A DNA stretch of 64,000 bases, taken from positions 62,001 to 126,000 of the forward strand of contig NZ_SMGG01000005.1 in assembly GCF_004339245.1 (NCBI RefSeq), in the 5' to 3' direction. This document shows positions 1 to 64,000 of the stretch, piece by piece. Source of the DNA: Seleniivibrio woodruffii (GTDB taxonomy: Bacteria; Chrysiogenota; Deferribacteres; Deferribacterales; Geovibrionaceae). Each line of letters opens with the position of its first letter. The stretch's first letter is position 1. The translations under genes and the position numbers were made by a program. The notes under the pieces are model-generated. The model saw only the letters and a list, made by a program, of their open reading frames with translations. It ran no database searches and had not been told where the DNA came from.

Positions 1-884
1 ATCTTTTTTCCCGTAATGAGGTTGGTCTTCTCCGCAGCGTCCCCTGCGGCGTATATATCCTGTACACTGGTTTCCATCCGCTCGTTTGTGAGTATGCCGC
101 CCTTCTCGCCTATCTGAACTCCCGCCGAAACGGCAAGCTCAACCTCCGGCCGCACACCTGTGCAGAGGATAACAAAATCAGCCTGAACAGTCTGTCCGTC
201 GGAAAGCTCCGCCTCTATTCTTTCTGCTTTTCTGAGGCTTCTGACAAATCTTTTCGTGACGACGGTACAGCCGGACTCCTCCATCTTCTCACGGAGGTTC
301 ACGGCTATTATTTTAGGCAGGTTGGGCATTATCTCGTCTGCGGCTTCCGCAACAACAGGCTTTATCCCGCAGTGAAGCATCGCCTCCGCAGTCTCAACGC
401 CTATGAAACCGCCGCCTATGATGAGGGCTGTCTGCGGTCTGTTCTTCTCTATGAAATCCTTTATGCCGTCAGCGTCCTCCACCGTGCGCATGGTGAAACA
501 GGGCACGCTGTCCAGCCCGTCTATCTTCGGGATGAAAGTTTTCGCTCCGGTGGCTATCAGAAGTTTGTCATAAGGTTTTTCGGTGATCTTTCCGCCTGAA
601 CTGAATGTGACCCTCTTTGATTTCGGGTCTATGTTGACGGCTTCGGTTCCGGTCAGCACTTCTGCATTGAACCTCTGCCCGAATGACTGTCTGGTGTGGA
701 GCAGGATGTCGCTTCTGCTTTCAATGACACCGCCGGTGTAATACGGCAGTCCGCAGTTTGCGAACGAGATGTACCGGCTCTTTTCGGCCATGGTTATGGA
801 GACGTCCTCGCTGGTGCGTCTCGCTTTTGCGGCGGCTGTGGCTCCCGCCGCAACGCCGCCGATGATTACTATTCTATTGTTCAT
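1..884 (-). CDS. FAD/NAD(P)-dependent disulfide reductase, CoA-disulfide reductase/NADH oxidase-like (partial)
   Basis: The gene reads leftward from an ATG at 884 and runs off the window, so its C-terminus is missing. The protein opens with an FAD-binding Rossmann motif (GGVAAGATAAAKARR, residues 9-23). It carries the single active-site cysteine motif SFANCGLPY (Cys about 44) typical of CoA-disulfide reductases, NADH oxidases and NADH peroxidases. A second, NAD(P)-binding glycine motif (GGGFIG) lies near residue 155. In this family the cysteine cycles through a CoA-persulfide, CoA-disulfide or sulfenate form, so a role in thiol redox or peroxide/sulfur metabolism is likely. Which of these it is cannot be told without the C-terminus. 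The start overlaps the end of mtaB by 11 bp, so the two are probably co-transcribed. Confidence 0.88.
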   Translation of the reverse strand, partial: MNNRIVIIGGVAAGATAAAKARRTSEDVSITMAEKSRYISFANCGLPYYTGGVIESRSDILLHTRQSFGQRFNAEVLTGTEAVNIDPKSKRVTFSSGGKITEKPYDKLLIATGAKTFIPKIDGLDSVPCFTMRTVEDADGIKDFIEKNRPQTALIIGGGFIGVETAEAMLHCGIKPVVAEAADEIMPNLPKIIAVNLREKMEESGCTVVTKRFVRSLRKAERIEAELSDGQTVQADFVILCTGVRPEVELAVSAGVQIGEKGGILTNERMETSVQDIYAAGDAAEKTNLITGKK

Positions 885-2148
885 ACCCTATTATCTCCGC
901 TTCCAGTATATTGTCATTTCTGACTATATTAATATATACATCCAGAAGCAGATTTTGTTCAACACCTTTCGGGAACGCCACCGTAAAAAAGTTGTCGGTA
1001 AGTCCGGTGTTGTCGTTCTGAGTGAGCACCCTGAGCCGCTTTCCGATCATTCTTTCGGCTGAGGCACGTTTCATCTCAGCCGCAAGCTCACGCAGTGCCT
1101 TTGCCCTTGCAGACTTGGTCTTTGCGTCCACCTTGCCCTCCATTCTGCTGGCCTCTGTGCCGGAGCGGTCGGAATAGCTGAAAACGTGTATGTGGTCGAT
1201 GCCCGCCCTGCGGACGGTATCCATTGTCTCGCTGAAGTTTTTGTCGGTCTCCGAGGGAAACCCGACTATGATGTCCGCACCGATGGTGCAGTCGGGAACA
1301 AGGCTTTTCAGCCTCCGCACACGCTCGATATAGTCCTCGGCGGTGTAGCTGCGCTTCATTCTGGCCAGAATCTCCGTAGAGCCGCTCTGAAGAGGGATAT
1401 GGTAGTGTCTGCATATTCTGTCAGTATTCTGTGTCAGAAGCTCCACCATCTCGTCCGTCAGCTCGTTCGGTTCTATTGAGGTCAGGCGTATACGGCACCC
1501 TTCGGTTTCGCTGAGGATCTTTTTGATGAGTGTCACCAGATTTATCCCGCCCTCCAGATCAAGCCCGTACTTGCCCACATGGATACCCACGGGGACTATT
1601 TCTTTGTGACCGCTGGCAACAAGCCTTTTGACCTCCGCAACCACTGAATCCATATCTCTGCTGGAAGGTTTCCCACGCAGAGCCGGAATTATGCAGTAGG
1701 CGCAGAAGCTGTCACATCCGTCCTGAATCTTTACAAACGCACGGGTACGGGTTGACATTTTCGAATTTTCCGCCAGAACAAATTCGTGAGGCTCTGAAAT
1801 ACTCTTCAGGAAATCGGTATTTTCAGAAATATAACGCAGAATATCCATTTTTCCGGAGTTGGTAACCACAATATCTGCGCCTATATCTTTAAGTTTCTCT
1901 TTATCTTTCTCCGCCGCACAGCCTGTTGCGGCGATAATTACATCGGGTTTGTCATTTTTCAGTTTTTTTATGAGATTACGGAACTTTTTCTCTGCATTCT
2001 CCGTTACTGCACAGCTGTTTAAAATAACCAGTCCGGCCTCTTCAGGAGCGGCTACGTGAGTAAATCCGCAGGCTTCGGCATTATTCACAATATTCTCACT
2101 TTCGACTTGATTTACTTTACAGCCGAAGGTATAAACATAGATATTCAT
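874..2148 (-). CDS. mtaB: tRNA N6-threonylcarbamoyladenosine(37) methylthiotransferase
   Basis: This 424-residue radical-SAM methylthiotransferase converts t6A37 to ms2t6A37 in ANN-decoding tRNAs. Its N-terminal MTTase domain has cysteines 10, 46 and 77 for the auxiliary [4Fe-4S] cluster. The radical SAM motif CDSFCAYC (Cys 145, 149, 152) binds the second cluster. A TRAM-like C-terminal domain follows from about residue 365. The N-terminus (YTFGCKVNQVES) is the form seen in MtaB/YqeV rather than MiaB or RimO, which is the main reason for the subtype call. It lies upstream of, and overlaps, the flavoprotein gene. The sequence appears complete. Confidence 0.9.
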   Translation of the reverse strand: MNIYVYTFGCKVNQVESENIVNNAEACGFTHVAAPEEAGLVILNSCAVTENAEKKFRNLIKKLKNDKPDVIIAATGCAAEKDKEKLKDIGADIVVTNSGKMDILRYISENTDFLKSISEPHEFVLAENSKMSTRTRAFVKIQDGCDSFCAYCIIPALRGKPSSRDMDSVVAEVKRLVASGHKEIVPVGIHVGKYGLDLEGGINLVTLIKKILSETEGCRIRLTSIEPNELTDEMVELLTQNTDRICRHYHIPLQSGSTEILARMKRSYTAEDYIERVRRLKSLVPDCTIGADIIVGFPSETDKNFSETMDTVRRAGIDHIHVFSYSDRSGTEASRMEGKVDAKTKSARAKALRELAAEMKRASAERMIGKRLRVLTQNDNTGLTDNFFTVAFPKGVEQNLLLDVYINIVRNDNILEAEIIGYEQ

Positions 2149-2367
2149 GTATTTCTGTGTATTCCCCTGTAGGTTTATGATAAAAAGAGCACTTTCTCGT
2201 TTAATGTGAAGGTGCTTTTTCCTTTTTCTGCAATATAACGGTTTTCATTCAAATGTATAGTGCTATATTAGTATCCAGACCTAAAACGGCAGATGGTCTG
2301 AAAATTCCATCAGCCTTATGCTATTCTTTATTATGACGTTATTATTTCTATCAGCCCGGAGATTTTT
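2149..2367. other. Divergent intergenic region, mtaB / FliL-like gene
   Basis: This 219-bp gap lies between two divergent genes. It holds an imperfect hairpin with A/T-rich ends at about 2182-2222 (GAGCAC pairing with GGTGC). That hairpin would sit in the mtaB leader rather than at a gene end, so its role is unclear. The sequence nearest 2300-2360 is AT-rich and probably carries the rightward promoter, but no convincing -35/-10 pair was found. Confidence 0.4.
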
Positions 2368-2826
2368 ATGAAAAAAGCAGTTCAGATAGTATTATTTCTG
2401 ATTTTCATCGTCCTTGTAGCGATCATTGTTTATCTCATGAGCGGAAATCTGTCGCTCAAGATAGGTGCCGTCGGTTCAAAAAAGAATGCCTTTGAGGACT
2501 ATAAGGTTCAGGTTTTCAGCGGCAACGGAATGCACCGTGTTGAGATGAGAGACCTTGTCACCAGCACAGGATCAGGCAAACAGCAGTATTACAGATACGA
2601 TATCATGTTCGAAATGGCCGACAAGGGCAGTACAAAGGTGATTCAGAACCAAAGGGATCAGGTTGCGGCGATAATAAACTCTGTCATGTCGACTTTTCCG
2701 CCGGAGGAGCTGACCACAGAAGCCCAGCGTCTGCGTGTTAAAAGACTGATAGCTGATAAGGTTCAGGAATTTTACCCTGATATTCAAATTAAGGATTTGT
2801 ATTTTACAAATTATGTATATAATTAG
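2368..2826 (+). CDS. FliL-like single-pass membrane protein
   Basis: The 152-residue protein has an N-terminal membrane anchor (about residues 5-25, very Ile/Val/Leu-rich) followed by an extracytoplasmic domain. The C-terminal half has the FliL pattern: a YYRYDIMFEM strand, a helix with repeated Ile/Val, the phrase FPPEELTTEAQRLRVKRLI, and a terminal DLYFTNYVYN strand resembling the conserved end of FliL. FliL proteins sit at the flagellar basal body around the stator. No flagellar genes lie nearby, so this may be a paralogue with another job. It is followed 53 bp later by glnD on the same strand. Confidence 0.6.
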   Translation: MKKAVQIVLFLIFIVLVAIIVYLMSGNLSLKIGAVGSKKNAFEDYKVQVFSGNGMHRVEMRDLVTSTGSGKQQYYRYDIMFEMADKGSTKVIQNQRDQVAAIINSVMSTFPPEELTTEAQRLRVKRLIADKVQEFYPDIQIKDLYFTNYVYN

Positions 2827-2879
2827 TGGTTATCCGGTGAGATAACCTGAATAAAGTGCTGTTTGAGAGAAGGTTATAA

Positions 2880-5459
2880 ATGTGCGACTCACAGACTATC
2901 AAGAAATTCTATAAAGAGACATGGGAGAAGATAAAAAAGAACCGTTTCTCCTATTCCACATCATGGCAGCTGAGCCAGAGGCTCACCGAGCTTGCCGATG
3001 AGATTGTCATTAAAACCTGTCAGGCGGCGGGAGAAACAGACGGTATAGCAGTTCTGGCTCTGGGCGGTTTTGCCCGTGAGCAGATGGCTCCCTTTTCCGA
3101 TATAGATATCCTTATCCTCCACAAAGGGCGGATGAACAAGAACTATGAGAGGTTCATCAGCGAGTTCACCACTTTCATGTGGGATATCGGCGTTAACCCA
3201 GGCATACAGGTCAAGGAGATAAAAGAGGTCACCAAGGCCGCACTGGAGGACGAGGTCGTCCGCACATCGTTCATAGACAACCGGTTCCTCTTCGGCACAC
3301 GAAAGGTCTATGACGCTTTCCTCAAAATCATCAACGAAAAAGTGATGGAGAAGGGTAAATACGAGTTTCTGCTCATGAAGATAGACGGAGTGCGCACCCG
3401 CAACAGCAAATTCCGTGACTCCATCTTCCGTCTTCAGCCCAACATAAAAGAGGGCAACGGCGGCATGAGGGACATAAACACCATCTACTGGATATGCAAG
3501 ATTCTCTATAAAACAAAAAGCCTCCACGAAACTGTAAAACACAACATTCTGACCCCTTCGGAATATCAGAAACTTATAGAAAACGCCGAGTTCATGTTCC
3601 GTGTGCGCAACGAGCTGCACTACTACCACAACAGAAAATACGATGTGATGAGCCTTGAGGCTCAGATGGAGATAGCCAAAAACCTTGGCTACACTGCGAC
3701 ATCAAGCATCCAGAGCGTCGAGATTTTCATGCGGGACTACTACATAATGGCGAAAACCACAGCGGAGATAACTCAGAAGGTCATCAACCGCACACTGGCA
3801 GAGCTTTCCCAGAGACGCTTTCAGAAAAAAGTGTTCTCGCTCAAGCTCTCCGACGGATTCGTCCAGTATGCCAACACAATCACCGTTGAAAGTAAGAATA
3901 TATTTGACGAGAACCCCAGAAAACTCATTTCAGTGTTCACCTATGCCGCCTCAAAAGGGCTTAAACTGGCTGATTCCACAATAGACCTGATAAAAGAGAA
4001 AACATATCTCATCGATGCCGAGTTCAACCAGCAGTACGGAATGCTGTTTTTAAAAGCTATATCCGCCTTTCCGGATTCCAGCCGTATCTCATCAAACATG
4101 GCGAAATGCGGTGTGCTTCAGGCCATCATCCCTGAGTTTGAATACATAATCTGCCGTGCCCAGTTCGACTATTATCACCACTACACAGTGGACGAACATA
4201 CATACCTCGCCCTGAGCTATCTTGACAAGCTGACAGGCTCCCTTCCGCCCCATCTGGAACGCTATCAGATGGCCTTTAACAGGCTCAAAAGAAAAGACCT
4301 GCTGGCGCTCACCGTCCTTCTGCACGACATAGGCAAGGGGCAGGGCAAGAACCACAGCATTGTGGGCGCACAGATGGCACGCTCAATCTGCAAGTTCCTC
4401 GGAATGGGACTTGAGGACACGAACACAGTTTGCAGCATGGTCGAGCACCACCTGCTGATGAGCCATATCGCCCAGAGGCGTGACCTGCACAGCATCGACG
4501 TTATAAAGCACTTCGTAAGCTATCTGAACAACCAGCAGGATCTGGATATTCTGTTCCTGCTCACTTATGCCGACATGAACGCTGTCGGCGGGGCGGCCTT
4601 TAACGAGTGGAAGAACAGCCTGCTGAAAGAGCTTCATGAAAAGGCCGAACAGGCTCTGAACAACGAAGACCTCGTTCAGGAATACAACGCCGTGGTCGAA
4701 CTGCGCAGAGAGAAGCTGGAGGAACGCTGCAAGCTGACCCCCGAAATCTTCGAAGCGTCAAAAATGCTGGAAGACGAGTTCATCTATGCAAACAAGGTCG
4801 GACAGATACTCAGCTATCTGTCTATGGCACTTAAGATAAACGATAACAACCGCATCCTCGTCGAGCTGGATTCCAGAGATGAACTGGACACCATGCAGGT
4901 GATAGTCTGCACCTACGACCACGTGGGCCTTCTGCGCAAAATATGCGGCGCACTGGCATCGCTGGGCTACAACATCAAATGGGCGCAGATCTATACAATG
5001 CACAACGACATCACCATCGACAACATCCTTGTGGACAACCCGTTCGCAGGATCAAAAATCCCCGAATCCAAAAAGGAACTGCTCATAAACCGCATAATCG
5101 CAACCATTAACGGCGAAACCGACATAGAAAAAATGCTGGAAAAGTCGTCCAGCTCTATTCTTGTCCAGCCGAAACTGGTTAGCAAAAAAGAGAAAATCAT
5201 ATTCGACAATCAGGTGTCTTCGCAGTACACTGTAATAGACATATATGCGCAGGACAGACTGGGACTGCTTTACAGTATTCTGGGCGTGTTTAACCGCATG
5301 GGGCTGAACGTTGACAAGGCAAAAATATCCACAGATGTTGACAGGGTCGTCGACTCATTCTACATAACCGACACCGACGGAAAGAAACTGACGGACACGG
5401 CACTGCTCGACAACATTAAAAAGGAGCTTCTGAGAGAAATTGAAAGCCGCAATATATAA
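2880..5459 (+). CDS. glnD: Bifunctional PII uridylyltransferase/uridylyl-removing enzyme
   Basis: GlnD senses glutamine and adds or removes UMP on the PII signal protein, controlling glutamine synthetase and nitrogen assimilation. The 859-residue protein has every expected part. The nucleotidyltransferase motif GGFAREQMAPFSDID (Gly62-Asp76) includes the metal-binding Asp74 and Asp76. The HD phosphohydrolase motif LHDIGKG lies near 482. Two C-terminal ACT domains begin near 670 and 783, each with a DxxGLL core. Length matches the family (about 860-890). A purine-rich AAGG precedes the ATG. Its 3' end overlaps the next gene by 20 bp, suggesting translational coupling. Confidence 0.95.
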   Translation: MCDSQTIKKFYKETWEKIKKNRFSYSTSWQLSQRLTELADEIVIKTCQAAGETDGIAVLALGGFAREQMAPFSDIDILILHKGRMNKNYERFISEFTTFMWDIGVNPGIQVKEIKEVTKAALEDEVVRTSFIDNRFLFGTRKVYDAFLKIINEKVMEKGKYEFLLMKIDGVRTRNSKFRDSIFRLQPNIKEGNGGMRDINTIYWICKILYKTKSLHETVKHNILTPSEYQKLIENAEFMFRVRNELHYYHNRKYDVMSLEAQMEIAKNLGYTATSSIQSVEIFMRDYYIMAKTTAEITQKVINRTLAELSQRRFQKKVFSLKLSDGFVQYANTITVESKNIFDENPRKLISVFTYAASKGLKLADSTIDLIKEKTYLIDAEFNQQYGMLFLKAISAFPDSSRISSNMAKCGVLQAIIPEFEYIICRAQFDYYHHYTVDEHTYLALSYLDKLTGSLPPHLERYQMAFNRLKRKDLLALTVLLHDIGKGQGKNHSIVGAQMARSICKFLGMGLEDTNTVCSMVEHHLLMSHIAQRRDLHSIDVIKHFVSYLNNQQDLDILFLLTYADMNAVGGAAFNEWKNSLLKELHEKAEQALNNEDLVQEYNAVVELRREKLEERCKLTPEIFEASKMLEDEFIYANKVGQILSYLSMALKINDNNRILVELDSRDELDTMQVIVCTYDHVGLLRKICGALASLGYNIKWAQIYTMHNDITIDNILVDNPFAGSKIPESKKELLINRIIATINGETDIEKMLEKSSSSILVQPKLVSKKEKIIFDNQVSSQYTVIDIYAQDRLGLLYSILGVFNRMGLNVDKAKISTDVDRVVDSFYITDTDGKKLTDTALLDNIKKELLREIESRNI

Positions 5460-6879
5460 GAGGCTGGCAAATTTTCGAGAACTGAGCGCAGAGCTTGAGA
5501 ACTGTTTCCAGATTGCCGGTTCACCCGATGATGCCGACATCATCATAACCGACAATACGGATTTCATCAGGGAGAACAAGCTAAATATCATCATATCCGA
5601 ACTTACGCCCGAAAATCATATAAGCATTAATCCAAAGATCCCAACGGCTTGCATGCTGAAGGACATTCAGTTGGCTGTCAAAACGTACTCCATATCCCCC
5701 AGAATAGACCGCATCAGCTTTCTGCAGGAGCAGAACGCCCTGCTGTCTGAGGCGAACAAGGGACTGGTGGAACTTTACAACCTGATAGACAACAAAAACC
5801 ACCAGATCGAGTTTCTGAAGAACAAACTGGAGAACATCATAAACTCAGCAGGAGAGAGTATTGTAGAGCTGAACGAAGAACTCTCCATCACCTATGCCAA
5901 CCTGAAATTCTCCGACACAACAGGCTACGGCAGAAACAACTCTGTGGGCAAAAACTTTTTCAACATGGTGCACCCGCAGGACAGCGACAGCTTTAAGAAC
6001 TCCCTCGCTCTGGCGGCATCGGAAAAAACAGCCAACCTCCAGATGCGCCTCAGAGTCGATAACGGGGCATTCATAACCATCAATGCATACGTCACGATGG
6101 TAAAAAATACCCTGCCCCATTACGAGATAATATTTGAAGATATCAGCAAGAAACTGCTTATCGAACAGCATATGAAAAAACTGGAGGAGAAGGCCATCGT
6201 CGCCGGATTCTCAAGGCACCTCTCCCACAACATCCTGAACGCCCTTACGGTTGCCGCAGGCTTTCTGCGCAAACTCCGCACGGAATCCGCCCTGAACGAA
6301 CAGCAGGAGCAGAAATGGAACGTTGTGGAGCATAAATGCAGGCTTATCGAAGAGATAGTCACAGGATACAACGATTACACCAACGCAATATCAATGCGAC
6401 CGGATGAGGATTTCGACATCTCGGAGTTTTTGAAGGCGGCGTTCATCGAGATTCGGGACAAGAGCTTTTCGAAGAACTTTTCAGCCTTCCTCTACAACTT
6501 TTTAGATCAGTACACCATGACCGCCGAGTTCGGCGAGACCCGACCACGAATAGTTCCCGGCAGCCGCATGTTTCTAAAAATGGCCGCCTGCTACATCATA
6601 AAAGATTCCATCCGCTTCTTCGACGAATATGTTCCGCTGAAATTCCATATTTCGGCAGAGGACATAAACGGTAAATTCACCATCAACATACGGCTCCACG
6701 ATGTCGACGTTGACACAAATATAATCAATACCATGCTCCAGCCATGGAACCATCAGGTTCTCTCCCAGAGCTTCGACTACTGGGGCATTGTCATATCGAA
6801 CGTTATAGTGGAAAAACACGGCGGCAGCATGCACCTGACCAAGGATGCGGAAGGATTGAGCTTTATCATCGAGTTCTAA
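5440..6879 (+). CDS. PAS-domain sensor protein with degenerate histidine-kinase module
   Basis: This 479-residue protein begins at a TTG inside the end of glnD. Its N-terminus (to about 90) looks like a worn-down receiver or flavodoxin-like fold. A coiled-coil segment (95-135) and a PAS domain (about 138-240) follow. An H-box-like segment, FSRHLSHNILNALTVAAGF (about 255-275), contains a candidate phosphorylated His. The C-terminal ATPase region keeps a G2-like end (WGIVISNVIVEKHGG) but lacks the Asn residues of the N-box and the DxGxG of the G1 box. It may therefore be a pseudokinase or scaffold. The overlap with glnD suggests a role in nitrogen signalling, but that is inference. The downstream start at residue 72 is possible but would remove the whole N-terminal domain. 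Confidence 0.7.
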   Translation: MKAAIYKRLANFRELSAELENCFQIAGSPDDADIIITDNTDFIRENKLNIIISELTPENHISINPKIPTACMLKDIQLAVKTYSISPRIDRISFLQEQNALLSEANKGLVELYNLIDNKNHQIEFLKNKLENIINSAGESIVELNEELSITYANLKFSDTTGYGRNNSVGKNFFNMVHPQDSDSFKNSLALAASEKTANLQMRLRVDNGAFITINAYVTMVKNTLPHYEIIFEDISKKLLIEQHMKKLEEKAIVAGFSRHLSHNILNALTVAAGFLRKLRTESALNEQQEQKWNVVEHKCRLIEEIVTGYNDYTNAISMRPDEDFDISEFLKAAFIEIRDKSFSKNFSAFLYNFLDQYTMTAEFGETRPRIVPGSRMFLKMAACYIIKDSIRFFDEYVPLKFHISAEDINGKFTINIRLHDVDVDTNIINTMLQPWNHQVLSQSFDYWGIVISNVIVEKHGGSMHLTKDAEGLSFIIEF

Positions 6880-6884
6880 GAGAG

Positions 6885-6936
6885 ACTGCGCACCACGCTC
6901 AGGCATATCAGCACCGAGCGCAGTGACGCAGCGACC
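6885..6936. repeat. Imperfect palindrome between convergent genes
   Basis: The sequence from CTGCGCACCACGCTC to GAGCGCAGTGACGCAG forms an imperfect hairpin in the 71-bp gap between the convergent kinase and terC genes. Its right arm (GAGCGCAGTGACGCAG) resembles the arms of the palindromic repeats at about 9.9 kb and 21.7-22.1 kb. It may serve as a bidirectional 3'-end structure. Confidence 0.5.
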
Positions 6937-6950
6937 TCATTATTTAATTC

Positions 6951-7706
6951 TTAACAGTTGTCTTTCGAAACAGCAGGCGCACGCAGAAGCACACTCTTCT
7001 GATGCTTTTTCCTCACTTTCGTATTGAGAGCCTCAACAATAAGCGAGAAGCTGATTGCGAAATACAGATATCCTTTGGGGATGTGGAACTGCAGACCCTC
7101 GCCCACCAGGCTCATACCTATGAGCATGAGGAAGCTGAGAGCAAGCATCTTGAAAGTGGGGTGTTTTTCGATAAATTCCGCAATGCGTTTGCTGGTGAGC
7201 AGCATAACGAGGACGGATATGATGATAACAGCCACCATCATTGAAACGTATTGAACCATACCCACGGCGGTTATGACCGAGTCCACAGAGAACACAAGGT
7301 CGAGCATGAGTATCTGGAAAATGATGCCGGCAACGTTAGCCGTAATACTGACCTCTTTTTCCTGTGAACTGCAATCCTCCACAGAGTGGTGGATCTCCAT
7401 TGTACTTTTTGCGATAAGGAAAAGACCACCCGCAACAAGGATTATGTCTTTCCATGATATAGCTTTTTCAAAAGCGGTAAACACAGGTTCCGTAAGGCTT
7501 ATCACCCACGAAATACCCATCACAAGCAGAATACGCATTATCATCGCAAGGGATATACCCAGCTTGCGCACTTTTTCCCTTTTTTCCAGAGGGAGTTTGT
7601 TTGTCAGAACGCTGATGAAGATGATGTTGTCGATACCAAGAACGATTTCAAGGAGCAGAAGAACCGCAAACGCGAACCATTGAGAAGGATCGGCAAGCCA
7701 TTCCAT
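6951..7706 (-). CDS. TerC-family integral membrane protein
   Basis: This 251-residue multi-pass membrane protein matches the TerC/Alx family. It has the ELVLGIDN-type first helix (LLLEIVLGIDNIIFIS, about residues 17-32) and the conserved LVFSVDSVITAVGM segment about 110 residues later; both acidic residues are intact. About seven hydrophobic segments can be counted. Members are linked to tellurite resistance and manganese export, or to loading metals onto secreted enzymes; the substrate here is unknown. It stands alone, convergent with the kinase gene upstream in the window. Confidence 0.88.
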   Translation of the reverse strand: MEWLADPSQWFAFAVLLLLEIVLGIDNIIFISVLTNKLPLEKREKVRKLGISLAMIMRILLVMGISWVISLTEPVFTAFEKAISWKDIILVAGGLFLIAKSTMEIHHSVEDCSSQEKEVSITANVAGIIFQILMLDLVFSVDSVITAVGMVQYVSMMVAVIIISVLVMLLTSKRIAEFIEKHPTFKMLALSFLMLIGMSLVGEGLQFHIPKGYLYFAISFSLIVEALNTKVRKKHQKSVLLRAPAVSKDNC

Positions 7707-7952
7707 ATAGTTTTCACCTCAGTGTAGTTTTGTGGAGCGGATTATACATGATTCCACGCATAAATCCACAGGAACTAATTATGGAGAGATTATGGAGAAA
7801 AAAGTTCAGTTGGGAAATAATAGGTAGTTACACTAACTGTCATAGCAAATATATCAAATTATATAGCAATATTTTCCCATATAAATGGCAAATAATTTGC
7901 TTCTATATACATAATATAATTTTTAGTTTATAATATGGCATGGAGTTTATAA
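7707..7952. other. AT-rich intergenic region ahead of the peptidase island
   Basis: The 246-bp gap is far more AT-rich than the flanking genes and continues the composition of the next two genes. It has several TATAAT-like strings near 7900-7935 but no -35 box at proper spacing that I would defend. No short gene with a ribosome-binding site was found. Confidence 0.4.
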
Positions 7953-8510
7953 ATGAATAATATGGCAAGAGAAGCAATTGGTAATCTAACAACCTATTTA
8001 TTAGATTACTACTACAATGGAAAAATTAGCTTTCCTCTTAATATTGAAGAAATGATAATCAATAAACTTCAAGGAAGAATTGAACCTGATGCAACATTGG
8101 ATATGTTTATAGATGCCAAGATTGTTAAATCATCAAGCAATAATAATCACAAGTTCACCATATTCATAAACCCAAACTTACCGCAGACAAGGAAAAACTT
8201 TACACTAGCTCATGAATTAGGGCACCTATTTCTCCATATGGGTTTTATGATAGATAACGCAAAGTGGGAAGCAGCCCCAGAATATATAGATGGTGCGTTT
8301 GCAAGAAATCAGTATGACACTGGTGAAAATGAAAATCAGGCTCATGAATTTGCTGGTTCATTACTAATGCCAGCTGAACAGTATAAACAGTTTGTTAGAG
8401 ACAATGCTATAAATAACCAAATTGATGTTCAAGGTATTGCTAATTACTTTGGTGTGTCATACGATGCCGCATTAGTAAGAGGAAAATGGCTAGGAGTTTT
8501 TAATTGGTAA
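7953..8510 (+). CDS. ImmA/IrrE-family metallo-endopeptidase
   Basis: The 185-residue protein is a stand-alone zinc peptidase. HELGH (residues 87-91) gives two zinc ligands and the catalytic Glu. The downstream ENQAHEFAGSLLMP motif supplies the third ligand (Glu127), as in ImmA of ICEBs1 and IrrE/PprI. In those systems the peptidase cleaves a repressor to switch on a mobile element or stress response. No helix-turn-helix domain is fused and no XRE gene is adjacent, so the substrate is unknown; the overlapping partner gene is the obvious candidate. GGAG lies 7 nt before the ATG. Codon use is AT-rich, unlike the neighbours, suggesting horizontal transfer. Confidence 0.88.
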   Translation: MNNMAREAIGNLTTYLLDYYYNGKISFPLNIEEMIINKLQGRIEPDATLDMFIDAKIVKSSSNNNHKFTIFINPNLPQTRKNFTLAHELGHLFLHMGFMIDNAKWEAAPEYIDGAFARNQYDTGENENQAHEFAGSLLMPAEQYKQFVRDNAINNQIDVQGIANYFGVSYDAALVRGKWLGVFNW

Positions 8511-9835
8511 ATAATACGAGTTTCAATCCGCCAGATACAAGTTTTCTTGAAACATCTGCTAATGAAGGAACATTATTTTTTCTATCTTTTGATTTGGTAA
8601 ACTCAACTGAGTATAAAAATAGGTTCGCACAAGGATGGGTTAATAAAATCACTGAATTCTATTCTGGCTGCATAAACGGAGTTTCTAAACAGTTAGCAGA
8701 GAATTCTTGGCGTGAATGGAAAAAAAATGGTGACGAAGTCCTATTTTATTTCAAAATAGAATCCGATTTTGACCTTTACAAAACCATTCCTAAAATAGCT
8801 CAAATACTAAAAGAAATTATATCCATGGTTCAAAAAGGTGATGGAGCAGGCATCTTAAGCGTTAAAGCAACAATTTGGTCCGCTTTTGTTACAACAAAAA
8901 AAGAATATGTTGACAACTCAAATTTAGCTATCATTGACAAGAACACTGAAAACATGGATTTTATTGGACCAGATATAGATTTTGGATTTAGAATAGCAAA
9001 AGAAAATGCGCCAGGGATTATATGTATTGATCCTAAAATTTTGGCAATGTTTGAAGATATTCCAGCAACAGTTGGATTTCATGTTGTCGATTTCGTACAG
9101 GTCAAGGGGGTTTGGAATGGTAGGTATGTTCCTGTAGTTTGGTATCATGAAGATATTAAAACTCCTCAAAAAATATTTGAATTTGATGAATCAAAAAGAA
9201 ACCACCTTGTCAAAACACTTTTTGAAACTGTCTTGAATTCTACTCAAGTTAGCATGAAACAAGTTATAAAAGACGTCAACATTAAGACTAAACTTGATAA
9301 AATTTCAAATAATCTGCAAAAATTTGAAATCCCTGGTTATAAAGACAATAGCAATATAAGAAACGTTGCTATTGATAGAATTTCTGAAACTCATATTGTA
9401 GCTATTCTTTTCAATAAAGAATTGAATAAAGTTTTCTGTGCATTAAGAGCCAACGTAAAACCAAATTTTCCTAATCAATGGGAATTTGGTTGTACTCAGC
9501 TTATCGCTGGTAATCTTACAGTTACTGAACAATTGAAACAAGCATATAAAGATGAATTTAATTTAAATATAACTAGTTTTTTTGGCGACACTGAACACCC
9601 GTATGTCGTTGACAACTATAAATTTATAGATAGTACAACAAAAAGGTGGATTCCTGGTTTCCGCTACACAGGTATCGCAGAAGGGGATCCTTCTTTTAAC
9701 CCAGCAAAACATTCAAAGTCAGAATGGATTCTTTTATCTGATATTGATACAATAGCACCTGTAACTGCAGTACCCAATTTCCATGATGGCATCAAAAAAG
9801 CACATCAATTATTGAGCAAAAGTGTCATTTCTTAA
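8504..9835 (+). CDS. Fusion protein: class III nucleotidyl-cyclase-like domain plus Nudix-like domain
   Basis: I do not recognise this 443-residue protein as a named family. Residues about 22-210 resemble a class III nucleotide cyclase homology domain: Asp30 with the following ST (FDLVNST), a GDE turn (Gly76-Asp77-Glu78) before a beta strand, and DIDFGFR (157-163), which would place Arg163 near the catalytic Arg but has Asp where Asn is usual. A helical linker (about 220-282) leads to a Nudix-like fold (about 283-443). Its box region (GCTQLIAG to KDEFNLNI) keeps only part of GX5EX7REUXEEXGU, so hydrolase activity is doubtful. It starts at TTG with AGGAG 7 nt upstream and overlaps the peptidase gene by 7 bp. 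The pair is AT-rich and probably transferred. A signalling or defence role is a guess. Confidence 0.55.
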   Translation: MVNNTSFNPPDTSFLETSANEGTLFFLSFDLVNSTEYKNRFAQGWVNKITEFYSGCINGVSKQLAENSWREWKKNGDEVLFYFKIESDFDLYKTIPKIAQILKEIISMVQKGDGAGILSVKATIWSAFVTTKKEYVDNSNLAIIDKNTENMDFIGPDIDFGFRIAKENAPGIICIDPKILAMFEDIPATVGFHVVDFVQVKGVWNGRYVPVVWYHEDIKTPQKIFEFDESKRNHLVKTLFETVLNSTQVSMKQVIKDVNIKTKLDKISNNLQKFEIPGYKDNSNIRNVAIDRISETHIVAILFNKELNKVFCALRANVKPNFPNQWEFGCTQLIAGNLTVTEQLKQAYKDEFNLNITSFFGDTEHPYVVDNYKFIDSTTKRWIPGFRYTGIAEGDPSFNPAKHSKSEWILLSDIDTIAPVTAVPNFHDGIKKAHQLLSKSVIS

Positions 9836-9890
9836 TCATTCTTACTCTCACCAAAACTGGCATTTCAAGACTGACGAGAAAAAAAATAAC

Positions 9891-9955
9891 GAGCATACGT
9901 ATAAGTTTGTGAGCAGTTCCGAGCGAGAACTGACGCCGTAATGCGCCGCATATCA
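9891..9955 (+). repeat. Diverged copy of the palindromic repeat seen at 21.7-22.1 kb
   Basis: This stretch shares GAGCATACG, TGTGAGCAGTT, and CTGACGC-GTAATGCG-CGCATA in the same order with the right half of the 123-bp units near 22 kb. It lies just after the AT-rich island, between its last gene and the sdhB terminator. The left half is much more diverged or absent. Confidence 0.6.
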
Positions 9956-9965
9956 GTGCCGAAAT

Positions 9966-10000
9966 AAAAAAGGCGGAGGTTAGATGCCTCCGCCTTTTTA
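9966..10000. terminator. Bidirectional intrinsic terminator after sdhB
   Basis: A perfect stem (GGCGGAGG pairing with CCTCCGCC, 7-nt loop) is flanked by A and T runs on both sides. It can end leftward transcription from the sdh operon and rightward transcription from the peptidase island. Confidence 0.9.
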
Positions 10001-10002
10001 CT

Positions 10003-10710
10003 TTATACCTGCTGATCCAGCAGCATCTTCCTGATGTTCATTATCGCTTCTGTGGGGTTCAGCTCTTTCGGGCATGCCTCAACACAGTTGTAGATAGTGT
10101 GACATCTCCAGACGCCGTGTTTGTCGTTCAGGATAGGCAGACGCTCTTCCGCACCTTCGTCTCTTGAGTCGACAATATATCTCCATGCACGCAGAGCTGC
10201 GTTGGGTCCGAGATATTTTTTGTCTGACCAGAAAGAGGGGCAAGAGGATGAGCAGCATCCGCAAAGGATACACTCATACAGTCCGTCCAGTTTCTTTCTG
10301 TCTTCCGGTGACTGATAAATTTCTTTATCAGGGTTCGGAGACTTTCTGATGAGGTAGGGTTTAACAGTTATGAACTTGTTGAAGAAGTCATCGACATCGA
10401 CAACAAGGTCTCTCATAACGTTCATACCGGGCAGGGGCTGAACAACGATGTGGTCAGCACCGAGATCCTCAACTTTTGTCATGCAAGAGAGCATGTTAAC
10501 GCCGTTAACGTTGAGACCGTCAGAACCGCATACGCCTTCTCTGCAAGAGCGGCGGTATGTCAGTGTGGGATCCTGCTCCCATTTGATCTGGTTAAGAGCA
10601 TCCAGCATAAGGTAGCCGGGTCTTCTCAGCTCAACCTTATATGTCTGGTAGTAAGGCTCTTTATCCTTATCAGGGTCGTATCTGAATATTTCAAATGTAA
10701 CTGTATTCAT
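10003..10710 (-). CDS. sdhB: Succinate dehydrogenase iron-sulfur subunit
   Basis: The 235-residue SdhB carries the three Fe-S clusters that pass electrons from FAD to quinone. The [2Fe-2S] site is SCREGVCGSD plus a later Cys in MLSCMTK. The [4Fe-4S] and [3Fe-4S] sites use CILCGCCSSSCP and CHTIYNCVEACPKELNP. All are intact and match the Escherichia coli type. It is last in a sdhCDAB operon read leftward, 15 bp after sdhA, and is followed at once by a strong terminator. A good GGGGAGAAC ribosome site precedes the ATG. Confidence 0.96.
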   Translation of the reverse strand: MNTVTFEIFRYDPDKDKEPYYQTYKVELRRPGYLMLDALNQIKWEQDPTLTYRRSCREGVCGSDGLNVNGVNMLSCMTKVEDLGADHIVVQPLPGMNVMRDLVVDVDDFFNKFITVKPYLIRKSPNPDKEIYQSPEDRKKLDGLYECILCGCCSSSCPSFWSDKKYLGPNAALRAWRYIVDSRDEGAEERLPILNDKHGVWRCHTIYNCVEACPKELNPTEAIMNIRKMLLDQQV

Positions 10711-10725
10711 ATTTCCGTTCTCCCC

Positions 10726-12495
10726 TTAGTACACTCTAGCCTTAGGCGGGAAAGGCTCAACTGTGAGAGGTTTCATACGAACGTTTCTGTATTCAACTCT
10801 CGGAGTTTTGCCGTCTTCTTCCAGATACACTTCTGTGTGTTTAAGGAAGTTCACGTCGTCCCTGTCCGGATAGTCGTCACGGAAGTGACCGCCTCTGGAC
10901 TCTTTTCTGAGGATTGCAGCCTGAGTACAAGCCTTAGCAACAAGGATCATGTTGTTAAGCTCAAGTGCCTCGATGAGGTCGAGGTTGTAGACGGATGACT
11001 TGTCGTTGACACGGTAGTCGTCCATTTTGGCTTCAAGCTCAAGAAGTGTAGAGTAGCACTCTTTCATGAGTTTTTCGGTTCTGAAAACGCTCATTTTCTT
11101 CTGCATAACGTCTGTCAGTTCGCCCCAGATCTCTCCGAAGGAGTATTTACCGTTGGCGTTTCCATATTTCTGCAGAGTTGCGAGGCCTTCAGAGCCTGCA
11201 TTTTCAGCAAGGGGAACAAGGCTGTTTGCCGCAGCGTATTTAGCCGCCTGCTCACCTGCCGTACGTCCGAAGACAACGAGGTCGAGCAGAGAGTTTGTTC
11301 CGAGACGGTTTGCACCGTGAACGGAAGCTGAAGCGCACTCACCCGCAGCGAAGAATCCGGGAACGAATTCCTCTTTCTCCATGTTGCCTTTGATAACCTG
11401 AGTGAGGTAGCCTGTGGGGATACCGCCGTTCTGGTAGTGGGCAGTGGGAGTAACGGGGATGGGTTCTTTAGTACAGTCAACACCCGCAAACACGAGAGAA
11501 AGCTCGTGGATACCGGGGAGTTTTTCCATAATGTTAGCCGCACCGATGTGGTCGATCTTAAGGAGAACGTGGTCTTTTCTGGGGCCGACGCCTCTTCCGT
11601 CAAGAACCTCTCTCATCATTGAGCGTGAAACGATGTCTCTGGGTGCAAGGTCTTTGATGGTGGGAGCATATCTCTCCATGAAACGCTCGCCCTGAGCATT
11701 CAGAAGGATACCGCCCTCGCCTCTAACGCCTTCAGTGATAAGGTTTCCTGCGCCGTAGATGCCTGTGGGGTGATACTGGAAGAACTCAGCGTCGCACCAT
11801 GAATAGCCTTTGCGCATTGCAAGGGCGAGACCGTCACCTGTGTTGATGTGTGCGTTTGAGTTTGTCTGGAAGATACGGCAGTTACCGCCTGTTGCGAAAA
11901 CAACTGCTTTCGCATTGAAGACGTGGAGTTCGCCGTTCTGTATATCGTAGCAGAGAACGCCGTTCACTGCGCCATCGTTAACGAGCAGTTCCAGAGCGTA
12001 GAACTCGCTGTAGAAGTGAGTTCCCTGAGCCACTGATTTTTCATAAAGGGTCTGAAGCATAGCGTGGCCTGTACGGTCGGCCGCATAGCAGGCTCTTTTA
12101 ACGGCTCTTTTTCCGAACTCTGCGGTGTGACCGCCGAAGGGACGCTGAGCGATTTTGCCTTCGGGAGTTCTGGAGAAGGGGAGACCGATGTGCTCCAGAG
12201 CGATGATCATTTCGGGAGCCTGTTTTGTCATGTATTCAGCGGCGTCCTGATCGCAAAGGTAGTCGGATCCTTTAACCGTGTCATACATGTGCCAGTGCCA
12301 GTGGTCCTCTTCGAGGTTGCCAAGGGCTGCGGATATACCGCCCTGTGCCGAAATAGTGTGGCTTCTTGTGGGGTAGACTTCGGAAACGACCGCAGTTTTG
12401 CAGTACTGAGAAGCAACCTGTGCTGCGTTCAGACCTGCGCCGCCCGCACCGACAACCACAACGTCAAACTTATGATATTCTATTTTTACTGACAT
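10726..12495 (-). CDS. sdhA: Succinate dehydrogenase flavoprotein subunit
   Basis: The 589-residue SdhA oxidises succinate to fumarate on the cytoplasmic face of the membrane. It has the N-terminal FAD motif VVVGAGGAGLNAA (residues 10-22) and RSHTISAQGGI, whose His is the usual covalent FAD attachment point. The substrate-binding HPTGIYGAGNLITEGVRGEGG region and the late GTNSLLDLVVFGR motif are also present. Length and order (sdhC-D-A-B) match the proteobacterial enzyme, which favours succinate oxidation over fumarate reduction in vivo; direction cannot be proved from sequence. No missing residues were noted. Confidence 0.96.
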   Translation of the reverse strand: MSVKIEYHKFDVVVVGAGGAGLNAAQVASQYCKTAVVSEVYPTRSHTISAQGGISAALGNLEEDHWHWHMYDTVKGSDYLCDQDAAEYMTKQAPEMIIALEHIGLPFSRTPEGKIAQRPFGGHTAEFGKRAVKRACYAADRTGHAMLQTLYEKSVAQGTHFYSEFYALELLVNDGAVNGVLCYDIQNGELHVFNAKAVVFATGGNCRIFQTNSNAHINTGDGLALAMRKGYSWCDAEFFQYHPTGIYGAGNLITEGVRGEGGILLNAQGERFMERYAPTIKDLAPRDIVSRSMMREVLDGRGVGPRKDHVLLKIDHIGAANIMEKLPGIHELSLVFAGVDCTKEPIPVTPTAHYQNGGIPTGYLTQVIKGNMEKEEFVPGFFAAGECASASVHGANRLGTNSLLDLVVFGRTAGEQAAKYAAANSLVPLAENAGSEGLATLQKYGNANGKYSFGEIWGELTDVMQKKMSVFRTEKLMKECYSTLLELEAKMDDYRVNDKSSVYNLDLIEALELNNMILVAKACTQAAILRKESRGGHFRDDYPDRDDVNFLKHTEVYLEEDGKTPRVEYRNVRMKPLTVEPFPPKARVY

Positions 12496-12512
12496 ACCCT
12501 ATAACTCCTGTC

Positions 12513-12818
12513 TTATATTTTAACGGCAAGAATCACAAGAGCGATTCCCAGCAGCCAGTAGATGCCGTAGAGAACAGCTCTCCAGCCTGCGCAGGAAACG
12601 TAGTCATCAGTGATCATTTTGAAGCCGTTAAAAGTGTGGAATACGCCGAAAGCTGCGATGGGGCCTGTAACAACCTGCATCATACCTGCTTCGCCGCCTT
12701 TCAGCATGGAGAAAAAGTGTACGAACACAACGAGGATCAGGATTATGCCGGATACTCTCTGCATTATCCATCCGATGGTTCCTGCGTCGCTTGTTCCGTT
12801 ATACTTATAGTGTCTCAT
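12513..12818 (-). CDS. sdhD: Succinate dehydrogenase membrane anchor subunit D
   Basis: This 101-residue protein has three hydrophobic segments. It has the anchor signature WIMQRVSGIILILVVFVHFF near residues 17-36, where the Arg-Val-Ser and following His fit the quinone/heme region of SdhD. With SdhC it forms the membrane domain binding quinone and probably one b-type heme. It sits between sdhC and sdhA with short gaps of 13 and 17 bp. Confidence 0.85.
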   Translation of the reverse strand: MRHYKYNGTSDAGTIGWIMQRVSGIILILVVFVHFFSMLKGGEAGMMQVVTGPIAAFGVFHTFNGFKMITDDYVSCAGWRAVLYGIYWLLGIALVILAVKI

Positions 12819-12831
12819 TGATATTCCCCCC

Positions 12832-13188
12832 TTACGCCGCGAATATCGGAATTATTCCGATAATTGTGATTACAAGTGTGAGAAACACAACGGCCATAAA
12901 GTATTTCTTGAATGATTCCCTTTCAGCTGCGGCGCCGAATTCCATAAGGACGATGCGCACACCGTTAAAAGCGTGAAAAGAGAAGCTGGCAAGAAAGAGC
13001 GCTTTCACAACAGAAAGCTTAGTCACTTCCAGAAAGGGGGCAACCGTACCGGAAACGCCCAGAATGTGAAGGATCAGATAGAGTCCGATTATCACTCCTG
13101 TGCCACGGTGAAGAAGCCACGCCACCATTCCGGGGTGTTTGCGGTACCCTGTTTTCTTAGGGTAGGTTTCAAGGTCTTTCCTCGGCAT
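12832..13188 (-). CDS. sdhC: Succinate dehydrogenase cytochrome b subunit C
   Basis: The ATG at 13188 is chosen because AGGAG lies at normal distance before it; an upstream in-frame ATG at 13221 lacks such a site. The 118-residue product begins MPRKDLETYPKKTG. It has three membrane helices with HRGTGVIIGLYLILHILG and the FHAFNGVRIVLMEFG signature; the His residues there are candidate heme ligands. As first gene of sdhCDAB it marks the operon start. The upstream gap contains two palindromes and a possible promoter. Confidence 0.88.
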   Translation of the reverse strand: MPRKDLETYPKKTGYRKHPGMVAWLLHRGTGVIIGLYLILHILGVSGTVAPFLEVTKLSVVKALFLASFSFHAFNGVRIVLMEFGAAAERESFKKYFMAVVFLTLVITIIGIIPIFAA

Positions 13189-13525
13189 CTTACACTCCTG
13201 AAAAAAGTTTTTAAGATACAAACACTGTTAAAATCTCAATTACCACTGTTATCATAATAGTGTTTCCATGTCAACCGGATTGTATACAATATACAGCAAT
13301 AAAATGAGAAACACCCGCTCAAACAGACTATTACAGAAAGGAGTCCAAGTTTTCGCAAAAACTTAAACCACGTTTTAAAATACATAAAACCCCTCGGAAA
13401 CGCACTGCATATTGACAGCGTAAATATGCTCGGATGCCCGCTGTGCAATGTTTACCCCCGTTCATAACCCGCCATGAAGCGCATTTTGTTCTGTAAAAAT
13501 CCATAGACATGATTTATGCTGAACC
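13189..13525. other. Divergent regulatory region, sdhC / LytS-type kinase
   Basis: This 337-bp gap has no credible gene. It contains a near-perfect 19-bp inverted repeat at 13244-13262, a TTGACA for the leftward sdh promoter at 13269-13274, and a perfect 12-bp palindrome ATTGTATACAAT at 13279-13290. The part nearer 13400-13525 shows nothing specific. No clear Shine-Dalgarno site precedes the kinase ATG. Confidence 0.5.
13244..13290 (-). promoter_or_regulatory. Putative sdh promoter with two operator-like palindromes
   Basis: Reading leftward, TTGACA (13274-13269) is followed 15 bp later by GATAAC (13253-13248), or 17 bp later by TAACAG. The -10 region is covered by CACTGTTATCATAATAGTG (13244-13262), an inverted repeat with one mismatched base pair per half. 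A perfect ATTGTATACAAT lies just upstream of the -35. A repressor overlapping the promoter is plausible; the regulator is not identifiable. Confidence 0.45.
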
Positions 13526-15199
13526 ATGGAAATAATGTTCGGACTCATTCAGGAAATGTCGGTCTTTGCGGTGGCGGCATATCTTTTCAGCAAAACGCCA
13601 GCCTTCCGCCCTCTTTCGGCAGGGCTTCTGAAGCCGCTGGACAACATATCGGTCTATCTTTTCTTCACAGCAATAACTATCATGGGAACTTATCTCGGTC
13701 TCCACGTCAACGGTGCGATAGCTAACACCAGAGCTATAGGAGCTGTTATGGCTGGACTTCTGGCGGGGCCGTGGATGGGGCTTGCGGTGGGGATAACAGG
13801 CGGCCTGCACAGGTTCATGCTGGGCGGATTCACAGCCTCCGCATGCGGAATATCAACAACGGCGGAAGGACTTATAGGCGGTCTGGTGTTTCTGTGGTTC
13901 AGACGCAAAGGACAGCCGGACGGCATTTTCAACTTTAAGACGGCATTCGCCACCACCTTCATCAGCGAAATGGTTCAGATGGCGATCATCCTTATATTTG
14001 CAAAACCTTTCAGCGAGGCGTGGGAACTGGTGCAGATAATAGCTCTGCCGATGATGTTCGCAAACGCCGCAGGGGCCGGTCTCTTCGTCAGTATATTCAA
14101 AGACAGCAAGAACGCTCTGGACAGCTACGGAGCCGAGTTTTCAAGAAAAGCCCTGAACATCGCAAACAAAACTCTGCCGGTGCTTTCAAAGGGTTTCAAC
14201 GAGCAGTCGGCACAGACTCTGGCAGGAGTTATCCTGAGCGAAACAGGCGTGGGCGCAGTGGCCATAACCGACAGAACACACGTAATGGCATTCAAAGGAA
14301 TAGACGCAGACCACCATCTGCCCCAAAGCAATATCTCTTCCCGAAAGACTCTGGACTGCATAAACAGCGGCGAGGTAATCTTCATTGACGGAATAACCGA
14401 ACACTACACCTGTGCAATCCATGAAAACTGCCCCCTCGGCTCGGCACTGATAGTTCCTCTGGTGCTGGAGAAAGAGGTAATAGGCACAATAAAGATGTAT
14501 GAACCGAAGAACAGACGCTTCCTCGGCTTCAACCAGTCATTCGGCGAAGGTATCGCCGAAGTGCTCTCAACCCAGCTGATGCTCTCGAAATATGAAGAGC
14601 AGAAAAGGCTTCTTACTGAGGCCGAACTTAAGCTGATGCAGGCGCAGGTGAATCCCCATTTCCTGTTCAACACACTGAACACCATCGGCGCTGTCGTCCG
14701 CAGTCAGCCCGAAAAGGCAAAAGAGCTTATCAATCATCTCTCAATTTTCTTCCGCAGTAACCTGAAACGCTCGTCGGAAACGGCAACGCTTGCAGAGGAG
14801 ATAGAGCATATCCGCTCCTATCTGGTCATAGAGGAGGCAAGGTTCAGCGACAGACTTAAGGTAGAGATAGATATCGACGACACCCTGCGGCAGGTTGCAA
14901 TGCCCGCATTCACCATTCAGCCCATAGTGGAGAACGCCATCAAGCACGGACTTTCAAATATTCTGGGGGATGCTCTCATAAAGATAACCGCCAGAGCGGA
15001 GGACGGCCGATGCATCATCCGGGTGGAGGACAACGCCGGAATCTGGTGCGAAAGCGGAAAAAGCCGAAACGGAATAGGTATGAACAGTGTTGACACACGG
15101 ATAAAAAACATGTTCGGCGGCGAATACGGTCTGAGCGTAAGATGTCTGGAAGGCTCGTTCACTATTGTGGAAATACATCTTCCCGTGAGTAAGTTATGA
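13526..15199 (+). CDS. LytS/BtsS-type sensor histidine kinase
   Basis: The 557-residue membrane kinase has a 5TMR-LYT N-terminal domain (about residues 1-180, with GPWMGLAVGITGGLHR and the NAAGAGLFV segment). A GAF domain (about 215-350) and a HisKA_7TM/His_kinase catalytic region follow. The phospho-acceptor motif is AQVNPHFLFNTLNTI. The ATPase N-box is QPIVENAIKHG and the G2-type motif is GIGMNSVDTRI. This class senses extracellular small molecules such as pyruvate or peptides, or envelope state. Its stop overlaps the response-regulator start by 4 bp, so the two form one unit. The GAF part contains a Cys pair (CAIHENC) that could tune sensing. Cognate ligand unknown. Confidence 0.9.
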   Translation: MEIMFGLIQEMSVFAVAAYLFSKTPAFRPLSAGLLKPLDNISVYLFFTAITIMGTYLGLHVNGAIANTRAIGAVMAGLLAGPWMGLAVGITGGLHRFMLGGFTASACGISTTAEGLIGGLVFLWFRRKGQPDGIFNFKTAFATTFISEMVQMAIILIFAKPFSEAWELVQIIALPMMFANAAGAGLFVSIFKDSKNALDSYGAEFSRKALNIANKTLPVLSKGFNEQSAQTLAGVILSETGVGAVAITDRTHVMAFKGIDADHHLPQSNISSRKTLDCINSGEVIFIDGITEHYTCAIHENCPLGSALIVPLVLEKEVIGTIKMYEPKNRRFLGFNQSFGEGIAEVLSTQLMLSKYEEQKRLLTEAELKLMQAQVNPHFLFNTLNTIGAVVRSQPEKAKELINHLSIFFRSNLKRSSETATLAEEIEHIRSYLVIEEARFSDRLKVEIDIDDTLRQVAMPAFTIQPIVENAIKHGLSNILGDALIKITARAEDGRCIIRVEDNAGIWCESGKSRNGIGMNSVDTRIKNMFGGEYGLSVRCLEGSFTIVEIHLPVSKL

Positions 15200-15909
15200 G
15201 ATACAAGGCACTCATCATTGACGACGAACCCTATGCGAGGGAGGAGTTGCGGTTTCAGTTGGAAAAGACAGGACTTTTCGACATAACCGCCGAGGCGGGA
15301 AACGCTGTGGAGGGTGTCAGGCTGGTTAACAGCCACAGGCCGGACATAATCTTCCTGGATATAAATATGCCTGTCATCAACGGGTTCGACATGCTGAGCA
15401 TGATAGAGAAATCCATAATGCCCTATGTTGTGTTCGTCACAGCATACGATCAGTACGCCCTGAAAGCCTTCGAGGAGAAGGCTCTGGACTATCTGCTGAA
15501 ACCTGTTGAACAGGACAGACTGGAAAAGACACTGGAAAAGATAATCCGCTCCCTTGAAAAGGGCGAAATTCCCTCCTATGAACGCAAGGACCTGACACGC
15601 ATCCCCTGCTCGCTCATCAACACAATCAAACTGGTGGATCTCAGCGAAATTGAATACATCTACTCGGACATGACGGGCGTTCACGCCGTCACCGCAGGAA
15701 AGGAATACCTGACAGACCTGACCCTTAAACTAATCGAATGCCGCACGGAGCTTTTCCGCTGCCACAGACAATATCTGGTTAATCTGGCGAAGATAGACAG
15801 AATTGTGCTGAACGGGAACTTTTCCGCCGATGCCTACACAGCCTCCGGCAGGGTCGTCCCCGTCAGCAGAAGATATCTTAAACTATTGAAGGACGCACTG
15901 GGACTATAG
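15196..15909 (+). CDS. LytTR-family response regulator
   Basis: This 237-residue protein has a CheY-like receiver: acidic pair IIDDEPYAREEL at residues 7-18, phospho-acceptor Asp in IIFLDINMP near 56, and the late KP in YLLKPVEQDRL. The DNA-binding domain is LytTR (about 135-237), with the typical FRCHRQYLVNLAKIDRI segment and the closing VPVSRRYLKLLK. These regulators bind direct repeats through beta strands rather than a helix-turn-helix. It is the partner of the kinase it overlaps. Its targets are not evident nearby. Confidence 0.93.
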   Translation: MRYKALIIDDEPYAREELRFQLEKTGLFDITAEAGNAVEGVRLVNSHRPDIIFLDINMPVINGFDMLSMIEKSIMPYVVFVTAYDQYALKAFEEKALDYLLKPVEQDRLEKTLEKIIRSLEKGEIPSYERKDLTRIPCSLINTIKLVDLSEIEYIYSDMTGVHAVTAGKEYLTDLTLKLIECRTELFRCHRQYLVNLAKIDRIVLNGNFSADAYTASGRVVPVSRRYLKLLKDALGL

Positions 15910-15918
15910 ACACACTAT

Positions 15919-17019
15919 TCACGCCAAAGGAATGCCGAAGCGACGGGCGACCTCATCAAGGTCAATGTTAAGCCCCATCTCCTTGGCATCTTTGATAACA
16001 TCCCACGAGGCCTCCGCCTGAGCCGCCAGAACAAACTCCGCCCCGCACTCGCCGCCGAAGTTCAGCTCCCATATCCAGTTTATCAGTGTCGCAGTGATGG
16101 TCTCCGCCGCCGCACGGGCTATCTTTCTGCCCTTTCGGTCAAGGGTCTGCTGATGCTGTGCCGCCAGAGAATATGAACCGGAGGAGCCTGTGTCACTGGT
16201 GAGCACCTCGCCCGTTATCGCCTTTGAAATCTCTGTGTTGCAGACCTGAACCAGCGAGGAAAAGTCTGCGGAACTGCCCTTGGTCTCAAGTACCTGAACA
16301 CTGTCAACGTTTGCCAGAGCCACCGCCGCATCGTTCTGAATGTTGTAAAGGTTCTCAGCCAGTTCCCTGGCTCTGGTTCTGGAATCATCATCGTCAGCTG
16401 ATTCAAACAGCGCAAGCACGGTGGGCACTCCGTATTTCTCAGCAACAGTGAGCCAGTAACGGAAACCCGCCTTCTTGAACATCCACGGCCAGTAGCATTT
16501 TGACAGAACCGGCGTGCCGTAGGGGTTCTCATCCTTGGGGCTGTTGCGGTGGACAATGAACTTATAATGTTCATCAAGGGCGGAAGCCGTATTGCCATCA
16601 GTCAGCATAAGCCCGCCTTCGGGTGAAAATGCAAATCTGTCCGCACGTCTGGCGAGGGATTTCACAGGCAGCCACCTGCCCTCTTTCAGCTCCCAGACTA
16701 TCTCCGTCACCGAAAAGCCGTATTCAACGGCTGTCAGAATGTCCTGAATAAGCCCCGCAACACCCAGCCTGCCCATGGCTGTTTTAATGAATGCCGCCTG
16801 CTCTGCCGTCTCCTGCGACAGGGGCTTGATGTCCCACTGCATTGACAGCACGGTATCCTTTAGCTGTTCCAGCTTCGCATAGATGTGTGCGTCCTGAAGC
16901 ATTTCGTCAAAAACACTCATGCGCACTCCGCCCTTGCCGAAAAGTACATCGGGGTTGGGCATTATGTTTCCGAACCAGTTTCCCGTCCCTGCCGTAAGAA
17001 CGTTTGTAAGTCTTTTCAT
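15919..17019 (-). CDS. Phage portal protein, Mu gp29-like (DUF935), shortened
   Basis: This protein resembles Mu-type portal proteins (DUF935): early KRLTNVLTAGTGNWFGNIMPNPD, a central HYKFIVHRNSPKDENPYGTPVLSKCYWPWMFKK region (here cited in parts), and a late ITGEVLTSD/QHQQTLDRK segment. The ATG at 17019 has GGAG upstream and is preferred over an in-frame start at 17064 inside the repeat region. The product is 367 residues, shorter than Mu gp29 at about 510. It ends cleanly after DLDEVARRFGIPLA, the usual near-terminal motif, so the C-terminal tail is missing. It forms a phage packaging module with the two terminase genes but no capsid or tail genes follow. The next gene, on the other strand, is only 9 bp away. 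Confidence 0.8.
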   Translation of the reverse strand: MKRLTNVLTAGTGNWFGNIMPNPDVLFGKGGVRMSVFDEMLQDAHIYAKLEQLKDTVLSMQWDIKPLSQETAEQAAFIKTAMGRLGVAGLIQDILTAVEYGFSVTEIVWELKEGRWLPVKSLARRADRFAFSPEGGLMLTDGNTASALDEHYKFIVHRNSPKDENPYGTPVLSKCYWPWMFKKAGFRYWLTVAEKYGVPTVLALFESADDDDSRTRARELAENLYNIQNDAAVALANVDSVQVLETKGSSADFSSLVQVCNTEISKAITGEVLTSDTGSSGSYSLAAQHQQTLDRKGRKIARAAAETITATLINWIWELNFGGECGAEFVLAAQAEASWDVIKDAKEMGLNIDLDEVARRFGIPLA

Positions 17020-17038
17020 ATTTATAGCTCCGTAATGT

Positions 17039-17116
17039 AAATCCCCCTCATTCCCCCTTTGCAAAAGGGGGAAGAAAAGCCTCCCTTTGTCAAAGGGAGG
17101 TTTGGAGGGATTTTGA
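17039..17116. repeat. Palindromic repeat, CCCCCTTT family, copy 1
   Basis: The element starts AAATCCCCC and ends GGAGGGATTT. It holds two inner hairpins (CCCCCTTTGCAAAAGGGGG and CCTCCCTTTGTCAAAGGGAGG). The same sequence types recur near 27.0, 39.1 and 46.6 kb. It separates the portal and large terminase genes. Confidence 0.85.
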
Positions 17117-17122
17117 TTTCTC

Positions 17123-18565
17123 TTAATACCTGTTTATCATCCTGCCGACACCCCTGCCCGCCCCCGAAAAGGCCGTCAGCGGGGCTGTCCGCTCCTTATT
17201 CGCCGAAAGTGCCTGTGTCATGGCATCAACCATGTCGTCGTGCTTTCCTGCCGGAAAATAGACCGCTTCTTCAATAAGCTGCTGGGTAAACGCCGCCCCC
17301 CGCTTCAGAAAAACGTTGCCCGCCTCGATAAGGGGACTGACCGCATTGGCTCTCGCCGTCTTGCTCCCTCTGGGATTAACAGCTATAAGCCCGCCCACCG
17401 AGCCTTTCAAAGCCGATATCACAGCAGGACCGTTTGCCTTGTCCTCAATATATTTTGCCGCAGCATCTGGATACTGTGCCGAAAGGGCTTTCAAGGCTTT
17501 GACAGCCTGTGAGAAATCCATCCGCTCCCGAACCTGATCTATCAGATAATATTCAGAGCCTTTAACTCCCCAGACCTGCCCCACGACATAGTCCGCCCCT
17601 GCGCTGTCCTTAAAGGTCATATCCCACGACTGGAACAGCTTAAGCCCCGCAGGCAGCTCATCATAGAACCGCCACCACTCCCGCCGGAAAACAGCTCCGG
17701 ATGCGGGCGCAGGTCTCTGCTGATACAGTGCGTTCCACACACGTGAGCCAACCGCCTTCTCCATCCGTTTAAGGGTTTCGAGACTGTATTTCTCAGGCCA
17801 CAGGGCATCGCCTGTGCGCCGGAACTCCTCCTCTTCCTCCGCCACAGCGGGAAAGCTGACCACAGTCCAGTCCTCTCCGCTCTGCTGAAGAAGCCTTCCG
17901 GCCAGATCGTCCTCGTGCCATCTGGTGAGTATCACCAGAATTTTGCCGCCCTTTTCGATGCGGGTGTAAAGGGTGGACTGATACCACTCCCACACCTTTT
18001 CACGGTAGACCTCAGAATCCGCCTCCTCCTGATTTTTAAATGGGTCGTCAATGATCAGCAGGTCGCCGCCCATTCCTGTGATGGAACCGCCGACACCGGC
18101 CGAAACGTAGCCGCCCCCTTCTGTTGTCTCCCAGCGGTTTGCGGCCTTTGCGCCCTCTTTCAGTCTGAGGTTCGGAAAGACGAGCCCAAAGGTTCCGCCC
18201 GCCGCAAGGTCACGCACACGCCGCCCGAAAACCTCGGCCAGCCTTGCGCTGTATGATGTGGCGATGATCCTTTTCTGCGGAAAATGCCCCAGAAACCAGG
18301 CAGGAAAACGGACAGAGGCAAGTTCCGATTTTCCGTGTCTGGGGGGCATAAGCACCATCAGACGGTCGATTTCGCCATGCATAAGTTTTGTGAGGTTTTC
18401 GGCAAGAACCTTATGGTGCCAGTTAGGCCTGTATCCACGGCAGGTCAGAACGGCGAAGGAGGCGAGGTTTTCCCTCGCCATCTTCAGTGCCGCCAGCTTC
18501 CTTGCCCGTTTCAGGTCAGGCGTTATCAAAGACTTCGTCAACGTCGGCCTCCGACAGGTTTTCAA
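17123..18565 (-). CDS. Phage terminase large subunit
   Basis: The 480-residue protein is a complete-looking TerL, the motor and nuclease that packages phage DNA. The ATPase half has the Walker A-like PPRHGKSE (about residue 95) and Walker B LLIIDDP (about 170). The RNase-H-like nuclease half has acidic motifs SWDMTFKD, YIEDKANG and HDDMVDAM. The reading frame opens at TTG 18565, overlapping the small terminase gene by 50 bp. The ATG at 18481 is an alternative and removes 28 residues with no obvious domain. It lies between the small terminase and portal genes. No frameshift was seen, and base composition is like the host's. Confidence 0.9.
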   Translation of the reverse strand: MKTCRRPTLTKSLITPDLKRARKLAALKMARENLASFAVLTCRGYRPNWHHKVLAENLTKLMHGEIDRLMVLMPPRHGKSELASVRFPAWFLGHFPQKRIIATSYSARLAEVFGRRVRDLAAGGTFGLVFPNLRLKEGAKAANRWETTEGGGYVSAGVGGSITGMGGDLLIIDDPFKNQEEADSEVYREKVWEWYQSTLYTRIEKGGKILVILTRWHEDDLAGRLLQQSGEDWTVVSFPAVAEEEEEFRRTGDALWPEKYSLETLKRMEKAVGSRVWNALYQQRPAPASGAVFRREWWRFYDELPAGLKLFQSWDMTFKDSAGADYVVGQVWGVKGSEYYLIDQVRERMDFSQAVKALKALSAQYPDAAAKYIEDKANGPAVISALKGSVGGLIAVNPRGSKTARANAVSPLIEAGNVFLKRGAAFTQQLIEEAVYFPAGKHDDMVDAMTQALSANKERTAPLTAFSGAGRGVGRMINRY

Positions 18566-18956
18566 GCTCCGCCTGAAACTCTATCAGGGCGGAACGTTTT
18601 GAACTGTCGAACATCTCCTCCGTCACTTTTCCGAGGCAGATATCGCGATAGTTCTTCACCGTTTTCGAGTGAAGCTCCACATCCCGCAGGCTGTCGCATT
18701 CCGCAAGAAGGTCGTCGGCTTTTTTAAGCCCCTCCATTGTGCTGGTGCAGATCGCCTGAAGCATCTGAACCCTGTGGGCTTTCAGCCTGCGAACCGTTCT
18801 GTCGGTTTCGGGGCGTTTCCACCTCTGGGCTGACGACTGTCTGCGCACGGAATCGAAATCGACTCCGTAGTGCTCCGCCAGCTCGGACAGATCATAAAGT
18901 CCGTCCTCATAATCCTGTCTCAACTGTTTCCATTTTTCCGCCGTAGGTCTTGCCAT
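18516..18956 (-). CDS. Phage terminase small subunit-like protein
   Basis: The 146-residue protein begins MARPTAEKWKQLRQDYEDGLYDLSELAEHYGV. This N-terminal helix-turn-helix fits the DNA-recognition part of small terminases. A helical oligomerisation region (about 60-110) and an acidic C-terminus (EADVDEVFD) follow. The identity rests mainly on its place directly before and overlapping terL. GGAGAGG precedes the ATG. In phages such proteins find the packaging site and regulate TerL. Confidence 0.72.
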   Translation of the reverse strand: MARPTAEKWKQLRQDYEDGLYDLSELAEHYGVDFDSVRRQSSAQRWKRPETDRTVRRLKAHRVQMLQAICTSTMEGLKKADDLLAECDSLRDVELHSKTVKNYRDICLGKVTEEMFDSSKRSALIEFQAELENLSEADVDEVFDNA

Positions 18957-19084
18957 ATACCTCTCCGTTTCGGCGGATTATACAGGCGGGGGGCGCAAGA
19001 TATGTTTAAGGGCGAAAGCCTATGTGCGGCTTGCATTGAAAATTTCATATGTTATAATGGATTTATCACACACAAGAGGCTCTC

Positions 19085-20176
19085 ATGATCAGAAAGGTTA
19101 TCACAGGAAATTACGAAAACGTACACTTCAGCGACAGATACGACAGCGAACAGGTCGCAGTCATGCTGCGTGAGGTGGATGTGCGTTCGTCCCATTTCGC
19201 AAAGCTCCCGATCCTCCCCGACGTCCGTGCCTTTCTGACAGGTGAACTTGTGACGGCTTCAATCTTTGCAAACGCATCCATAGGCATGCCGGAGCTTTAC
19301 GAATCTGAGGCGAGATCGTTCCTTAAAGGCGGAAAATCTATCCTCGAACCACATCAGCAGCGTTTTGTGGGCAACGTCAAACGTGCCTATGAATATATGG
19401 ACAGAAACCACAAAAAATTTGAGATGAACACCGAAGAACTGCGAAAACTCCATATGATGTTCACTCTGGACACGGAGAACGCCCTGCCGGGAGTCTTCCG
19501 CACCCGCAAAAGACAGGAGGAGAACAAGGACTACACTCCCCCTGCAACCTCTCTTCAGGAACTGACAGAAGACCTCTGCAAGTGGTTTTCCACTGACGAT
19601 ATGAAGAAACAGCACCCGCTTATCCGTGCATTCCTCGCACATTACCACATCGGGATGCTACAGCCCTTCACAAACGGTAACGGCAGAACAGCCAGAGCCG
19701 CAGAGGGGATGCTTCTCATGCAGAGCGGTCATAAGTATCTGCACCACGCCCTTACGCAGTATTATCACCGCAATCGCAAGGACTACATAAAGGCTTTCAT
19801 CCAGAACGAAAAGACAGGCGGATTCGATATGACGCCTTTCCTGCTCTTCTGTCTGGACGGAGCCGCCAGAGCCTACAGACTGCTTAACGACATGGCAGTG
19901 AGCGGTCTGCGAATGATAGGCGTAAAGGATTACATACGACTGCTTCGCACCCAGAAAAAGATAACCGAGCGCCAAAGGGAGCTTCTGGACATCCTGTTCA
20001 GATATGATAAACCCTTTTCCCTGAACGATCTGCTGACAAACCCCGTTTTTGCGGGGCTCTACAAAAGCGTTACGGAGAACACCGCCAGAAACGACATAAA
20101 GAGACTGAAAGAACTGAGCATGATAGCTTCTGAGGACGACAGGACGTTCGTTTTCAACCGTTTCGTGCTGGGATAG
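19085..20176 (+). CDS. Fic-domain protein with altered catalytic motif
   Basis: Fic enzymes transfer AMP or other groups to protein hydroxyls. The fold is recognisable over about residues 90-260, with the core motif QPFTNGNGRTAR at 193-204. The family motif is HPFx(D/E)GNGRxxR. Here the catalytic His is Gln193 and the acidic metal-binding residue is Asn197, while GNGR is kept. The protein may be inactive for AMPylation or use a different chemistry. The usual inhibitory (S/T)xxxE(G/N) is not clearly visible in the N-terminal helices. The C-terminal 90 residues look like a winged helix (LTNPVFAGLYKSVTENTARNDIKRL), as in many Fic proteins. A ROK kinase gene follows 4 bp later. Confidence 0.85.
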   Translation: MIRKVITGNYENVHFSDRYDSEQVAVMLREVDVRSSHFAKLPILPDVRAFLTGELVTASIFANASIGMPELYESEARSFLKGGKSILEPHQQRFVGNVKRAYEYMDRNHKKFEMNTEELRKLHMMFTLDTENALPGVFRTRKRQEENKDYTPPATSLQELTEDLCKWFSTDDMKKQHPLIRAFLAHYHIGMLQPFTNGNGRTARAAEGMLLMQSGHKYLHHALTQYYHRNRKDYIKAFIQNEKTGGFDMTPFLLFCLDGAARAYRLLNDMAVSGLRMIGVKDYIRLLRTQKKITERQRELLDILFRYDKPFSLNDLLTNPVFAGLYKSVTENTARNDIKRLKELSMIASEDDRTFVFNRFVLG

Positions 20177-20180
20177 GCCT

Positions 20181-21065
20181 ATGTATATCTGTTTTGACAT
20201 AGGCGGAACAAACATTAAGGCGGGACTTTTCAGCCACGACGGCGAGATGATTGAGAAGGTATCCGTCAAAACACCGCCTGAATATGACCGCATTCTGGAC
20301 ATACTTATCAGCATAGCCGAAAGCTACCACAGCCTGAAAGCCTGTGCTGTGGCTGTTCCGGGGACATGTATGCCCGCTGACGGCAAAGTGCTCTTCTGCC
20401 CCAACCTTTCAGCTCTGAACGGACATAACCTGAAAAACGACATCGCCGCAAAACTGGGTATTCCGGTTTTTCTTGAAAACGATGCGAACATGGCGGCGCT
20501 TGGCGAGTATTTCTTCTTTGAAAAGAACAACATAAAGAACATGATATTTCTGACGCTGGGAACGGGGGTCGGCGGCGGAGCTATCCTGAACGGCCAGCTT
20601 CTCACATCCGACATATCCCTCTTTGAAGCGGGGCACATAAACATCAACCCCGAAGGCCCCAGATGCGGATGCGGAAAGCGGGGATGCCTTGAGACCTATG
20701 CCAGCGTTAGCGGACTTCTGCGCACCTATGCGAACCTCTCATCGGCACAGGAACTGCCGGACGGAGCGAACAAGGTATTTTCACTTTATAAGTCCGGAGA
20801 CAGGGTTGCTGGGCTGAGTTTCGAAGTGCTCGGCGGCTGTCTGGGAATAGGAATGGCAACACTGGCAAATATCCTCGTGCCTGAAAAGATTAAAATAGGC
20901 GGCGGACTTTCTGAAATGTCCGAAGCTTTCCTGCCAAACACCCTCAAGGTGTTCTCAAAACACATCTACCCTGCCTACAGGGACAAGGTGACCATCGAGC
21001 TTTCAGGGCTTAAGAACAATGCGGGACTTTCCGGATGTGCGGCAACCTGCATGCTCGGCAGGTAA
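20181..21065 (+). CDS. ROK-family sugar kinase (glucokinase-like)
   Basis: The 294-residue protein has the ROK phosphate-binding start CFDIGGTNIKAGLF (residues 3-16). The catalytic Asp lies in FLENDANMAALGE, and the ATP motif is TLGTGVGGG. The zinc/ROK signature is HININPEGPRCGCGKRG plus CLETYAS. Members phosphorylate glucose, N-acetylglucosamine/mannosamine or related sugars; the substrate cannot be fixed here. It lies 4 bp after the Fic gene and is convergent with the XRE gene. Confidence 0.9.
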   Translation: MYICFDIGGTNIKAGLFSHDGEMIEKVSVKTPPEYDRILDILISIAESYHSLKACAVAVPGTCMPADGKVLFCPNLSALNGHNLKNDIAAKLGIPVFLENDANMAALGEYFFFEKNNIKNMIFLTLGTGVGGGAILNGQLLTSDISLFEAGHININPEGPRCGCGKRGCLETYASVSGLLRTYANLSSAQELPDGANKVFSLYKSGDRVAGLSFEVLGGCLGIGMATLANILVPEKIKIGGGLSEMSEAFLPNTLKVFSKHIYPAYRDKVTIELSGLKNNAGLSGCAATCMLGR

Positions 21066-21074
21066 ATTGATAAA

Positions 21075-21392
21075 TCAGCAGAAATGTTTGATGAACAGGT
21101 ATATTTTTCTGATACTGCCGTTGTCGGCCTTTTTCAGATATGCCTCAATTTCGGCCAGCAGTTCTGATTTGTCTGCTGTGTGACGGTTTTCCATAAGCTC
21201 TGCAACAGTGGTATCAAGGGCGTTCGCAAGCTCTGTAAGCACTGACACAGAGATATTCACCTCTCCCCTCTCAATCTCTCCGACATATTTCGGACTGATA
21301 TTGGATCTTTGAGCTAACTTCTCCTGAGAAAGGCCTTTTTTCTTCCTAAGTTCTCTTATTCTGTTTCCGAGCATTGTTAGTGTTTCTGACAT
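21075..21392 (-). CDS. XRE-family transcriptional regulator
   Basis: This 105-residue protein has a classic N-terminal helix-turn-helix of the Cro/CI type (GNRIRELRKKKGLSQEKLAQRS, then a recognition helix ending YVGEIERGEVN). A short helical tail ends in Cys. It is divergent from a promoter and a tiny membrane peptide gene. Repeated CTATAGGT-type sites in the shared region make autoregulation and repression of the divergent transcript likely. No strong ribosome site is seen before its ATG. Confidence 0.85.
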   Translation of the reverse strand: MSETLTMLGNRIRELRKKKGLSQEKLAQRSNISPKYVGEIERGEVNISVSVLTELANALDTTVAELMENRHTADKSELLAEIEAYLKKADNGSIRKIYLFIKHFC

Positions 21393-21404
21393 ACTATAAG
21401 TATC

Positions 21405-21428
21405 GGTATTTTTATGCCTATAAATACC
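21405..21428. promoter_or_regulatory. Inverted repeat in the XRE leader region
   Basis: GGTATTT (21405-21411) and AAATACC (21422-21428) form a perfect 7-bp inverted repeat with a 10-bp spacer just upstream of the XRE start. It may be an operator or an RNA hairpin in the leader. Confidence 0.45.
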
Positions 21429-21439
21429 TCCTTTAGGTG

Positions 21440-21498
21440 TTGACTTTGCAAAAAATATGAACTATAGGTGTTTTGAGTGTGAATAATATAACCTATAG
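21440..21498 (+). promoter_or_regulatory. Divergent promoter with operator repeats
   Basis: TTGACT (21440-21445) and TATAGG (21463-21468) are spaced by 17 bp, facing right. CTATAGGT (21462-21469) covers the -10, and its exact inverse ACCTATAG lies at 21491-21498. A related TTTAGGTGTTGA overlaps the -35 (from 21432). This layout fits repression by the neighbouring XRE protein. Confidence 0.55.
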
Positions 21499-21531
21499 CT
21501 GTAATTTGCCGATAACAAACGGGGTGGTTTG

Positions 21532-21636
21532 ATGAAAAGTTATATAAGTATAGGGGTGTGCGTAGGGCTTATTTTCTGGCTGTGCTTTATGTTTCACAGG
21601 GTATTTCTGAAATGCGTGATGCTGCCTTTCAGGTAA
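21532..21636 (+). CDS. 34-residue putative membrane peptide
   Basis: An ATG preceded by GGGGTGG at usable spacing opens a 34-codon frame ending TAA. After a short MKSY start it has a hydrophobic stretch with Trp and several Phe and Cys (GVCVGLIFWLCFMF), then a basic end (HRVFLKCVMLPFR). That is the build of a small single-pass membrane peptide, as in type I toxins or small regulators. It lies about 57 bp after the predicted start of the XRE-controlled transcript. Coding status is unproven. Confidence 0.4.
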   Translation: MKSYISIGVCVGLIFWLCFMFHRVFLKCVMLPFR

Positions 21637-21671
21637 ATGTTTTTGGTGTATGGCTGTTCTGTGAATGGAAG

Positions 21672-21704
21672 TTTGCTTCGCCTGCGGCTCGCAAAGACGG
21701 CGAC
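21672..21704. repeat. Copy of a GTCTTTGCGAG/CGAAGCAA-type dispersed repeat
   Basis: On the minus strand this reads GTCTTTGCGAG then CGAAGCAA, matching the arms of the palindromic element at 45.8 kb. It lies between the small peptide gene and the tandem repeat array. Confidence 0.5.
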
Positions 21705-21715
21705 CTCTTAAGCCT

Positions 21716-22085
21716 GTCTGTGATTAGATGCGAGCAGTACAAGGAAGAGCCTTTGAGCGGGCTGCGAGCATACGCACCGGTATGTGAGCAGTTTCGAAAA
21801 GGGGCTGACGCAGTAATGCGACGCAGATAGCCGCAAACAGTCTGTGATTAGATGCGAGTTATGCAAGGCAGCGTATGCGAACCGAGCAAAAGCGTACTTA
21901 CCGGTACGTGTTGCGAGTGAGCAAACGATAACGCAGCAGAACGAAGTATATAATCGCAGATGGTCTGTGATTAGATGCGAGCAGTACAAGGAAGAGCCTT
22001 TGAGCGGGCTGCGAGCATACGCACCGGTATGTGAGCAGTTTCGAAAAGGGGCTGACGCAGTAATGCGACGCAGATAATCGCAGAC
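21716..22085. repeat. Three tandem palindromic units of about 123 bp
   Basis: Units start at 21716, 21840 and 21963, each with GTCTGTGATTAGATGCGAG, and end with a CGCAGATA...CGCAGA-like sequence (TAATCGCAGAC in unit 3). The ends are inverted copies of each other. Each unit can fold end to end as an imperfect hairpin with its tip at ACCGGTA. Units 1 and 3 are almost identical for about 118 bp, while unit 2 keeps the framework but differs internally. The array abuts the stop codon of the lysO C-half gene. Open frames across it (36-residue repeats) look accidental. Confidence 0.85.
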
Positions 22086-22678
22086 TACAGGAAGAGGGGG
22101 ACGAATACGGGAGCCAGTGTTGATAGTATTACACCGTGGACAAACCCAACTATCGCCGCCTTTTTACCCGCATACTTCTCAATGACGGGAAGTGTCACGT
22201 CCATCGTGGTGGCTCCGCCGGGCGCAACAGCCGCATAGGGGCCGAAATATCTGACGATGAAAGGCACTGTGAGAAGAGTGATTGTCTCACGGAATATGTT
22301 GGACAGGAAGGCTATAGCTCCCAAATCACTGCCCCGCACCTGCGAGATGAGCACTGCGGAGAACGAATACCAGCCGAAGCCGGAGGCTATGGCCAGTCCG
22401 TCCTTTACGGACAGAGAGGTTATAAGCGCCGCCATGTATCCGCCGAAAAGCGTTCCGAGGATCGTACCCACGGGAACAAGAATGGTGAACCTGTCCGCAG
22501 ACATAAGGGTTTTCATGGACTGCTTGTTGTTCCCGATATCGAACCCGATGAGAAACAGAAGCAGAATGAGCGACCAGTCGGTGAGGGATCCGTTTATGCT
22601 GATAAGCTGTTCGGGAAGCCAGCCAAGATATGCCGAAACAGCGCCCGCAAGGATAGCGATAAGCATTACAGCTATCAT
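22085..22678 (-). CDS. LysO-family transporter, C-terminal half
   Basis: The 197-residue membrane protein matches the C-terminal two thirds of LysO/YbjE lysine exporters (DUF340). Motifs are GWYSFSAVLISQVRG, LSNIFRETITLLTVPFIVRYFG, APGGATTMDVTLPVI and the final VHGVILSTLAPVFVPLF. It overlaps the N-terminal half gene by 4 bp (ATGA), so both chains are probably made together and assemble into one carrier. E. coli LysO is about 299 residues; the two halves here total 287. Stop codon meets the tandem repeat array. Confidence 0.85.
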   Translation of the reverse strand: MIAVMLIAILAGAVSAYLGWLPEQLISINGSLTDWSLILLLFLIGFDIGNNKQSMKTLMSADRFTILVPVGTILGTLFGGYMAALITSLSVKDGLAIASGFGWYSFSAVLISQVRGSDLGAIAFLSNIFRETITLLTVPFIVRYFGPYAAVAPGGATTMDVTLPVIEKYAGKKAAIVGFVHGVILSTLAPVFVPLFL

Positions 22679-22947
22679 TTTTCCGCCTTTTTGAACAGTT
22701 TTGTGATTATCAGCACGCCGATTATACTGAAAACAACAACCGAAACGCTCATAATCCCTGAGATAATGCCGAAATCCGTGATTTTAGACAGGATATCCTT
22801 GTCTTTTCCCAGATTCACACCCATAAAGAACAAGAGAGCAATAAGCGAGAAGTTGAATAATAATCCTTTAATCTTCGCCGCGAAGCCAGCAGTGAGGCAT
22901 ATCCCCGCGATCATCCCCGCAGCCAAAGCCACAACATAAGCAAACAT
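22675..22947 (-). CDS. LysO-family transporter, N-terminal half
   Basis: This 90-residue protein has two to three membrane helices and the LysO-like phrase NFSLIALLFFMGVNLGKDK. AAGGAAG precedes its ATG. It overlaps the C-terminal half gene by 4 bp. Its first 80 bp lie inside the end of the upstream xpt gene in another frame, an unusually long overlap. Split LysO genes occur in several anaerobes, so this is probably not a broken gene. Confidence 0.8.
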   Translation of the reverse strand: MFAYVVALAAGMIAGICLTAGFAAKIKGLLFNFSLIALLFFMGVNLGKDKDILSKITDFGIISGIMSVSVVVFSIIGVLIITKLFKKAEK

Positions 22948-23506
22948 CGTCTTCCTTTATCTCTGCGGCCGCAAAGGCCTTTTTTATCTCGTTCAGTGTC
23001 AGGATGCTGAAAACATCCTCTCTGCCCGCCTTGTCGATTATAACGGCACGGCCGACTATCTCCGCTCCCGCCTGTGCGGCGATGGATTCTATGGCTTTCA
23101 GCGTGTTGCCTCCGGCATAGAAATCATCCACAAACAGAAGTCTGTCACCCTTTTTAAGAACCTCTTCCGAAACATAGAGCGTTGTCTCCTCCTTTTTGGT
23201 GAAGGAATAGCTCTTTTCGGAGTAGTGTTTCTCCATGGTGATCGGTATTCTCTTTTTTGCATAGACCATGTCACAGCCGATATACATTGCGGCGGCCATT
23301 GCGGGAATAATTCCGCTGGCCTCAACCGTGATTATCTTGTCGATGCTTTTTCCTGCGTAATATCGGGCGATGTCATGCCCGATGTGTTTTGCAAGATTCA
23401 TGTCCACGCAATGGTTGATGAAAGTATCAACCTTAATAATGTTTCCGGAGACGTTCCCTTTTTCTCTCAGAGCCTTGATTAACAGCCCTCTGGATTCTCT
23501 CTTCAC
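22868..23506 (-). CDS. xpt: Xanthine phosphoribosyltransferase
   Basis: The 212-residue enzyme makes XMP (or GMP) from the base and PRPP. Family-specific phrases include VDTFINHCVDMNLA, ITVEASGIIPAMAAA, KKRIPITMEKHYSEKSYSFT and the PRPP loop RLLFVDDFYAGGNTLKA. It starts at GTG 23506, overlapping the permease stop by 4 bp, so it is part of the purine ABC operon and would salvage the imported base. The C-terminus is about 20 residues longer than usual. That extra tail (VCLCCGFGCGDDRG) is read out of frame through the start of the lysO half gene and may have little function. Confidence 0.85.
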   Translation of the reverse strand: MKRESRGLLIKALREKGNVSGNIIKVDTFINHCVDMNLAKHIGHDIARYYAGKSIDKIITVEASGIIPAMAAAMYIGCDMVYAKKRIPITMEKHYSEKSYSFTKKEETTLYVSEEVLKKGDRLLFVDDFYAGGNTLKAIESIAAQAGAEIVGRAVIIDKAGREDVFSILTLNEIKKAFAAAEIKEDDVCLCCGFGCGDDRGDMPHCWLRGED

Positions 23507-24423
23507 TTTCTGTCCTCACGGTCATAGGGTGTTCCCAGAGCTTCCGGTTCGGGAGTTGACCCTTTTTCAAGTCTGAGTGTTGCTATCACAAGCACCACAA
23601 TTGTAAATATATAGGGAAGCATCATCAGCAGATGGGGCGAAAGGCTTGTGCCCACCGCCTGCATACGAAGCTGCATGGCGTTTATTCCGCCGAACAGATA
23701 TGCCCCCGCCATTGCTCTGGTGCTGTTCCACTGGGCAAAAATGACCAGCGCAACGGCGATCCAGCCCCTTCCTGCCGACATGTTCTCCACCCAAAAGGGT
23801 GTATAGGCAAGGGAGAGGTATGCACCGCCAAGTCCCGCAAGACCTGAGCCGATGAGCACTGCGGACATTCTGTACAGCCCGACGTTGATTCCCGACGTAT
23901 CCGCCGCTCCCGGGTTTTCGCCCACCGAGCGCAGATACAGACCTGTTTTTGTTTTATAGAAGAAAAGGTGCATCAGAACAACCATCAGGATTGAAAAATA
24001 CACCAGAACATCCTGATTGAAAAGTGCCTGACCTATATAAGGTATTTTGGAGAGCACAGGTATCTCGAACTTCGAGAATCCGTGTATCGTTATGCCGACG
24101 AATGAGCGTCCGAACAGGGAGGTTATTCCTATTCCGAACATGGTGAGCGAAAGTCCGCTCACTATCTGGTTGCCTCTCAGATAGACGCATATGAAGCCGT
24201 GGATGGCTCCCGCCGCCATGGCCGCAAAGAAAGCCGCCATAACGCCCATGAAAAGGCTGCCTGTGGTATGTGCGGCGGCGAATCCCGTCAGCGCACCCAC
24301 CAGCATAAGCCCTTCGACACCAAGGTTTATCACCCCTGAGCGTTCCATAAGGATTGCGCCCAGCGTGGCGAAAAGCAGAGGCGTACCCGCCTTTATTGTT
24401 GCAAAGAGCAGTATTTCAATCAT
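23503..24423 (-). CDS. Purine nucleoside ABC transporter permease 2 (BMP-type system)
   Basis: This 306-residue inner-membrane permease is of the branched/ribose type used by NupQ/YufQ. It has LLFATLGAILMERSGVINLGVEGLMLVGA near the start (cited loosely), the conserved Glu-Arg-Gly pattern, and the cytoplasmic coupling segment SVGENPGAADTSGINV. About eight hydrophobic segments. It overlaps both the other permease gene and xpt by 4 bp. Confidence 0.9.
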   Translation of the reverse strand: MIEILLFATIKAGTPLLFATLGAILMERSGVINLGVEGLMLVGALTGFAAAHTTGSLFMGVMAAFFAAMAAGAIHGFICVYLRGNQIVSGLSLTMFGIGITSLFGRSFVGITIHGFSKFEIPVLSKIPYIGQALFNQDVLVYFSILMVVLMHLFFYKTKTGLYLRSVGENPGAADTSGINVGLYRMSAVLIGSGLAGLGGAYLSLAYTPFWVENMSAGRGWIAVALVIFAQWNSTRAMAGAYLFGGINAMQLRMQAVGTSLSPHLLMMLPYIFTIVVLVIATLRLEKGSTPEPEALGTPYDREDRK

Positions 24424-25478
24424 TTGCCGCTCCTTTTTATGACGGGTTTGTTGTTTATGAAGAAGTCAGAGGCCAGAATGAAGAACAGTATAAGCCCCTG
24501 AAACAGGTTTACGAATGCGACCGGAAGCTGCATGAGGATCTGGAGGCTGTCGCCGCCGACCAGAATAACAGCCATTATGACGGACACTACAAGAACGCCT
24601 ATGGCACTGCGCCCCGCCAGCCACGCAACTATAATGGCCGTGTAGCCGTAGCCGTGGGATATTCCCTCCTGAAGTCTGCCCTGAACGCCCGCAGACTCGC
24701 TGAAACCTGCGATTCCCGCCAGTGCGCCGCTTAAGAACATAACGCCGATTATCTTTTTGTCGATGCTTATCCCTGCATATTTTGCCGCTTTGGGGTTGTT
24801 TCCGATAACTTTTATCTCATATCCCCAAACGGTCTTCTCCATGAAAATATAAACCACTGCAACCAGAACCAGAGCCAGCAGGAAACCCGCATGGAGCCTG
24901 TAGGTTGAAAGGGTCGGCAGGATAAGGTCGGGCGAAAATCTGGGGGTAAGCGGAAAGTTGAACCCGTTTGGGTCTTTCCAGGGGCCATAGACAAGGTAGG
25001 ATACCCATGCGATGGCTATATAGTTCATAAGCAGGGTAACGATAATCTCGTTTACTCCCGCCTTTGCTTTCAGAAAACCCGAAACGCTCGCCCAGAGGCC
25101 GCCGAACACCACCGCAGTGAGAAACATCACGACTATGCCGGTTATGCCCGTGAGACCTGAATGAAGAGCGATGAGCGATGCGCCCATTGCACCCATATAG
25201 AGCTGGCCTTCGGCTCCGATGTTCCATATCTTCATGCGGAAGGCGATGGACACGCCCAGACCGGTCAGTATCAGGGGGGTAGATTTGACCAGTGTCTCGG
25301 TGATACCGTAAACGGAGCCGAGAGACTCGTTAAGCATTCCCATGTATGCCTTAAGGGGGTTAACCCCTGCGATAAGCATTATTATTGCCGCCGTTGCCAG
25401 TGCAAACAGAACCGACATGAAAGGAGCTACGGCAACAAAAAGTTTTGATGCGTCCTTGCGCTTTTCAAATCTTATCAT
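24420..25478 (-). CDS. Purine nucleoside ABC transporter permease 1 (BMP-type system)
   Basis: The 352-residue permease pairs with the following one, as NupP/YufP does. Motifs include NIGAEGQLYMGAMGA (after a MKIW start to the loop) and the coupling segment VIGNNPKAAKYAGISIDKK. About nine to ten membrane segments. It overlaps the ATPase gene by 4 bp and the second permease by 4 bp, giving a tightly coupled operon. Confidence 0.9.
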   Translation of the reverse strand: MIRFEKRKDASKLFVAVAPFMSVLFALATAAIIMLIAGVNPLKAYMGMLNESLGSVYGITETLVKSTPLILTGLGVSIAFRMKIWNIGAEGQLYMGAMGASLIALHSGLTGITGIVVMFLTAVVFGGLWASVSGFLKAKAGVNEIIVTLLMNYIAIAWVSYLVYGPWKDPNGFNFPLTPRFSPDLILPTLSTYRLHAGFLLALVLVAVVYIFMEKTVWGYEIKVIGNNPKAAKYAGISIDKKIIGVMFLSGALAGIAGFSESAGVQGRLQEGISHGYGYTAIIVAWLAGRSAIGVLVVSVIMAVILVGGDSLQILMQLPVAFVNLFQGLILFFILASDFFINNKPVIKRSGK

Positions 25479-26983
25479 CGTGCCGTCTCCCCGCTCATGA
25501 GAAGGCCAATCTCCTCACGGCTGGTTTTTTCGGGGTCAACGATCCCCGTAATACGTCCTCTGAACATAACCGCTATCCTGTCGGACAGTTTCAGCAGTTC
25601 GTCGAGGTCTTCGGATATGACTATTGTGCTCATGTCGTCCTTTCTCGCATCCATGATGACCTTGTGGACATATTCCGCAGAGCCCATGTCCAGTCCTCTT
25701 GTGGGATACAGCGCAACAAGAACGCTGGGGCGCATGGAAAGCTCTCTGGCAATTATCACCTTCTGGATGTTTCCGCCGGAAAGCAGTCTGATGGGCGTCC
25801 CTTTGGGGCCGGCCTTGATTGCGAATGACTCTATCTGTTTCTCGGCGTTCTCTTTTATGGCTTTAAAGTTCTGGAAGACGAACTTCCTGAACGGCTTTTC
25901 CTTGTAACTTTTAAGAATAAGGTTCTCGTCCACAGACATTTCAGGGGCGATCCCCATGCTCTTTCTGTCTTCGGGAACGTGTGCGATGCCTGCGATGTAT
26001 GCCTTGCGGCTGTCTGCATTGGTGATGTCCCGCCCGTCGGCGAATATCTTTCCTGAGGTCGGGGGCTTAAGCCCTGTGAGCACCTCGGCCAGAGTCTTCT
26101 GACCGTTGCCTGCAACACCTGCTATGCCAAGTATCTCCCCTTTGCGGAGGGCTAGGGAGAAGTCGATAAGGTCGCTCATGCCCTTCTCTTTGTCGGCGTT
26201 CAGGTTTTCTATGTTGAGCACCGTTTCGGTGAACTCTTTTTTCTCTTTTTCCCAAACGGGGATCTCGTCGGTGCCTATCATTAGACCCGCCAGAACGTTC
26301 TCGTCGAACTCGCCTCTGACAAGCTCCTGAACAGTGGTTCCCTTTTTAAGCACCGTAACTCTGTCGGAAAGCTCCATCACCTCACGCATCTTGTGGCTGA
26401 TGAAAATGACCGCTCTGCCCTCTTTTTTAAGCTGTTTCAGAAAGCCGAACAGTCTGTCGGATTCCTGCGGGGTGAGAACGGCGGTGGGCTCGTCCAGAAT
26501 AAGCACTTTGCAGTCACGGATAAGCAGTTTGATAAGCTCCACCCACTGCTGCTGACCGATGGAGAGCTTGCGGATGGGTTCGTCCAGCTCAATCTGGAGG
26601 CCGAAACGCTCAACTATCTCCTGAATCTGCGCGCGGAGCTTCTTTTTGTTAAGCCAAAAGGACAGGTCGGAAACGGAAAGCAGGATATTTTCAAATACAG
26701 TATGGTTGTAAACCAGCATAAAATGCTGATGCACCATGCCGATCCCGGCTTTGATGGAATCTTTGGGCGATCTGAAGATATGCGGCTGTCCGTTAATTCT
26801 CAGCGTGCCGCCGTCGGGGCTGTACAGTCCGTTCAAAACGTTCATCAGGGTGGATTTGCCTGCGCCGTTCTCTCCGAGCAGGGTATGTATCTCCCCTTCG
26901 AAGATATTCAGGCAGACACCGTCCAGAGCCTTTACCCCCGGAAATGTCTTAACTACGGATTCGACTTTCAGTAGTGCTTCCAA
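25475..26983 (-). CDS. Purine nucleoside ABC transporter ATPase (two nucleotide-binding domains)
   Basis: This 502-residue protein contains two ABC domains, as in RbsA/NupO. The first has GENGAGKST (Walker A), LSIGQQQWVELIK (signature) and LILDEPTAVLTP (Walker B). The second has GVAGNGQKT in place of a canonical Walker A, a signature-like LLSGGNIQKVIIARE, and VALYPTRGLDMGS in place of Walker B. That asymmetry is normal for this family. It starts at TTG with AAGGA upstream. A terminator and a repeat separate it from the binding-protein gene. Confidence 0.92.
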   Translation of the reverse strand: MEALLKVESVVKTFPGVKALDGVCLNIFEGEIHTLLGENGAGKSTLMNVLNGLYSPDGGTLRINGQPHIFRSPKDSIKAGIGMVHQHFMLVYNHTVFENILLSVSDLSFWLNKKKLRAQIQEIVERFGLQIELDEPIRKLSIGQQQWVELIKLLIRDCKVLILDEPTAVLTPQESDRLFGFLKQLKKEGRAVIFISHKMREVMELSDRVTVLKKGTTVQELVRGEFDENVLAGLMIGTDEIPVWEKEKKEFTETVLNIENLNADKEKGMSDLIDFSLALRKGEILGIAGVAGNGQKTLAEVLTGLKPPTSGKIFADGRDITNADSRKAYIAGIAHVPEDRKSMGIAPEMSVDENLILKSYKEKPFRKFVFQNFKAIKENAEKQIESFAIKAGPKGTPIRLLSGGNIQKVIIARELSMRPSVLVALYPTRGLDMGSAEYVHKVIMDARKDDMSTIVISEDLDELLKLSDRIAVMFRGRITGIVDPEKTSREEIGLLMSGETAR

Positions 26984-27004
26984 TGTTTTTCCTTTTGCTG
27001 TAAT

Positions 27005-27096
27005 GTCTCCCCCTTTTTTAAAGGGGGATTAAGGGGGATTAAATTTAAATATAATAAAATCCACCCCGTCCCTCCTTTATGAAAGGAGGGGGAAAG
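27005..27096. repeat. Palindromic repeat, CCCCCTTT family, copy 2
   Basis: The element has GTCTCCCCCTTT with AAAGGGGGATTAAGGGGGATT, an AT-rich middle, then AAAATCCACCCC, CCCTCCTTTAT and AAAGGAGGGGG. It is nearly the same arrangement as the copy at 39.1 kb. It lies between the BMP-protein gene terminator and the ATPase gene. Confidence 0.85.
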
Positions 27097-27100
27097 AGGT

Positions 27101-27136
27101 AAAAAAACAAGTCCCCCCGTCTTTTGGGCGGGGGGA
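27101..27136 (-). terminator. Intrinsic terminator after the BMP-protein gene
   Basis: GTCCCCCCG pairs with CGGGGGGAC and, on the minus strand, is followed by a run of seven T. It would partly end transcription after the abundant binding protein while letting some continue into the transporter genes. Confidence 0.8.
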
Positions 27137-27161
27137 CCTGAAATATGAAAATTTCTTTTAC

Positions 27162-28292
27162 TTATTTAGGGATAGTGCCCTGAACGCCCTCAACGAGGAA
27201 GTTCATGCTGAGCTGCTCGGGATCTGTCATGCTCTTTCCGGCCTCAACAACAACTTTGCCTGCGTTGTCTTTAATAGGGCCTGCGAAGAGAACGAACTTG
27301 CCTGCCTGCATTTCGGCCTTTTTCTCGTTAACGAGTGCCTGAACTTCAGCGGGAACAAGTTTGCTCATAGGAGCAAGGTCAACCAGATTATGCTCAATTC
27401 CGTACCAGATCTGCTCGGATTTCCATGTTCCGTTGTGAACAGCTTCAGCAATCTGAGTGTACAGAGGACCCCAGTTCCAGACGGGAGCCGTCAGCCATGC
27501 GCCGGGGATCTGAGACGCCATGTCGGTGTTGTAGCCGATGGCGAATGCGCCTCTTTTTTCAGCTGCCTGAAGGGGTGCGGGTGTATCCTGATGCATGGTT
27601 ATTACGTCTGCTTTAACATCGAGAAGGGACTCAGCCGCATCACGCTCTTTCGCAGGGTCGAACCATGTCTGTGTCCAGACGACTTTAACCACCGCTTTGG
27701 GGTTAACACTGCGAGCGCCCATAGTGAAAGCGTTGATGCCTCTGATAACCTCGGGGATGGGGAAAGCGGCAACATAGCCGAGTACGTTTGATTTAGTCAT
27801 TTTACCGGCAACAATACCTGAAAGGTAACGTGCCTGCTCGATACGGCCGAAATATGTGCCCACGTTGGCGGCAGTTTTGTAGCCTGAGCAGTGCATGAAC
27901 ACTACGTCGGGAAACTTTGCCGCAACTTCAATTGTGGGATCCATATAACCGAAGCTGGTTGTGAAAATAAGGTTGTAGCCTTTCTGTGCAAGGCTGGTGA
28001 TGATTCTTGTGGATTCAGCGCCTTCCGGAACTGACTCGATGAATGTTACATCTTTAACATAGGGCAGTTTCGCCATAACCTGTCTGCCCATATCGTGAGC
28101 AAATGTCCAGCCGCCGTCGCCAACGGGACCGACATATACAAACGCAGCTCTGATCTCTTTGCCCTCGGGAGCAGCTGCTGTTTCAGCGGGAGCCGCAGTT
28201 TCGGGAGCTTTCGTTTCCTCTTCCTTTTTCTTGGAACAGCCGGGAAGAACGAGGAAAGCCGCAAGAACCGCCAACAATAACAGTTTTTTCAT
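27162..28292 (-). CDS. BMP-family purine nucleoside-binding lipoprotein
   Basis: The ATG at 28292 is preferred because AGAGGTGG precedes it and it begins a lipoprotein signal (MKKLLLLAVLAAFLVLPGC, lipobox LPGC at residues 16-19). After a Lys/Glu/Ala-rich linker the BMP fold follows: FVYVGPVGDGGWTFAHDMGR, ITSLAQKGYNLIFTTSFG, and HQDTPAPLQAAEK. BMP proteins (PnrA, TmpC, NupN) bind purine nucleosides and feed an ABC importer. The gene opens the operon containing the ATPase, two permeases and xpt, which supports a purine substrate. Mature protein is tethered to a membrane facing the periplasm. Confidence 0.92.
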   Translation of the reverse strand: MKKLLLLAVLAAFLVLPGCSKKKEEETKAPETAAPAETAAAPEGKEIRAAFVYVGPVGDGGWTFAHDMGRQVMAKLPYVKDVTFIESVPEGAESTRIITSLAQKGYNLIFTTSFGYMDPTIEVAAKFPDVVFMHCSGYKTAANVGTYFGRIEQARYLSGIVAGKMTKSNVLGYVAAFPIPEVIRGINAFTMGARSVNPKAVVKVVWTQTWFDPAKERDAAESLLDVKADVITMHQDTPAPLQAAEKRGAFAIGYNTDMASQIPGAWLTAPVWNWGPLYTQIAEAVHNGTWKSEQIWYGIEHNLVDLAPMSKLVPAEVQALVNEKKAEMQAGKFVLFAGPIKDNAGKVVVEAGKSMTDPEQLSMNFLVEGVQGTIPK

Positions 28293-28356
28293 ATAACCAC
28301 CTCTAAAACGGTCATTACCGTATTCATACATAATTCAGGCCGGAACTTCTGTCAAA

Positions 28357-28863
28357 TTAATTTTGACCCCATGAATCAGCACCGATGTCGATGACGACAG
28401 AGTACTCCATAAGAACGTTGAGCATGTATATCTGATTGTTTGAATAGCTAACCTTATATATCTCGTAACCGTCTGTGTCGTAAACTATTTTTGTTTTGCC
28501 TTTCATTTCGGTCTTTCCGAACATCTTAACGGAGGATTTGTGAGGATAGTCTCCGGCATAATATATAGCGTATATATCTTTTTCGAACTGCTGAAATTTC
28601 GACTCGTCAAGAGGGAGGTTGCGAACCTTTATGGAGTATTTTCCGTCCTCAAGTTTAACATCGGCATTGCCTCTGAAAAACTCGGATTTAAGCTTGAGCG
28701 CAAGAAAATCGTCCTCAACCGCAACTTCGCCGTCCAGTGAAAGGGTTCTGTCGCCGCTTGAGATGCTCACTATCTGCTTTGTCACAGGCTTGTTCATAAA
28801 GAAATCATAGCCGCACCCGGCAAGCAGAACAGCCGAAAGAACTGAAAACAATATAAGTCTCAA
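28357..28863 (-). CDS. Hypothetical lipoprotein
   Basis: I do not recognise this 168-residue protein. It starts at TTG with AGGGGG upstream and has a lipoprotein signal with LLAGC at residues 13-17. The mature part is rich in beta strands and charged residues (VTKQIVSISSGDRTLSLDG, then KMFGKTEMKGKTKIVY). It lies between the metal-transporter operon and the BMP gene, all on the same strand, but 58 bp gaps on each side leave its operon unclear. Confidence 0.7.
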   Translation of the reverse strand: MRLILFSVLSAVLLAGCGYDFFMNKPVTKQIVSISSGDRTLSLDGEVAVEDDFLALKLKSEFFRGNADVKLEDGKYSIKVRNLPLDESKFQQFEKDIYAIYYAGDYPHKSSVKMFGKTEMKGKTKIVYDTDGYEIYKVSYSNNQIYMLNVLMEYSVVIDIGADSWGQN

Positions 28864-28921
28864 ATCGTGCCCCCTTCAAAGAGCGTACTCTATCAGAATA
28901 ACAGCAAAAAATCAAAAATAT

Positions 28922-30406
28922 TTATGACAATAACCTTACCGTCATGGTCTCCACCTCTTCATCCGTCAGAACCGCCGTTTCCCCGTCCTTCTGAACCTGC
29001 CAGCCGTCGTCCGTGTGGGTTATCCTGACGATGTCCCCCGCCGAAATGCCCTTGTCGGTATCCACAGAGACTATCTCCACCTCTTTGTCCGAAAAGCCGT
29101 AAACGGCCGTCAGGCAGAAAGAGCCGTCCGCATATACAGGAGGAATCACCGCACCGTGGGGATCCGTAGCGGGGTAGCCCATCTTTCCGTGGATATAATC
29201 TATGGCGTTATGGTCGTTAAAGTGCTCCAGAACGTGGGCTTTCGCATGGAGTTCGTTCTCCGGCACGCCCATATAGTGCAGATAAGTTTCCCACACCCTG
29301 TGGGCTTTTTTCAGCCTAAGCGCCTCTGTCTTTCCCTTATCCGTCAGTACATATTCTGAACCCTCAGGTTTTGCATATCCCTCTTCGGCAAGGTATTTCA
29401 TGGCATTGCGCATCACTTTCGCCTTGACCTTCACATATCCTGCGATGTGTTCGGCGGTGACAGCCCTGCCGGATTTATACATACTGGCGATGATATCCTC
29501 TATCACCTGCTGGGGAACCATGTTTCTCCTGCGCAGCCAGTCCGCCAGAAGGCCGTATCTGGGCGCAAGCACCAGAACCGCAAGAAACTGCACGGTTGAA
29601 AACAGCATGATGGCCCCGCCGCCCGCACTGTTAAGCCAGACCGAAAGATAAAGCCCGCCCAGAATGCTGGTGAACCCGAAAAGCGCCGCAAGCGCCATCA
29701 TCTTCTCCAGTCTGTCCGTCAGCAGATATGCCGTTGCCGCAGGGGTTATCAGAAGCCCCACGACAAGTATCACACCCACCATGCTCACCGCCGAAACAAC
29801 TATCAGCGAAACGCACCCTGTGAAAAGATACTTGAACAGCAGAACGGGAATACCTATTGAAGCCGCCATTACCGGGTCGAAACTGGTCAGCTTGAAATAT
29901 CTGAAAAACAGGATGATAACCGAAAGCACCGCCGCCGAAACGATGGCCGAAACCACCATGTCGAAGTCGGAAATGCCCAGAATATCCCCCATTATGAAGT
30001 GCATAAGATCGATATGGATATATTTGCCGAACACCGACACCAGAACAACGCCGCCCGCAAAAACTCCGGTGTACATTATTCCGATGGAGGCATCCTCCTT
30101 AATTCTGGATACCTTTGCAACAAAGCCTATCATAAACACTGTGATGAACGCCGAAATGAGCGAACCGACGAGCATTGCCCCCGCCGCCGCCTCCACGCCG
30201 AACACCAGTTTCATGAACAGATAACCCGCACCAACCCCCGCTATCATGGCATGGGAGAGAGCATCGCCCAGAAACGCCATCCGCTGAAGTATCACCAGAC
30301 AGCCTGTCACAGCGCACACCACTGCAACGATACTGCCGCCTGCCAGTGCCTTAAGAAAATATATCTTCGTAAGCGGGTCTATGAATAATGTATATAATGT
30401 TTCCAT
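28922..30406 (-). CDS. Metal (Mn/Zn/Fe) ABC permease fused to a DtxR/MntR-like domain
   Basis: The first about 290 residues are a ZnuB/TroC-type permease, with MAFLGDALSHAMIAGV and eight or so helices. From about 300 the chain becomes a DtxR/MntR-like module: winged helix (IIASMYKSGRAVTAEHIAGYVKVKAKVMRNAMKYL), dimerisation segment with metal-ligand-like HAKAHVLEHF and DHNAIDYI, and an SH3/FeoA-like end (DKGISAGDIVRITH). Total 494 residues, near twice a plain permease. Such fusions are known in TroC-like permeases. The cytoplasmic domain might gate transport by cytosolic metal or bind DNA; which is unknown. It lies 4 bp after the ATPase gene. Confidence 0.88.
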   Translation of the reverse strand: METLYTLFIDPLTKIYFLKALAGGSIVAVVCAVTGCLVILQRMAFLGDALSHAMIAGVGAGYLFMKLVFGVEAAAGAMLVGSLISAFITVFMIGFVAKVSRIKEDASIGIMYTGVFAGGVVLVSVFGKYIHIDLMHFIMGDILGISDFDMVVSAIVSAAVLSVIILFFRYFKLTSFDPVMAASIGIPVLLFKYLFTGCVSLIVVSAVSMVGVILVVGLLITPAATAYLLTDRLEKMMALAALFGFTSILGGLYLSVWLNSAGGGAIMLFSTVQFLAVLVLAPRYGLLADWLRRRNMVPQQVIEDIIASMYKSGRAVTAEHIAGYVKVKAKVMRNAMKYLAEEGYAKPEGSEYVLTDKGKTEALRLKKAHRVWETYLHYMGVPENELHAKAHVLEHFNDHNAIDYIHGKMGYPATDPHGAVIPPVYADGSFCLTAVYGFSDKEVEIVSVDTDKGISAGDIVRITHTDDGWQVQKDGETAVLTDEEVETMTVRLLS

Positions 30407-30409
30407 AAA

Positions 30410-31156
30410 TCATCCTTTCAGAAGGTCGGTGAAGACCTTCAGCTTACCTTCATAGACTTCGGAAAGAAGCTCCTGACGAAACACCAGACTGGGAGGCCCC
30501 GCCGCATAAAGCCGCTGTTTCACCAGAAGGAGCTTGTCAAAATATTCGGAAGCGGTGGCTAGGTCGTGGTGAACCACAACCAGTGTTATTCCCGCCTTTT
30601 TAGCCTCTGCCAGAACATCCAGAATGGCGCTTTCCGTTGCGGCATCAACACCTGCAAAAGGCTCGTCCAGAAGGAGTATCTGCGCACCCTGCGCCAATGC
30701 TCGTGCCATGAACACCCTCTGCTGCTGTCCGCCTGAAAGCTGACCTATCTGACGTTTTTTAAAATCGCTCATCCGCACCATCTCCAGTGCGCTGTCGACT
30801 ATCTCCCTGTCCGCCTTTGATGGGTTGCGCCACCATTTCAGGTGTCCGTAGCGTCCCATCATGGCAACATCCTCCACAGTCACTGGATAGTCCCAGTCAA
30901 CGGTTCCCCTCTGGGGAACGTAGGCTATCGCCCCTCTGGTCTGCTCAACGGGCTTGCCGAAGACATAAACATCGCCGATATCCCTGCGCACAAAGCCAAG
31001 CATTGCCTTCATCAGAGTGGACTTCCCTGCCCCGTTGGGACCTATTATGCCCACCAGTTCGCCCTTCTGTATCATAAAGCTGACGTCGAGCAGAGCGGGT
31101 TTAGGTCCGTAGCTCACCGTCAGGTTGCGCACCTGTATTGCGTATTCAGCGTTCAT
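30410..31156 (-). CDS. Metal (Mn/Zn/Fe) ABC transporter ATPase
   Basis: The 248-residue ATPase has GPNGAGKST (about residues 38-46), signature LSGGQQQRVFMARAL and Walker B ILLLDEPFAGVD. The phrase YVPQRGTVDWDYPVTVEDV is typical of the TroB/MntB/ZnuC group. It powers uptake with the fused permease and the TroA-like binding protein. It overlaps the small membrane-protein gene by 4 bp. Confidence 0.92.
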   Translation of the reverse strand: MNAEYAIQVRNLTVSYGPKPALLDVSFMIQKGELVGIIGPNGAGKSTLMKAMLGFVRRDIGDVYVFGKPVEQTRGAIAYVPQRGTVDWDYPVTVEDVAMMGRYGHLKWWRNPSKADREIVDSALEMVRMSDFKKRQIGQLSGGQQQRVFMARALAQGAQILLLDEPFAGVDAATESAILDVLAEAKKAGITLVVVHHDLATASEYFDKLLLVKQRLYAAGPPSLVFRQELLSEVYEGKLKVFTDLLKG

Positions 31157-31620
31157 TGTTCTTTTCCTGTATCAAACATAAGGGCGGCGGAGATATCCTG
31201 ACCGTCCTCAAACCATTTAGTATCCTCGGCGATAACCAGCCCGCCCTCCAGCACCTTTATGCGGACAGCATTCGCCCCGCCTTCTGCCGGAGGAACGGCG
31301 TTCACAGCCACCTCATGCTTTCCGCCGCTTATGTGCAGAGCGTTCAGAACCAGCGGAATACCTTTTGTAACTCCCTCATCGGCCTCAAAAACCTTTTTTC
31401 CGTCCAGAATAACAGTGAATCCCTTTGTTTTTTCGCCCACATCCAGAGCAAAAGGGTCTTTGGCGGTGGAGAAGGTCGGGGTTATCTCAACGGTTATCTC
31501 CCGTTCTTTGGCTATGGTGCGAACATATTCGCCGCCTTTTTCCGCTCCCCGATAGGCAAAGAAAAAGAGGACTATGCCCGCTGTCACAACCCATACCGCA
31601 AGGGTCAGTAAAAATTTCAT
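31153..31620 (-). CDS. Hypothetical membrane-anchored protein in the metal ABC operon
   Basis: This 155-residue protein has an N-terminal helix (about residues 3-22) and an extracytoplasmic beta-rich domain with the phrases FTVILDGKKVFEADEG and LNALHISGGKHEVAVNAVPP. It is not a standard part of TroABCD or ZnuABC systems. It overlaps the binding-protein gene and the ATPase gene by 4 bp each, so it is almost certainly made with them. No metal-binding His/Cys cluster is seen. It may assist the binding protein, but that is inference. Confidence 0.75.
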   Translation of the reverse strand: MKFLLTLAVWVVTAGIVLFFFAYRGAEKGGEYVRTIAKEREITVEITPTFSTAKDPFALDVGEKTKGFTVILDGKKVFEADEGVTKGIPLVLNALHISGGKHEVAVNAVPPAEGGANAVRIKVLEGGLVIAEDTKWFEDGQDISAALMFDTGKEQ

Positions 31621-32501
31621 CTGAGCCCCCTTACTATCTTGATAACGTTCTCACGCATCATTCCTATGTAGGTCTCTCCGGCTGTTCCGGTGTCGCCCAT
31701 TGAATCGGAATATAAAGTTCCGCCCACGGTTACGCCCGCATCACGGGCTATCTCCCGTATCAGCTTGGGGTTTATGGTGGATTCAACGAAAATAGTTTTT
31801 ACATTGTGCTGCCTGATGGAGCTTACAGCCGCCTCCCGCCTCTGGGGAGTGACCCCGCCGCCAACCTCGCCCCCTGTTGACCAGCCCACGGGAGCCGTGT
31901 TGACGAATCCGTACTCCTTGGCAAAATATCCGAACGCATCATGGTTGGTCACCAGAATCCGCTTCTGAGGCGGAATTGCGGCGACCTCTCTGCGTATCCA
32001 CGAATCCAGCGCACGAAGCTCTGAAAGATAGAGCTTCGCCCGCATTATGAAATTGTCTTTATGTTCAGGGGCTATGCCTATCAGCCCCCTTGTTATGTTG
32101 TTGACATACACGGCGGCGTTTGCAGGAGTGAACCACGAATGGGGATCGTTAATCTTCTCTCCCCCCGTCTCAAGGATAAGGGGTTTTATACCGTCTGTGG
32201 CGGTTATCAGCGGTTTTTTGGAGTCTACGGCCAGAGAGCGCATCCAGTTCTTGCCCTCCAGATGGAACCCGTTCTCTATCAGCAGGTCGCTTTTGCGCAC
32301 CCTGTCCATGTCCGCAGGAACGGGAGTATAGGTGTGAGGATCCTGTCCGGGAGCAAGGATGCACAGCACTCGGACATCATCTCCGGCTATGTTTCTGGTG
32401 ATGTCATATATCTGTGTGGTGGAAACTGTCACGGTTTTTTGTGCCTGTGCGGCGGAAAATGTGAAAAAAACCCAAAAAACCACCAAAAATCTGATAAACA
32501 T
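31617..32501 (-). CDS. Metal-binding periplasmic protein (TroA/ZnuA family)
   Basis: The ATG at 32501 follows GGAG at good spacing and starts a Sec signal (MFIRFLVVFWVFFTFSAAQA). The family metal ligands are visible as His in DPHTYTP, His in NDPHSWFTP, His in TNHDAFGYF, and an acidic residue late in the chain (SDSMGD). No long His-rich loop is present, which is less like ZnuA and closer to the TroA/MntC/SitA type. It is the first gene of the operon and faces a divergent Fur-family gene 114 bp away. Confidence 0.9.
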   Translation of the reverse strand: MFIRFLVVFWVFFTFSAAQAQKTVTVSTTQIYDITRNIAGDDVRVLCILAPGQDPHTYTPVPADMDRVRKSDLLIENGFHLEGKNWMRSLAVDSKKPLITATDGIKPLILETGGEKINDPHSWFTPANAAVYVNNITRGLIGIAPEHKDNFIMRAKLYLSELRALDSWIRREVAAIPPQKRILVTNHDAFGYFAKEYGFVNTAPVGWSTGGEVGGGVTPQRREAAVSSIRQHNVKTIFVESTINPKLIREIARDAGVTVGGTLYSDSMGDTGTAGETYIGMMRENVIKIVRGLR

Positions 32502-32615
32502 ACTCAACTCCGTAAAAAAAACTGTTGATATTTTTTATCATCTTCGAATATTATACACCATATAAATATACAAATCCCATGTATCGGAACAAGTAATTAT
32601 TTTGCGGAGAGTATA

Positions 32616-33017
32616 ATGTACGACAGAATTTTAAGAGACAAAGAGCTAAAGGTTACACCCCAGAGAATCTTTATTCTGGAAGAAATAAGAAAAATGGGGC
32701 ACGCCGGAATTGAAGATCTCCACGACAAAGTTAAAGAGGTATACTCTTCCGTAAGCCTTGCAACCATCTACAAGAACATACACATCCTCGTTGAGGAGAA
32801 CATCCTCAGAGAGGTTCCCGTTCACGGCAGAAAACCCGTTTACGAGATAAACATAGGCGACCACGTTCACCTTTGCTGTTCAAAATGCGGCGAAATATCC
32901 GACCTGATGGATGTTGACACTGCGCCCATGCTGGCCGAGGCCGAAAAGCAGACAGGCCACAGATACGAGCGCATCGCAGTCATGCTTCAGGGAACCTGCA
33001 AAAGCTGCTCTAACTAG
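32616..33017 (+). CDS. Fur-family metalloregulator
   Basis: The 133-residue repressor has the winged-helix start (LKVTPQRIFILEEI and SLATIYKNIHILVEENILREV), the HVHLCCSKCGEISDL metal region and a second CxxC at the end (CKSC). The two CxxC pairs form the structural zinc site of PerR, Fur and Zur. Its divergent position opposite a metal importer suggests it controls that operon. It could be Zur, Mur or PerR type; sequence alone does not settle this. Confidence 0.9.
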   Translation: MYDRILRDKELKVTPQRIFILEEIRKMGHAGIEDLHDKVKEVYSSVSLATIYKNIHILVEENILREVPVHGRKPVYEINIGDHVHLCCSKCGEISDLMDVDTAPMLAEAEKQTGHRYERIAVMLQGTCKSCSN

Positions 33018-33036
33018 GCACAAACAGAATAATAAC

Positions 33037-33062
33037 AAAGCCCGCTTCGGCGGGTTTTTTTT
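33037..33062 (+). terminator. Intrinsic terminator after the Fur-family gene
   Basis: AAAGCCCGC-TTCG-GCGGG forms a tight hairpin with a stable TTCG-type loop, followed by eight T. Confidence 0.9.
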
Positions 33063-33118
33063 ATGGCCTTATTGACATACGCAGATTTATACGCAATATT
33101 ATACGCAAGAGGTGACGT

Positions 33119-33397
33119 ATGTACGGCGTAAAATATGAAATTGACGAGATGATGAGTGCAAGCTCCTTCTCAAGAAACATGAACAAGGTCAGTGAACTGC
33201 TGGAAACCATGAAAAGGGTCGTTGTGCTGAGAAACAACACTCCCGAAATGGTTGTTCTGCCCATTGCAGAATACGAGCACATAAAGGCTCTTGCCGATCT
33301 GGCGGAACATCTTGAGATAGCGCATCTGATTGAAAAGAGAAAAGAAGAAAAATATCACTCGCTTGAAGATGTTCTTAAGGAAAACGGCCTTGGCTAA
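33119..33397 (+). CDS. Antitoxin, Phd/YefM-like
   Basis: This 92-residue protein has the Phd/YefM pattern: an N-terminal DNA-binding part with SASSFSRNMNKVSELLE, the strand RVVVLRNNTPEMVVLPIAEYEHI, and a charged helical tail (LIEKRKEEKYHSLEDVL) that would wrap the toxin. It overlaps the toxin start by 8 bp. In such pairs the antitoxin represses the operon and neutralises the toxin. Confidence 0.88.
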   Translation: MYGVKYEIDEMMSASSFSRNMNKVSELLETMKRVVVLRNNTPEMVVLPIAEYEHIKALADLAEHLEIAHLIEKRKEEKYHSLEDVLKENGLG

Positions 33398-33701
33398 GGT
33401 GTTTCAGATCAGACTGTCGGATTCAGCAAGGGCTGATTTCGGGCAGTTGGAAGGCAGTATAAAAAATCTTGTTGCAAAACAGCTGAAAGCTCTTGAGACA
33501 AACCCTTTCAAAGGCGAAGCTCTGGGAAACAAGGCTGGAATCGACCTCACCGGATACTACAAACTGTATGTGTGCAAAAAGCAGGTCAGAATAATCTACA
33601 GAGTTGAGAATCACGAACTGATAGTATGCGTTGTCGGGATAGGCAGACGTGATAATCTGGACGTATACAGAAGCACATACGAAAAGCTCAAGCCCGAATA
33701 G
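33390..33701 (+). CDS. RelE/ParE-family toxin
   Basis: A TTG at 33390, 8 nt after AAGGA and inside the antitoxin's last codons, is the best start; it gives 103 residues beginning LAKVFQIRLSDSARAD. An in-frame ATG at 33330 would run far into the antitoxin gene. The fold shows ADFGQLEGSIKNLVAKQLKAL, the strand YYKLYVCKKQVRIIYRVE and a closing VVGIGRRDNLDVYRSTYEKL. RelE toxins cut mRNA on the ribosome; ParE toxins hit gyrase. The basic residues and Arg in VRIIYRV favour RelE-like. Confidence 0.85.
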   Translation: MAKVFQIRLSDSARADFGQLEGSIKNLVAKQLKALETNPFKGEALGNKAGIDLTGYYKLYVCKKQVRIIYRVENHELIVCVVGIGRRDNLDVYRSTYEKLKPE

Positions 33702-33703
33702 GA

Positions 33704-35071
33704 TTATTTAACGCAAACCCTGTCACGGCCGGAGTTTTTTGCCTCATACATTGCGGCATCGGCTCTGAGAAGCATACTGTCCGCAGTGTCGCCCTCGCCG
33801 AAGGAGGCAACGCCTATGCTCACCGTGTGCTCATGCCCTGTGGAAAACTGCCTGTTCTTAACTGAAATACGAATCCTCTCCGCCAGAATCTGAGCCTGCT
33901 CAACTCCCGTTTCAGGACAGATCACCAGAAATTCCTCGCCGCCCCACCTGCCGATGAAATCCGTTGTGCGGATGCTTTCCGAGGCCGCATGAACAAACTC
34001 TATAAGCACTCTGTCACCTGCAAGATGCCCGAACTCGTCATTGATTCTTTTAAAATAGTCTATATCCAGCAAAACTATGGAAAGCTCACGCTTATATCTT
34101 TTCGCCCTGTCCAGCTCCTGCATGAATATGAAATCCAGACGGGTGCGGTTGCTTATTCCCGTCAGGTGGTCTATCTGTGAGATGCGTACCAGCTCACGGT
34201 TGAGCCTTCTTATGCTCACTATCCAAAGCCCCGCCGCAATACCTGTAAAGCAGAAAACGAGCAGAATTATGACAACTGGCTTATAGTCTATGCCTGTCTG
34301 GGCTTTGATGTATATGTGTTTATTGACTATGGACTCTCTGTCGGAAGGGGTTATCTTTGATACACCGAAGTTGAGTATTTCAGCCAGAGCAGGCTCGCTC
34401 TTAACCACTCCGATGCGCAGTTTGTTGGTATAGTTAGGGAGCTGACCGGATATTTTGAGGTTGAAAAGCCCCTCTTCCTTGATGGTGAATGCCGCCATGA
34501 TGAGGGAGCGCATGGTCATATCCGCTTTTTTGGTGGAGACCATTTCGAAAGCCTCCCTTTCGCTCCCGCAGTTGAGCACTCGCAGGTTCGGATAGTCTTT
34601 GCGGATAAGCTCCTCCATAGCCGTTCCTGAGGGAAATACAATGGTTTCGTCAGTAAGCTCGGCAGGATCTGGGATGTATCTGTGCTCCTCACGGGTGACA
34701 AAAACGTTGACATCGGTAAATACGGGTTCCGTGAAGTTAAGCCATGTATCTCTTTCGGGGGTACTGTTCAGAAAGCTTAAAATCTCGCATCTGCCCGTCT
34801 GAGCAAATGCCAGACTTTCGTCCCAGTCTCTGGTGGGCACTATCTCAAGCTGCAATCCGGCATTTTTTGCCGCCAGCCGCAGAAGATCCGCTGCGATCCC
34901 CTCGTGCTGTCCCTTTTCGTTTATCCTTTCGAAAGGATACCAGTCGGGATCCACACATACCTTAACCGCACCGTGATTCTTGATATATTCTTTCTGGGAA
35001 TCGCTCAGTTCATCGGCATGACTGAAAAAGACGAATGAAAGGGTGAGAAGAGCAAACAAAAAAACTTTCAA
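33704..35071 (-). CDS. Membrane diguanylate cyclase with periplasmic solute-binding domain
   Basis: The 455-residue protein has a Sec signal, a periplasmic SBP_bac_3 domain (about 25-255, starting VKVCVDPDWYPFERINEKG), one membrane helix (about 265-285) and a cytoplasmic GGDEF domain (about 300-455). The active site is GGEEF, and an RTTD motif five residues earlier matches the product-inhibition I-site. It should make c-di-GMP in response to an amino-acid-like or other small ligand. It starts at TTG. The gene stands alone, convergent with the toxin gene 3 bp away. Confidence 0.92.
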   Translation of the reverse strand: MKVFLFALLTLSFVFFSHADELSDSQKEYIKNHGAVKVCVDPDWYPFERINEKGQHEGIAADLLRLAAKNAGLQLEIVPTRDWDESLAFAQTGRCEILSFLNSTPERDTWLNFTEPVFTDVNVFVTREEHRYIPDPAELTDETIVFPSGTAMEELIRKDYPNLRVLNCGSEREAFEMVSTKKADMTMRSLIMAAFTIKEEGLFNLKISGQLPNYTNKLRIGVVKSEPALAEILNFGVSKITPSDRESIVNKHIYIKAQTGIDYKPVVIILLVFCFTGIAAGLWIVSIRRLNRELVRISQIDHLTGISNRTRLDFIFMQELDRAKRYKRELSIVLLDIDYFKRINDEFGHLAGDRVLIEFVHAASESIRTTDFIGRWGGEEFLVICPETGVEQAQILAERIRISVKNRQFSTGHEHTVSIGVASFGEGDTADSMLLRADAAMYEAKNSGRDRVCVK

Positions 35072-35127
35072 TATAAGCCCCGCAAGGAATGTCTATCTGT
35101 ACATTTTAAGCCTGCGGCAAAAAATTG

Positions 35128-36078
35128 TCAACTGTGTTGACGATTAATAAACTCCATATCCTCTTCGAGGTCGGGTCCCTTCACCGTAAGATAGTCGCCC
35201 ACCATCATTCCGCTTGCTCCCGCAGAGAAAACCTTTTCAGCTCCGCCTGATTTAAACACGGCGTTGCGTCCGCCGCAGACCCTGAGGATCCTGTCGGGCA
35301 GAACAAATCTGTAAACAGCTATGATGCGCATGGCCTCCTCTTCGGTGAGGATGTCCGTGCCCTCTTTGGGCGTACCTGTCACGGGATTCAGAAAGTTTAT
35401 CGGAACCGACTGAACGCCAAGCTCACGCAGAAGTACAGCAAGCTCGTATCTGTGCTCCCATTTTTCCCCTATGCCGAAGATTCCGCCGCAGCATACGTCT
35501 ATTCCCGCTCTCAAGGCCTCTTTAACTGCGTTAACATCGTCTGCGTATTCATGGGTGGTGCAGATGTTGGGGAAAAAACTTTCTGATGTTTCAAGGTTGT
35601 GGTGATACGAGTCCAGCCCCGCCTCTTTCAGCTCAATAAGCTGTTCATAGGTGAGGCATCCAACTGATATATCCGTTTGCAGACCGATGGATTTGACAAG
35701 CTCCACCGCCGCTTTTATCTTCCTGAATTCTTCATCGTCGGGTCCAAGTCCGCTTGAAACTATGCTGAAACGCTCAACGCCCAGTTCCTTTGTGCGGATG
35801 GCTGCCTCTTTAATCTTTGCAAGGTCGATGAAGGGGAAAACCGGTGCTTTTGTGCCGTAGTGTGCCGACTGGGCGCAGAAAACGCAGTCCTCGCTGCAAA
35901 GCCCGCTTCTGGCATTGATTATTGAGCAGGTCTTAACCGTTCGCCCTGTGAAACCGTCTCTCAGTTTTTGTGCATAGTCCGTAACAACGGCCAGATCGCC
36001 GTCAATAAGCTCAAAGAACTCGGCAGAGGAGATAAGCTCCCCGCCGAGTGCCTTTTCATATATGTTTTCAATCATCAT
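35128..36078 (-). CDS. bioB: Biotin synthase
   Basis: The 316-residue radical SAM enzyme inserts sulfur into dethiobiotin. The motif CSEDCVFC holds the SAM-cluster cysteines, and the NARSGLC lead-in is the typical BioB form. Downstream Cys residues (SVGCLTYEQ, ICTTH) and the late RVCGGRNAVFKSG contain ligands of the sacrificial [2Fe-2S] cluster, including the Arg. It overlaps the end of the upstream PLP-enzyme gene by 4 bp and is last of the sulfur operon. No other biotin gene is in the window. Confidence 0.93.
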   Translation of the reverse strand: MMIENIYEKALGGELISSAEFFELIDGDLAVVTDYAQKLRDGFTGRTVKTCSIINARSGLCSEDCVFCAQSAHYGTKAPVFPFIDLAKIKEAAIRTKELGVERFSIVSSGLGPDDEEFRKIKAAVELVKSIGLQTDISVGCLTYEQLIELKEAGLDSYHHNLETSESFFPNICTTHEYADDVNAVKEALRAGIDVCCGGIFGIGEKWEHRYELAVLLRELGVQSVPINFLNPVTGTPKEGTDILTEEEAMRIIAVYRFVLPDRILRVCGGRNAVFKSGGAEKVFSAGASGMMVGDYLTVKGPDLEEDMEFINRQHS

Positions 36079-37241
36079 TTTCCGCCGTAAAGTTCAATTA
36101 TCTCCAGAATATCGTTCAGAATGTCCTTTGTATCCTCAACACCCAGCGAAAGCCTGACCAGACTGTCGCTGATGCCTCTGGCGGCACGTTCCGCAGGGGG
36201 CATGGCCGCATGGGACATTTTAGCCGGATAGGAGATGATGCTCTCCACACCGCCCAGACTCACAGCGAAAGCCGCATATTTTGCGTTTTCCAGCAGTTTG
36301 TGGGCAAGATCGGCCGTTTCAAGCTCGAACGACAGAACGGCTCCCGCCCCGTCACTCTGCTTTTTGTTTATCCCGTATCCAGGATGGCTCTCAAGTCCGG
36401 GGTAGTATACCTTTTTAATCTTCGGATGCTTGGACAGTTCCTCAGCTATTATGCCTGCGGAGCGCTGTCCGGCCTCCATTCTGACTCCGAGGGTCTTAAG
36501 CCCTCTTATCACCAGCCAGCAGTCGTTTGGCGGCAGAACCGCTCCCACTGCGTTCTGAATATATTTTATGCGCTTGGCCAGATCCTTGTCCGCCGTCACT
36601 GCAAATCCGCAGAGAACGTCGCTGTGGCCGTTGATGAACTTTGTGCCGCTGTGCACCACTATGTCGCACCCAAGCTCTATGGGTCTCTGGAGATAGGGGC
36701 TCATGAATGTGTTGTCCACAATGGTGATAAGCTCATGCTCTTTGGCGAGGTTCGCCATAGCTTTCAGGTCGGTTATCTTCATAAGGGGATTCGAGGGTGT
36801 TTCCAGATAGAAGGCCTTGGTATTGGGCTTTATTGCCGCTTCAAAGGCCTCAACGGACGTTGCATCCGCAAAGGTGGCCTCTATGCCGAAACGGGAGAGA
36901 AGTCCTGTGAGCACCCTCCATGTTCCGCCGTATACGTCCTCACAGACCACGATATGGTCACCGGGTGAAAATATCATCAGAACCGATGATATTGCCGCCA
37001 TGCCGGAGGCGAAGGCGTAGCCGTGGGTGCCGCTTTCAAGCTCGGCTATAATAGTCTCCAGAGCCTCCCTTGTGGGGTTGCCGGAGCGGGAATAGTCATA
37101 TTTTCCGAAATGGTCTGCGGAATCCTGCGCAAAGGTTGACGCATGGATGAGCGGAACGCTCAGTGCACCTGTGCCGGGGTCGATTCCGAATCCGTTATGT
37201 ACCAGACGGGTGTTTCTGCCCGCTTTGTTCGCTTTCGCCAT
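36075..37241 (-). CDS. Cys/Met-metabolism PLP enzyme (cystathionine gamma-lyase/synthase-like)
   Basis: This 388-residue PLP enzyme of the MetB/MetC/MccB family has YSRSGNPTREALE, ASGMAAISSVL (PLP phosphate site), ETPSNPLMKITDL and VHSGTKFINGHSD, whose Lys forms the Schiff base. It probably acts in the reverse or forward transsulfuration route. It overlaps the second such gene by 1 bp. The two proteins are clear paralogues. I cannot assign gamma-lyase, beta-lyase or gamma-synthase activity by eye. Confidence 0.9.
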   Translation of the reverse strand: MAKANKAGRNTRLVHNGFGIDPGTGALSVPLIHASTFAQDSADHFGKYDYSRSGNPTREALETIIAELESGTHGYAFASGMAAISSVLMIFSPGDHIVVCEDVYGGTWRVLTGLLSRFGIEATFADATSVEAFEAAIKPNTKAFYLETPSNPLMKITDLKAMANLAKEHELITIVDNTFMSPYLQRPIELGCDIVVHSGTKFINGHSDVLCGFAVTADKDLAKRIKYIQNAVGAVLPPNDCWLVIRGLKTLGVRMEAGQRSAGIIAEELSKHPKIKKVYYPGLESHPGYGINKKQSDGAGAVLSFELETADLAHKLLENAKYAAFAVSLGGVESIISYPAKMSHAAMPPAERAARGISDSLVRLSLGVEDTKDILNDILEIIELYGGK

Positions 37242-38389
37242 TATCTTACCTCGCTTTCAAGAGCCTGTTTCAGGTCACCTATGAGGTCGTCCGCATCTTC
37301 AACGCCTATGGACGCCCTGAGCAGTCTGTCTGTCACACCCAGACGCTCCCTCACCTCCGGCTCGATGTCCGCATGGGTCTGAACGGCAGGGAAAGTTATG
37401 AGGGATTCCACACCGCCAAGGCTCTCTGCGAACAGGAACACTTTAACCTTTTCCAGAATAACCGGCAACAGTTTAGGATCGTCCAGTTCAAAAGAGACCA
37501 TTGCGCCGAACCCTCTGCCCTGCTCTTTCAGCAGTCTGTGCCCGCTGTGGCTCTCCAGCCCGGGATAAAAAACTTTTGTCACTCTGGGGTGGGTTTCAAG
37601 AAATTTTGCAACCGCCAAAGCGTTCTCCGCCTGCTTTTTAACACGCAGATGGAGGGTCTTCATTCCTCTGAGCACCAGATATGCATCATTGGGACCGAGG
37701 ATAGAGCCCACAGCGTTCTGGAAGAATGCCAGTCTGTCGCCCAGTTCCTGAGTCTTTGCCACTATAACGCCTGCCACAACGTCGTTGTGACCGCCGAGAT
37801 ATTTTGTTGCACTGTGCAGAACAACGTCGGCTCCCAGATCCAGAGGATTCTGGAAGCAGGGGGAGAGGAATGTATTGTCCACAACGGTGAGTATGCCCCT
37901 TGCGGCGGCCTCAGCCGAAATGGCTTTAATATCCGCAACTTTCAGAAGCGGATTTGTGGGATTTTCAACGAATATCATTTTTATGGAGGCATCTTTCAGG
38001 GCTTCTATGACCTGAGCGATGTCCGAAGTATCCACATACACGGCCTCTATGCCGTAAACTGCGTAGACCTGCTGAAAAAGACGATATGTTCCGCCGTAAA
38101 GGTCTTCGGTAACAAGGATTTTGTCGGCGGGTTTAAGAAGACGGATGATGTTGTCCACAGCCGCAAGGCCGGACGAAAAAGCAAGACCCCGTGCGCCGTT
38201 CTCGGCATCGGCAATTGCATCCTCCAGAGCCTGTCTGGTGGGGTTTTTTGTTCTGGAATAGTCATATCCCGTGCTCTGTCCGAGCGCAGGATGTCTGTAT
38301 GTTGCGGAGTTATACACAGGAACGGTCACCGCTCCCGTTGACGGGTCACGTCTGCTGCCGGCCTGCGCCAGTCTCGTTTCTATCTTCAT
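37241..38389 (-). CDS. Cys/Met-metabolism PLP enzyme, second paralogue
   Basis: The 382-residue paralogue has YSRTKNPTRQALED, SSGLAAVDNIIRLL, ENPTNPLLKVADI and LHSATKYLGGHNDV with the PLP Lys. The SATKY-GGH form is common in MccB/MetC and MetB-like enzymes. It lies between the DUF1847 gene (12 bp away) and the first paralogue. Acting together with cysK, the pair would interconvert cysteine, cystathionine and homocysteine. Confidence 0.9.
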   Translation of the reverse strand: MKIETRLAQAGSRRDPSTGAVTVPVYNSATYRHPALGQSTGYDYSRTKNPTRQALEDAIADAENGARGLAFSSGLAAVDNIIRLLKPADKILVTEDLYGGTYRLFQQVYAVYGIEAVYVDTSDIAQVIEALKDASIKMIFVENPTNPLLKVADIKAISAEAAARGILTVVDNTFLSPCFQNPLDLGADVVLHSATKYLGGHNDVVAGVIVAKTQELGDRLAFFQNAVGSILGPNDAYLVLRGMKTLHLRVKKQAENALAVAKFLETHPRVTKVFYPGLESHSGHRLLKEQGRGFGAMVSFELDDPKLLPVILEKVKVFLFAESLGGVESLITFPAVQTHADIEPEVRERLGVTDRLLRASIGVEDADDLIGDLKQALESEVR

Positions 38390-38401
38390 AAAACACTCCC
38401 C

Positions 38402-39040
38402 TTAGTCAAATATCTTTTTGTAGTAGGATGCACAGGTGTAGACAGCGGCGGCGGGGTTGTGCGCCAGCACACGATCCTTTACGATAAAGTATGTTACGGG
38501 AACTTTTGAGTGGTGGATAAAGATTGAATCGTGACCCACGCAAAGCCCCACGATGATGTTATATTCAGTTCCGTGCTCCGCCAGAAGTCTGGCCTGAAGA
38601 GCAGGGTTGCACATTGCCTCGAAGTTTCCGGGGGCAATCTTGTCCCCGTCGGGGATCCCGCCCTCGGTCTTGTCCACAGAGCCTATCTTGCAGATGAAAT
38701 CGTGAACCTCGAACCCCTTTGAGCGAAGGAATTTGGCGAAGACGGCAGTCTCTTTCGCCAGCCCCACGCAGGAAGCTATTCCAAGTGTCTTATAGCCCAT
38801 GCGTTTGGCAAACTCGGCTATCTCTTCGATTCGGGTGAGCTTTCCGTAAAATTTCCCTTCGACCTCCGCCGAAGCTCTGGACGCTTCACGTGTGAAATCA
38901 TCATCAAAATAGGCTTTTAAAACCTCATTTTTCAGAGATTCATCAAGATTTGCAGTGGGACATCCAGCCGGAAATTGCGACTCTCTCTTATAGCAGTTCA
39001 GGCTTCCGCAAACGGAGCAGTCGTGGAGTTTTGCAGACAT
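38402..39040 (-). CDS. DUF1847 family cysteine-rich protein
   Basis: The 212-residue protein starts with a metal-site-like CSVCGSLNC plus a later Cys (FPAGC). It has further conserved Cys (GIASCVGLAKE, DFICKIG, EAMCNPALQA, GLCVGHDSIF). This matches the DUF1847 family of unknown function, often encoded near redox or sulfur genes in anaerobes. Its place between cysK and the PLP enzymes suggests a role in sulfur handling. No catalytic role can be assigned. Confidence 0.8.
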   Translation of the reverse strand: MSAKLHDCSVCGSLNCYKRESQFPAGCPTANLDESLKNEVLKAYFDDDFTREASRASAEVEGKFYGKLTRIEEIAEFAKRMGYKTLGIASCVGLAKETAVFAKFLRSKGFEVHDFICKIGSVDKTEGGIPDGDKIAPGNFEAMCNPALQARLLAEHGTEYNIIVGLCVGHDSIFIHHSKVPVTYFIVKDRVLAHNPAAAVYTCASYYKKIFD

Positions 39041-39079
39041 TACTCAACCTCTTTGTAAAAAAACGGAGGCACAATTTTG

Positions 39080-39171
39080 TCTCCCCCTTTGTCAAAGGGG
39101 GATTAAGGGGGATTTACATTTATTTCAATGAAAATCCACCCCAACCCTCCTTTATTAAAGGAGGGAGCAGG
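39080..39171. repeat. Palindromic repeat, CCCCCTTT family, copy 3
   Basis: The element has GTCTCCCCCTTTGTCAAAGGGGG, an ATTAAGGGGGATT segment, a short AT-rich middle, AAAATCCACCCC and CCCTCCTTTATTAAAGGAGGG, each part able to pair. It is the closest match to copy 2. It lies between cysK and the DUF1847 gene, inside the probable operon. Confidence 0.85.
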
Positions 39172-39199
39172 AACCTGTGCCTCCGCTTCTGAAATTCTA

Positions 39200-40135
39200 T
39201 TAAGCAGTAGCTTCGTTGAAAAGCACCGTAGACAGGTATCTTTCGCCTGTGTCCGGCAGAACAACGACAATCAGCTTGCCTTTGTTCTCGGGTCTTTTGG
39301 CAACTTCATATGCCGCATGGAAAGCCGCTCCGGAGGAGATGCCCACCAGAAGTCCCTCTTCTTTGGCCAGTCTGCGGGCGGCGGCGAAAGCCTCCTCGCT
39401 CTGCACCTGATAGATCTCGCTGATAACTTCTCTGTCCAGAACTGCGGGAACAAAACCTGCGCCGATACCCTGAATTTTGTGGGGGCCGGGGTTTCCGCCG
39501 GAAAGAACGGGTGACTCAACAGGCTCGACAGCGATGACCTGAACTGAGGCTTTTCTCTGTTTCAGAACCTGTCCCACACCTGTTATGGTTCCGCCTGTGC
39601 CCACACCGCCGATGATTATGTCGACTTTGCCGTCAGTATCTCTCCAGATCTCCTCAGCTGTTGTTGCTCTGTGGATTGCGGGGTTTGCAAGGTTGTTGAA
39701 CTGCTGGGGGACGAAAGAGTTGGGGGTTTCAGCCGCCAGTTCCTCAGCCTTCTGCACAGCACCTTTCATGCCCAGTGCGCCGGGAGTGAGAACGATCTCC
39801 GCTCCGTATGCCTTAAGCAGTGAACGTCTCTCAACGCTCATTGTCTCGGGCATTGTAAGAATAAGTCTGTAGCCCCTTGCGGCGGCGACCAGCGCCAGAG
39901 CGATACCTGTGTTTCCGCTTGTGGGCTCGATGATTATTGTGTCTTTAGTAATAAGACCTTTCTTTTCCGCATCCTCGATCATTGCGAAGCCGATCCTGTC
40001 CTTAACGCTTCCGCCGGGGTTGAAGGATTCCAGCTTTGCAACTATCTCTGCGTTCAGTCCGCCTGCGGCTCTGCCGAGTTTCAGCAGGGGGGTGTTTCCT
40101 ATAAGATCCGTGAGTGTTTGTGCGATGTTAGCCAT
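39200..40135 (-). CDS. cysK: Cysteine synthase A
   Basis: This 311-residue O-acetylserine sulfhydrylase makes cysteine from O-acetylserine and sulfide. It has [16 protein letters not shown] with the PLP Lys (about residue 42), the substrate loop [12 protein letters not shown], and the PLP-phosphate loop [11 protein letters not shown]. Late [11 protein letters not shown] is also conserved. It is first in the leftward sulfur operon and is preceded by a consensus-like promoter. AAGGAGACGG precedes the ATG. Confidence 0.95.
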
Positions 40136-40163
40136 AGTACCGTCTCCTTGTATTTTTATATAT

Positions 40164-40220
40164 TACCTATCGATTTAGTAGATTTAATGGGATAATACAA
40201 TCCGGCTTCGATTATGTCAA
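40164..40220 (-). promoter_or_regulatory. cysK promoter with putative Rrf2/CymR-type operator
   Basis: Reading leftward, TTGACA (40220-40215), a 17-bp spacer and TATTAT (40197-40192) make a strong sigma-70 promoter. The start region just downstream (40190-40164) contains TAAATCTACTAAATCGATAGG, which resembles operators of Rrf2-type cysteine regulators (CymR/IscR-like). An Rrf2 gene is present at 53.4 kb. The binding claim is inference. Confidence 0.6.
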
Positions 40221-40234
40221 TGGTTTTTTTAATG

Positions 40235-40266
40235 AAAAAAGCCCTCTTTCGCTGACGAAAGAGGGC
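40235..40266 (-). terminator. Intrinsic terminator after cusA-like gene
   Basis: GCCCTCTTTCG pairs with CGAAAGAGGGC and, on the minus strand, is followed by six T. It ends the efflux operon just before the cysK promoter region. Confidence 0.9.
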
Positions 40267-40273
40267 AAATGAT

Positions 40274-43200
40274 TTATACTGTTTGCTTTTTAATTTCCCA
40301 CTTTTTCCATGAGAAATAGATTGCCGGAATGATGATAAGGGTTAGAATTGTCGAAGTGACCATACCTCCTATCATGGGGGCGGCTATGCGTTTCATAACG
40401 TCCGCACCGCTGCCCGTAGCCCACATTATGGGCACAAGACCTATGATGAGCGTGGCAACGGTCATTATCTTCGGCCGCACCCTTTGCACTGCGCCGTATA
40501 TAACGGCATCTTTCAGGTCTTCGTCGGTGTTCATCTGTCCTCTGGCCTTCCAGTCGTCATAGGCCTCGTCCAGATAGACGATCATGACCACCCCCGTCTC
40601 TGCCGCAACCCCCGCAAGGGCTATAAGCCCCACCCAGACCGCCACGGACATGTTATACCCAAGCAGATACAGGTAGAGGAATCCGCCCACGAGGGCAAAG
40701 GGAACCGAGAGCATCACTATCGCCGTTTTCGCAACCGACCTGAAGTTCAGATACAGCAGCATGAATATCAGCCCGAGGGTCAGGGGCACTGCAAATTTCA
40801 GCTTCTCCTTCACCCTCTGCATGGATTCGTATTCGCCGCTCCATCTGAGGGTATACCCCTGAGGCAGTTTTATGCTCTGGCCGACCTCGGCCATTGCTTT
40901 TTTGACATAGCTTCCCACGTCAACGCCCGCCGCAAGGTCAACATATACATATGACACAAGCATGCCGTTCTCCTCTTTCAGCATATCGGGTCCGGGCTTG
41001 AGATACACGTCCGCAACATCGCCCAGCGGGATGTAGTTTGCCCTGCCCTCCATGCCGCCGATGGGCACAAGAACGTTCTTTATTGATTCAACGTCGTTTC
41101 TGAACGATTTTTTATAGCGAACCGCCACTGGATAGCGTTCACGCCCTTCAACTGTCTTTGTCACGGGCATGCCGCCTATTGCGGTCTCTATCACCATGTT
41201 TATCTCTTCAACGGTGATGCCGTAGCGAGCCATTTTAAATGCATCCGGCTCGATATACAGATAATATCCGCCGTCCGTCCGCTCGGAATAGACGCTTCGG
41301 GTTCCCTCAACGTTTATCAGCGAACTCTCAAGCTCCTCGCCTATTGTCTGGAGCTTCGCAGGGTCGGGACCGAAAACTTTTATGCCCACAGGGGTTTTGA
41401 TACCTGTTGAGAGCATGTCTATTCTGGCCTTGATGGGCATTGTCCATGAGTTGACCCAGCCCGCAACCTTTGTCTTCTCGTTCAGCTCATCAACCAGTTT
41501 GTCAAAGGTCATATCCTTGCGCCACTGGTCGTGGGGCTTCAGAGTAATGACCGTTTCCGCCATGGAAAGCCCTGCGGGATCGGTTGCCGAGTTGGCATTG
41601 CCCGCCTTGCCGAACACAGTGTCAACCTCCGGGATGCTCTTTATGAGCTGATTCTGCGTCTGAAGGCTCTTTGCCGCCTCAGCAGCCGAAATTCCCGGCA
41701 GAGTTGTGGGCATATAGAATATCGTGCCTTCGTTCAGCACCGGCATGAACTCCGAACCCAGCTTTTTCAGGATGGGATATGCCGCAAGCATGGATATCAC
41801 CGAGAGGGCGATAACAAGATATCTGAATTTCAGGGCGAACTTTACAAACGGGTTGTAAAGAAACACCAGAACCTTCGTTATGGGGTTGTCCTGCTCATGG
41901 CGTATCTTTCCTTTGATAAAAATGACCATCAGAGCGGGAACCAGAGTCACCGACAGGATGGACGCAAAGAGCATTGAAAAAGTCTTTGTGTATGCCAGCG
42001 GTTTGAACAGCCTGCCCTCCTGCGCCTCAAGGGCAAAAACGGGCAGGAACGAAACTGTAATTATGAGAAGCGAGAAGAAAAGCGGCTTGCCCACCTTCTG
42101 TGCGGCGGCGATTATGACCTCTTTTCTGTCCGCATCTGGGTTATGCTCCAGCTGTTTATGGGCGTTCTCGACCATAACTATGGCCGCATCCACCATGGCA
42201 CCGATTGCGATGGCTATACCGCCCAGCGACATTATGTTTGATGTTATGCCCAGCCAGCGGAACATGATGAACGACATTATGATTGCCACAGGCAGGGTGA
42301 GTATCGCCACCAGAGCCGAACGAAAATGGAACAGGAAGATGATGCACACAAGACTCACGATGATTATCTCCTCGATGAGCTTGTCACGCAGGGTCTTTAT
42401 TGAATCTATGATAAGGGTGGAGCGGTCGTATACCGGAACTATCTCCACGCCTTCGGGCAGAGAACCTTTCAGCGAGGCAACCTTCTCTTTAACGTTGTTG
42501 ATGACGTTCAGTGCGTTCTCGCCATAGCGCATCACAACAACGCCGCCCACAGCCTCGCCGTCACCGTTGAAGTCCGCTATGCCTCTGCGCATTGTGGGGC
42601 CTGTTTCAACGGAGGCCACATCGCCCACCAGAACGGGAACACCCATTCCGTCGCTGGCGATGACTATATTTCTTATATCGTCCAGATTCTTTATGTAACC
42701 GACACCCTTCACCATGAAGTCACGGCCGGAAAGCTCCACCGAGCGTCCGCCTGTGTCACGGTTGCTGTCACGCACCGCCTTAACTATCTGGTTCAGGCTC
42801 AGTCCGTATCCTCTGAGTTTGTCGGGATCGATGTTTATCTGATATTCCTTGACATGGCCGCCGATGGAAGCCACCTCGGCAACACCTTTGACCTCTTCCA
42901 GAGCGTATTTCAGATACCAGTCCTGATATGAGCGCAGATCCGCCAGATTATGCTTGCCGGATTTGTCCACAAGTGCGTACTGATAAATCCAGCCCACACC
43001 CGTTGCGTCAGGTCCCAGAGCGGGGCTGACGTCCGGCGGCAGTTTTCCGCTTATCTTGCTCATGTTCTCAAGCACACGGCTGCGTGCCCAGTAGATATCC
43101 GTGCCGTCCTCAAAAATTGCATACACATAGGAGTAGCCGAAGAACGAGTAGCCGCGGACAACCTTTACCTTGGGCGCCGCCAGCAGACTGCTGACGATGG

Positions 43201-43402
43201 GATAGGTTATCTGGTCTTCGATAAGGTCGGGTGAACGTCCCTGCCACTCAGTAAAAACTATTACCTGAACGTCGCTGAGGTCGGGAATGGCATCAAGGGG
43301 AGTTTTTTTCACCGACCACAGACCAAGTCCAACTGTCGCCAGAGTAAAGAGGATTATCAGAAACTTGTTTCTGGCCGAAAAGCCGATAAGTTTCTCAATC
43401 AT
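40274..43402 (-). CDS. cusA: Heavy-metal efflux RND pump, CusA-like
   Basis: The pump of about 1042 residues expels metal across the envelope with an adaptor and an outer-membrane channel. It has 12 membrane helices, and the RND family's [23 protein letters not shown] segment (cited in part) is conserved. The three methionines of the CusA copper/silver site are present in the matching phrases [23 protein letters not shown] and [10 protein letters not shown]. This supports Cu(I)/Ag(I) rather than Co/Zn/Cd. The ATG at 43402 overlaps the adaptor stop by 1 bp; a GTG at 43405 is an alternative. It is the last gene of the operon. Confidence 0.93.
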   Translation of the reverse strand: [1042 protein letters not shown]

Positions 43403-44529
43403 CACTGCACCTTAACGGGTTTAATGCCTTTCAGCTGTGCCTCGGAATCAAGCAGGAAGTTGGCTCCTCTGGCCACTGTGTCGTTCTCTTTCAGGCCTCT
43501 GCGGATCTCATAGAACCCGCCCGCCTTAACGCCGGTAACTATCTCTCTGGGCTCAAATTTTCCTGCACCCTTCGAAACGAAGACTATTTTGCGTCTGCCG
43601 TCGTCGATAACGGCATCCTCTTCAACTTTAAGAGCCTTGCCGGATTTGACGTTCAGAACTATATCCCCGTACATTGCGGGCTTAAGCAGGTTTCCGCTGT
43701 TGCGCACAGGAAATCTGACCTTGAGGGTTCTGGTGCTGCCCGAAACCTCGGGGTAGATGTAGTCGGCTTTTATATCAAAAGATTTTCCGGGCATGTTGGG
43801 AAGTGTGAACTTCGCCGTTGCGCCCTGTCTGATGAATTTCATATCCTCTTCGTACACATCCGCAATCACCCACATTCTGTCGGTTCCTGCCAGAGTGAAA
43901 AGCTCCATTCCCGGCTGAACCATCATTCCTGCGGCAACCCTCTTCTCCATGACGTAGCCGTTGGCAGGGCTGTATACCGCAACTGTGCGGCGTACCTTTC
44001 CGGTGCGCTCAAGCTCACGAATCTGAGCCTCGCTGAGATCCCACCAGCGCAGTCTCGCCCTTGCGCCCTCGGCAAGTTTTCTCGCATCACCGGCGAACAT
44101 ACTGCCGTAGCTGTCGGTGGTCTGCTGAGCGTCAAACGATTTTGCATGGCGCAGGAAAGAGAGATACTCCTCCTGTGCGGCAACCATTTCGGGGCTGTAG
44201 ATGTCGGCAACCTTTGCGCCTCTGGCAACGGTTTTGCCCTGATAGTCGACATAGAGTCTTTCTATCCAGCCTTCGAACTTGGTGTTAACGGCGAATGTGG
44301 ATGTTTCGTCCACGTTCACGATACCGGGGAGTTTTATTGTTTTGGAGGCATCGCCGTATTTAACCTTGGTCAGGCGCACGCCCATCTTCTGGAGCATCTG
44401 GGGGCTGACCTCAAGGAGCTTCTGCTCCTCGAAAGCGTCGAACTCGTCCGCAAAAGCAGGCAGAGAAATGGCAAATGCCGCCAGCAGAGTAAATATAAAA
44501 AGCTTAATTTTCATCGATGATCGTTCCAT
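43402..44529 (-). CDS. cusB: RND efflux periplasmic adaptor, CusB-like
   Basis: The adaptor of up to 375 residues links the CusA-like pump to the TolC-like channel. It has an export signal ending SLPAFA, a membrane-proximal region with VRLTKVKYGDASKTIKLPG, a lipoyl-type hairpin (YSPEMVAAQEEYL and RTVAVYSPANGYVMEKRVAAGMMV), and a beta-barrel domain. GGAGG precedes the ATG at 44529, and a second ATG at 44514 would also give a signal peptide. The start overlaps the tolC-like stop. N-terminal Met-rich copper sites as in E. coli CusB are not obvious. Confidence 0.9.
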   Translation of the reverse strand: MERSSMKIKLFIFTLLAAFAISLPAFADEFDAFEEQKLLEVSPQMLQKMGVRLTKVKYGDASKTIKLPGIVNVDETSTFAVNTKFEGWIERLYVDYQGKTVARGAKVADIYSPEMVAAQEEYLSFLRHAKSFDAQQTTDSYGSMFAGDARKLAEGARARLRWWDLSEAQIRELERTGKVRRTVAVYSPANGYVMEKRVAAGMMVQPGMELFTLAGTDRMWVIADVYEEDMKFIRQGATAKFTLPNMPGKSFDIKADYIYPEVSGSTRTLKVRFPVRNSGNLLKPAMYGDIVLNVKSGKALKVEEDAVIDDGRRKIVFVSKGAGKFEPREIVTGVKAGGFYEIRRGLKENDTVARGANFLLDSEAQLKGIKPVKVQ

Positions 44530-45760
44530 ACAGTGCGCCTCCGGTAAGTACGTTCAGTGCGCTGAGAGATTTTTGTTTCTCAGCATATTTGTCCAGATAT
44601 TTCATGCCGTATTCAACGGAAGTGTTTACGGCGGTTATAACGTTTTCAGCGGAGCCTCTGCCCTGTCTGTATGATGCGAGAGCCGCATCCCTTGTCTGGT
44701 CAGCCTTGGCGGATATGCCTGATTTATAAAGCTCCATTATGCGGCCGGATGCGTCGGCGGAGGCCATCTGCTCGGTTATCATGCTTCTGAGCTCGTGGCG
44801 CATGTTGTAGTAAACGGTGTCGGCCTTGAACTTCTGAGCCTTGGCTTCGTTTATTGCCGGAAGCTGTCTTTTGTTGTAGTAAAGGGGGACGTTGAAGGTC
44901 ACAGCCGCAGAATAGACATCGGACATTGTGAAACCCGGTCTGGGTTCATACCCGAGGCTCACTGTGAAATCGGGATATTTCTCAAGCTCCTTCATCTTAA
45001 CGTTTGCCTTCATAGCCTCGACCTCGTTCTCCATGCTTTTAAGGGTGTAGGAGTTCTGAGCGGCCATGTTGTAAAGCTCCTGAGCGGAAAGCTTCACCTC
45101 TCTTTCGGGCAGCTGAACAAAATCGCCGAACTCGTCCGAGTCACGCCCTGTGGCATGGGCAAGGGAGGTGCGGAGCATCCTGTCCTTCTCCTTCAGCATC
45201 TCTATGTCTTCCAGAACCATATATTTCTCACGCTGAATCATCAGCACATCTCTGGAATCCATCATGCCGGAGCTGTATTTCGCCTGAGCGGAGCTTTCGG
45301 TCATTTCCAGCAGTTTCAGTTTTGTGTTCTGGAGCTTAAGGGACTCCTGAACAGCATATATATCAAGATATAAAGACTTTACGGTGTGGATAACATTCAG
45401 CTTTTCAGCCCTCAGCAAATCTTTCTGGGCAAGTGCCTTATATTTGGCTTCGGCCTCTTTGCTGCCAAGCTTGCCGAAGAAGGGGAACATCTGGCTCACC
45501 ATTATGGTGTAACGTGACATGCCCTCTTCGCCTATGGTGTAGTATGTGCCTTCGTTAACAACGCCGAGGCTCACCATGGGGTCGTTCAGTGTTCCGGCAT
45601 ATTCGGAGGCATGCTCCAGAGCACGGACATCATATTTCATGGATTCCAGATTGATGTTTCTGGAAAGAGCGGTCTCAATCAGTTTATCTATATCAGCCGT
45701 CTCGGCATGGGCTGCCGCTGCGGTCAGGAGAATAAGCATTGCCAATATGTATCTTTTCAT
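44504..45760 (-). CDS. TolC-family outer-membrane efflux protein
   Basis: The ATG at 45760 follows GAGGAA and begins a Sec signal (MKRYILAMLILLTAAAAHA); an in-frame ATG at 45784 lacks a signal-like start. The product of about 418 residues shows the two repeated TolC/CusC halves rich in Ala, Glu and Gln helices (YKALAQKDLLRAEKLNVIHTV and AKAQKFKADTVYYNMRHELR, cited as short parts). It has strands such as PMVSLGVVNEG and FTVSLGYEPRPG. It supplies the outer-membrane channel. It is first of the three-gene efflux operon. Confidence 0.88.
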   Translation of the reverse strand: MKRYILAMLILLTAAAAHAETADIDKLIETALSRNINLESMKYDVRALEHASEYAGTLNDPMVSLGVVNEGTYYTIGEEGMSRYTIMVSQMFPFFGKLGSKEAEAKYKALAQKDLLRAEKLNVIHTVKSLYLDIYAVQESLKLQNTKLKLLEMTESSAQAKYSSGMMDSRDVLMIQREKYMVLEDIEMLKEKDRMLRTSLAHATGRDSDEFGDFVQLPEREVKLSAQELYNMAAQNSYTLKSMENEVEAMKANVKMKELEKYPDFTVSLGYEPRPGFTMSDVYSAAVTFNVPLYYNKRQLPAINEAKAQKFKADTVYYNMRHELRSMITEQMASADASGRIMELYKSGISAKADQTRDAALASYRQGRGSAENVITAVNTSVEYGMKYLDKYAEKQKSLSALNVLTGGALYGTIIDEN

Positions 45761-45792
45761 GATTTCCTCGTTAATGACTGTCAAAGTAAAGT

Positions 45793-45870
45793 CCGTCTCT
45801 GCGAGGAACGTAGTGATGCGGCAGTCTCATCGGTTGAGTTTGCTTCGTCACGTTGTTCCCCGCAAAGACT
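45793..45870. repeat. Palindromic dispersed repeat, GTCTCTGCGAGGAAC type
   Basis: The left arm GTCTCTGCGAGGAACGTAGTGATG and right arm TCGTCACGTTGTTCCCCGCAAAGAC are imperfect inverted copies. Related partial copies lie at 21.67 and 46.5 kb. Repeats of this look occur in many bacterial genomes. It lies between the tolC-like gene and the YtkA-like gene. Confidence 0.75.
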
Positions 45871-45902
45871 TATGCCTGCTTAACAATCTTCCAAACTTCT
45901 GA

Positions 45903-46292
45903 TTATCTTACGTCTACAGTGTAGGCCACTTTGCGGAGTTCTTTGTTGGGCAGGATGAACCTTACCTCAACGTTCCAGGGGCCTGACATGCCAAGGTCAA
46001 GGGTGGCTGTGTACACGCCGTTCTTGCCGTCGGCAACCGTTTTGTAGTCCATTGCGGGCATGCCTGCCATTGCGGGCATTGAGTAATAGACTGCAACTTT
46101 GGCGTCAACGGGTGCCTGTTTGCTGTCTTTGATAGTGACAGTTACCTTGTTTTTGCCTGTCACAGGGGGATTCTTGTCAAAAACTGATGCCACGGTGATG
46201 TCGCCTGCTTTTTTGCTGACCTCATAGGGAGCCGCAAATGCCAGCGCCGCAACGCTGAGAATAATAAAAAGTGTCATGATGAGCTTTCTCAT
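45903..46292 (-). CDS. YtkA/FixH-like periplasmic protein
   Basis: This 129-residue protein has a Sec signal (to LAFA, about residue 20) and an immunoglobulin-like beta domain. The motif VKVAVYYSMPAMAGMPAMDYKT-like region (KVAVYYSMPAMAGMPAM) and GVYTATLDLGMSGPWNVEVRF match the YtkA-like/FixH domain of copper and cytochrome oxidase assembly proteins. The Met-rich MPAMAGMPAM could bind Cu(I). It precedes the Cus-like operon on the same strand, with a repeat between, so a link to copper handling is likely. AGGAGG precedes the ATG. Confidence 0.78.
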   Translation of the reverse strand: MRKLIMTLFIILSVAALAFAAPYEVSKKAGDITVASVFDKNPPVTGKNKVTVTIKDSKQAPVDAKVAVYYSMPAMAGMPAMDYKTVADGKNGVYTATLDLGMSGPWNVEVRFILPNKELRKVAYTVDVR

Positions 46293-46504
46293 TATGTTCC
46301 TCCTGAAATGATTTCTGGAAGTGTATTATCATTTAACATGCCAACTCTTCCGCTCACACTGAAAACATACAATAAGCACTTAATTACAAATAATTTAACA
46401 ATAACTAGAAAAGATGGAGCGGCTGTGTTTATCAGGGTGTTATGACGACTATTCTTCATGCCGGAAAACGGCGGTGTATAATTTTCTACAACGGAGTTGA
46501 GTTT

Positions 46505-46548
46505 GCGTCATTGAGAACCTGCGTAAGCAGGTGTGGCAATCTCATCCG
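46505..46548. repeat. Partial dispersed repeat (GCGTCATTGAGAAC type)
   Basis: GCGTCATTGAGAACCTGCG, then AAGCAGGTGTGGCAATCTCATC, resembles the common palindromic element also seen at 45.8 kb. The inner CCTGCGTAAGCAGG is itself a hairpin. Confidence 0.5.
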
Positions 46549-46565
46549 CCAAATTTAAGAAAATG

Positions 46566-46606
46566 TAAATCCCTCCAAACCTCCCTTTGCCAAAGGGAGG
46601 CTTAAA
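46566..46606. repeat. Palindromic repeat, CCCCCTTT family, half copy 4
   Basis: AAATCCCTCCAAACCTCCC, TTTGCCAAA and GGGAGG match the right half of copy 1 read on the other strand. Confidence 0.75.
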
Positions 46607-46652
46607 TGGCGCATATTTACACGTCACCCTGAGGCGCACGGAGAACAATGAC

Positions 46653-46683
46653 AAAAAAAAGGCGCAGGATGACCTGCGCCCTT
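46653..46683 (-). terminator. Intrinsic terminator after the NitT/TauT binding-protein gene
   Basis: GGCGCAGG-ATGA-CCTGCGCC is a perfect hairpin. On the minus strand it is followed by eight T, ending the ABC operon. Confidence 0.9.
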
Positions 46684-46693
46684 AAGAAACGGC

Positions 46694-47698
46694 TTAGTAT
46701 TTGCCGTAGTTACGTTTTATGTTCTTGTACTGATCGAGACCGGGAAGATCGGCAAACACGAATTTTGCCAGTTTCTCGGGATCAGTTGAGGGGGCAAGAA
46801 TATCAACCTTTTTCAGCTCTTTCGCCGCATAAAGAACGGCTGATTTTGCTGCGTTTGTGGAGGGCTGATAGTCGTAGTGTTCAACAATCTGCGCCGCAAA
46901 CTCTTTGTCGATGGGAACGTATTTTTTCTCTGTAATGATAGCCGCTGCCTCGGCTCTGTTCAGGCTTATCCACTTGGCGGATTTTGCGAAGGCTCTTGTT
47001 ATCTTGGCCGCAAGTTCAGGGTTTTCTCTGACCAGTTTGCCGTTAACGCCTATCAGACAGCAATATTCATCCACATAGGGCTTTGTTTTTGCGCTGTCAA
47101 CCAGTGTGACCGCACCGGGAACTCCCTTTTCAATAATTGCGCCGATGGGGTCGGCAACGGCAACAGCATCAACCTCGCCCTTTTCCAGAGCTATCTTAAG
47201 CTCGGCGGGAGGGAATATTTTCCACTGAATATCTTTTTCGGGGCTGAGTCCGGCAATTGCTGTGGCTCTGAAAGCCAGCAGATGGGGAGCGGAACCGATT
47301 GAAGGAACGCCGACCTTTTTACCCTTAAGCTGTGTGACAGCGGTTATACCGGAGGCTTTCGAAGAAATTATCTTAAGACATCCGGTGTGAACGCCCACTG
47401 TGAGCTTAACGTCCAGTCCCTGCTCAATGGGTTTCAGCCAGTTCATCAGAAGCCCCTGAGCTGCGGCAATCTTGCCGGCGGCCAGTCCGTCTTTAACCGT
47501 GTTCCAGTCGCCTTTGACCAGTGTCACATCAAGTCCTTCCTCAGTAAAGAAACCCTTTTCCACTGCGATGTAGGTCGCAATTTCACACAGAACGCCCTGA
47601 TAGCCGATGTTGACGGGTGTTCCTGCGTTTGCCGCCGGAATGACGGTGATGGTCAGAAAGGTGTAAACCATGACCAGTGCGCAAAACTTCTTTATCAT
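46694..47698 (-). CDS. ABC transporter substrate-binding protein, NitT/TauT (NMT1/SsuA-like)
   Basis: The 334-residue protein has a Sec signal ending near AANA (residue 25) and the family start NIGYQGVLCEIATYIAVEKGFFTEEGLDV-type (short cite: AVEKGFFTEEGLDV). The LKGKKVGVPSIGSAPHL loop follows. The fold is that of sulfonate, taurine, nitrate or pyrimidine-precursor binding proteins. Cysteines in GVLCE, TGCLK and EYCCLIG are unusual for this group. It is last in a four-gene operon. Substrate unknown. Confidence 0.85.
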   Translation of the reverse strand: MIKKFCALVMVYTFLTITVIPAANAGTPVNIGYQGVLCEIATYIAVEKGFFTEEGLDVTLVKGDWNTVKDGLAAGKIAAAQGLLMNWLKPIEQGLDVKLTVGVHTGCLKIISSKASGITAVTQLKGKKVGVPSIGSAPHLLAFRATAIAGLSPEKDIQWKIFPPAELKIALEKGEVDAVAVADPIGAIIEKGVPGAVTLVDSAKTKPYVDEYCCLIGVNGKLVRENPELAAKITRAFAKSAKWISLNRAEAAAIITEKKYVPIDKEFAAQIVEHYDYQPSTNAAKSAVLYAAKELKKVDILAPSTDPEKLAKFVFADLPGLDQYKNIKRNYGKY

Positions 47699-47733
47699 AA
47701 GACTCCTCCTTTAATCCGCCGTGCGGAATTTTT

Positions 47734-48684
47734 TTACCATTTAACAAAAGACGGCTGCCATCCCATGAGCTTGTCCCTGAAAAGGAACAGCAGTTTTATG
47801 AATCCCGAAAAAATGACAGCAGAGATTATCAGCGTGGCGTAAACTTTCGCATATGCCGCCCAGCCTATCGCCCAGACGATATACCAGCCAAGACCGGAGC
47901 TTGCGCCCACCATTTCCGCAGTTATCAGCACCAGAAACGATGCGCCCACACCCATGAACTGTCCGACAAAAATCGTAGGCAGGGCATGTGGAACAGCCAC
48001 TCTGAAAAACTGCCCCCTCTGGCTTGTGCCAAGGAGTGCGGCGGCTTCGTAATATGCTTTGGGAACGTTATATATTGCTGATGCCGTCATAAGGGTCACA
48101 GGGAACCAGACCGCCAGAGACACCAGAAAAACACTTGCCGTGAAAGCGTTCGGAAAGACCAGAAGACAGACGGGGATCCATGCCGTGGCGGGCACAGGCC
48201 CCAGAATCCGCACAACGGGTGAGAGCCAGTAGGCCGCCCGTTTGCTCCACCCCAGAAGCGAGCCGCAAACTATTCCGGCCAGAGAACCCAGCAGAAACCC
48301 GCCCACAATAAGCTTTAAGGATGAGAGTGCGCTCCTTGTCAGAGTCTCCGTGTCCTCTATGAACACGTTGATCACCCTTTCGGGGCCGGGGAAATAGGGC
48401 ATGGGGAGGCGTGCCGTCTTTGAGGTGTAATAGTCCCAGACCACCACCAGAAGTACAGCCGCCGCCGCCAAAGGCGCCCTTTCGCCCCAATATTCTCTGA
48501 AGCCTTTAACGAAGACCGAAAGGAGGTAAAACACTCCGGTCACCCCTATAAGCCCCAGAATGAAAAGCTCGTAATATTCTGTTGAAATGGGAGAAAATAT
48601 ATCCGTGGGAAATTTCTGAAACTCCTTCAGACCTATTGAGGCCAGAAGGGGCAGAAGACCCGCATTAATAGGTTTTATCTTCAT
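47734..48684 (-). CDS. NitT/TauT-type ABC permease, second of two
   Basis: The 316-residue permease has six or seven membrane segments and a binding-protein-dependent transport motif in YYEAAALLGTSQRGQFFRVAVPHALPTIFVG. The coupling loop EAA...G is complete. It is a paralogue of the permease at 49.5 kb, sharing the phrase PVPATAWIPV versus PIPATAWLPI and a similar WY/FYIVWA end. The two may form a heterodimer. It lies between the ATPase and binding-protein genes. Confidence 0.88.
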   Translation of the reverse strand: MKIKPINAGLLPLLASIGLKEFQKFPTDIFSPISTEYYELFILGLIGVTGVFYLLSVFVKGFREYWGERAPLAAAAVLLVVVWDYYTSKTARLPMPYFPGPERVINVFIEDTETLTRSALSSLKLIVGGFLLGSLAGIVCGSLLGWSKRAAYWLSPVVRILGPVPATAWIPVCLLVFPNAFTASVFLVSLAVWFPVTLMTASAIYNVPKAYYEAAALLGTSQRGQFFRVAVPHALPTIFVGQFMGVGASFLVLITAEMVGASSGLGWYIVWAIGWAAYAKVYATLIISAVIFSGFIKLLFLFRDKLMGWQPSFVKW

Positions 48685-48695
48685 GAAATCCCCCG

Positions 48696-49496
48696 TTATA
48701 TTGCGAAATCCTGCGAAAATTCCTTCGCAAAACCGAATGTTTTAAGTATCTGCGAGCGAAGCTCGGTAAACGTAGGCGAGTTCCTCTTGCGGGGACGCTC
48801 AAGCTCAACGTTGATTATGTTCTTTATCCTGCCCGGCCTGTCGGACATTATTATGATGCGGTCTGACATATAGATGGCCTCGTCAATGTCGTGGGTGACC
48901 ATTATCATCGTCGTGTCACGCCTGTTGCGGATGTTCAGGATCTCATCCTGCATCTTCATGCGGGTGAAGGCGTCCAGTGCGCCCAGAGGTTCGTCCAGAA
49001 GCAGGATGGAAGGTTCGTTGGCCAGCGCCCTTGCAATGGCCGCCCTCTGCATCATTCCGCCTGAAAGTTTATGGGGATGCGCTTTTTTAAACCCTTCAAG
49101 CCCTGTCAGGGTGAGGTATTCGTCCACTTCCTCGTCAGTGATGGTTATGCCCCTCGATCTGGGGCCGAACTTTATGTTGTTCTCCAGAGTAAGCCACGGA
49201 AAGAGTGTCGGCTGCTGAAAGATAAGGCCTACCTCGGGGTTTGTTCCTGCGATGGGACTGCCGTCCAGAGTTATCTGACCTGCGGTTGCTGTCTCAAGTC
49301 CCGCAACGATCCTCAGCAGAGTGGATTTTCCGCATCCGGAAGGCCCCACGATGCTGACGAACTCGCCCTTTTTCACATCCAGATCAACAGGTGTCAGCGC
49401 CTCAAGGGCTGTGCCGTCCGAGTCTTTGAAAACTTTGGATACCCCCCTGACCGACAGTGCGGCGGAATGCGCATGCTGTAAGTGTTTCGTTACCAT
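48696..49496 (-). CDS. NitT/TauT-type ABC ATPase
   Basis: The 266-residue ATPase has GPSGCGKST, LSGGMMQRAAIARAL, ILLLDEPLGALDAFTR and the H-loop MVTHDIDEAIYMSD. It belongs to the SsuB/TauB/NrtD group. Its ATG is 7 bp inside the upstream permease gene, and the second permease follows after 11 bp. Confidence 0.92.
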   Translation of the reverse strand: MVTKHLQHAHSAALSVRGVSKVFKDSDGTALEALTPVDLDVKKGEFVSIVGPSGCGKSTLLRIVAGLETATAGQITLDGSPIAGTNPEVGLIFQQPTLFPWLTLENNIKFGPRSRGITITDEEVDEYLTLTGLEGFKKAHPHKLSGGMMQRAAIARALANEPSILLLDEPLGALDAFTRMKMQDEILNIRNRRDTTMIMVTHDIDEAIYMSDRIIIMSDRPGRIKNIINVELERPRKRNSPTFTELRSQILKTFGFAKEFSQDFAI

Positions 49497-50473
49497 TTAA
49501 TCAGCTCCTTCTGCCAAGAGAGAACCTTGTCTCTGAGTTTGAAAAGCAGTGTCATTATTGTAAAAAATATTATTGAAGCCACGATGAGTGACGCATATAT
49601 CCTTGCATAATCCGCATAGTCCCTCGCCCAGACGATGTAAAAACCTATGCCCGCCTTAACCCCCGCCATCTCCGCCGCAACCAGTGTGAGAAACGATGAA
49701 CCAAGCCCCATGAAAAGCCCTGTGAAGATGGTGGGCAATGCCGCAGGAAAGGCTACGAAAAGAGCCAGACGAACCCTGCCCGCACCCAGAATCCTCCCTG
49801 CCTCAATGACCCCGGAAGAAACGTTCATCACACCCGATGCCGTCATAACCGAGACGGGGAACCACACGGAAACCGCAATAAGAAACAGTGCGGCTGAAAA
49901 TGATGTGGGAAATGCGACTATTGCTATGGGCAGCCACGCCGTTGCGGGAATAGGCCCGATAAGCTTTATCAGCGGCATGAGCCAGTAGCGGCTGAGGGAG
50001 AATGAACCCGCCAGAACCCCTGTCAGAAGCCCGGCTAAAGCACCCAGAAAATATCCCTGCGCCAGAAGGAACAGAGAGTGGGCTACGCTTTTAGCTATCA
50101 CACCTGAATCGCTGATCAGAACGGTGACTATTCTGTATGGAGATGGGAAATAATCTGGGTTGAGAACAACATACAGCTCAGTTATCAGATCGTAGAACAC
50201 AAAAAGCCCAAGAACAGTAAACCAGAACGGCAGATTGTGTCTGTATGTTTTTCTGAAACTCTCCGAAACAGATGCATACAGAGCCGAACCCAAAAGCAGG
50301 GTGACAAGAATCAGCAGGAGAACCAGAAGCCCGTCGATGCCCTCTGTCAGAGGTTTTGCATATTCACGCTGAATGGTGAATGCGGTCAGGAATACGGCGG
50401 GAACAAAGAGGATATGATTGTTCCTCACTGTTTCCGTTATATTCAGAGCGGCAGCCGCCTGTCCTTTTTCCAT
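49490..50473 (-). CDS. NitT/TauT-type ABC permease, first of two
   Basis: The ATG at 50473 has GGAGG five nt upstream and is preferred to the TTG at 50488. The product of about 327 residues has membrane segments and the EAA-type loop VIEAGRILGAGRVRLALFVAFPAALPTIFTG. It opens the operon permease-ATPase-permease-binding protein. Upstream lies the terminator of the mnmA unit. Confidence 0.88.
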   Translation of the reverse strand: MEKGQAAAALNITETVRNNHILFVPAVFLTAFTIQREYAKPLTEGIDGLLVLLLILVTLLLGSALYASVSESFRKTYRHNLPFWFTVLGLFVFYDLITELYVVLNPDYFPSPYRIVTVLISDSGVIAKSVAHSLFLLAQGYFLGALAGLLTGVLAGSFSLSRYWLMPLIKLIGPIPATAWLPIAIVAFPTSFSAALFLIAVSVWFPVSVMTASGVMNVSSGVIEAGRILGAGRVRLALFVAFPAALPTIFTGLFMGLGSSFLTLVAAEMAGVKAGIGFYIVWARDYADYARIYASLIVASIIFFTIMTLLFKLRDKVLSWQKELIKW

Positions 50474-50540
50474 CAATACCTCCGGCAATATTAATCTATA
50501 AAATCTATGGATATTATGTGCAATTAAAAATAGACGAAAT

Positions 50541-50566
50541 AAAACCCGTTGTCAACACGGGTTTTT
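50541..50566 (-). terminator. Intrinsic terminator after mnmA
   Basis: AAAACCCGTT and its near inverse ACACGGGTTTTT form a hairpin. On the minus strand it is followed by a TTTTATTT tract. Confidence 0.75.
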
Positions 50567-50607
50567 GAAAACAGAACAAAAAGTTGAAATTGTTTTGAAA
50601 ATTATGA

Positions 50608-51690
50608 TTAGTAAGAGGTGATTATGCGGCCTCTGCCAAGAACTTTTTCACCGTCATAAATGACAACAGCCTGCCCGGGAGCGATGGCCGAGACTGGTTC
50701 TATAAAGTCCACCCTGCCGTTTCCGCCGCCCAGCGATGTATAAACAGCCTTCGCAGGCTTCTGACGGTAACGCACCTGCGCCTGACAGGGAACGGTCTGC
50801 CCGTTCTCGTATTCGTACGCCGTCACCATTCCGTCTGCCGTAAGGCCTCTGCCCTGCACGTTATCGGACTTGTCCGTCACTACAACTGTGCTGTCCTCGG
50901 CTCTTATGCCTTTCACCCAGTAGGTCTTGTGGGTGTTCAGGTTCAGCCCCCTGCGCTGTCCCACCGTAAATCTGTGTATACCTTCGTGAGGGGCTATCTT
51001 TTTTCCTTCCTCATCAACAACTATGCCCTTTTTCGGTTCGCCTTTGAACCTGTGGCGAAGCATCTCCGAAAAACTGCCGAACGTGCCCACAAGGCAGGCA
51101 TCCTGACTTTCGGGGCTTTCGGCACTGGGGATATCATGGATTCTGGCATATTCACGCACCTGCGGCTTGGTCATTTCGCCAAGGGGGAACAGAATGCGTT
51201 TCAGCTGATCTGTGGTCAGACCCGCCAGAAAATATGACTGATCCTTATTGGCATCCAGTCCACGCATAAGGCAGGTGACGCCGTTTTCGTCGGTCTGTAT
51301 TCTTGAATAGTGGCCTGTGGCTATGTAATCGGCGTTCAGCTCGTCCGCAAATTTCATCAGCAGACCGAACTTCACCTTCTCGTTGCAGTGAAGGCAGGGG
51401 CTGGGAGTGCGTCCGTTTGCGTACTCCTCCCATGAAGGTTTAAGAATAAGCTCCTCGAAATCCTTCACGCAGTCGTAAACATAGTGCCTCATACCCAGTT
51501 TCCCGGCGGCGGCGGCGGCTTTCAGAATACCGTCAACCCCGCAGCAGGATGGGCTTGTGCCCGTATCGGAGCATTCATGGAGCTTCATGGTGACACCTAT
51601 CACCTCAAAGCCCTGTTCGCAGAGCATGGATGCCGCAACGCAGGAATCCACACCGCCGCTCATGGCGGCTATTACACGTTTTTTAGCCAA
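50608..51690 (-). CDS. mnmA: tRNA 2-thiouridylase
   Basis: The 360-residue enzyme puts sulfur on U34 of Glu, Gln and Lys tRNAs. It has the PP-loop SGGVDSCVAA (residues 11-20), the first catalytic Cys in SPCLHCNEKVKFG and the second in ESQDACLVG. The FTVGQRRGLNLNTHKTYWV segment is typical. It starts at TTG, overlapping the cysteine-desulfurase gene by 8 bp, and that enzyme is its probable sulfur donor. Confidence 0.94.
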   Translation of the reverse strand: MAKKRVIAAMSGGVDSCVAASMLCEQGFEVIGVTMKLHECSDTGTSPSCCGVDGILKAAAAAGKLGMRHYVYDCVKDFEELILKPSWEEYANGRTPSPCLHCNEKVKFGLLMKFADELNADYIATGHYSRIQTDENGVTCLMRGLDANKDQSYFLAGLTTDQLKRILFPLGEMTKPQVREYARIHDIPSAESPESQDACLVGTFGSFSEMLRHRFKGEPKKGIVVDEEGKKIAPHEGIHRFTVGQRRGLNLNTHKTYWVKGIRAEDSTVVVTDKSDNVQGRGLTADGMVTAYEYENGQTVPCQAQVRYRQKPAKAVYTSLGGGNGRVDFIEPVSAIAPGQAVVIYDGEKVLGRGRIITSY

Positions 51691-52801
51691 GTCTGCCTCT
51701 CATTCTCTCAACAGTTCTGCGAATCCTCTCAACAGCGGTAACAACCTCCTCTTCGGTGTTGTATCTGCTGAAAGAGAAGCGCACGGAAGAGCGTGCCTCG
51801 GCGGAGGACATGCACATTGCCGTAAGCACGTGGGATGCCTCCTTCTTGGCCGAACTGCATGCCGCACCTGTGGAAGCGGCTATGTCTTCTATATCCAGAT
51901 TTATCACAAGCGCCTGATTGTCTATATCTTTGAAGCCGATGTTTGCCGTGTTGGGCACCCTCGGCGCATTCTTTCCGTTTACGAATGAGTCAGGAACGTT
52001 TTTAATAATAAGCTCCTCGAACATATCCCTGAGCCTGCTGTCGCAGCACTCGGAAGCCAGTTCGCAGGCCTTGCCTATTCCAGCTATGCCCAGAACGTTC
52101 TCTGTGCCGGGGCGCATGGTATGCTCCTGACTGCCGCCCAGAACAACTGGCAAAACCTTCACTCCGCCTCTGATGTAGAGCGCACCTATGCCTTTGGGGC
52201 CGTGGAACTTATGGGCGGATATGCTCAGCATGTCCACACCAAGCTCGTCAACGTTCAGCGGGATCTTTCCCGCCGCCTGAACAGCATCCGTATGCACCAG
52301 AAGCCCCTGAGCCTTTGCGGCCTCAACAAGCTCACGCACAGGCTGAATAACGCCCGTTTCGTTGTTGGCAAGCATAATGGTGACCAGTCCTTTCTGAACA
52401 CTGCGGATAGCCCCCAGAGCATCCTTGACAACAATACGCCCGTCGGCATCCGGAAGAAGCTTTATTGCGGTGCGTCCCTGATCCTCCATCCTGCATACGG
52501 GTTTCAGAACTGCGGAATGCTCTATCGCCGTGGTTATTATCATTCCGTCAGGTTCCGCCAGAGCATACCCCGCAACGGCAATGTTGTTCGCCTCGGTTCC
52601 GCTCCCGGTAAAGACTATCTCCTCGGGTCTCGCTCCTATGAAATCAGCAACCCGCCTGCGAGCCTTCTCTATCACCTGACGGGACTTCTGCCCTTCAAAG
52701 TGGAGACTGGACGGGTTTCCGAAGATGTCGAAACAGGCCGCCATCTCATCTTTAACCTCTTTTGCAAGGGGGGTTGTCGCATTGTTATCGAAATAGATCA
52801 T
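51683..52801 (-). CDS. Cysteine desulfurase (NifS/IscS family)
   Basis: The ATG at 52801 begins MIYFDNNATTPLAKEV, the usual N-terminus. The frame stays open upstream to 53104, but that stretch is not homologous-looking. The product of 372 residues has ALTLAN-type NNETGVIQPV, the PLP-binding SISAHKFHGPKG (Lys in the HK pair) and the active-site loop TGAACSSAKKEASHVL with the catalytic Cys. It supplies persulfide sulfur to the overlapping mnmA product and possibly to Fe-S assembly. The loop form is of the NifS/IscS class I. Confidence 0.92.
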   Translation of the reverse strand: MIYFDNNATTPLAKEVKDEMAACFDIFGNPSSLHFEGQKSRQVIEKARRRVADFIGARPEEIVFTGSGTEANNIAVAGYALAEPDGMIITTAIEHSAVLKPVCRMEDQGRTAIKLLPDADGRIVVKDALGAIRSVQKGLVTIMLANNETGVIQPVRELVEAAKAQGLLVHTDAVQAAGKIPLNVDELGVDMLSISAHKFHGPKGIGALYIRGGVKVLPVVLGGSQEHTMRPGTENVLGIAGIGKACELASECCDSRLRDMFEELIIKNVPDSFVNGKNAPRVPNTANIGFKDIDNQALVINLDIEDIAASTGAACSSAKKEASHVLTAMCMSSAEARSSVRFSFSRYNTEEEVVTAVERIRRTVERMRGRLG

Positions 52802-52945
52802 GGGTTCACCAGTTAAATCATCAGAAATTATATAGCCATTATAGATAATATATACGGGGCATTGGGCTGTCAAGGGTGCAGGAAACCGGATTGAACTATT
52901 TGAGGCAGAGCAGGTCAGAATAAATATCAAAACGTGAGGTAACGT

Positions 52946-53422
52946 ATGGCATTGAAAGCAGCTTTTATTTCGCTCATCATGATGCTTTTCGCATATGCGG
53001 CTCATGCGGCGCAAAAAGAAACAGATCTCCCCGCTCTGTCCGGCTGTTCTGTCGTGGCGGAAAGAACAGGCAAGGCCGCACTGACCGAGATAGCATATCT
53101 GCACAGAAAACAGATCGACGCAAAAGACGCCTACTCTGTTGAATATAAATGCTCAAAAGGCAGTGTTTTCATCTGGGCGTCGTTCTCGAAAGACCAGCAT
53201 CAGGCACGGAAACTGTTCATGGATATGGACATGAAAATGCCTCAGAGCAAGGTTTTCACAGATATGAAGAGGATGAAGGTAGACGGAATGTCTGTGACCG
53301 AGGTTCAGGGAATGGGTATGGACAACTACTATTTTCTGAAAGACACAGCCAACTACTGGCTTGCGGTTAAGGATGCAGACAGCTCAAAATATCTGAAAGA
53401 GCTTATCAAAGCGGTTAAATAG
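52946..53422 (+). CDS. Hypothetical periplasmic protein
   Basis: This 158-residue protein has a Sec signal (ALKAAFISLIMMLFAYAAHA) and a Met-rich mature part (MDMDMKMPQSKVFTDMKRMKVDGMSV). Two Cys (SGCSVV and YKCSKG) could form a disulfide. I do not recognise the family. GTGAGGTAACGT precedes the ATG. Its end overlaps the convergent rrf2 gene by 8 bp. Confidence 0.7.
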   Translation: MALKAAFISLIMMLFAYAAHAAQKETDLPALSGCSVVAERTGKAALTEIAYLHRKQIDAKDAYSVEYKCSKGSVFIWASFSKDQHQARKLFMDMDMKMPQSKVFTDMKRMKVDGMSVTEVQGMGMDNYYFLKDTANYWLAVKDADSSKYLKELIKAVK

Positions 53423-53876
53423 TATAGTTTATGATCTTTTTCGAGTTCTGAACGGCTTCGTCCGTCATGGCCTGCATATCCTGCAGGGTGGTCTCACGCA
53501 GCGAAGAGACGAACTGATCTGTCAGATTTGACATCACCAGACGGACGCCGCAGACCGAATTGTCGTCGCAGTATTCGCATTTTGATCCGGATTCCTCCGC
53601 AACACAGGGAACCAGAGCAACAGAACCCTCCAGAGCGGAAACGATGCGCTCCATCGTTATGGACGAGGCGGGGAAAGCGAGCAGATAGCCGCCGCCCTTG
53701 CCTATCTTGCTGGTGAGCAGTCCTTCGTTTTTCAGCGTCAGCAGAATTGTCTCAAGGAATTTTTTCGGAATCTTTTCATGTTCGGCTATTTCGGATATAA
53801 GAACGGGATCGTTCGTTCCTCTGGATGCCAGAAACTGAAGTGCTTTAAGTCCGTATACCGTTTTCATCGAGAACAT
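53415..53876 (-). CDS. Rrf2-family transcriptional regulator
   Basis: The 153-residue regulator has the Rrf2 winged helix (YGLKALQFLASRG, LISEIAEHEKIPKKFLETIL, GLLTSKIGKGGGYLL). It also has a cysteine-rich loop PCVAEESGSKCEYCDDNSVCG with four Cys. That spacing suits an Fe-S cluster as in IscR, or a thiol sensor as in CymR. The nearby iscS/mnmA genes and the putative Rrf2 site at cysK make sulfur or Fe-S control a fair guess. It faces a histidine kinase across a 197-bp gap with a nested inverted repeat. Confidence 0.88.
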   Translation of the reverse strand: MFSMKTVYGLKALQFLASRGTNDPVLISEIAEHEKIPKKFLETILLTLKNEGLLTSKIGKGGGYLLAFPASSITMERIVSALEGSVALVPCVAEESGSKCEYCDDNSVCGVRLVMSNLTDQFVSSLRETTLQDMQAMTDEAVQNSKKIINYTI

Positions 53877-53930
53877 AGTGCCAACCTGCCGTTTTTTTCA
53901 ATTTTCAAGATATATACATTAGACCGGATA

Positions 53931-54017
53931 TTCAACAGAAATGTGCATAAAATTTATAGGAAATTGCGGAAAATATTATTTTCATATTCCTATGTTTTTT
54001 ACATTCGTTCTGTTGAA
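53931..54017. promoter_or_regulatory. Nested inverted repeats in the rrf2 / kinase divergent region
   Basis: TTCAACAGAA (53931-53940) and TTCTGTTGAA (54008-54017) are perfect inverted copies. Inside them ATAGGAA (53956-53962) and TTCCTAT (53987-53993) are also inverse, with arms set almost symmetrically (15 and 14 bp gaps). This could be paired operator sites or a cruciform. Confidence 0.6.
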
Positions 54018-54073
54018 ATGAGTTCATTCAGTGTTATAATTTTAATAGATACATGAACTTTAAACGGTGAAGT

Positions 54074-55849
54074 ATGATTCACAAACAACTTAGCCCGAAG
54101 TTTATTAATGAACTCAATATCTTTCTCCGTCTGCACACAGAGGATCTGATGGACAGGATATTGAAATATGCCATCGACCTTGACTATTCAAAGTATACAT
54201 CCACACTGAGGGAAGCATGGAGAGCATCCATTGAGGGGTTGAACACCTCCATTGCGCAATATCTGCAACAGTCTGACGTAACCCCTGAGATAACATGCAG
54301 AGATGCGGCAAAGGTTGACCCTGTTGCGGCATTCGGTGTTCTGGAGGCCAGAAAGCACAGGCAGAGAGGGATAACCCTTCAGATGTTTCTGGGGCTGTTC
54401 AAGTATTACCTCTGGGCATATCTGGACGAGCTGGAATATTTCGGCGGCTGCGAAGACGACAGAAAGACCGCAAAAGAGCTTATCATAAAGGTATTCAGCA
54501 GGATAGAGCATGCCTTCGTCGTTGAGTGGGACACCCTTTCGCCCGAATTAAAAAACAGTGAACTGGCTGTGGAGAACCGTCTGCTGACAAACGAAAAGAA
54601 TAAATATCTCACCATGTTCGAAAGCGTATTCATTCCCCTGCTCTATCTGGACACCAACGGAAACATCGAGAACCTGAACCATTCCGCACTGAATCTTTTC
54701 GCCTCATGCGACAGGTCGGGCGCATTCTATTACAGCGATATGACAGTGGGGCTGCCCGCCGAACTGAACAGAGAGGTTCAGAGATTCATAGGCTCCATAA
54801 ACGATAACAGCAACAGCATTCTTGAACTGAACCTGAACGGCAGGGCATATGTTTTCGAACTGCGGTTCAAGCGCATGCTGGACATCAGCAGCAAATTTTC
54901 AGGAGTTATACTCAGCATGCACGATGTGACCGAGGTGGGAAATCTGCTTTCCGAAAGTAACTCGCTGAAAAAGCTGAATGCCGCTCTGGGAGAAATGCTG
55001 GACAAACAGCAGGATATAAGGCGCAAGCACGAGGCCGAGCTTTTCCAGATGAAAAAACTGACGGACATGGGGCTTATGATAAACGCAATAGCCCACCAGT
55101 GGCGACAGCCCATAAACGCTCTGGGGCTGTATGTTCAGGATATGGCGGAGGAAGCGGCCTGCGGAACTGTTTCCGGTGAATATATCGATGAGTTCAGAGA
55201 GAACGCAATGAGCCTGATATCAAACCTCAGCGAAACAATAGACGATTTCCGCACCTTTTACAAACCGGACAAGGAAAGATCCGACTTTGATGTGATAAAG
55301 ACCATAGGCGAGCTTCTGCGGCTTGTCGGGGTTCAGTTTTCTTCAAAGCAGATAGATATTTCGCTGGAATGCACCTGCGGGCATAAAAACAGCGGATGCA
55401 TCAGCAGCCATATGAACATAGCCTGCCCACAGGGACAAACAGCCGTTTTCGGCTTCAGCGGCGAGTTTAAACAGGTATTTCTTAACATCATATACAACGC
55501 CCTCTACTCCATATGCGAAAGAATGGAACGGGAAAAAAATCTGAGAGGCCGTCTGGAGGTACACGTCTCCTCTGTGAACGGTTCCGTGTCAGTAACAGTT
55601 CAGGACAACGGAACCGGCATCCCCTCCGGCGTTCTTTCGAAGATATTCGACCCTTATTTCACAACAAAATGCGAAGGAAAAGGCACGGGGCTGGGGCTTT
55701 ATATGTCTAAAATGATAATTGAAGAACATATGAAGGGGAGCATTCTGGCAGAGAACAACTCAACAGGTGCGCTTTTCACGGTGAGAATCCCTTCAAGCAC
55801 GGTTATCGGCCTTTCACAAAAGGCAAGGAGCGGGGCTTTCGGAGCATAA
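54074..55849 (+). CDS. PAS-domain sensor histidine kinase (soluble)
   Basis: The 591-residue kinase has no membrane helix. An all-helical N-terminal domain (about 1-165) contains LEARKHRQRGITLQMFLGLFKYY-type sequence (cited as ARKHRQRGITLQMFLG) seen in RsbR/globin-like sensor regions. A PAS domain (about 180-300) and coiled coil (300-330) follow. The H-box is AIAHQWRQPINALG (His about 340). The ATPase keeps IIYNAL (N-box), DNGTGIP, and GTGLGLYMSK. The ATPase N-terminal part contains a Cys/His insert around residues 433-455 (CTCGHKNSGC and a later Cys), which is unusual. No response regulator is adjacent. Confidence 0.88.
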   Translation: MIHKQLSPKFINELNIFLRLHTEDLMDRILKYAIDLDYSKYTSTLREAWRASIEGLNTSIAQYLQQSDVTPEITCRDAAKVDPVAAFGVLEARKHRQRGITLQMFLGLFKYYLWAYLDELEYFGGCEDDRKTAKELIIKVFSRIEHAFVVEWDTLSPELKNSELAVENRLLTNEKNKYLTMFESVFIPLLYLDTNGNIENLNHSALNLFASCDRSGAFYYSDMTVGLPAELNREVQRFIGSINDNSNSILELNLNGRAYVFELRFKRMLDISSKFSGVILSMHDVTEVGNLLSESNSLKKLNAALGEMLDKQQDIRRKHEAELFQMKKLTDMGLMINAIAHQWRQPINALGLYVQDMAEEAACGTVSGEYIDEFRENAMSLISNLSETIDDFRTFYKPDKERSDFDVIKTIGELLRLVGVQFSSKQIDISLECTCGHKNSGCISSHMNIACPQGQTAVFGFSGEFKQVFLNIIYNALYSICERMEREKNLRGRLEVHVSSVNGSVSVTVQDNGTGIPSGVLSKIFDPYFTTKCEGKGTGLGLYMSKMIIEEHMKGSILAENNSTGALFTVRIPSSTVIGLSQKARSGAFGA

Positions 55850-55930
55850 TCATCTATGGATTTTAACAATCCTAACGTTTATACTGTGTGCGGCTGCAAA
55901 AGCCTTATTTAAGTTTACAAGGAGGATACC

Positions 55931-56407
55931 ATGCACCCACACGGCCCCATGAGAAGAAAAGAACGCCAGATAACCGAAATGGCGGAGATAGCCGACATTC
56001 TTAAGCTCGGAAAGGTTATGAACATTGCCCTTTCAGACGACAACGTCCCCTTCACAGTTCCTGTTTTCTATGCCTACGACGGAAAAGCAGTCTATTTCCA
56101 CTCGTCACTGGCGGGAACAAAAATTGCAATTATGAAAAAGAACAGCAAGATATGCTTCAGCGTGTCTCTGGACAACGGACACTTGGAAAGCGACAAAGCC
56201 TGCGATTTCGAAGCGAAGCACAGAACGGTCATAGGTTTCGGCAACGCAGTTTTTGTCGAGGATGAAGCGGAGAAAACAAAGGCTCTGGATCTTATAGTCG
56301 CACTCTTCACCGACAAAAAGTTCGAATATCCCGCAAACAGCCTCAGAGGCACAGCGGTGATACGGATCGACATTGAATCCGTCAAAGGAAAAAAACACGG
56401 CATATAA
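55931..56407 (+). CDS. Pyridoxamine 5'-phosphate oxidase-fold protein (NimA-like)
   Basis: The 158-residue protein has the split-barrel flavin fold: MRRKERQITEMAEIADIL, the strand VPFTVPVFYAYDGKAVYFHSS, AIMKKNSKICFSV, and a closing IRIDIESVKGKKHG. It most resembles NimA and PNPOx-like FMN proteins; some reduce nitro compounds, others have unknown roles. GGAGGATACC precedes the ATG. It stands alone between the kinase gene and the envelope operon, followed by a weak hairpin at about 56411-56455. Confidence 0.82.
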   Translation: MHPHGPMRRKERQITEMAEIADILKLGKVMNIALSDDNVPFTVPVFYAYDGKAVYFHSSLAGTKIAIMKKNSKICFSVSLDNGHLESDKACDFEAKHRTVIGFGNAVFVEDEAEKTKALDLIVALFTDKKFEYPANSLRGTAVIRIDIESVKGKKHGI

Positions 56408-56410
56408 ATT

Positions 56411-56455
56411 AAAAAGGGTGCGTCCGGCAAGCCACTACCCGATGCACCCTCTATA
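56411..56455 (+). terminator. Possible terminator after the PNPOx-fold gene
   Basis: AAGGGTGCGTC and GATGCACCCTC can pair over a 20-nt loop, but no strong T run follows. The AACCAAAAGGAGGCTGGTTT just after can form a second small hairpin. Confidence 0.4.
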
Positions 56456-56572
56456 AACCAAAAGGAGGCTGGTTTATTTGTTATTAAGTAAGACAGCCAT
56501 ATCAGAGATTTGTTTTATGAATTTTTCATGGAAATTATTACCCGCCTGAAACTGTAACATTTCTTCATCGGT

Positions 56573-56589
56573 TGTGCAGATTTTGCACA
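56573..56589. promoter_or_regulatory. 17-bp palindrome upstream of the envelope operon
   Basis: TGTGCA-N5-TGCACA (56573-56589) is a perfect interrupted palindrome about 80 bp before the first gene. TATTAT and TACAAT strings lie just downstream. It looks like a dimeric regulator's site. Confidence 0.5.
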
Positions 56590-56669
56590 CTGCATTTCAT
56601 GCAATCATTTGAATATTATGGTGTTACAATATGGCATGCTTATTGCCTTTAAAATCTCCGGAGGTAAGT

Positions 56670-57353
56670 ATGCCGTTAGTTACTGCCGAGAATATATCAA
56701 AAGTGTACAGGCTGGGTTCCGAACAGGTCAAAGCCTTGTCAAACGTCAGTTTTTCACTGGAAAAGTCTTCATTCATAAGTTTTGTGGGCCCTTCGGGAAG
56801 CGGAAAAACAACTCTGCTTAACATGCTGGGCTGTCTGGACAGACCCACAGAGGGCAGGCTCACTGTCTGCGGAACGGACACAGCCGGACTTAAACCTTCC
56901 CAAAGAGCCGATTTCAGAGGAAAAAACATCGGGTTCATCTTTCAGGACTTCAACCTTATCCCCGTTTTAAGTGTTTATGAAAACGTGGAATATCCCCTTG
57001 TGATGGTGCAGAACATCTGCGCAAAAGAGCGCAGGGAGAGGATAATGCGCATGCTGGATGCAGTGGGCATGGCGGAACACTCAGAAAAAAGGCCTTCACA
57101 GCTTTCAGGCGGACAGAAACAGAGGGTTGCGGCGGCCAGAGCACTGGTGACAAATCCGTCGCTGATTCTGGCGGACGAACCCACAGCAAACCTTGACCAC
57201 GAAACATCCATGAAAATAATAACCCTTATGAAATCCATGCGGGACGATTTCGGAACAACTTTCGTGTTCTCGACCCACGACCCTAAGGTGGTCAGCGAAG
57301 CCGAGCACGTCTTCGTTCTGGAAGACGGAAAGCTCGTTCGGGAGGAGGCGTAA
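56670..57353 (+). CDS. ABC transporter ATPase, LolD/MacB-like
   Basis: The ATG at 56670 follows GGAGG and begins MPLVTAENISKVYRLG. The 227-residue ATPase has GPSGSGKTT, LSGGQKQRVAAARAL and LILADEPTANLD, and the FIFQDFNLIPVLSVYENV Q-loop region of the LolD/MacB/FtsE group. This group powers mechanotransmission rather than classic transport. Its stop overlaps the permease ATG by 1 bp. Confidence 0.92.
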   Translation: MPLVTAENISKVYRLGSEQVKALSNVSFSLEKSSFISFVGPSGSGKTTLLNMLGCLDRPTEGRLTVCGTDTAGLKPSQRADFRGKNIGFIFQDFNLIPVLSVYENVEYPLVMVQNICAKERRERIMRMLDAVGMAEHSEKRPSQLSGGQKQRVAAARALVTNPSLILADEPTANLDHETSMKIITLMKSMRDDFGTTFVFSTHDPKVVSEAEHVFVLEDGKLVREEA

Positions 57354-58591
57354 TGTTCAACATATTCAAAATGGCTCTGAGAAACCTTATGCGCTATTCC
57401 CGCAGAACGATGCTCACAGTTTCGCTGATAGTCATCGGCGTGGTGTTCGTTTCGGTGTTCGTTTCGGTTTCCGGCTCGTTCAAAAACATGATGATATCCC
57501 AGATAACCGACTCCATGACCGGACACGTTCAGGTGCACCGCAGAGGCTATATGGGTGCGGCGGAGACACTGCCCCAGAACATGAACATAAAGCTGATGGG
57601 GCTTGACAGGTTCGACAATGCCATGAAAGACGTTGAGGGTGTTGAGGCCGTCAGCGAGCGGATAAAGTTCGGCGGAATGTTCTCGACATTCACCGAAACA
57701 TCAAACATAAGGCTGAACGGAATAGATCCTGTGCAGGAATACAAGGTCGTTCCCCTGCTCCCCTCAAGGATCCTCGAAGGCTCAAAGGAGCTTAAGACCG
57801 GATCGATAATCATCCCCAGACTGTTCGCCAACTCCATGAAGGTGAAAGTGGGCGACACGGTGGTGGTGGTTGCCACAAACAGGGACGGCTCGGTGAACGG
57901 AAAACAGCTTAAAGTCACGGGAATAATAGAGAGTGCCACAGGCCCGGGCGGGCGTGACGGCTACGTCCACATAGAAGATGCGAAAGAGATACTCCGCATG
58001 GACATTCCGGAGATAAGCGAAATTGCCATAAGACTTAAGGATTTCGACAAACTCCACGAGTTCGAGGCGGCTCTGACAAAGAGGCTGTCAACGGAGCTGA
58101 ACAAAAAGGGACTGCCCATTTTCGACGTCCACACATGGGAGAGGCTCTCGCCGTTTTACAACATAGCCAGAATGATTGACCTTATGACCCTGTTCGTTAA
58201 GGTGCTTCTGGTGGCGGTGGTGCTGATATCCATCCTGAACGTGATGATAATGGCTGTTTACGAGCGCATCCGGGAGATAGGCACAGCGGCGGCCATAGGC
58301 ACCAGACCCCACAAGATCATGCTGCTGTTTCTCATCGAAGGTCTTCTGATGGGGATAATCGGAGCGGCGACAGGCGCTCTGGTGAGCATAGCCGCAGTTT
58401 TCATCATAAACGCCCAGAAGTTCACATTCAGCTTCGGACAGCAGAAGGAAATACTGCTGACAGCATCGGTCGATTACAGACAGCTTCTGGCAATCTGCCT
58501 CACTGTCGCCGCAGTCGCTGTTGTAGCCAGTCTTCAGCCTGCAATAAAAGCATCACGAACCGAGCCTGTAAACGCTCTCAGACATGTATAA
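57353..58591 (+). CDS. FtsX-type ABC permease (LolC/MacB-like)
   Basis: The 412-residue protein has one N-terminal helix (about 18-38), a large periplasmic domain (about 40-270) and three C-terminal helices with the FtsX signature near YERIREIGTAAAIGTRPHKIMLLFLIEGLLMGI (cited loosely). This is the four-helix MacB/LolCE layout. It carries lipid- or lipoprotein-extraction potential when paired with LolD-like ATPases. Substrate unknown. The following gene starts 13 bp after its stop. Confidence 0.9.
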   Translation: MFNIFKMALRNLMRYSRRTMLTVSLIVIGVVFVSVFVSVSGSFKNMMISQITDSMTGHVQVHRRGYMGAAETLPQNMNIKLMGLDRFDNAMKDVEGVEAVSERIKFGGMFSTFTETSNIRLNGIDPVQEYKVVPLLPSRILEGSKELKTGSIIIPRLFANSMKVKVGDTVVVVATNRDGSVNGKQLKVTGIIESATGPGGRDGYVHIEDAKEILRMDIPEISEIAIRLKDFDKLHEFEAALTKRLSTELNKKGLPIFDVHTWERLSPFYNIARMIDLMTLFVKVLLVAVVLISILNVMIMAVYERIREIGTAAAIGTRPHKIMLLFLIEGLLMGIIGAATGALVSIAAVFIINAQKFTFSFGQQKEILLTASVDYRQLLAICLTVAAVAVVASLQPAIKASRTEPVNALRHV

Positions 58592-58604
58592 AAAGAGGTG
58601 CATC

Positions 58605-58985
58605 ATGAAAAAGTTACTCATTATTATGCTTTCAGTTTTCGTTTCAACGGCGGCCTTTGCCGCCGGCTCACCATATCTTGCCGCCGCCGCAAACGGCAGC
58701 AAGCCCTCCTCCGCCATGAGCAATACGCCCGGCAAAGCCCCTTTCTTCATTCTCTTTGACGACAAGGGAGCATACATAGAATCCATCCCAAACCCCTACG
58801 CGGGTGAAGAGGGCGCAGGCCCCATGGCCATAGGCATGCTGAAAGATAAGGGCGTGAAGATCTTTGCCGCAGAGAGCTTCCCCGGCGAACGTTTTAAGGG
58901 GTTTCTCAGCTCGAAGGGAATGACCTCCGCCGTCTTTAAGGGCAGTGCAGAAGCCGCCGCAAAATCAATAATCAAAAAGAAGTAG
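58605..58985 (+). CDS. Exported NifX/NifB-C-like (dinitrogenase cofactor family) protein
   Basis: The ATG at 58605 follows AGAGGTG and opens a Sec signal (MKKLLIIMLSVFVSTAAFA). The mature domain has FILFDDKGAYIESIPNPYAGE, GPMAIGMLKDKGVKIFAAESFP and FLSSKGMTSAVFKG. These match the NifX/NifB-C/VnfX fold (Nitro_FeMo-Co), but this copy is secreted and about 126 residues. Cytoplasmic relatives bind metal-sulfur cofactors. A periplasmic one within an envelope operon is unexpected and its role unknown. Confidence 0.68.
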   Translation: MKKLLIIMLSVFVSTAAFAAGSPYLAAAANGSKPSSAMSNTPGKAPFFILFDDKGAYIESIPNPYAGEEGAGPMAIGMLKDKGVKIFAAESFPGERFKGFLSSKGMTSAVFKGSAEAAAKSIIKKK

Positions 58986-58991
58986 GATAAC

Positions 58992-59714
58992 ATGCTGAAA
59001 CTAGCCGCCTTAATGCTCCTTCTGCCTGCGGTGGTGTTTGCCGCAGACGGAACGGCGCTTTTAAAGGAGATAGACAGAAATCTGACCCCCGAAAGCTACG
59101 AGTCATACAGGAAGCTCATAAACATCGAGCCTAACGGTGCAAAACGGGAATACACAATGTTCACAGTCAAAAAGGGACTGGACAGAGTGGCCTCGCTGTT
59201 TCTGGCTCCGGCCAGCGAAAACGGCAGAAGCACCCTGCGTCTGGGTGAAAATATGTGGCTGTACGTCCCCGGTGTTGGCAAACCCATAAGGATAACCAGT
59301 CTCCAGTCGGTTGTGGGCGGGGTGTTCAACAATGCCGACATCCTTCAACTGGACTATGCGGCGGAATATGACGTTTCGGCTGTTGACGAGAAGGACGGCG
59401 ATTACGTTCTGCGGCTGAAAGCGAAAACCAGAACTGTGGCCTATGACAAACTGGTCATAACCGCTGACAAAGCCGGAAAACTGCCGAAAAAGATAGAATG
59501 CATGACTCAGGACGGAATGCTCATCAAAACTCTTTACTTCAAAGAGGTTAAAGACTTCGGCGGCGGAATAGTCCGCCCCTCCGTAATTGAGACCGACTCG
59601 CCGCTGTACCGCGGGTATAAATCCGTAATGATCTTTGCGAAGATAAAGAAGCGGGAGTTCAAGGACGAGGTGTTCACCATGGGCTTCATGTCACGCATGG
59701 CGGAGCTCAGATGA
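58992..59714 (+). CDS. LolA-like outer-membrane lipoprotein-sorting protein
   Basis: The 240-residue protein has a Sec signal (MLKLAALMLLLPAVVFA) and the LolA-like half-barrel of the pfam17131 type. Examples are FLAPASENGRSTLRLGENMWLYVPG, the NADILQLDYAAEYDV region and late FKDEVFTMGFM. This subgroup is distinct from the housekeeping LolA and often pairs with FtsX-type permeases. It would carry a lipid-modified cargo across the periplasm. It starts 6 bp after the NifX-like gene and overlaps the barrel gene by 4 bp. Confidence 0.88.
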   Translation: MLKLAALMLLLPAVVFAADGTALLKEIDRNLTPESYESYRKLINIEPNGAKREYTMFTVKKGLDRVASLFLAPASENGRSTLRLGENMWLYVPGVGKPIRITSLQSVVGGVFNNADILQLDYAAEYDVSAVDEKDGDYVLRLKAKTRTVAYDKLVITADKAGKLPKKIECMTQDGMLIKTLYFKEVKDFGGGIVRPSVIETDSPLYRGYKSVMIFAKIKKREFKDEVFTMGFMSRMAELR

Positions 59715-60946
59715 CGAAATATATAAAAGGCGGAGCGTTTCTGCTCTGCCTTTTCTTTTCACCCGCTCTTTTCGGCGGCGAATATGACTTCGACATGAGC
59801 GAAATCGAAAAAAAACCCTATTCTTTCGACGGGAGCATCGAACTTTTATCGAATATCTATGGATACGACAGGGATTCAGCCTTTTTCCGCCTGAAATATC
59901 CTGAAAAACCGGAAAAATACGACTATTCGGCCGACCTGAGGCTGAACGGAGGATATGAAGCGAACGGTTTCAGATACGTCGTAAAGACATCAACAAAACA
60001 TACTTCACAGCCGGACGGCGATGACAATTCGGAATTCACATTCATGGAGCAGTATGCAGGGTATTCGTCGGGAAATTTCAGCCTGACAGCGGGCAAAATG
60101 ACCATGAAATGGGGCAAGGGCTATGCGTTCAACCCTGCGGCGTTTCTGGACAGACCGAAGAACATCGACTCTCCGGAGGATGCAATGGAGGGGTATCAGC
60201 TCGTTGCGGCGGACTACACCCGCAGTTTTTCCGGTTCGCTGAAAACCGTTTCATATACCCAGACGGCATACGCCGTGAACGACGACATGAACCAAACTCT
60301 GGGGACTGATAACGGCCTGAACCATGCGGGAAAGCTCTATCTTCTCCTGAACGACACCGACATTGATCTGATGTATTCCGCCGGGGAATCAAGGGGCAGA
60401 AGGTTCGGGATGGATTTTTCAAAGAATATTCTGACAAATCTTGAGATACATGGCGAATACGCCCAATATAAGGACGTGCGCCGTCAGCTGATAAACGGAT
60501 ATGAAACGACAGACACTAGCAACTGGCTCATCGGAGCCAGATATCTGACAGAAAGCGACGTAACGTACATAATCGAATATTTCCGCAAGTCGGGCGGATA
60601 TACTCAGGACGAAATGGACAGGTTCTATCAGGCGGCTGAAAACGCAGGCAACCCAGATATGCTCGCCAACAGCCCATATACGAGAAACAACCCCATGCGC
60701 AGTTATGTCTATCTGCGGGCATCGGTTAAAGAACCCTTCGACATCCTCTATTTCACCCCCGCCCTGACAATGACGGCCAACGCAGAGGACGGCAGTTTCT
60801 CACTGGCTCCCGAAGCTGTCTGGACAGGCATCACCAACGCCGAGTTTAAGCTGAAAATCTATCTGCTGAGCGGAGGAGACAACACCGAGTTCGGCGAAAA
60901 GGTCATGGACAGACGGCTTGAGGCACGCTTTAAATACTACTTCTGA
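59711..60946 (+). CDS. Putative outer-membrane beta-barrel protein
   Basis: This 411-residue protein has a Sec signal (to about FGG at residue 22) and many alternating strands with aromatic ends (such as FRYVVKTSTKH and SNWLIGARYLTESDVTYIIEYF, cited in part). It ends in ARFKYYF, the aromatic C-terminus of barrels assembled by BamA. The family is unknown to me; the layout resembles DUF1302-like or porin-like proteins. It overlaps the LolA-like gene (ATGA), so it belongs to the operon. It overlaps chrA tail to tail by 17 bp. Confidence 0.8.
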   Translation: MTKYIKGGAFLLCLFFSPALFGGEYDFDMSEIEKKPYSFDGSIELLSNIYGYDRDSAFFRLKYPEKPEKYDYSADLRLNGGYEANGFRYVVKTSTKHTSQPDGDDNSEFTFMEQYAGYSSGNFSLTAGKMTMKWGKGYAFNPAAFLDRPKNIDSPEDAMEGYQLVAADYTRSFSGSLKTVSYTQTAYAVNDDMNQTLGTDNGLNHAGKLYLLLNDTDIDLMYSAGESRGRRFGMDFSKNILTNLEIHGEYAQYKDVRRQLINGYETTDTSNWLIGARYLTESDVTYIIEYFRKSGGYTQDEMDRFYQAAENAGNPDMLANSPYTRNNPMRSYVYLRASVKEPFDILYFTPALTMTANAEDGSFSLAPEAVWTGITNAEFKLKIYLLSGGDNTEFGEKVMDRRLEARFKYYF

Positions 60947-62096
60947 TAAAAGCACCCGCCAGACAGAAAAGTGTCACAGCCCACACAGGTGTTTTCGAGA
61001 ACATCAGCAGTCCGAAAGATGCGCAGAACAGCGCAAAGTCAGAAGCGGAAGCCACTCCCTTAACCCATACGGGGTCATAGAGTGCCGCTCCCAGTATCCC
61101 CACCACTGATGCGTTTATCCCCTTCATGGCCGCAGATGCGAACCGCTTCTCCGATATTCTGTCCCAGATGGGCATAACGGCGGGAATAAGCAGGAAAGTG
61201 GACATGAAAACAGCTGTCAGTGCGGCCAGTCCGCCGAGAAGACCGCCGGAAACCGTTCCGGCAAAGGACGCAAAGGTGAACAGAGGCCCCGGAACTATCT
61301 GTGCTATGCCGTATCCGGACAGGAACATTTCATCGGCCATGTAGCCTCCGGCGACTATCTCATCATGGAGAAGCGGCAGAACCACATGACCGCCTCCGAA
61401 AACAAGCGCACCCGCCCTATAGAACGTGTCGAAAAGTTTCAGACTCCTGCTGTCATACATTCCAGCAAGCACGGGAAGCAGGATCAAAAGACCGAAAAAC
61501 AGCCCCAGAAGGAGCACAGCCGGCTTATAGCTGAAACTGCGGCTATTTTCAGGAGTTCTTTCCCCGCCCTCTCTGAACATGAAATAGCCCGCAATCCCTG
61601 CGGCAATAATCACAATGACCTGAACGAAAGGAAAGCGGAACACCGAAACCGCAAACAGAGCTGCAACGGCGACGAATCTTGTTTTTGTGTCGGGGCAGAG
61701 TTTTGTGCCCATAGCCCAGACAGCCTGCGCAACAACAGCCGCAGTCAGAATGAGAAGCCCTTTGACCGCAAACGAACTTCCGAAATCTGAAAACGATTTT
61801 AGTCCGTATGCCGCAGCGGTCATAACCGCAGCCGAAGGCAGGGTGAACCCCAGCCATGCGGCGTATGCACCGGCGATGCCGCCCCTTTTAAGCCCTATTC
61901 CGAAACCTGTCTGACTGCTCGCAGGCCCCGGGAGAAACTGGCAAAGAGCCGTCAGGGATGAAAATTCCTTTTCCGACAGCCACTTTTTCTTATTCACGAA
62001 CTCGCTGTAAAAATATCCGAAATGAGCTATTGGGCCGCCGAAACTGCGAAGCCCCAGCCACAGGAAAGTCACGAAAATATCGGCAATATTTCTCAT
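60930..62096 (-). CDS. chrA: Chromate transporter
   Basis: The 388-residue protein has two homologous CHR halves. The first has LGLRSFGGPIAHFGYF and FLPGPASSQTGFGIG, the second FGGGHVVLPLL and IAQIVPGPLFTFASF. About 10-12 helices. Members export chromate, though many family members have other or unknown anions. It overlaps the Crp/Fnr gene by 4 bp, suggesting joint control. Confidence 0.92.
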   Translation of the reverse strand: MRNIADIFVTFLWLGLRSFGGPIAHFGYFYSEFVNKKKWLSEKEFSSLTALCQFLPGPASSQTGFGIGLKRGGIAGAYAAWLGFTLPSAAVMTAAAYGLKSFSDFGSSFAVKGLLILTAAVVAQAVWAMGTKLCPDTKTRFVAVAALFAVSVFRFPFVQVIVIIAAGIAGYFMFREGGERTPENSRSFSYKPAVLLLGLFFGLLILLPVLAGMYDSRSLKLFDTFYRAGALVFGGGHVVLPLLHDEIVAGGYMADEMFLSGYGIAQIVPGPLFTFASFAGTVSGGLLGGLAALTAVFMSTFLLIPAVMPIWDRISEKRFASAAMKGINASVVGILGAALYDPVWVKGVASASDFALFCASFGLLMFSKTPVWAVTLFCLAGAFIRSSI

Positions 62097-62842
62097 ACTT
62101 TCTTATCCGAAAGAGAGTTATTGTTTCTGAGACATTTTTCCGCCCTGTTTCTGCACACGGCGGCGGTGTCTTCATCGCAGAAAGGGCAGAGTGCGAACTT
62201 ATCCGTGAGTATCACGCTGTTCCCTTTTATTTTAACGCCCAGCCCTTTTATCTGTGCAAGCGTTCTGGAAAAGGTCTCGAATGACATTCCCAGATGACTT
62301 GCCACCAGATATCTGCTGAAAGGCATCACAAACTCTTCGGAATTTGCCCCCTGATAAAGCTGAAGCAGATAATAACCCGCCCTCTGGGTTGCGGATTTGA
62401 TTGAAAGTCCGTCCAGCTGATAGAGAGCGTCTTTGTAATATTTTGCAAGGATATGAAGCAGGTTCACCGCAAAAACAGGATTTGTTGCCGCCATTTTTTC
62501 TATGGCGGAACGTTTGATATAAAGCACTTCCGAATTTTTCACAGCCGAAACACTTATGGGCGAGATTGAACCCATGAATATCACTGCGTCCATGCAGGTT
62601 TCGCCTCTGCCCAAAAGCCTTATGGCGTTCATGTTTCCTTCGCTTCCGGAACGAAAGGTCATAAGAGCGCCGTCCATAACATAAAGAAGGTGCTGGGGAA
62701 TATCCCCCTGCTGAACCAGAAGCTGTCCTTTGGCATGCTTTTTAACACTGCCGTTCTGAAGGATCTCCGCTATTTCGCTGTCGGAAAGCCCTTTGAAAAA
62801 CGATCTGTTCCTATGTTCTTCTGAGATAATGTCAATATTCAT
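62093..62842 (-). CDS. Crp/Fnr-family regulator with C-terminal cysteine cluster
   Basis: The 249-residue regulator has a cyclic-nucleotide-binding-like domain (about 15-130), dimer helix and a winged helix (SRYLVASHLGMSFETFSRTLAQIKGLG). The N-terminal Fe-S cysteines of FNR are absent. Instead, after the DNA-binding domain there are Cys 219, 222, 230 and 237 (CPFC then two more), enough to bind zinc or an Fe-S cluster. The adjacent chrA and the divergent narK are likely targets. It could respond to redox state, metal or nitrogen oxides. Confidence 0.88.
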   Translation of the reverse strand: MNIDIISEEHRNRSFFKGLSDSEIAEILQNGSVKKHAKGQLLVQQGDIPQHLLYVMDGALMTFRSGSEGNMNAIRLLGRGETCMDAVIFMGSISPISVSAVKNSEVLYIKRSAIEKMAATNPVFAVNLLHILAKYYKDALYQLDGLSIKSATQRAGYYLLQLYQGANSEEFVMPFSRYLVASHLGMSFETFSRTLAQIKGLGVKIKGNSVILTDKFALCPFCDEDTAAVCRNRAEKCLRNNNSLSDKKV

Positions 62843-62900
62843 ACGCTATTATAAAAGCTATTTCAGGAAGTTACAAGGCTTCACATTCTTTACTTTTTTG

Positions 62901-62942
62901 TTGATGCAGGTCAAATCCTGTGAATCTCCGTCCTGATATAGT
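62901..62942 (+). promoter_or_regulatory. FNR-type class II promoter of narK
   Basis: TTGATGCAGGTCAA (62901-62914) matches TTGATnnnnATCAA at nine of ten positions. TATAGT (62937-62942) lies where the -10 belongs if the site is centred at -41.5, giving a start near 62949. This is the layout of FNR/DNR-activated promoters. Confidence 0.7.
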
Positions 62943-62990
62943 TACTCCATGATCCTGAAAAGCTTTTTATTAAAAATACAGGAGTTTTAT

Positions 62991-64000
62991 ATGTCGAGGT
63001 ACATTACGGAGTGGGACGTTGAAAATGCTCAGTTCTGGGAGCAGAAGGGCAGAAAAACGGCCGTAAGAAATCTTTTGATATCGATTCCGGCAATGCTTCT
63101 GGCATTTGCCGTGTGGATGATGTGGAGCATCGTCACCACAAAAATGAAGGAGTTCGGGTTCAACTTCGGACTGACGAATCCTTCCATGTCCCCCGAAGAG
63201 CTCACCGAAACCCTGAAAAAGGTCAACTCGCTTTACTACACCCTGCCCGCCATAGCGGGACTTTCGGGAGCCACACTCAGGATTCCCAACTCGTTTCTGA
63301 TAGCACTCAGCGGCGGACGTAACGTTATCTTCACGGTGACCTCCCTTCTGCTGATACCCTGCGCAGGGATAGGCTTCGCCCTGAGAGACGTAAACACGCC
63401 CTATTATGTTTTTGCGGTTCTGGCGGCACTCTCCGGTCTGGGCGGCGGCAGTTTCGCATCGTCCATGAGCAACATAAGCTTCTTTTTTCCAAAAAGGATG
63501 CAGGGAACATCGCTGGGGCTTAACGCCGGAATAGGAAATCTGGGTGTGGGAGTGATGCAGAAGGCTGTTCCGTGGGTGACAGGTATTGCACTTTTCAGCG
63601 CATTCGACAGCACGGGGGCAGTGACAAATTCAGCCATTTCAGGAGTTCAGAACGCAGGATGGCTCTGGGTGATCCCCATAGCTCTGCTGGCTCTGGCGGC
63701 CTTTTTCGGCATGAACAACCTGCGGATCGCAACCCCCGGCATGCCCTCGACACTGGCGGGCGTTGCAAAGACCCTCTATCTGCTTGGCATAGGTCTCACC
63801 TCAACGGGTATAGGGGCATATCTTCTGATAGGCCTCGGGCTTAACATGTGGGCGGTTCTGCCGCTGGTGGTGATAATGACGCTTCTGCTGATGCGCTATG
63901 CCACCCCGAAAGAGATAAAGGGCGGTCTCAGCAAACAGTTCGCCATTCTCCGCCTGAAACATAACTGGATAATGACAGTACTCTACACCATGACATTCGG
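62991..64000 (+). CDS. narK: NarK-family nitrate/nitrite transporter (partial)
   Basis: The gene runs off the window; 336 codons are visible. After a cytoplasmic start (MSRYITEWDVENAQFWEQKG) come MFS helices. The first Arg motif, GATLRIPNSF, and the Gly-rich nitrate signature (LSGLGGGSFASSMSNISFFFP and GTSLGLNAGIGNLGVG, cited in part) match NarK. It moves nitrate in and/or nitrite out during anaerobic respiration. CAGGAG precedes the ATG. The FNR-type site upstream supports oxygen- or NO-dependent control. Confidence 0.92.
   Translation, partial: MSRYITEWDVENAQFWEQKGRKTAVRNLLISIPAMLLAFAVWMMWSIVTTKMKEFGFNFGLTNPSMSPEELTETLKKVNSLYYTLPAIAGLSGATLRIPNSFLIALSGGRNVIFTVTSLLLIPCAGIGFALRDVNTPYYVFAVLAALSGLGGGSFASSMSNISFFFPKRMQGTSLGLNAGIGNLGVGVMQKAVPWVTGIALFSAFDSTGAVTNSAISGVQNAGWLWVIPIALLALAAFFGMNNLRIATPGMPSTLAGVAKTLYLLGIGLTSTGIGAYLLIGLGLNMWAVLPLVVIMTLLLMRYATPKEIKGGLSKQFAILRLKHNWIMTVLYTMTF

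Follow-up and report, generated by a model that had tools for sequence, protein, structure and literature searches.

A CapP-like protease gene paired with a putative adenylate-type cyclase gene carrying a degenerate Nudix domain in Seleniivibrio woodruffii

The closest described relatives of the gene pair reported here are found among systems governed by proteases and by nucleotide signals. The metalloproteases CapP and PprI are activated by single-stranded DNA (PMC10904395; PMC10233336), and ImmA proteins cut ImmR repressors in mobile elements (PMC10233336). Characterised PycCs, the cyclases of Pycsar, have an aromatic residue two positions before the first metal-binding aspartate (in three of them F60, F100 and, by inference, Y50), and further pyrimidine-selecting residues lie around the second (PMC11224242). 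How nucleotide-signal immune cyclases are activated is an open question, and in the pair described below gene order ties a protease with ssDNA-activated relatives to a cyclase, across at least nine phyla.

The pair lies in a 64,000-nt stretch of the Seleniivibrio woodruffii genome, referred to throughout as the window. The features of the locus are as follows.

7720..9950, no strand: AT-rich insert between terC and sdhB, delimited by composition and congener comparison
7953..8510, plus strand: ImmA/IrrE (Peptidase_M78) metalloprotease gene, 185 aa, ATG start
8211..8225, plus strand: HELGH zinc-binding motif, protease residues 87-91, with H87, E88 and H91 invariant in 49 relatives
8331..8333, plus strand: third zinc ligand of the protease, E127, invariant in 49 relatives
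8492..8496, plus strand: AGGAG, probable ribosome-binding site of the cyclase gene within the 3' end of the protease gene, read from the sequence
8504..9835, plus strand: cyclase-Nudix fusion gene, 443 aa, TTG start
8561..9157, plus strand: class III nucleotidyl cyclase domain, residues 20-218, from Foldseek, residue invariance and profile alignment
9158..9355, plus strand: helical linker (about residues 219-273) and low-confidence stretch (residues 274-292, pLDDT <50)
9356..9829, plus strand: degenerate Nudix-fold domain, residues 285-442, without RExxEE, from the model, Foldseek and Nudix-box alignment

Both reading frames are intact and share 7 nt (8504-8510), and a Shine-Dalgarno-like GGAG (7942-7945, read from the sequence) precedes the ATG of the protease gene. 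The GC content of the protease and cyclase genes is 34.1% and 32.5%, respectively, against 49.5% for the window, and their stretch has the lowest GC among all 1880-bp segments of the window (mean 0.495, sd 0.037, minimum 0.330). The insert as a whole spans 2.2 kb with 32.6% GC. A promoter and terminator scan of the locus returned matches at chance level, and the repeats surrounding the insert were uninformative.

The flanking genes terC and sdhB were recovered in four congeners. In one of them (G002) they are 0.22 kb apart, which represents an empty site, and in the other three the spot is filled with other cargo, named here by eye: a RhuM-like ORF in G001, a HigBA-like toxin-antitoxin pair and another ORF in G003, and a further HigBA-like pair plus a small multidrug-resistance-type transporter with a TetR-like regulator in G004. 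Within the host genus, the terC-sdhB intergenic region (window 7706-10003) is thus a hotspot for insertions. The protease-cyclase pair was not found in the other searched genomes of the genus, family and order of the host. Since it is absent from these kin and the site is empty or differently occupied in the congeners, the pair is recent cargo of a small hotspot, and the two-gene insert is a recent, horizontal acquisition.

The product of the first gene matched Pfam PF06114 (E 9.7e-20; 71.1 bits against a cut-off of 22) and the PADLOC model capP (E 2.5e-24). Its structure model has a mean pLDDT of 92.1, and the best match in the PDB was CapP (7t5t, E 5.1e-7), followed by IrrE/PprI structures that include the ssDNA complex 8sln. 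The protein is shorter than CapP and PprI. Neither the Pfam search nor the structure model gave evidence of a cyclic-nucleotide-binding domain within its 185 residues.

The second gene product had no match in Pfam, NCBIfam or PADLOC, and PF00211 matched neither this protein nor eight of its relatives. It did match PHROG 18024 (E 3.2e-33) and PHROG 6174 (E 2.6e-30), both families of unknown function. An HMM search of PDB sequences gave only chance matches to 14-3-3 proteins, so structure comparison was needed. The model (mean pLDDT 86.8, built with 75 aligned relatives) had class III cyclases as its best PDB structural matches: the cyclase domain aligned to CyaC (2bw7, E 1.7e-9, TM by target 0.78) and to 1ybu (TM by target length 0.85). 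The marks of such a cyclase are present, namely D30, G76-D77-E78 and D157-I-D-F-G-F-R163, and invariance across 108-113 relatives extends over S28, D30, G76-D77-E78, D159, G161-F162-R163 and G202. The motif assigns D30 and D77 as metal ligands. The canonical transition-state Asn is replaced by the invariant D159, and the Arg of that pair is the invariant R163, at a spacing of 4; because D159 stands in for the Asn, cyclase activity cannot be taken for granted. K73 precedes D77 by four residues and D152 precedes D159 by seven; from established knowledge of adenylyl cyclases, we take these positions to be those of the class III base-selecting pair. This mapping was aided by a profile alignment with the PF00211 cyclase of the host. 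The same alignment placed the Asn/Arg motif; its score is weak (probability 0.3) and it was used for placement only. The base-selecting pair is K/D in 88 of 108 relatives and R/E in 14. Judged by these residues, the pocket reads as adenylate-type with an unusual transition-state residue.

The C-terminal domain aligned to the Nudix fold of 1nfs in the PDB (E 2.7e-7) and to many Nudix proteins of a viral structure library. Several relatives also matched the MutT/Nudix and IPP isomerase models of NCBIfam, with E-values down to 2.7e-7. The catalytic Nudix box GX5EX7REUXEEXGU is absent from the window protein, and in nearly all of the 31 Nudix-type relatives, the window copy included, RExxEE is replaced by x-Y-x-x-D-F. 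Our best reading is that this dead Nudix domain acts as a sensor or regulator of the cyclase. From the model, the linker and low-confidence stretch that separate the two domains may be a regulatory cleavage site. In Chakrabartyella piscis (L037, 7887-8741 and a downstream ORF), the Nudix domain is found in a separate downstream frame, the product of a split gene or a frameshift.

An earlier note on this DNA, made from its letters alone, had described overlapping genes of atypical composition, an intact HELGH peptidase, and a partner joining class III cyclase-like marks (Asp30/GDE/DIDFGFR) to a degenerate Nudix-like fold. The gene overlap and low GC, the PF06114 match with its four invariant zinc-site residues, the invariance of D30, D77, D159 and R163 together with the Foldseek match to 2bw7, and the Nudix fold recovered from both structure libraries with its lost RExxEE all agree with that description. 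The note had named the failure to predict a cyclase or Nudix fold as fatal to its reading, and structure prediction gave both folds.

To assess the conservation of the pair we used an alignment-based pattern scan for the cyclase, which recovered 145 relatives from GTDB genomes, of which 80 were kept, and 54 from IMG/VR; a scan of genome contigs with the single cyclase sequence had recovered none. In 82 of the 108 distinct cyclase loci that are readable with the standard code, the gene immediately upstream, in the same orientation, encodes an ImmA protease; it is at most a few hundred bases away and usually overlaps the cyclase gene. This adjacency was not selected by the search, since the cyclase alone was the query. 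The records of known phylum span nine phyla and many further contigs are unassigned, so that the pair occurs in at least nine. It is also carried by the Clostridioides difficile phages phiC2 and phiCD27, the Leptospira phage LE1, Leptospira plasmids and a Mycolicibacterium plasmid. The pairing is therefore real and old, and the conserved adjacency that the earlier note had proposed looking for does exist.

Most of the loci lacking the protease belong to one Phenylobacterium/Sphingomonadaceae clade and its relatives, in which the cyclase active site is intact. This branch (L049, L051, L052, L055-L059, L061, L062, L066, L068, L071, L078, L085 and L008) displays conserved neighbours of its own, namely phosphatase, transporter and sensor genes, with PP2C, STAS or HAMP nearby, and probably represents ordinary chromosomal signalling. 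Meanwhile, the Mycoplasmataceae relatives (L045 7971-8813, L050 295-1140 and L053 8001-8813) are open only if TGA is read as Trp, and no adjoining ImmA gene was found under that reading.

The neighbourhood of the relatives provided insights into a possible output of the pair. A small membrane protein is encoded directly downstream of it in sixteen Nudix-type loci. Pfam PycTM matched 14 of the 15 downstream membrane proteins tested, and the PycTM/2TM effector models of PADLOC matched the tested ones with E-values of 1e-17 to 1e-32. A family HMM revealed further PycTM-like genes, which precede the protease gene in five loci and are convergent with the pair in phiC2/phiCD27 and one more locus; PADLOC confirmed the six of these that were tested (E 1e-13 to 1e-36). 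Overall, the ten third genes tested gave PycTM/2TM profile E-values of 1e-13 to 1e-36. Every one of the 23 PycTM-like matches in 1.52 Mb of loci, in three gene orders, adjoins the pair, with no match away from it, which makes the link between PycTM and the protease-cyclase pair firm. They occur in 23 of 32 Nudix-type rows and in 0 of 46 short-type rows, which lack the Nudix domain (Fisher p 8e-13, a test that ignores relatedness). The association with the Nudix domain as such comes largely from one Clostridia clade and is only suggestive, because the tree offers four independent contrasts and the phylogeny-aware pair test over them is not significant (p 0.25).

The window copy differs from these relatives. 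No ORF for a PycTM or PycTIR effector adjoins it, and searches of the rest of the host genome with Pfam PycTM and the family alignment gave nothing over the cut-off, only sub-threshold scraps. Hence the "stand-alone" module imagined in the earlier note fits the window copy and does not fit its Nudix-type branch; its suggestion of a tie to nucleotide-signal defence is strengthened by the effector genes beside the 23 relatives. In comparison with the window pair, phiC2 adds a convergent gene, phiC2p40 (orf36 of phiCD27; 5474-5992 of loci L003/L004, minus strand), which is annotated as hypothetical and resembles PycTM/2TM effectors; its IMG/VR copy (L096) matched PADLOC PycTM with an E-value of 2.9e-31. 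A gene annotated as AbiF is also found nearby in phiC2. In a Treponema locus (L042, after 3669), a P-loop NTPase, KAP-like as judged by eye, stands directly 3' of the pair in place of PycTM, and is a possible alternative effector.

Among known systems, Pycsar shares with this family the class III cyclase fold with two metal-binding aspartates and the PycTM/2TM effector gene. The ImmA protease and the dead Nudix domain set it apart, as neither is described for Pycsar in PMC11224242. Moreover, the aromatic position of the PycCs is occupied here by the invariant S28, K73/D152 look adenylate-like, and the PADLOC cyclase models, whichever PycC models are among them, matched none of 78 family members. 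Going by its sequence, the pair is not classed as Pycsar, lacking the pyrimidine-selecting residues, a cyclase profile match and, in the window, an effector. The protease and cyclase may nonetheless work in a Pycsar-like manner.

The CapH-CapP arrangement of CBASS is similar in that CapP is the nearest match of the protease in both PADLOC profile and fold, and in that the protease gene precedes a nucleotide-signal gene. It differs in protease length (185 aa here, 278 residues in the CapP chain), and the window encodes neither a CapH HTH repressor nor a CD-NTase, with no conserved repressor family near the relatives. The pair is not CBASS CapH-CapP, because CapH and the CD-NTase are absent. ImmR-ImmA and DdrO-IrrE/PprI involve the same HExxH metalloprotease family; here there is no repressor partner and the conserved partner is a cyclase. 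The antitoxin RmrA of RosmerTA likewise has an ImmA-type peptidase domain, but its models include an extra N-terminal part (the match begins at about 170-206 of the profile) that this protease does not have. We rejected the RosmerTA and PDC-M69 identities for the protease, as those PADLOC matches reflect the shared ImmA domain only. The 135-position model of the PADLOC candidate PDC-S07 matched the Nudix part of 27 of the 78 relatives, with the window protein below threshold; PDC-S07 is a single-domain candidate whose model spans neither cyclase nor protease. None of the family and defence libraries searched (Pfam, NCBIfam, PADLOC) names the cyclase family, and in open-access papers we found no description of a protease combined with a cyclase-Nudix protein; an earlier description is possible. 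This agrees with the earlier note, whose author knew of no named system with such a pairing.

Based on these findings, we tentatively propose that a CapP-like protease gates an alarm-nucleotide cyclase. The protease, being of the CapP/PprI type, would probably be the sensor switch, turned on by infection or DNA damage. Its substrate would most likely be the cyclase, because the cyclase is its sole constant partner and no repressor gene is conserved; cleavage or activation of the partner by the peptidase had also been suggested in the earlier note. The cut would lift the inhibition that the C-terminal part of the cyclase imposes on it. The cyclic mononucleotide then made would, judging from the cyclase residues, most likely be cAMP. 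This signal would, in the majority of Nudix-type relatives, drive the PycTM/2TM membrane effector, leading to abortive infection. Because no PycTM effector stands beside the pair in the window genome, the output there would be a host receptor, or would have been lost. We hold this explanation as possible, at somewhat less than even confidence. In its favour are the invariant active sites, the conserved pairing, both folds, CapP as top match, the PycTM linkage and the lack of a conserved repressor. Against it stand the effectorless window copy and short-type relatives, the reliance of the Nudix-PycTM link on one clade, the D159 change, and the clade that retains the cyclase but no protease. A broader claim, which we consider rather unlikely, is that these loci form a class of nucleotide-signal immunity of their own. 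A protease of the CapP/PprI type would directly and proteolytically activate an adenylate-type class III cyclase restrained by a dead-Nudix sensor, with PycTM in some lineages, and the class would have gone unrecognised in LE1, phiC2 and phiCD27.

Since the window and all 46 short-type relatives have no effector gene, the output of the pair may be a different one. The order of events could be reversed, with the cyclase as sensor and its cyclic nucleotide, or direct contact, activating a protease that cuts a phage or host protein and is itself the effector of two-gene loci. Such loci are the majority and need an output of their own, and the protease gene always comes first with an invariant active site. 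We nevertheless regard this order as unlikely: the protease has no evident domain for reading a cyclic nucleotide, PycTM in 23 loci suggests that a membrane effector reads the signal, and the protease-less clade retains an intact cyclase.

The presence of the pair on the temperate phages phiC2, phiCD27 and LE1 and on phage-like Leptospira plasmids, a CI-like gene near it in LE1, and the cleavage of ImmR by ImmA in mobile elements (PMC10233336) would suit a switch of lysis and lysogeny or of a mobile element. The protease would then be an anti-repressor, as in ICEBs1 ImmA-ImmR, tuned by the cyclase according to the nutrient state of the host. Against this, the surroundings of the pair showed no conserved HTH repressor gene (of 102 flanking proteins, only 5 had HTH_3), and no cI-like ImmR adjoins the ImmA gene in the window or in a conserved way near relatives. 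Many copies, that of the window among them, sit on chromosomes without adjoining phage genes, and the PycTM association would be left unexplained, all of which makes such a switch improbable.

Improbable to a like degree is that the window pair is an inert remnant of a three-gene system that arrived without PycTM or lost it. The lack of a clear PycTM gene beside the pair or in the host genome is consistent with this, as is its absence from the searched kin, which marks it as recent and possibly neutral cargo of the hotspot; but both frames and all catalytic residues are intact, and effectorless pairs are common and conserved elsewhere. Ordinary cAMP signalling with the protease as a chance neighbour, for which the adenylate-type K73/D152 and the signalling genes around the protease-less clade could be cited, is largely refuted and most improbable, as overlapping genes adjacent in 82 of 108 loci and at least nine phyla cannot be chance and the distribution is sporadic and mobile.

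If protease gating of the cyclase is correct, it would widen Pycsar-like immunity to a cyclase family missed by present tools, give a likely role to the long-known gene pairs of LE1 and phiC2, and offer a context for the Nudix-like candidate PDC-S07. The gene pair itself has been in the databases since the LE1 and phiC2 records; what appears to be new is the PycTM/2TM third gene of the Nudix branch. Orf2-Orf1 of LE1 and p42-p41 of phiC2 are members of this same protease-cyclase family, and their records assign them no function; the annotators of phiC2 had already remarked on the likeness to ORF1/ORF2 of LE1. The LE1 pair (L187, AF261714, 527-2242) shares its deposited 5.3-kb fragment with a ParA-like partition gene.
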